From Elusimicrobiota bacterium (lineage in GTDB: Bacteria > Elusimicrobiota > Elusimicrobia > 2-02-FULL-39-32): a DNA stretch of 11,997 bases. Position numbers and translations under genes: made by a program. Under the pieces are notes generated by a model. It saw nothing but the letters and a program-made list of their open reading frames with translations, was not told the DNA's origin and ran no database searches. The stretch covers positions 2,049-14,045 of the forward strand of contig JAHFBY010000007.1 of NCBI GenBank assembly GCA_023249835.1. The letters run 5' to 3'. This document shows, piece after piece, positions 1 through 11,997 of this stretch (position 1 is its first letter; each line of letters opens with the position of its first letter).

Positions 1-186
1 GCCAATAAGAGGGGCGGTCGCTTCATTCCATTTTTGTGAAGGCTCTAAATTTATTAATGCGAGCAAGGCGTATCCAGCCGCATCGTTACGCTGCTTAGGC
101 AAAAAACCAAGGGCAGTCAGGATAAATATTGCATCTTTCAGTTTTTCTTTATGAAATGATTGGGATAAAATTCTCTTTTTCACCAT
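1..186 (-). CDS. BsuBI/PstI-type restriction endonuclease, N-terminal part (runs off window)
   Basis: This is the first 62 codons of a gene that continues past the left edge. The reading MVKKRILSQSFHKEK, then a helix ending FILTALGFLPKQRND, then AGYALLALINLEPSQKW and an ending PLIG, matches by memory the N-terminal helical domain of BsuBI/PstI endonucleases (pattern ALGLP.AQQNERSALTLLALL..). Those enzymes cut CTGCAG. The start is ATG at 186; AAGGA at 192-196 sits 5 nt upstream and supports it. The start overlaps the end of the methyltransferase gene by 38 bp in another frame, so the two are probably translated together, endonuclease after methyltransferase. That order lets protective methylation appear first. 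The catalytic C-terminal domain lies outside the window, so activity and exact specificity cannot be judged. Confidence 0.82.
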   Translation of the reverse strand, partial: MVKKRILSQSFHKEKLKDAIFILTALGFLPKQRNDAAGYALLALINLEPSQKWNEATAPLIG

Positions 187-1675
187 AAATTTCCTTTTCA
201 ACTACTCTATCCAACTCAAGTTGACCCATGCCTTCTGTCACTTTATATCCTAATATTTCTAAAGATTCTCTTGAAGGGTACCGTAAACGCCGCAGATCGG
301 TTGCGTTCACTTGGGTGTGCCCGCTAAACTGACGAAAATAATTATCAAGAACAGTTGAATTCAAAAAGGCCGCAAGCCCCTTTGCCAAAGATAAGGGCAT
401 CCCCTGACCATTAATATGCAAATAATTTAAGTGATTTTCAAAACCTACTTCATTTGCATGAATTTGATTTGAATCATAGATGCACGCAACGATGCGACGG
501 CGTTCCTCCTTAGAGGTAAATCTTTTAACCAGCACGTAAACACCTGCGGGGACAAATAAATTACGGGTTTTATCATTCTTTACTATGGCGTTAGCTTTAC
601 GCGAATTTTCCCTAGGCCAATGTATGAAACCTCCATTAAAATGGCAGGGATAAATTAATGGAACAGTGTTGCCGCCCGTTTGATCTCGAAGAAAAGATTT
701 CACGCGAAAATCTACGACGCGCCCAGTTGAAACGGTTACCCCTAAATCTTCAATTCTGCAAGCCAAACGATCCATTGCCACCTTAGTAGAGATGTTTTGG
801 CTGTCTAAAACCAAATGTATAAATTGGTCCAGATCATCCGGTGAAACCATATTGGTAAAGTCAATTTTATGTTTAATAATCGGATCCCCTATCTTTCCAA
901 CACTATTGGAAATAACTATCGTCTCAGATTGCTTATCGCTTTTTACGCCATGGATAATGATATTTTCCTGAAGCACTTTATCTTCGCAAAAAGCGGATGA
1001 GCGGGAATCAAAAACATGTAACCTTTCTAACGACATTGTGTTTAATAAATTTTGTCGAAATAATTTAAAGTATGGTCCATTACAAAAACTTCGCGGCGTA
1101 ATTGCAACCAGTTCTCCGCCCTTTTCTAAAAGTTTAATAATTAGAGCCAAAAATCCTGCATAAAGGTTTGGAACTTCAATATTAACAGATTGCAGCAGCG
1201 CTTGCGTCGCTGAGTTTGCACTAATCTTATGATAAGGTGGATTTACAATAGCTGCATTAAAAAAAGGTAACGAGGTGGCAAAAAAATCTCCTTTTATTAT
1301 TGGAACAACTGATGAAATAAAATCCTCATTCAATATTTTAAACTTAAATTCAATACCAGAACGCTCGCAAAGTCTTTCACATTCAAACAAAGCTGTTGCG
1401 AGATAGTCAAAAACATTTGAATCTAGCTCAAAAGCAGTAAGTGAAATGCTTTTAGGCTTACCCGTATTGGAGCAAACCCTTTTAATGAAGGCAGTTGAAA
1501 GCGCTCCCTGACCAGCGCCGGCATCTAGCAGTTCAATGTGTTGTGGGTGGCTTGCAAAGTGTGCCGCCATAAATTCAGCTATTGGTTTAGGCGTAAAGAA
1601 TTGACCCAGTTCGTGCTGGTGATCCTCTCTTGAAGCCAAAGGCAAGTAATTTATTTTATCTTTTAGTTTAAGCAT
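149..1675 (-). CDS. Type II N6-adenine DNA methyltransferase, PstI/PaeR7I-like (gamma class)
   Basis: 508 residues, a normal length for this family. It should transfer a methyl group from S-adenosylmethionine to an adenine in the recognition site and so protect the host from the partner endonuclease. Visible motifs in order: ELGQFFTP at 22-29, the entry motif of these enzymes; LLDAGAGQGALS at 49-60, motif I and AdoMet binding; AFELD at 81-85, the acidic residue that usually contacts AdoMet; NPPY at 145-148, the catalytic motif IV. Motif I before IV with a C-terminal recognition region (about 290-500) is the gamma arrangement. The site is most likely CTGCAG, judging from the endonuclease fragment that follows; this is inference. 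The start at 1675 has no clear Shine-Dalgarno sequence of its own. It lies 10 nt after a 35-codon leader ORF that has a perfect one, so translational coupling is likely. Confidence 0.93.
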   Translation of the reverse strand: MLKLKDKINYLPLASREDHQHELGQFFTPKPIAEFMAAHFASHPQHIELLDAGAGQGALSTAFIKRVCSNTGKPKSISLTAFELDSNVFDYLATALFECERLCERSGIEFKFKILNEDFISSVVPIIKGDFFATSLPFFNAAIVNPPYHKISANSATQALLQSVNIEVPNLYAGFLALIIKLLEKGGELVAITPRSFCNGPYFKLFRQNLLNTMSLERLHVFDSRSSAFCEDKVLQENIIIHGVKSDKQSETIVISNSVGKIGDPIIKHKIDFTNMVSPDDLDQFIHLVLDSQNISTKVAMDRLACRIEDLGVTVSTGRVVDFRVKSFLRDQTGGNTVPLIYPCHFNGGFIHWPRENSRKANAIVKNDKTRNLFVPAGVYVLVKRFTSKEERRRIVACIYDSNQIHANEVGFENHLNYLHINGQGMPLSLAKGLAAFLNSTVLDNYFRQFSGHTQVNATDLRRLRYPSRESLEILGYKVTEGMGQLELDRVVEKEIYGEKENFIPIIS

Positions 1676-1685
1676 TAATGTTTAA

Positions 1686-1793
1686 TCAATTTTTAAGGAT
1701 TAAATTATAAACAATTGAGTATTGTGTCCCCGATCTTATTAAAATCTCTGCCCTATGCAACCGTACTTCTTCCAACAATGGCTTTTTATCCAT
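1686..1793 (-). CDS. Leader peptide / small ORF (35 aa) upstream of the methyltransferase
   Basis: Short frame reading MDKKPLLEEVRLHRAEILIR and ending YNLILKN. It has a perfect AGGAGG at 1803-1808, 9 nt before its ATG, the best ribosome site in this part of the window. Its TGA ends 10 nt before the methyltransferase ATG, which lacks such a site. The simplest reading is a small cistron whose translation delivers ribosomes to the methyltransferase. I recognise no family; it is too short for a controller (C) protein with a helix-turn-helix. It could be the remnant of a longer gene, or an unreported N-terminal extension of the methyltransferase lost by a frameshift. Confidence 0.5.
   Translation of the reverse strand: MDKKPLLEEVRLHRAEILIRSGTQYSIVYNLILKN
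1704..1709 (-). promoter_or_regulatory. Possible -10 box (TATAAT) before the methyltransferase
   Basis: Perfect TATAAT on the minus strand, 28 bp upstream of the methyltransferase ATG. No convincing -35 hexamer sits 16-18 bp further upstream. The box also falls inside the 35-codon leader ORF, so it may be chance in AT-rich sequence. Confidence 0.25.
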
Positions 1794-1802
1794 CTCAGGT
1801 CA

Positions 1803-1808
1803 CCTCCT
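1803..1808 (-). promoter_or_regulatory. Strong ribosome binding site AGGAGG for the 35-codon ORF
   Basis: Full complement to the 16S rRNA 3' end, 9 nt from the ATG at 1793. It decides the start of the small ORF and is the only good ribosome site between 1675 and 1885. Confidence 0.6.
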
Positions 1809-1885
1809 ACACAAACTTAATTTAATTGATTTCGGGTTATTATTCAATCCCATTTTTAAAGATTAAATCGCAACATCGAATATTA

Positions 1886-2407
1886 TCACTGGGATTCAAA
1901 GCAGTCAGCCAACCAAAACCTAAAACCCATTATTAAATAGATGCCCACAAAAGATCCCCCTACAATATAAGCAATGAGCTCTATCGTGTCTTTCGATAAT
2001 CCAAAATATGACCTAAAAAGATAACTTATTATCAACGACACTATTAGTAGCGATTGTAAAAACATCACCGCTCTGGCAATGGTTTTTTTAGCTGCTCTTT
2101 GGTTCTTTATCTTAGGCGTTATTGTCTGTGAATATTTTAAGAGTTGTTTTTGTCTCAGGCGCTTGGAATTTACAACTTCAATTATAAAAGACGTCAAACC
2201 TTTTATTACAAATATGACGCAAATAATCCCCAATAAACCTAAAGAAGTGAGCTCTCGGGTGTCTTTTTTTGGTGAAAACTGTAAGCTAAGAATAAAAAAA
2301 GCTGCTAATACATATAAAAATATCCCGGACGTCGTCAAAAAACTATAAATTCTTTCTTTAATACTTTGTTTTTTAATGGGCATTTCTGAATTAGCGTTTT
2401 TATCCAT
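1886..2407 (-). CDS. Four-helix integral membrane protein, unknown function
   Basis: 173 residues with four evident membrane segments: about 24-44, 54-79, 113-133 and 143-163. The long loop between segments 2 and 3 (80-112) is rich in Lys and Arg, and so is the N-terminus (11-20). By the positive-inside rule both should be cytoplasmic, giving an N-in/C-in protein with two short outside turns. No signal peptide, enzyme motif or family is recognisable. The start is supported by AGGA at 2415-2418, 7 nt upstream. It follows the AAA+ ATPase gene by 57 bp on the same strand, so co-transcription is plausible; a membrane anchor or partner for that ATPase is a guess from position. The next gene downstream is 92 bp away with no visible terminator. 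Confidence 0.85.
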   Translation of the reverse strand: MDKNANSEMPIKKQSIKERIYSFLTTSGIFLYVLAAFFILSLQFSPKKDTRELTSLGLLGIICVIFVIKGLTSFIIEVVNSKRLRQKQLLKYSQTITPKIKNQRAAKKTIARAVMFLQSLLIVSLIISYLFRSYFGLSKDTIELIAYIVGGSFVGIYLIMGFRFWLADCFESQ

Positions 2408-2464
2408 TAATCAATCCTGATAAAAGCCAAACACTGTATATTTTTGGTTTAATGTTCTCCATAA

Positions 2465-4378
2465 TCAGTTTACTCTCTTGGTTTTACCCCCCCCCTCAAT
2501 AGATTTCTCAGTTTTATACTCACTAAAAACTAGTTTATTTTCAATTAATTGAATTTGAACAGGATCGCCCTTCTTCAATGTTCCATTGATAATATGATTG
2601 GCTAAGGGCTGGATCACTAAATTCTGAATTGCGCGACGCAGATGCCTTGCCCCGTATTGCGGTTCGTAACCTTCATGCGCCAAATACTCTAAAATTTCCG
2701 TATTGTAAAACAACTTTGCGGACTGTTGCTTTAACATAATATCAGCAATCCGAACAAGGTGCTGAATTTGCAGCGGTCTAAAAACAATGATCTCATCAAT
2801 CCGGTTAAGAAACTCAGGCCTGTACATCTTCTTAAGCTGAGCGCGAATTTGAAGAGATATTTTATCAAGCACATCTTCTTTTATGGATTCACCCTTTCTT
2901 AAAAAACCAATCTGGTCACTCTCATTAGACACATCAAACAGGTCTGATCCCACATTGGAAGTCATAATAATAACCATGTTGGAAAAGTCCACCACATTCC
3001 CTTTTCCATCTGTAAGTCGGCCTGCGTCAAATAATTGCAGAAAAACGTCCCAGCAGCCGGGATGGGCTTTCTCAAACTCATCCAATAAAATAATTGAAGA
3101 TGGATTTTTCTTAGCCCACTCGGTAAGCATTCCACCTTCATCGTAACCCACGTATCCCGGAGCTGCACCAATTAACCTTGTCACGTCCGATGGATGGACA
3201 AATTCTGACATATCAATGCGTATTAGTTTTGTGGAATCGTTAAAAAGCGTTTCGGCAATTGCCATCGCAAATTCCGTTTTTCCTACTCCGCTTGGGCCGA
3301 CAAAATAGAATACACCGTCCGGTCTTTTATTATCGCCGAACCCAGCTCTGATAGCGCGTATGGTATTTGCCACAGCTCGAATTGCATCTTCTTGTCCGAT
3401 AATTCTTGACCCCATATCCTGTTCCAAATTGCGGATTTTTTTGAGATCATCTTCAGATAGCTTTACTTCAGGGATGGCAGTTTTTTCAGAAACAATTGCC
3501 TCAATATGCGCTTCGGTTAAAACCAATTTATCTTTATCTTTTGCGCCGCTAAACAGTCCGCCTAAAATTCCATCCTCTTTCTGGAGTTTTGTTGCGGATT
3601 GATCCATCCGCAACTTTACAATCGCTTCGTCTAAAAGACTGATCGCTTTTACAGGGAATCGGCTATTCTTTAAAAATCGATTGGAAAGATACACGCAAGC
3701 ATTCAGAACTTTTGGATCAATAGTAATGTCGTACTGTTTTTCTCTTTGCTTTTTAACTGGCTCTAAAGCGCTTAAGCATTCTTCAGGAGTCATTTCAGGT
3801 ACATCTAGGAAAACTGAATATTCACCCCATTTAGTGGTTAAAAACCCTTCCTGCACTTTGAGTTCATTTGGATTGATTGTTCCAATAAATTGAATTTTCT
3901 TGTGCGTTACCAAGTTCCACAGAACATCGTTATAGAACTTGATACCATTAGGAAATTTATAAGAACCCCATAGAATTCCATGAATATTTTCAACAGCAAG
4001 TATAGTATTGCCCGATTCAGCTGCGCCTCGTAAAATTGAGTCCATCCGGTCCGCCGCCTGGTCCGGATTTTTAGAGAAAGCATCCGAAAGCGTTTCGCAA
4101 TCAAAAAAATAAATCCTCTTGTTTTTCAATTCAGGGATGTCCACACCCTTTGCAATAGCGTGAGCAACGCCATATATGATGGACTTTTTCCCAATTCCTT
4201 CCGGACCAGAAAGAACAATGTTGTTATGAGAAAACTTAACGAACGTTCGACAAATTCGTTCGATTAAAGAATCTCTCCCAAAAACAGGACTTAACTCTTC
4301 TTTTTTATAGCCTTGCGTTAAACTGATGACCCTCTCTGCGTTTAACTCTTCTTTTAATACTTCAATATCTGATAACAA
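2465..4378 (-). CDS. Clp/Hsp100-type double AAA+ ATPase (unfoldase), ClpA/ClpC-like without N- and M-domains
   Basis: 637 residues from a TTG start. The first AAA+ domain (about 25-275) has Walker A GPEGIGKK at 58-65, but its Walker B reads ILAVENIH (126-133) instead of the usual DE. The RRF arginine-finger region is KWGEYSVF, and no KYRG-type pore loop is seen, so it is probably not an active ATPase. The second domain is complete: GPSGVGKT 361-368, pore loop GYVG 408-411, Walker B LLDEFEKAH 431-439, sensor 1 TSN 473-475, arginine finger in EFLNRID near 526, sensor 2 GARHLRR 576-582. IGF at 490-492 lies where ClpA has IGL and ClpC VGF, the ClpP-docking loop. The Clp N-domain and the coiled-coil M-domain of ClpB/ClpC are absent. 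The frame is open upstream to 4498, but TTG at 4378 has AAGGAG 7 nt before it and avoids overlapping the giant frame. A run of nine G lies near the 3' end. Confidence 0.92.
   Translation of the reverse strand: MLSDIEVLKEELNAERVISLTQGYKKEELSPVFGRDSLIERICRTFVKFSHNNIVLSGPEGIGKKSIIYGVAHAIAKGVDIPELKNKRIYFFDCETLSDAFSKNPDQAADRMDSILRGAAESGNTILAVENIHGILWGSYKFPNGIKFYNDVLWNLVTHKKIQFIGTINPNELKVQEGFLTTKWGEYSVFLDVPEMTPEECLSALEPVKKQREKQYDITIDPKVLNACVYLSNRFLKNSRFPVKAISLLDEAIVKLRMDQSATKLQKEDGILGGLFSGAKDKDKLVLTEAHIEAIVSEKTAIPEVKLSEDDLKKIRNLEQDMGSRIIGQEDAIRAVANTIRAIRAGFGDNKRPDGVFYFVGPSGVGKTEFAMAIAETLFNDSTKLIRIDMSEFVHPSDVTRLIGAAPGYVGYDEGGMLTEWAKKNPSSIILLDEFEKAHPGCWDVFLQLFDAGRLTDGKGNVVDFSNMVIIMTSNVGSDLFDVSNESDQIGFLRKGESIKEDVLDKISLQIRAQLKKMYRPEFLNRIDEIIVFRPLQIQHLVRIADIMLKQQSAKLFYNTEILEYLAHEGYEPQYGARHLRRAIQNLVIQPLANHIINGTLKKGDPVQIQLIENKLVFSEYKTEKSIEGGGKTKRVN
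2487..2495 (-). repeat. Homopolymer tract of nine G near the 3' end of the ATPase gene
   Basis: Nine consecutive C on the plus strand, nine G on the coding strand, encoding the Gly-Gly-Gly about ten residues from the C-terminus. Gain of one G would put TAA directly after the glycines; loss of one would replace the KTKRVN tail by a different short tail. Tracts of this length are prone to slippage. Confidence 0.9.
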
Positions 4379-4385
4379 TTTAATA

Positions 4386-4391
4386 CTCCTT
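4386..4391 (-). promoter_or_regulatory. Ribosome binding site AAGGAG fixing the TTG start of the AAA+ ATPase
   Basis: AAGGAG 7 nt before TTG at 4378. It sits in the 64-bp gap after the giant frame and is the reason for choosing TTG over the ATG at 4498, whose extra 40 codons lack Clp-like sequence and overlap the upstream gene by 56 bp. Confidence 0.8.
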
Positions 4392-4442
4392 GGATTTTTA
4401 AATCTAACTTCAAACGAACTACAGAATGTCGGAAAAGTTATT

Positions 4443-7400
4443 TTACATCCCGCCTGACCACAGGAAATCCGCGGCCTTTTGTTTCGTGTAGCGGACAAAC
4501 CCTGCGCTCAAGCGGTCCGCCTTCATCTTGGTCTTGCTCCAGAACCGATCTACCGTACCGCTGTTTTCCGTTCCTGCTGTCCCCGACTTTTCTCTTTCCT
4601 CCATGTACCGGCTAAACTCATGGTCCGTCATTTGCTCATAAGACTTCTTCCCGGTTTCCCTGCTATGTCCATACTCCCTTTCACTTCCCGTTTCCGCATA
4701 AACCGGGCTCGCACCCAAACTGTTCGCCACTAGCGACACGATCACCGCTATGCTCTCCCCTGCTCCAGACAACGCCACCTCTCCCGCTTTCTCCAGCGAA
4801 TCAATCACGCTGCTTTCCGGCAGCACCCGGCTCGCAATCTCTTTAACGCTCTCTCCTATCCTGTGCGCCATGCTCCTAGTCACACTTAATGACTGGCCTT
4901 TCTGCGCTTGCTTTAACGCCCCCTCTAACTCTACCGCATCTACCCGCTCCTTATTCTGCGCCATTGCGTTTAATGACAATACCCTGTTCACTTGCAAAGC
5001 TCCGTTTAAACGCAGGGGACCACTTTGAACCCTCCCTGCCCCTGACTCCCCACTGTTCCCAGACTGCTCCGGCACCCTGGCAGCGAAGGACGCTCGTCCT
5101 TTAGGGCTGGTTTTTGATTCTGCGTCTTGAACCTTCAATGCCCCCGGCTTAACCGCATAAATTGTTACCGGCATATTTATTCCCGCAGGCTTCGACCCTT
5201 CCACCACCAACAACAAATCCGCTCCCTCCTCTTGCGCCGCCTTCAACGCCCATTTTTCTGACCCCGCATTTGTTTTTCCCGCCACCAAAACTCTTGTCTC
5301 CCCACTCTTCGACTCTAGTTTAACATACGGCCCCGCAGCAAAAATTTCCAGCTTTTCCCCCAGCTTTTCCCAAGTCCGTCCAAAACTATGCCCTTCATCC
5401 CCGGCTTCCAGTTTGTTATCCGCTTCCATTGTCCTGACCAATAATCCAGCCGACTCTACCCTTAACTCCGACGTTTCTTGCGGATACTCATTTATTCCCA
5501 GGCTCGCCACTTTCTCAGGCGACCCCCTCCTCCTACCTACAGAAGATACAGAGGGCTCGTTCTTTGCGCTTGCCTCAGCCGCCTCGGCCTTTTGACCCAG
5601 CTCAACTAACAATAACTTTAAATTTGATACTTCCACCTTTAACCTTTTGGCCTGGCCCAACCTGGCGCTGTCATGCTCTCGATTTGAGACTTGCTCAGTT
5701 GCGCTTATATTGCCTCCATTTACTGCCCCAACAGTTGGATCGCTATTTGCAAGCTTCGGCAATGCTGCCAAACGCTTTCCTTTCCTAAAGGACGAGACGT
5801 CGCGCCCCTCTGGGGCTCCCTTCGTCCCTGAGCTCCGCGAAGGGAGTGCTTCGCCTCCAGCGCTTTGCACATGCGCTGCTTCAAGCTCTGCTGGAGTCCC
5901 CTCAGATATACTCCGTGCAGCGGACTGCACTAAAGCGCGAGAGTGAGACTGCGTCTCCTCCTGGGACGCAGGGCGCTCATCCTTTAGGAAATGATTTAAA
6001 AACACTGGATTCCCCTTCGGGGAATGACGAATCGGAGTTTCGACACTCTCTCCTGCTGCTGCTTTGATCGTATCCATATTTCGGTTTTCCAACTCCGCGA
6101 TTAACGCTTCTTTATCTTGTATCCGCTCATCTACCTGATCCTTAAAACTCAACAACCTCTCTCCAACAGACTGCTGAACATTCCTGACCTGCTCTAAAAC
6201 CAAATCTGCTTTCTTTACTTCTACTTTTACCAGTGCGCCCGACTTCTGCTCACTCTCAATTCCTCGTTCTCCCGACCCTATCGTGATCGCGCTCTCTCTC
6301 CTCAAAATCGTTCTTTCATGCTTTTTATCCCTTTCCGCATCCTCCTCTCTCTCCATTGTCCCCAAACTGATCCCGGGCCATCCCGGTCCAAACAGTCTTT
6401 CCCCAACTCCCATTAACCCTTGCGCTTTTCCAACACCCCGTAACCCCATCACCGCTCCCGACATAAACAAACTAAATGACAACGGCTTTCCCAACCATTG
6501 CGCCACATGGCTCACGTCTAATATCACGTCGCTCGCTTTGATCCGCTTCATCTGACCAACCGAATGAATTACGTTATTTCCCCGCCCCTCGTTGCTCCAC
6601 TCCCAATTCTTAAACCCTTCTTTCTTCTTCCCCCTTCCTAACGTTACCACCAAATCCCCTTGCTTTCCTGCCGCATATTCCCCGCCTAAACTCCCTCCTC
6701 CGGCAACAACATCCTCAAACAATCTCCACCCTTCAATTCCTTTTCCCTCAGTAACCGCTTCCCACTTTATCCGTTCCGCTATCGGCGCTTCCCCTTTCTC
6801 ATACAGCTTTTCTTCACGCCAGTTTGAGTCCCGGAAACTTTTCCAGGAGTTCTCCTCGGCTAACTTTGTGCCAGATCGTGTCCGGTCCCCATCGGATTTC
6901 TTCGTCGTATGTCCACCAGTATTGCCCGCATACTCCGCATTGCCACGCTCCCCAGGTCTCTCGCTCTTTTGTCCAACTACATTCAAGCTCTTTGACTCGT
7001 TTCCGGAGTGCGTCTTCTGCATAGACATGTTCAATTGGTTTTGGTACGGAATCTCTCCCAAGTTCGATTGGGAGTTCTTCACAGCATTTTGCCATTTTGA
7101 TTCTCCTATTTCTTTGGGCTCAAAAATCCCAATAATTTCAATATTCTTATCCCCAGGTTTCAAACTATTAAGTTTTACTTCAAAGGCTCCATCCAGAGTT
7201 CGTCCGCCTTCTTTAAACCCTTCACCGCCTTTAAGGGCATTATTTAAACTCACTTTTTCTATATCTTTAATACGATAAAGAACGATTTTTTCTGCTCGTC
7301 TAGGTGTTAAAACAGTAACTTCTTTGCCATTTACAATTGCTTTTTCATACAACGCCAATCTCTCTGCAACTTCTTCGCCGGTCTTAAGGCCCGCCAGAGA

Positions 7401-10400
7401 TTCCGGCCTGGTAGACCACAGCCCGCTCTCTTTGCCAAGAGGCGTTTTACCTTTTAAGAAATTATTAACTCTATGTTCTTCCGCAGCGCTGACTAATATC
7501 CCGTCTTGCTGGAACCGTTTAAATAGCGCACCCGTATCGTCAACTTGGTGCAGCGCGCTTTTTTCTCCCGCCCACATCTCGCTTCCTTTCTTCTCATCTT
7601 CTATCCCAAATATGTTTTGGACTCTCTTAGAAATCCGCCTTAATCCATTCTTAAACGCCCTCTTCCCTAACGCCATGCTCCCTCTGCCGATCTCCCCGCT
7701 CAAAAATGTCAACTGGCTCTTAACCAAACTCTCAAACTTTCTCCCTATCACCTCCCGCCTCATTTCCTTTAGAACCTCTAAATTCACGATTAACTCATTG
7801 TTGCTTCCTTGCCCGGCGTGTCCTTCAATCAATAGCCGCGCTTCTGTAAGATCTTTGACCATCACTCCTTCGCCGTATTTCTCGCCTATGCCCAAATCTC
7901 TCAGGTTAAGTTTTAACTCTTTATTCGTTAAAACCAGTACGCTCTCTCCAGAGGCGGTGTGCTGTAAAACATAGTCTGCGTTGCTTTGCTTCCAGCTTCC
8001 AAGCTTGCCCCGCATATCCTCTCCCAATTGCCGCCCCACCAACTCGGACTCTACCACCAACCCGCTATCGCTAACCTTGCCTTTTACTATGCTTCCTCTC
8101 CCAAACAGGTTTAAAACCTTATCCACCAAATTACCCGTCTGCTCCTGCGCCCAACCTTTTATTCCGCTTAACTCTTTTATTTCTATTTCTATTTCTTTGC
8201 TCTTGTTTTCTATAAATGATTGTTTGTTTCCAATTCCTGCCAAATATCCATTTTTTCTCCCGTCAAGATAGAGCCCTCGTTGCTTAGCACGTCCGCTTCC
8301 TTCTTCAAGTTCAACCACTCTTCCTTGTACTTCGGATCGTTTTTGTTCGAGAATTGATGTCTCTTTTTCAAGTCTAAATATCTCTCTTCCATTAGCTTCA
8401 AATCTTTCAATTTCTGTTCGTCCTTTGCCAATTTCTGTTCGTCCTTTGCCAATTTCTGTTTCGCTTCCAACTCTCGCTCTTTGAAAAATACCTTGAGCTC
8501 CTTTAGGTCCTTTTCCTGATTCTCCAATCTCTGTTCCTGCTCCTTTAATGTTGTTTTCATGTCCGCTATCGTCGAGTCTGTGTGGGCTATCAATTCGTCC
8601 GTTTTTTGGAGTATTGTTTCCGTTTCCTTTAATGTTTCCATCTCTTGATCCGTTGATTTCTTTACTCTTTCCAACCAATCCTTCTTCGATTCTCCCGGCC
8701 GGGGACTGTCCATCCCCTCCGGCAGCTCCTCCTCGCTCAAATTTTGCCACCAACCCTTTAACCCATCCCACAAACCCATGATTCCCTCCTAGTTCCTTCT
8801 CCTGCTCTCTATTCCATTCCAACAACAACGGTTTATCTTGCTGCTTGCCCGCGATCCTGGCCATCATCTGTTTTTTCAATTCTACTTGCTCTGCTTTTAA
8901 TATTTCAACTTTTTGCTCGTTCGACGAAATTCTATCATCAAAGACCGGCAATGCTTTTCTAAAATTTGACGCCTTATTATCCATCTTCTGCGCATCGTCT
9001 TGCAAAAAATTAGACTCATCCTTAAGCGATTGCTCTTTATTAACTTCGTATCGTTTATCCCCTTTCGTTATTAAATTCTTAAGATCTCGACCTTCCCTCC
9101 TTTCAATTTTACTGTATACTTCAAATTCCGACTTTTCCCATGGCTGAACTTTGTACTTATCTACTCCTAAACTCACTTGGTCCGCTTTAGCTTTAAACAA
9201 CTCAAATCCTATCCCGCCTCTAAATACACGCGCATAACTTGCCAGCGTAGACATCCCTGCGGCAAGCTCCTCTATGTTCCCTTCGCTTAACGGACTGCCC
9301 AGCGCTGCGTTAAACTTTCTGTTTAAACTTGTAAATACTTCGGTGGACATCCATTTTGTAAGTCCCATCCCAACCAAATCTTCAACCACAGAGCCGAGTC
9401 CAAAGACTCCTATCGCAATTCGGTTGGACATCGTTACCTTTGCTTTGCTAAACACCCCTTCAAATAAGGCCTTCTCTATCTCTGGGTTACCCAGCATCCT
9501 CGCCGCAGCATATTTCTTGGCAAAGTATCCGCTCGCTCTAGGCACCGCGTTCAAGCTCGCTACCTCAAAGAGCGGCATCATCACTCCTCCTTCATACAAA
9601 CTCTCCTTCACCTCTTTAAAACTCATCATCCTCTGCTGCGTTATCGCTGTGCCCGCCGCGTTTAAACCAACCATCCCAACCCCGCACGCTCCCATCTTAA
9701 GCGCGGTTCCTCCTAATGATTTACCCGCCGCCTTCGCCCCTTCCCATAAAACTGACTTTTCTACGTTAGCCCAGACTGCGCTCCCAGCTAAATATCCTGC
9801 TCGCAGCGCCTGTCCTGTGCTCAAAATCATGCTCGCCATTAACATCAACGTCTCTTTGCCAAGCTCTTTGCGCACCCCCAGCGCTTCGCTCAAATCTTGC
9901 GCTACCGACGATTGGCTGTAGTCCCCGCGCACGAACCCGTCCCGAATTAAACCATTCACACTTTTGTCTATCGTTTTGTTGATTTCACTGCCGCCATTAA
10001 ACAAACTTGTGGCAAAGCGGCCCGTCAGGTTCAATATCTGATCCGACCCTTGCGCCTCCACTAGCCCGCTCAACATTCGCATCTTGGTGCCTTGCTCGGC
10101 CAGACCGTTTAATCCTGAGGTTAGTTTTCCTACCTGTTCACCGCTTAATGCGATATCCCCTTTTACATATGCGGTTAAACTTTCCAACTTGCCGTTATAA
10201 TCTTGCTGGAACCCCGCCATGCTTTTCAATCCCGCTTCCGACTGCCAACTCTTGCTCCCTGCTGATATGCGCAAACTGTACAAACTTTTACTTGCGTCCC
10301 CGTTCGCCAAGATCGCGTCTACTCCCAAAATCGCCGCTTCGCTTTGCGCTAACTGATAGGTTTCTTTGCCTTCCCTCTTCAGGCTCTTTATCCCCAACTC

Positions 10401-11666
10401 TGTTAATTTGATCGCTTTTTCCAGCTCATTTATCCGGAGCTCTAAACTCTCTATCCGCGCTTTGGCTTTCACTTCGGAACCTACCAGCTCTTTTACTAGA
10501 CCCAACGGATTTAACGTTTTTGTCGGCGCGCTTGCCAGCCATCCATCAGCGCTCAGCACACTCATCACCGCTTCCGACATCTCTTGGCCGGCGCCGGCAA
10601 CGTCCCCTTTTAATAAATTCCTCACAGCTTTTAACGCGCTGGGCCGCTCTTGCTCTCCCGGACCCTTTTCTCTCTTTATGTCCCATTCTAACTTCTCTAT
10701 TGCTCCGCTCAACTTCAGCACCATCTTGGCCTTTTCCGCGTTCGACTGATTCTCTTTACGCTCCTCCTGTAAAATCTCCCTATAGCCTCCCAGTTTCGTT
10801 ATCATCGCCGCTTTATTGGCTTGATAATAACTCTCGCCATTTCGCGCATACGCGGTGTCCACTTGCGCCCATTCCCCGCGCCGCATTAATGCGCTCACCT
10901 TTTCTAACCCTTGCTTTTTCTGCTCTAAGGCCCGCTCTTCCAGCTTGAACCCCTTGGTTAAATTCATTATCCCTTTTTGCCGTTCCTCGCTTCCTTCATT
11001 GTTCCATAGCTCCGTTTCCAGCTGTTCCCTCTTCGCCTTCGTCTCTGCCAGCGCCTGCGTGGTTTCTGCCAGGTTCAAACTCACCTTTTCCGCAAACTTC
11101 GCTCGGCTCACCCTCACCGCTTCCGCTCGAGCTACTCCCCTCTGCTCTAGCCGTTCTTCCATATTCACCACCGCCAAATACGCGCTCTTCCACGTCCTCC
11201 CCAACTCCGCGCAAAACGGCATTTCTTCGTGCGGCATTAATACTTCTAGGCTGGCACTTTCTCCTCCTAAAACTTTCGGTATCCGCTGATTAACTACCGC
11301 TTGCACATCTTTGACCGAAAGCTCTCTCATAACATGCTTTTTCTGTTCTGTCCCGCGAACAGGCTCTATCATAACCCTCTTACTAGTCTCGTCATTCCCA
11401 AACCCTGGATTCCCCTTCGGGGAATGACGAAGATCGATCGTTTCCGTTTCTATTTTGGTCTCTTTGGCTGCTTCTCTAGCGTTTGCTTTTCCCCTAAACA
11501 ATAACGCTACGCCCCCGCCTAGAATAAACGCTGTTCCGCTTCCGGGTAAAAACTTCAAATAATTGCCGATTATCCCGCTGCCTGACCCTGAATCATAAAC
11601 TGCCGCACCCTTGTCCTTTAGGATAGAAGCTAATCCAAGTTCTTCGCCCTCGCCGATCCCAATCAT
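4443..11666 (-). CDS. Giant open frame of 2407 codons; unknown multi-segment protein, possibly several genes fused in reading
   Basis: I recognise no family. By residue: 1-60 ends in a hydrophobic, Gly-rich stretch (33-58); 110-500 is charged, helical and coiled-coil-like; 600-770 has Gly/Ala-rich hydrophobic segments near 603-625, 644-673 and 750-768; 870-960 is again coiled coil. Residues 963-1153 overlap a gene in another frame and read as a Gly/Asn/Ser-rich linker. About 1376-1522 looks like a compact mixed domain; 1525-1618 is a second linker over a nested gene. Residues 1893-1962 are translated MITE, followed downstream by disordered sequence and a hydrophobic segment near 2305-2325 ending PVYAE. 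There is no N-terminal signal peptide. The start overlaps the upstream stop as TAATG and has no Shine-Dalgarno of its own, so coupling is expected. The open frame is certain; one 2407-residue product is not. The coding strand is purine-rich, which makes stops rare, so three genes joined by open overlaps is the main alternative. Confidence 0.6.
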   Translation of the reverse strand: MIGIGEGEELGLASILKDKGAAVYDSGSGSGIIGNYLKFLPGSGTAFILGGGVALLFRGKANAREAAKETKIETETIDLRHSPKGNPGFGNDETSKRVMIEPVRGTEQKKHVMRELSVKDVQAVVNQRIPKVLGGESASLEVLMPHEEMPFCAELGRTWKSAYLAVVNMEERLEQRGVARAEAVRVSRAKFAEKVSLNLAETTQALAETKAKREQLETELWNNEGSEERQKGIMNLTKGFKLEERALEQKKQGLEKVSALMRRGEWAQVDTAYARNGESYYQANKAAMITKLGGYREILQEERKENQSNAEKAKMVLKLSGAIEKLEWDIKREKGPGEQERPSALKAVRNLLKGDVAGAGQEMSEAVMSVLSADGWLASAPTKTLNPLGLVKELVGSEVKAKARIESLELRINELEKAIKLTELGIKSLKREGKETYQLAQSEAAILGVDAILANGDASKSLYSLRISAGSKSWQSEAGLKSMAGFQQDYNGKLESLTAYVKGDIALSGEQVGKLTSGLNGLAEQGTKMRMLSGLVEAQGSDQILNLTGRFATSLFNGGSEINKTIDKSVNGLIRDGFVRGDYSQSSVAQDLSEALGVRKELGKETLMLMASMILSTGQALRAGYLAGSAVWANVEKSVLWEGAKAAGKSLGGTALKMGACGVGMVGLNAAGTAITQQRMMSFKEVKESLYEGGVMMPLFEVASLNAVPRASGYFAKKYAAARMLGNPEIEKALFEGVFSKAKVTMSNRIAIGVFGLGSVVEDLVGMGLTKWMSTEVFTSLNRKFNAALGSPLSEGNIEELAAGMSTLASYARVFRGGIGFELFKAKADQVSLGVDKYKVQPWEKSEFEVYSKIERREGRDLKNLITKGDKRYEVNKEQSLKDESNFLQDDAQKMDNKASNFRKALPVFDDRISSNEQKVEILKAEQVELKKQMMARIAGKQQDKPLLLEWNREQEKELGGNHGFVGWVKGLVAKFERGGAAGGDGQSPAGRIEEGLVGKSKEINGSRDGNIKGNGNNTPKNGRIDSPHRLDDSGHENNIKGAGTEIGESGKGPKGAQGIFQRARVGSETEIGKGRTEIGKGRTEIERFEANGREIFRLEKETSILEQKRSEVQGRVVELEEGSGRAKQRGLYLDGRKNGYLAGIGNKQSFIENKSKEIEIEIKELSGIKGWAQEQTGNLVDKVLNLFGRGSIVKGKVSDSGLVVESELVGRQLGEDMRGKLGSWKQSNADYVLQHTASGESVLVLTNKELKLNLRDLGIGEKYGEGVMVKDLTEARLLIEGHAGQGSNNELIVNLEVLKEMRREVIGRKFESLVKSQLTFLSGEIGRGSMALGKRAFKNGLRRISKRVQNIFGIEDEKKGSEMWAGEKSALHQVDDTGALFKRFQQDGILVSAAEEHRVNNFLKGKTPLGKESGLWSTRPESLAGLKTGEEVAERLALYEKAIVNGKEVTVLTPRRAEKIVLYRIKDIEKVSLNNALKGGEGFKEGGRTLDGAFEVKLNSLKPGDKNIEIIGIFEPKEIGESKWQNAVKNSQSNLGEIPYQNQLNMSMQKTHSGNESKSLNVVGQKSERPGERGNAEYAGNTGGHTTKKSDGDRTRSGTKLAEENSWKSFRDSNWREEKLYEKGEAPIAERIKWEAVTEGKGIEGWRLFEDVVAGGGSLGGEYAAGKQGDLVVTLGRGKKKEGFKNWEWSNEGRGNNVIHSVGQMKRIKASDVILDVSHVAQWLGKPLSFSLFMSGAVMGLRGVGKAQGLMGVGERLFGPGWPGISLGTMEREEDAERDKKHERTILRRESAITIGSGERGIESEQKSGALVKVEVKKADLVLEQVRNVQQSVGERLLSFKDQVDERIQDKEALIAELENRNMDTIKAAAGESVETPIRHSPKGNPVFLNHFLKDERPASQEETQSHSRALVQSAARSISEGTPAELEAAHVQSAGGEALPSRSSGTKGAPEGRDVSSFRKGKRLAALPKLANSDPTVGAVNGGNISATEQVSNREHDSARLGQAKRLKVEVSNLKLLLVELGQKAEAAEASAKNEPSVSSVGRRRGSPEKVASLGINEYPQETSELRVESAGLLVRTMEADNKLEAGDEGHSFGRTWEKLGEKLEIFAAGPYVKLESKSGETRVLVAGKTNAGSEKWALKAAQEEGADLLLVVEGSKPAGINMPVTIYAVKPGALKVQDAESKTSPKGRASFAARVPEQSGNSGESGAGRVQSGPLRLNGALQVNRVLSLNAMAQNKERVDAVELEGALKQAQKGQSLSVTRSMAHRIGESVKEIASRVLPESSVIDSLEKAGEVALSGAGESIAVIVSLVANSLGASPVYAETGSEREYGHSRETGKKSYEQMTDHEFSRYMEEREKSGTAGTENSGTVDRFWSKTKMKADRLSAGFVRYTKQKAADFLWSGGM
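5086..5105. repeat. Solo end of the MITE-like element with a 7-bp hairpin
   Basis: CTCGTCCTTTAGG at 5093-5105 repeats the terminal sequence of the 5781-5991 element. AAGGACG (5086-5092) and CGTCCTT (5095-5101) form a perfect inverted repeat with a 2-nt spacer. It is read in frame by the giant ORF as SPKGRASF. Only one end is seen, so this may be a deletion relic of a second copy. Confidence 0.5.
5781..5991. mobile_element. MITE-like palindromic element with 16-bp terminal inverted repeats, inside the giant frame
   Basis: The ends are TTTCCTAAAGGACGAG (5781-5796) and, on the other strand from 5991-5976, TTTCCTAAAGGATGAG: 15 of 16 bases match. The interior is a chain of inverted repeats: 5804-5808/5812-5816 (5 bp), 5816-5824/5838-5846 (9 bp), 5855-5861/5890-5896 (7 bp), 5893-5897/5910-5914 (5 bp), 5915-5920/5925-5930 (6 bp, 4-nt loop) and 5949-5955/5965-5971 (7 bp). 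At 211 bp it encodes no transposase, so it would be non-autonomous. It is read through in frame by the giant ORF as residues 1893-1962, beginning FLKDERP and ending SSFRKGK. I see no clear target-site duplication. A folded structural element without mobility is the alternative. Confidence 0.65.
6005..6031. repeat. Short palindromic repeat, copy 2 (ATTCCCC-TTC-GGGGAAT)
   Basis: A 27-bp core identical to the copy at 11405-11431. It contains a perfect 7-bp stem (6009-6015/6019-6025) with a 3-nt loop, followed by GACGAA. The outer inverted arm of the other copy is missing. The giant frame reads it as RHSPKGNP. It lies 13 bp from the MITE-like element, so two repeat families meet here. Confidence 0.8.
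6814..7095 (-). CDS. Small Cys/Trp-rich protein (93 aa), nested out of frame in the giant ORF
   Basis: The composition is that of a real folded protein: seven Trp, and Cys at 4, 5, 39, 53 and 56, the last two as CGVC in WQCGVCGQYWW. One CxxC plus two nearby cysteines could bind a metal, but a full zinc ribbon is not visible. I recognise no family. AGGAGA at 7102-7107 lies 6 nt before the ATG, a strong ribosome site. Over the same bases the giant frame gives a Gly/Ser/Asn/Lys-rich linker (residues 1525-1618), which makes this frame the better candidate for coding here. It directly follows the compact segment at about 7540-7100 of the giant frame. A toxin domain followed by a small immunity protein has that layout, but no sequence match supports it. 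Confidence 0.6.
   Translation of the reverse strand: MAKCCEELPIELGRDSVPKPIEHVYAEDALRKRVKELECSWTKERETWGAWQCGVCGQYWWTYDEEIRWGPDTIWHKVSRGELLEKFPGLKLA
7102..7107 (-). promoter_or_regulatory. Ribosome binding site AGGAGA for the nested 93-aa gene
   Basis: AGGAGA 6 nt upstream of the ATG at 7095, inside the giant frame. A well-placed site in the interior of another coding frame argues that the nested start is used. Confidence 0.55.
8210..8779 (-). CDS. Coiled-coil protein (189 aa), nested out of frame in the giant ORF; homologue of the 11666-11986 gene
   Basis: A Trp-rich head (MGLWDGLKGWWQNL) and an acidic stretch are followed by a long heptad-type coiled coil at about 35-165 with exact repeats LAKDEQK LAKDEQK at 110-123, then a short tail. 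No family known to me. Residues 110-140 align without gaps to residues 34-64 of the small protein at 11666-11986: 13 of 31 identical, both containing a doubled heptad and then ERY/RRY.DLK.R. This homology, plus AGGAGG at 8785-8790 five nt before the ATG, shows that this frame is coding. A TAG at 8789-8791 closes the same frame just upstream, so it is not an extension of something longer. The giant frame stays open across all 570 bases but reads as a Gly/Asn/Lys-rich linker. A role as partner or chaperone of the large protein is inferred from the parallel position of its homologue. Confidence 0.78.
   Translation of the reverse strand: MGLWDGLKGWWQNLSEEELPEGMDSPRPGESKKDWLERVKKSTDQEMETLKETETILQKTDELIAHTDSTIADMKTTLKEQEQRLENQEKDLKELKVFFKERELEAKQKLAKDEQKLAKDEQKLKDLKLMEERYLDLKKRHQFSNKNDPKYKEEWLNLKKEADVLSNEGSILTGEKMDIWQELETNNHL
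8408..8461. repeat. 21-bp tandem repeat (about 2.5 copies) in the nested coiled-coil gene
   Basis: Units 8408-8428 and 8429-8449 are identical, followed by a partial third. In the nested frame each unit is one heptad, LAKDEQK. In the giant frame it gives the repeated GKGRTEI. Confidence 0.88.
8785..8790 (-). promoter_or_regulatory. Ribosome binding site AGGAGG for the nested 189-aa gene
   Basis: A perfect anti-16S match 5 nt before the ATG at 8779, with an in-frame TAG overlapping it at 8789-8791. It fixes the start of the nested gene. Confidence 0.65.
11389..11431. repeat. Short palindromic repeat, copy 1, with full outer inverted arms
   Basis: The outer arms TCGTCATTCCC (11389-11399) and GGGAATGACGA (11420-11430) are perfect 11-bp inverted repeats. 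Inside is the ATTCCCC/GGGGAAT hairpin shared with 6005-6031 (27-bp identical core, 11405-11431). The giant frame reads it as residues 80-93, RHSPKGNPGFGNDE. Palindromes of this GGATTCCC..GGGAATGACG type are scattered through many bacterial genomes, and in some lineages sit inside genes. Confidence 0.85.
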
Positions 11667-11986
11667 TATTGATCGGTCGATGAATTTGAATCCTTTTCCA
11701 ATTTTTCCAATTCGCTCACTATTTCTTGATATTCCTTCTCCTGCGACTTCCGAAGCTCGTTGTAATTGGGCAAGTCCGGCGTTATTTGCGACATTCTCTG
11801 CTTTAAGTCCTGATACCGTCTCTCTATATCTTTGCTCTGCGTTAATTCTTGCTGTTCTCGCGTTAATTCTTGCTGTTCTCGCGTTAATTGTTGCTTGCAG
11901 TCGTCTTCCAATTTCGTCAGTCTCCGGTATTGATCCTGGTTTTCCGCTATTGTTTGGCCTATTGCTTTTAATTGATCGTCCGACAT
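11666..11986 (-). CDS. Small coiled-coil protein (106 aa visible), translationally coupled to the giant frame
   Basis: Mostly Gln/Glu/Lys/Arg-rich heptads at about 20-65 with a doubled unit LTREQQE LTREQQE (34-47), then RRYQDLKQR, a short Pro/Asn turn (66-75) and a second helix (77-98). There is no signal peptide or membrane segment, and no family I know. It resembles the nested 189-aa protein at 8210-8779 (see there). Its TAA shares one base with the ATG of the giant frame (TAATG), the usual sign of coupled translation and often of partner proteins. The frame has no stop between the ATG at 11986 and the right edge, and no good ribosome site precedes that ATG. The true start may therefore lie outside the window, and the protein may have a longer N-terminus like its homologue. 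Confidence 0.78.
   Translation of the reverse strand: MSDDQLKAIGQTIAENQDQYRRLTKLEDDCKQQLTREQQELTREQQELTQSKDIERRYQDLKQRMSQITPDLPNYNELRKSQEKEYQEIVSELEKLEKDSNSSTDQ
11840..11894. repeat. 21-bp tandem repeat (about 2.5 copies) in the small coiled-coil gene
   Basis: Units 11840-11860 and 11861-11881 are identical, followed by a partial third. Each encodes one heptad, LTREQQE in frame. The DNA differs from the 21-bp repeat at 8408-8461 although the protein position corresponds. Confidence 0.88.
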
Positions 11987-11997
11987 CTTCTTTATCC

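Follow-up and report, generated by a model that had tools for sequence, protein, structure and literature searches.

The locus examined here raises the question of whether a small gene lying wholly inside a much longer reading frame, on the same strand and out of register with it, can be real together with the frame that surrounds it. The window (the whole stretch of DNA that was analysed, 11,997 bases, equal to positions 2049-14045 of a 14,045-base contig, so that window position 11997 is the contig end) belongs to a fragmented Elusimicrobiota genome of 2.37 Mb (475 contigs, 73% complete). Its minus strand carries a giant host frame (4443..11996) of at least 2517 codons, stop-free and open at the contig edge, with its first ATG at 11666. 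Inside this frame, on the same strand, lie three small ORFs of 106, 189 and 93 amino acids (aa), the first two offset from it by +1 nt downstream and the third by +2 nt. The original prediction, made for the 189-aa ORF, weighed translation of both frames against an artefactual giant frame, and the former is supported by separate statistical evidence for each frame and by recurrence in other genomes. Same-strand dual coding, in which small genes sit out of frame inside a multi-domain, polymorphic-toxin-like giant, both are translated, and accessory or immunity genes double as linker, very probably accounts for the locus.

Two open frames over the coiled-coil genes

The nested 189-aa coiled-coil gene (8210..8779 including its TAG stop, minus strand) is recognised from its ORF, its codon statistics and its nested relatives elsewhere. 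It is complete, with AGGAGG, ATG and TAG; the predicted Shine-Dalgarno (SD) sequence is indeed present at 8785..8790, 5 nt ahead of the ATG, as is an in-frame stop just upstream (TAG, 8789-8791). A six-nucleotide SD core (AGGAGG, GGAGGT or AAGGAG) stands upstream of 6 of 200 ATGs on the minus strand of the window. The 13/31 ungapped identity claimed between this protein and the 106-aa protein was recovered when counted by eye, and BLASTP aligns the two with 18 of 49 residues identical (E 0.001 if the database is taken as 1e6 residues); a search of the genome itself with the 106-aa protein returns the 189-aa ORF at E 4.1e-4. The 106-aa paralogue (11666..11986, minus strand) has a stop that overlaps the giant's ATG as TAATG, and it may be truncated at its 5' end, where the contig stops. 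That it lies outside the giant, as had been supposed, holds for the ATG-initiated version of 2407 codons alone; the same frame is stop-free across the 106-aa ORF up to the contig end, and this ORF is therefore nested too. Both coils contain 21-nt tandem repeats, exact in the 189-aa gene (8408..8460, minus strand, giving 7-residue repeats in both frames, LAKDEQK and TEIGKGR) and with 97% matches in the paralogue (11839..11895, minus strand). A repeat of 21 nt imposes a period of seven residues whichever frame is read, and either reading can therefore look like a coiled coil.

Database searches place neither frame in a known family. Exonuclease VII large subunit and OmpH, the best Pfam hits of the 189-aa and 106-aa proteins respectively, were rejected as below the gathering cut-off (13.4 against 35.9 bits and 14.3 against 32.4 bits), and the nested proteins tested against Pfam and NCBIfam gave no match above a curated cut-off; the same libraries yielded no known domain in the window's own giant. 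A protein search with both translations, which had been suggested as a check, gave no match for either: the 189-aa protein found no relative at E<=1e-3 among 5.8 billion predicted proteins in a word-based search (196 candidates scored), and the giant no match at the same threshold among the 7997 database candidates sharing most words with it.

The giant frame was said to remain open across the 189-aa gene, and so it does throughout the 192 codons from stop to stop. Genome codon usage predicts 12.2 giant-frame stops over this gene and none is seen (open in 0 of 10,000 draws); over the 106-aa gene 7.1 stops are expected and again none is seen (0 of 10,000). A separate run of genome-usage draws left the giant frame open in 0 of 20,000 for the former gene and 1 of 20,000 for the latter, and permutation of each gene's own codons gave P values of 0.0003 and 0.017. 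Among ordinary ORFs of the same genome, at equal lengths, that shadow is open in 0 of 316 stretches (189-aa length) and 1 of 725 (106-aa length). Taken the other way, a shadow run of at least 192 codons appeared in 0.75% of 2000 resamplings of the codons of the 2407-aa protein by genome usage, and permuting its own codons 2000 times never produced one. Each frame is thus open beyond chance over these two genes, and both frames are therefore constrained. A frame model based on codon statistics, trained on 89 ORFs from other contigs, counts bases about three times, such that only its sign and order are meaningful; it prefers the nested frame in 4/4 scoring windows inside the 189-aa ORF and in 2/2 inside the 106-aa ORF, and the giant frame in every other scoring window, including those over the 93-aa ORF. 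GC content by codon position was rejected as proof in itself, a stretch at 7047-7406 being similar with no nested frame of 40 or more codons at the same offset. Reassignment of a stop codon was likewise discarded, the other shadow frame having normal stop numbers.

Nested families in other genomes

A scan of other giant frames revealed a nested coil of 165 aa in genome G180 (contig C320) that has the motif Y.D.K.R…P.Y.E in common with the window's coils; BLASTP matches it with the 106-aa ORF as query (E 0.007) but not with the 189-aa one. A profile built from the C-terminal parts of these three coils and run on 235 genomes of the class matched six loci at E<=1e-3, namely the three seeds and G180 C104, G013 C17 and G179 C386. 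All six, three of which built the profile, are nested at the same offset in host frames that range from 715 codons to 2771 or more. At the three added loci 8.3, 10.9 and 9.6 host stops are expected (the last two computed with the codon usage of G180) and none is seen, with permutation P values of 0.0014, 0.017 and 0.0054. Their starts vary: AAAGGAGG lies ahead of the ATG in G180 C104, the G179 coil begins with GTG after a weak SD, and the G013 coil is cut near a contig edge. By eye, the G180 and G179 coils have repeats like the window's 21-nt ones. The inner protein of the 189-aa family is conserved in other genomes as a nested gene, and the outer frame is open beyond chance over the 189-aa gene and its relatives. 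Homologues keeping only the giant frame, with stops in the nested one, would have spoken against the original prediction; they were looked for and not found, both frames being open at all six coil loci (E<=1e-3, 235 genomes). Nine weaker hits (E 0.001-0.01) were set aside as ordinary coils in their own frame, and a coil in G020 C17 was rejected as a certain homologue. One of the hosts (L131:492-2636, minus strand) has 715 codons and a signal-peptide-like start, and with a nested coil inside it the arrangement is therefore not limited to giant genes.

The third nested gene of the window (6814..7095, minus strand, offset +2) encodes the 93-aa member of a small cysteine family with the pattern CC..CxxCGQ, here called CCGQ. 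It starts at the last codons of a giant-frame segment (7092..7526, minus strand) ending ..NIEIIGIFEPKEIGESKW, and G020 has a nested CCGQ gene behind a tail that resembles this one. A CCGQ profile run on 340 genomes of the phylum gave, at E<=1e-4, 12 domain matches in 10 ORFs (G020, G178 and G180), or 11 ORFs with the window's; weaker matches, four at E 0.002-0.01, each with internal stops, and six at E 0.0025-0.009, were left out. Ten of the 11 are nested at one offset in long host frames of up to 9977 codons. The exception is a double-domain ORF outside the G020 giant (L052:1480-2010, minus strand), whose shadow frame, past a single stop, stays open and leads into a membrane-protein-like ORF. 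For the ten nested genes 19.3 host stops are expected from genome usage and none is seen; openness beyond chance holds by genome codon usage only, own-codon permutation being significant for none of the ten (P from 0.15 up to 1); of ordinary G178 stretches as long as a CCGQ gene, 15-17% are open. A word-based search of the 5.8 billion predicted proteins found two members; no relative turned up in viral contigs scanned with the CCGQ profile or in genome contigs scanned with the 93-aa protein. Against PDB sequence profiles the family has weak matches, mostly to zinc fingers (best E 0.013).

A giant-frame 'domain A' (…IYSVDENGVKxxW) occurs in 7 copies in the 235 class genomes, and nested CCGQ genes start at its last codons in 7/7; against PDB sequence profiles it has two matches at chance level (E 0.46 and 0.86). 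The SD of the CCGQ genes falls in codons of the conserved domain-A tail. Over the first ~14 CCGQ codons after this tail, 4/14 positions are invariant in each frame among seven of the ten rows compared, excluding the divergent G178 C143 and both rows that have an alternative tail, and it is only over these codons that host-frame amino-acid conservation in the overlap is clear. The alternative tail, …NIE(I/V)(I/L)G(I/T)F(E/S)P(K/S)EIG..KW, stands ahead of the window's CCGQ gene and of a CCGQ gene at a single G020 locus. Past the nested CCGQ gene, the giant frame in G020 C17 and at three G178 loci continues into a hydrophobic stretch and a hydrolase-like domain with a GxSxG motif (by eye); weak Tle3, VirJ and cutinase Pfam matches to some of these domains are all below cut-off. 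The G013 giant also has a GxSxG-type motif, near its C terminus.

It is behind this hydrolase-like domain in G020 C17 that a third family, a 160-aa lipoprotein, is nested twice, with the host frame continuing beyond. Codon usage predicts 12.2 and 12.4 host stops over the two copies, where there are none (P 0.0004 by permutation for either copy). At six of eight other lipoprotein loci the lipoprotein is a separate gene, and the stretch matching it begins 2-38 nt after the end of a long frame of 736-2080 codons (G178 C143, C247 and C249, G011, G028 and G020 C10); the hydrolase motif, looked for at the three G178 loci, was found at all three. These loci have the usual order of putative toxin and then putative immunity gene, and they are a natural control. 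At the host offset of the nested copies, stops number 0 and 0 in the nested genes versus 2, 0, 5, 9, 11, 11, 14 and 5 in the eight others, the single zero among the latter being a second, 127-codon copy in the GC-rich G178; at the other offset the eight non-nested copies contain 4, 8, 4, 8, 10, 7, 6 and 2. Comparison of the two G020 lipoprotein units shows, in their nucleotide differences, that the frame under amino-acid selection switches at the overlap border: outside the overlap 149/281 differences fall on position 3 of the giant frame, inside it 79/155 fall on position 3 of the nested frame (chi-square p 9e-12). Purifying selection on a nested frame, which the original prediction had asked for as evidence, is in this respect apparent as a position-specific signal in the G020 lipoprotein pair; the 189-aa gene is without a close relative for the same comparison.

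Alternative readings

The arrangement extends over six genomes and three unrelated small-protein families. The alternative that survives best, unlikely as it is, holds that only the nested genes are real, the giant frame being open by chance or base composition and its flanks being separate genes that share one frame. Codon statistics inside the 189- and 106-aa ORFs, which prefer the nested frame, speak for it, as do host-frame amino acids that are less conserved in the overlaps than nested ones and the CCGQ overlaps, whose openness is not rare given their own codon choice. It must nevertheless account for 19 nested ORFs (related loci counted separately, alignments shallow) over which codon usage predicts 116.7 host-frame stops and none is seen. 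Twelve of these ORFs (44.9 stops expected) were recovered by protein or profile search, although among them G020 n1 and G180 n1 were first noticed in a frame listing and the G020 C6 locus was first matched with the giant; the other seven were noticed for lying in open host frames, three in the window and four from scanning giants. It must also face the stops that 7/8 non-nested lipoprotein homologues have at the same offset. Further, few of 16 nested ORFs checked have a giant-frame start with a strong SD near the nested stop, the TAATG after the 106-aa ORF being an exception, and with no stop in the window's giant frame a ribosome entering upstream must read through.

The converse reading, that only the giant frame is real and the nested ORFs are shadows kept long by repetitive purine-rich coding, is very improbable. 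The 93-aa ORF would fit it, not being unusually long as a shadow of the giant (P 0.16-0.21) and lying where the codon score prefers the giant frame. Shadows, however, would not be expected to resemble one another across genomes more than the giant readings do, and the nested proteins are the more similar in 42/43 pairs by shuffle Z and in 36/43, with one tie, by identity when the frames are aligned separately. Nor does it sit well with the lipoprotein being a separate gene elsewhere, or with the many nested ORFs that have SD, ATG and stop; SD-like start signals precede about 14 of the 19 (by eye).

Programmed frameshifting, whereby a ribosome would leave the giant frame, read the nested domain and shift back to make one fused protein, is more doubtful still. 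The offset fixed within each family speaks for it, but each nested frame has its own stop, and most have an SD and start codon with an in-frame stop close upstream (0-14 codons for most nested ORFs and 49 in G180 C320, the 106-aa and G013 ORFs reaching contig edges); moreover, such a fusion needs no open giant frame in between. That assembly or sequencing indels created the frame changes can practically be dismissed: the window's assembly is fragmented, yet the arrangement is found in six genomes, two of them from different isolates, and stops are not removed by indels.

Probable dual coding and toxin-like giants

Under dual coding, the preferred reading, one long message would serve both a giant chain and internally initiated small proteins. 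Ribosomes starting upstream would read the giant frame through and yield one long chain of folded domains, in which the codons over the small genes would spell a hydrophilic linker, and ribosomes starting at the internal AGGAGG/ATG would yield the small proteins. We infer that both products are made. Such dual coding can be cheap, for one of the frames need be just open, as a hydrophilic linker. The CCGQ and lipoprotein genes each start where a giant-frame domain ends and would confer immunity to that domain, a role suggested by their position, their tandem duplication and, for the lipoprotein only, a lipobox-like start; the immunity-type position directly after a domain is seen for CCGQ (7/7 after domain A) and for the lipoprotein, not for the coils, and the toxicity of the domains is itself putative. 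The 189- and 106-aa coils may be accessory or immunity proteins of the same system. This is the weakest step of the proposal, since the toxin-like domain that can be recognised comes after the coil rather than before it, and as the coils sit between giant domains an accessory protein appears as likely as an immunity protein. In G013 (L132:484-1203, plus strand) the giant frame passes from the overlap with the nested coil straight into that domain, which matches RES (PF08808) above the Pfam cut-off at E 3e-10; the G179 giant-frame domain right after its coil also matches PF08808, below the cut-off.

In polymorphic toxin systems, the immunity gene directly follows the toxin gene. Such systems (Rhs/YD, CDI and related) are described in passages of Zhang et al. 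(2012; PMC3482391) as long multidomain secreted proteins with exchangeable terminal toxin domains and polyimmunity loci. The loci described here resemble them, as far as those passages go, in their tandem paralogous genes, here immunity-like, and differ in that the giant frame runs past the toxin-like domain, through the immunity-like genes, to more domains. Since it continues through them, those genes are nested out of frame, and the passages of PMC3482391 on overlapping, embedded and tandem genes do not describe such nesting. YD-like repeats are present by eye in the giants of G020, G179 and G180; the window's giant is without its 5' part, and an RHS or trafficking region sought with Pfam and NCBIfam in the tested stretches gave no RHS match. 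Effector pairs of the Tle/Tli type combine a lipase effector with a lipoprotein immunity protein. In G020 the order is similar, with a lipoprotein gene coming after a hydrolase-like domain that has a GxSxG motif (by eye); a difference is that the match to the Tle3 model of Pfam scores 16.9-17.1 bits, under the cut-off of 27.

Cellular genomes have few long overlapping genes on one strand, and these are often contested because evolutionary support is lacking. The present genes share with the same-strand overlapping and nested bacterial genes covered in the relevant parts of PMC8665328 a complete out-of-frame ORF within another coding sequence. They depart from the known cases given there in that three unrelated families are repeatedly nested in long toxin-like frames, each at a fixed offset, and in that separate copies of one family provide a control. 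Overlapping genes and polymorphic toxins are thus each known; what appears new is the recurrence of out-of-frame immunity-like genes in a toxin-like frame that continues, for which no precedent stood among the literature matches listed: judged by title and opening of the abstract, none of them reports a toxin gene with an immunity gene nested in it out of frame.

Multi-warhead polymorphic toxins made as single giant chains, with the immunity or accessory gene of each warhead out of frame in the linker to the next, would be a broader interpretation, one that we favour, if only modestly. If it is true, toxin and immunity would be inseparable and cassettes could be inserted in mid-gene, beyond the 3' end alone. 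The data suggest a possible route by which polymorphic toxins hold several warheads in one chain. They further suggest that annotation forbidding overlaps may miss such small genes, because the 5.8 billion predicted proteins gave no relative of the 189-aa protein and just two of CCGQ.

Some features of the surroundings may be recorded. The giant frame contains recurring motifs of the HSPKGNP/SPKGR type at about 11440-11395, 6040-5995 and 5120-5070 (minus strand), which look like translated short repeats; in G020 a comparable recurring motif, NSPT.NSIDTA, flanks a nested CCGQ gene. The opposite end of the contig cuts off a protein that looks YD-like by eye (L003:2-1141, minus strand) and has no Pfam or NCBIfam match. 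An Eco57I-like adenine methylase gene (149-1675, minus strand) is followed by a 341-aa ORF (L003:1224-2249, minus strand) that includes a short run of N. Finally, the frame of a Clp-type AAA+ ATPase (2465-4498, minus strand), with a Pfam AAA_2 match above cut-off and NCBIfam ClpB/ClpA matches below theirs, overlaps the 3' end of the giant frame.
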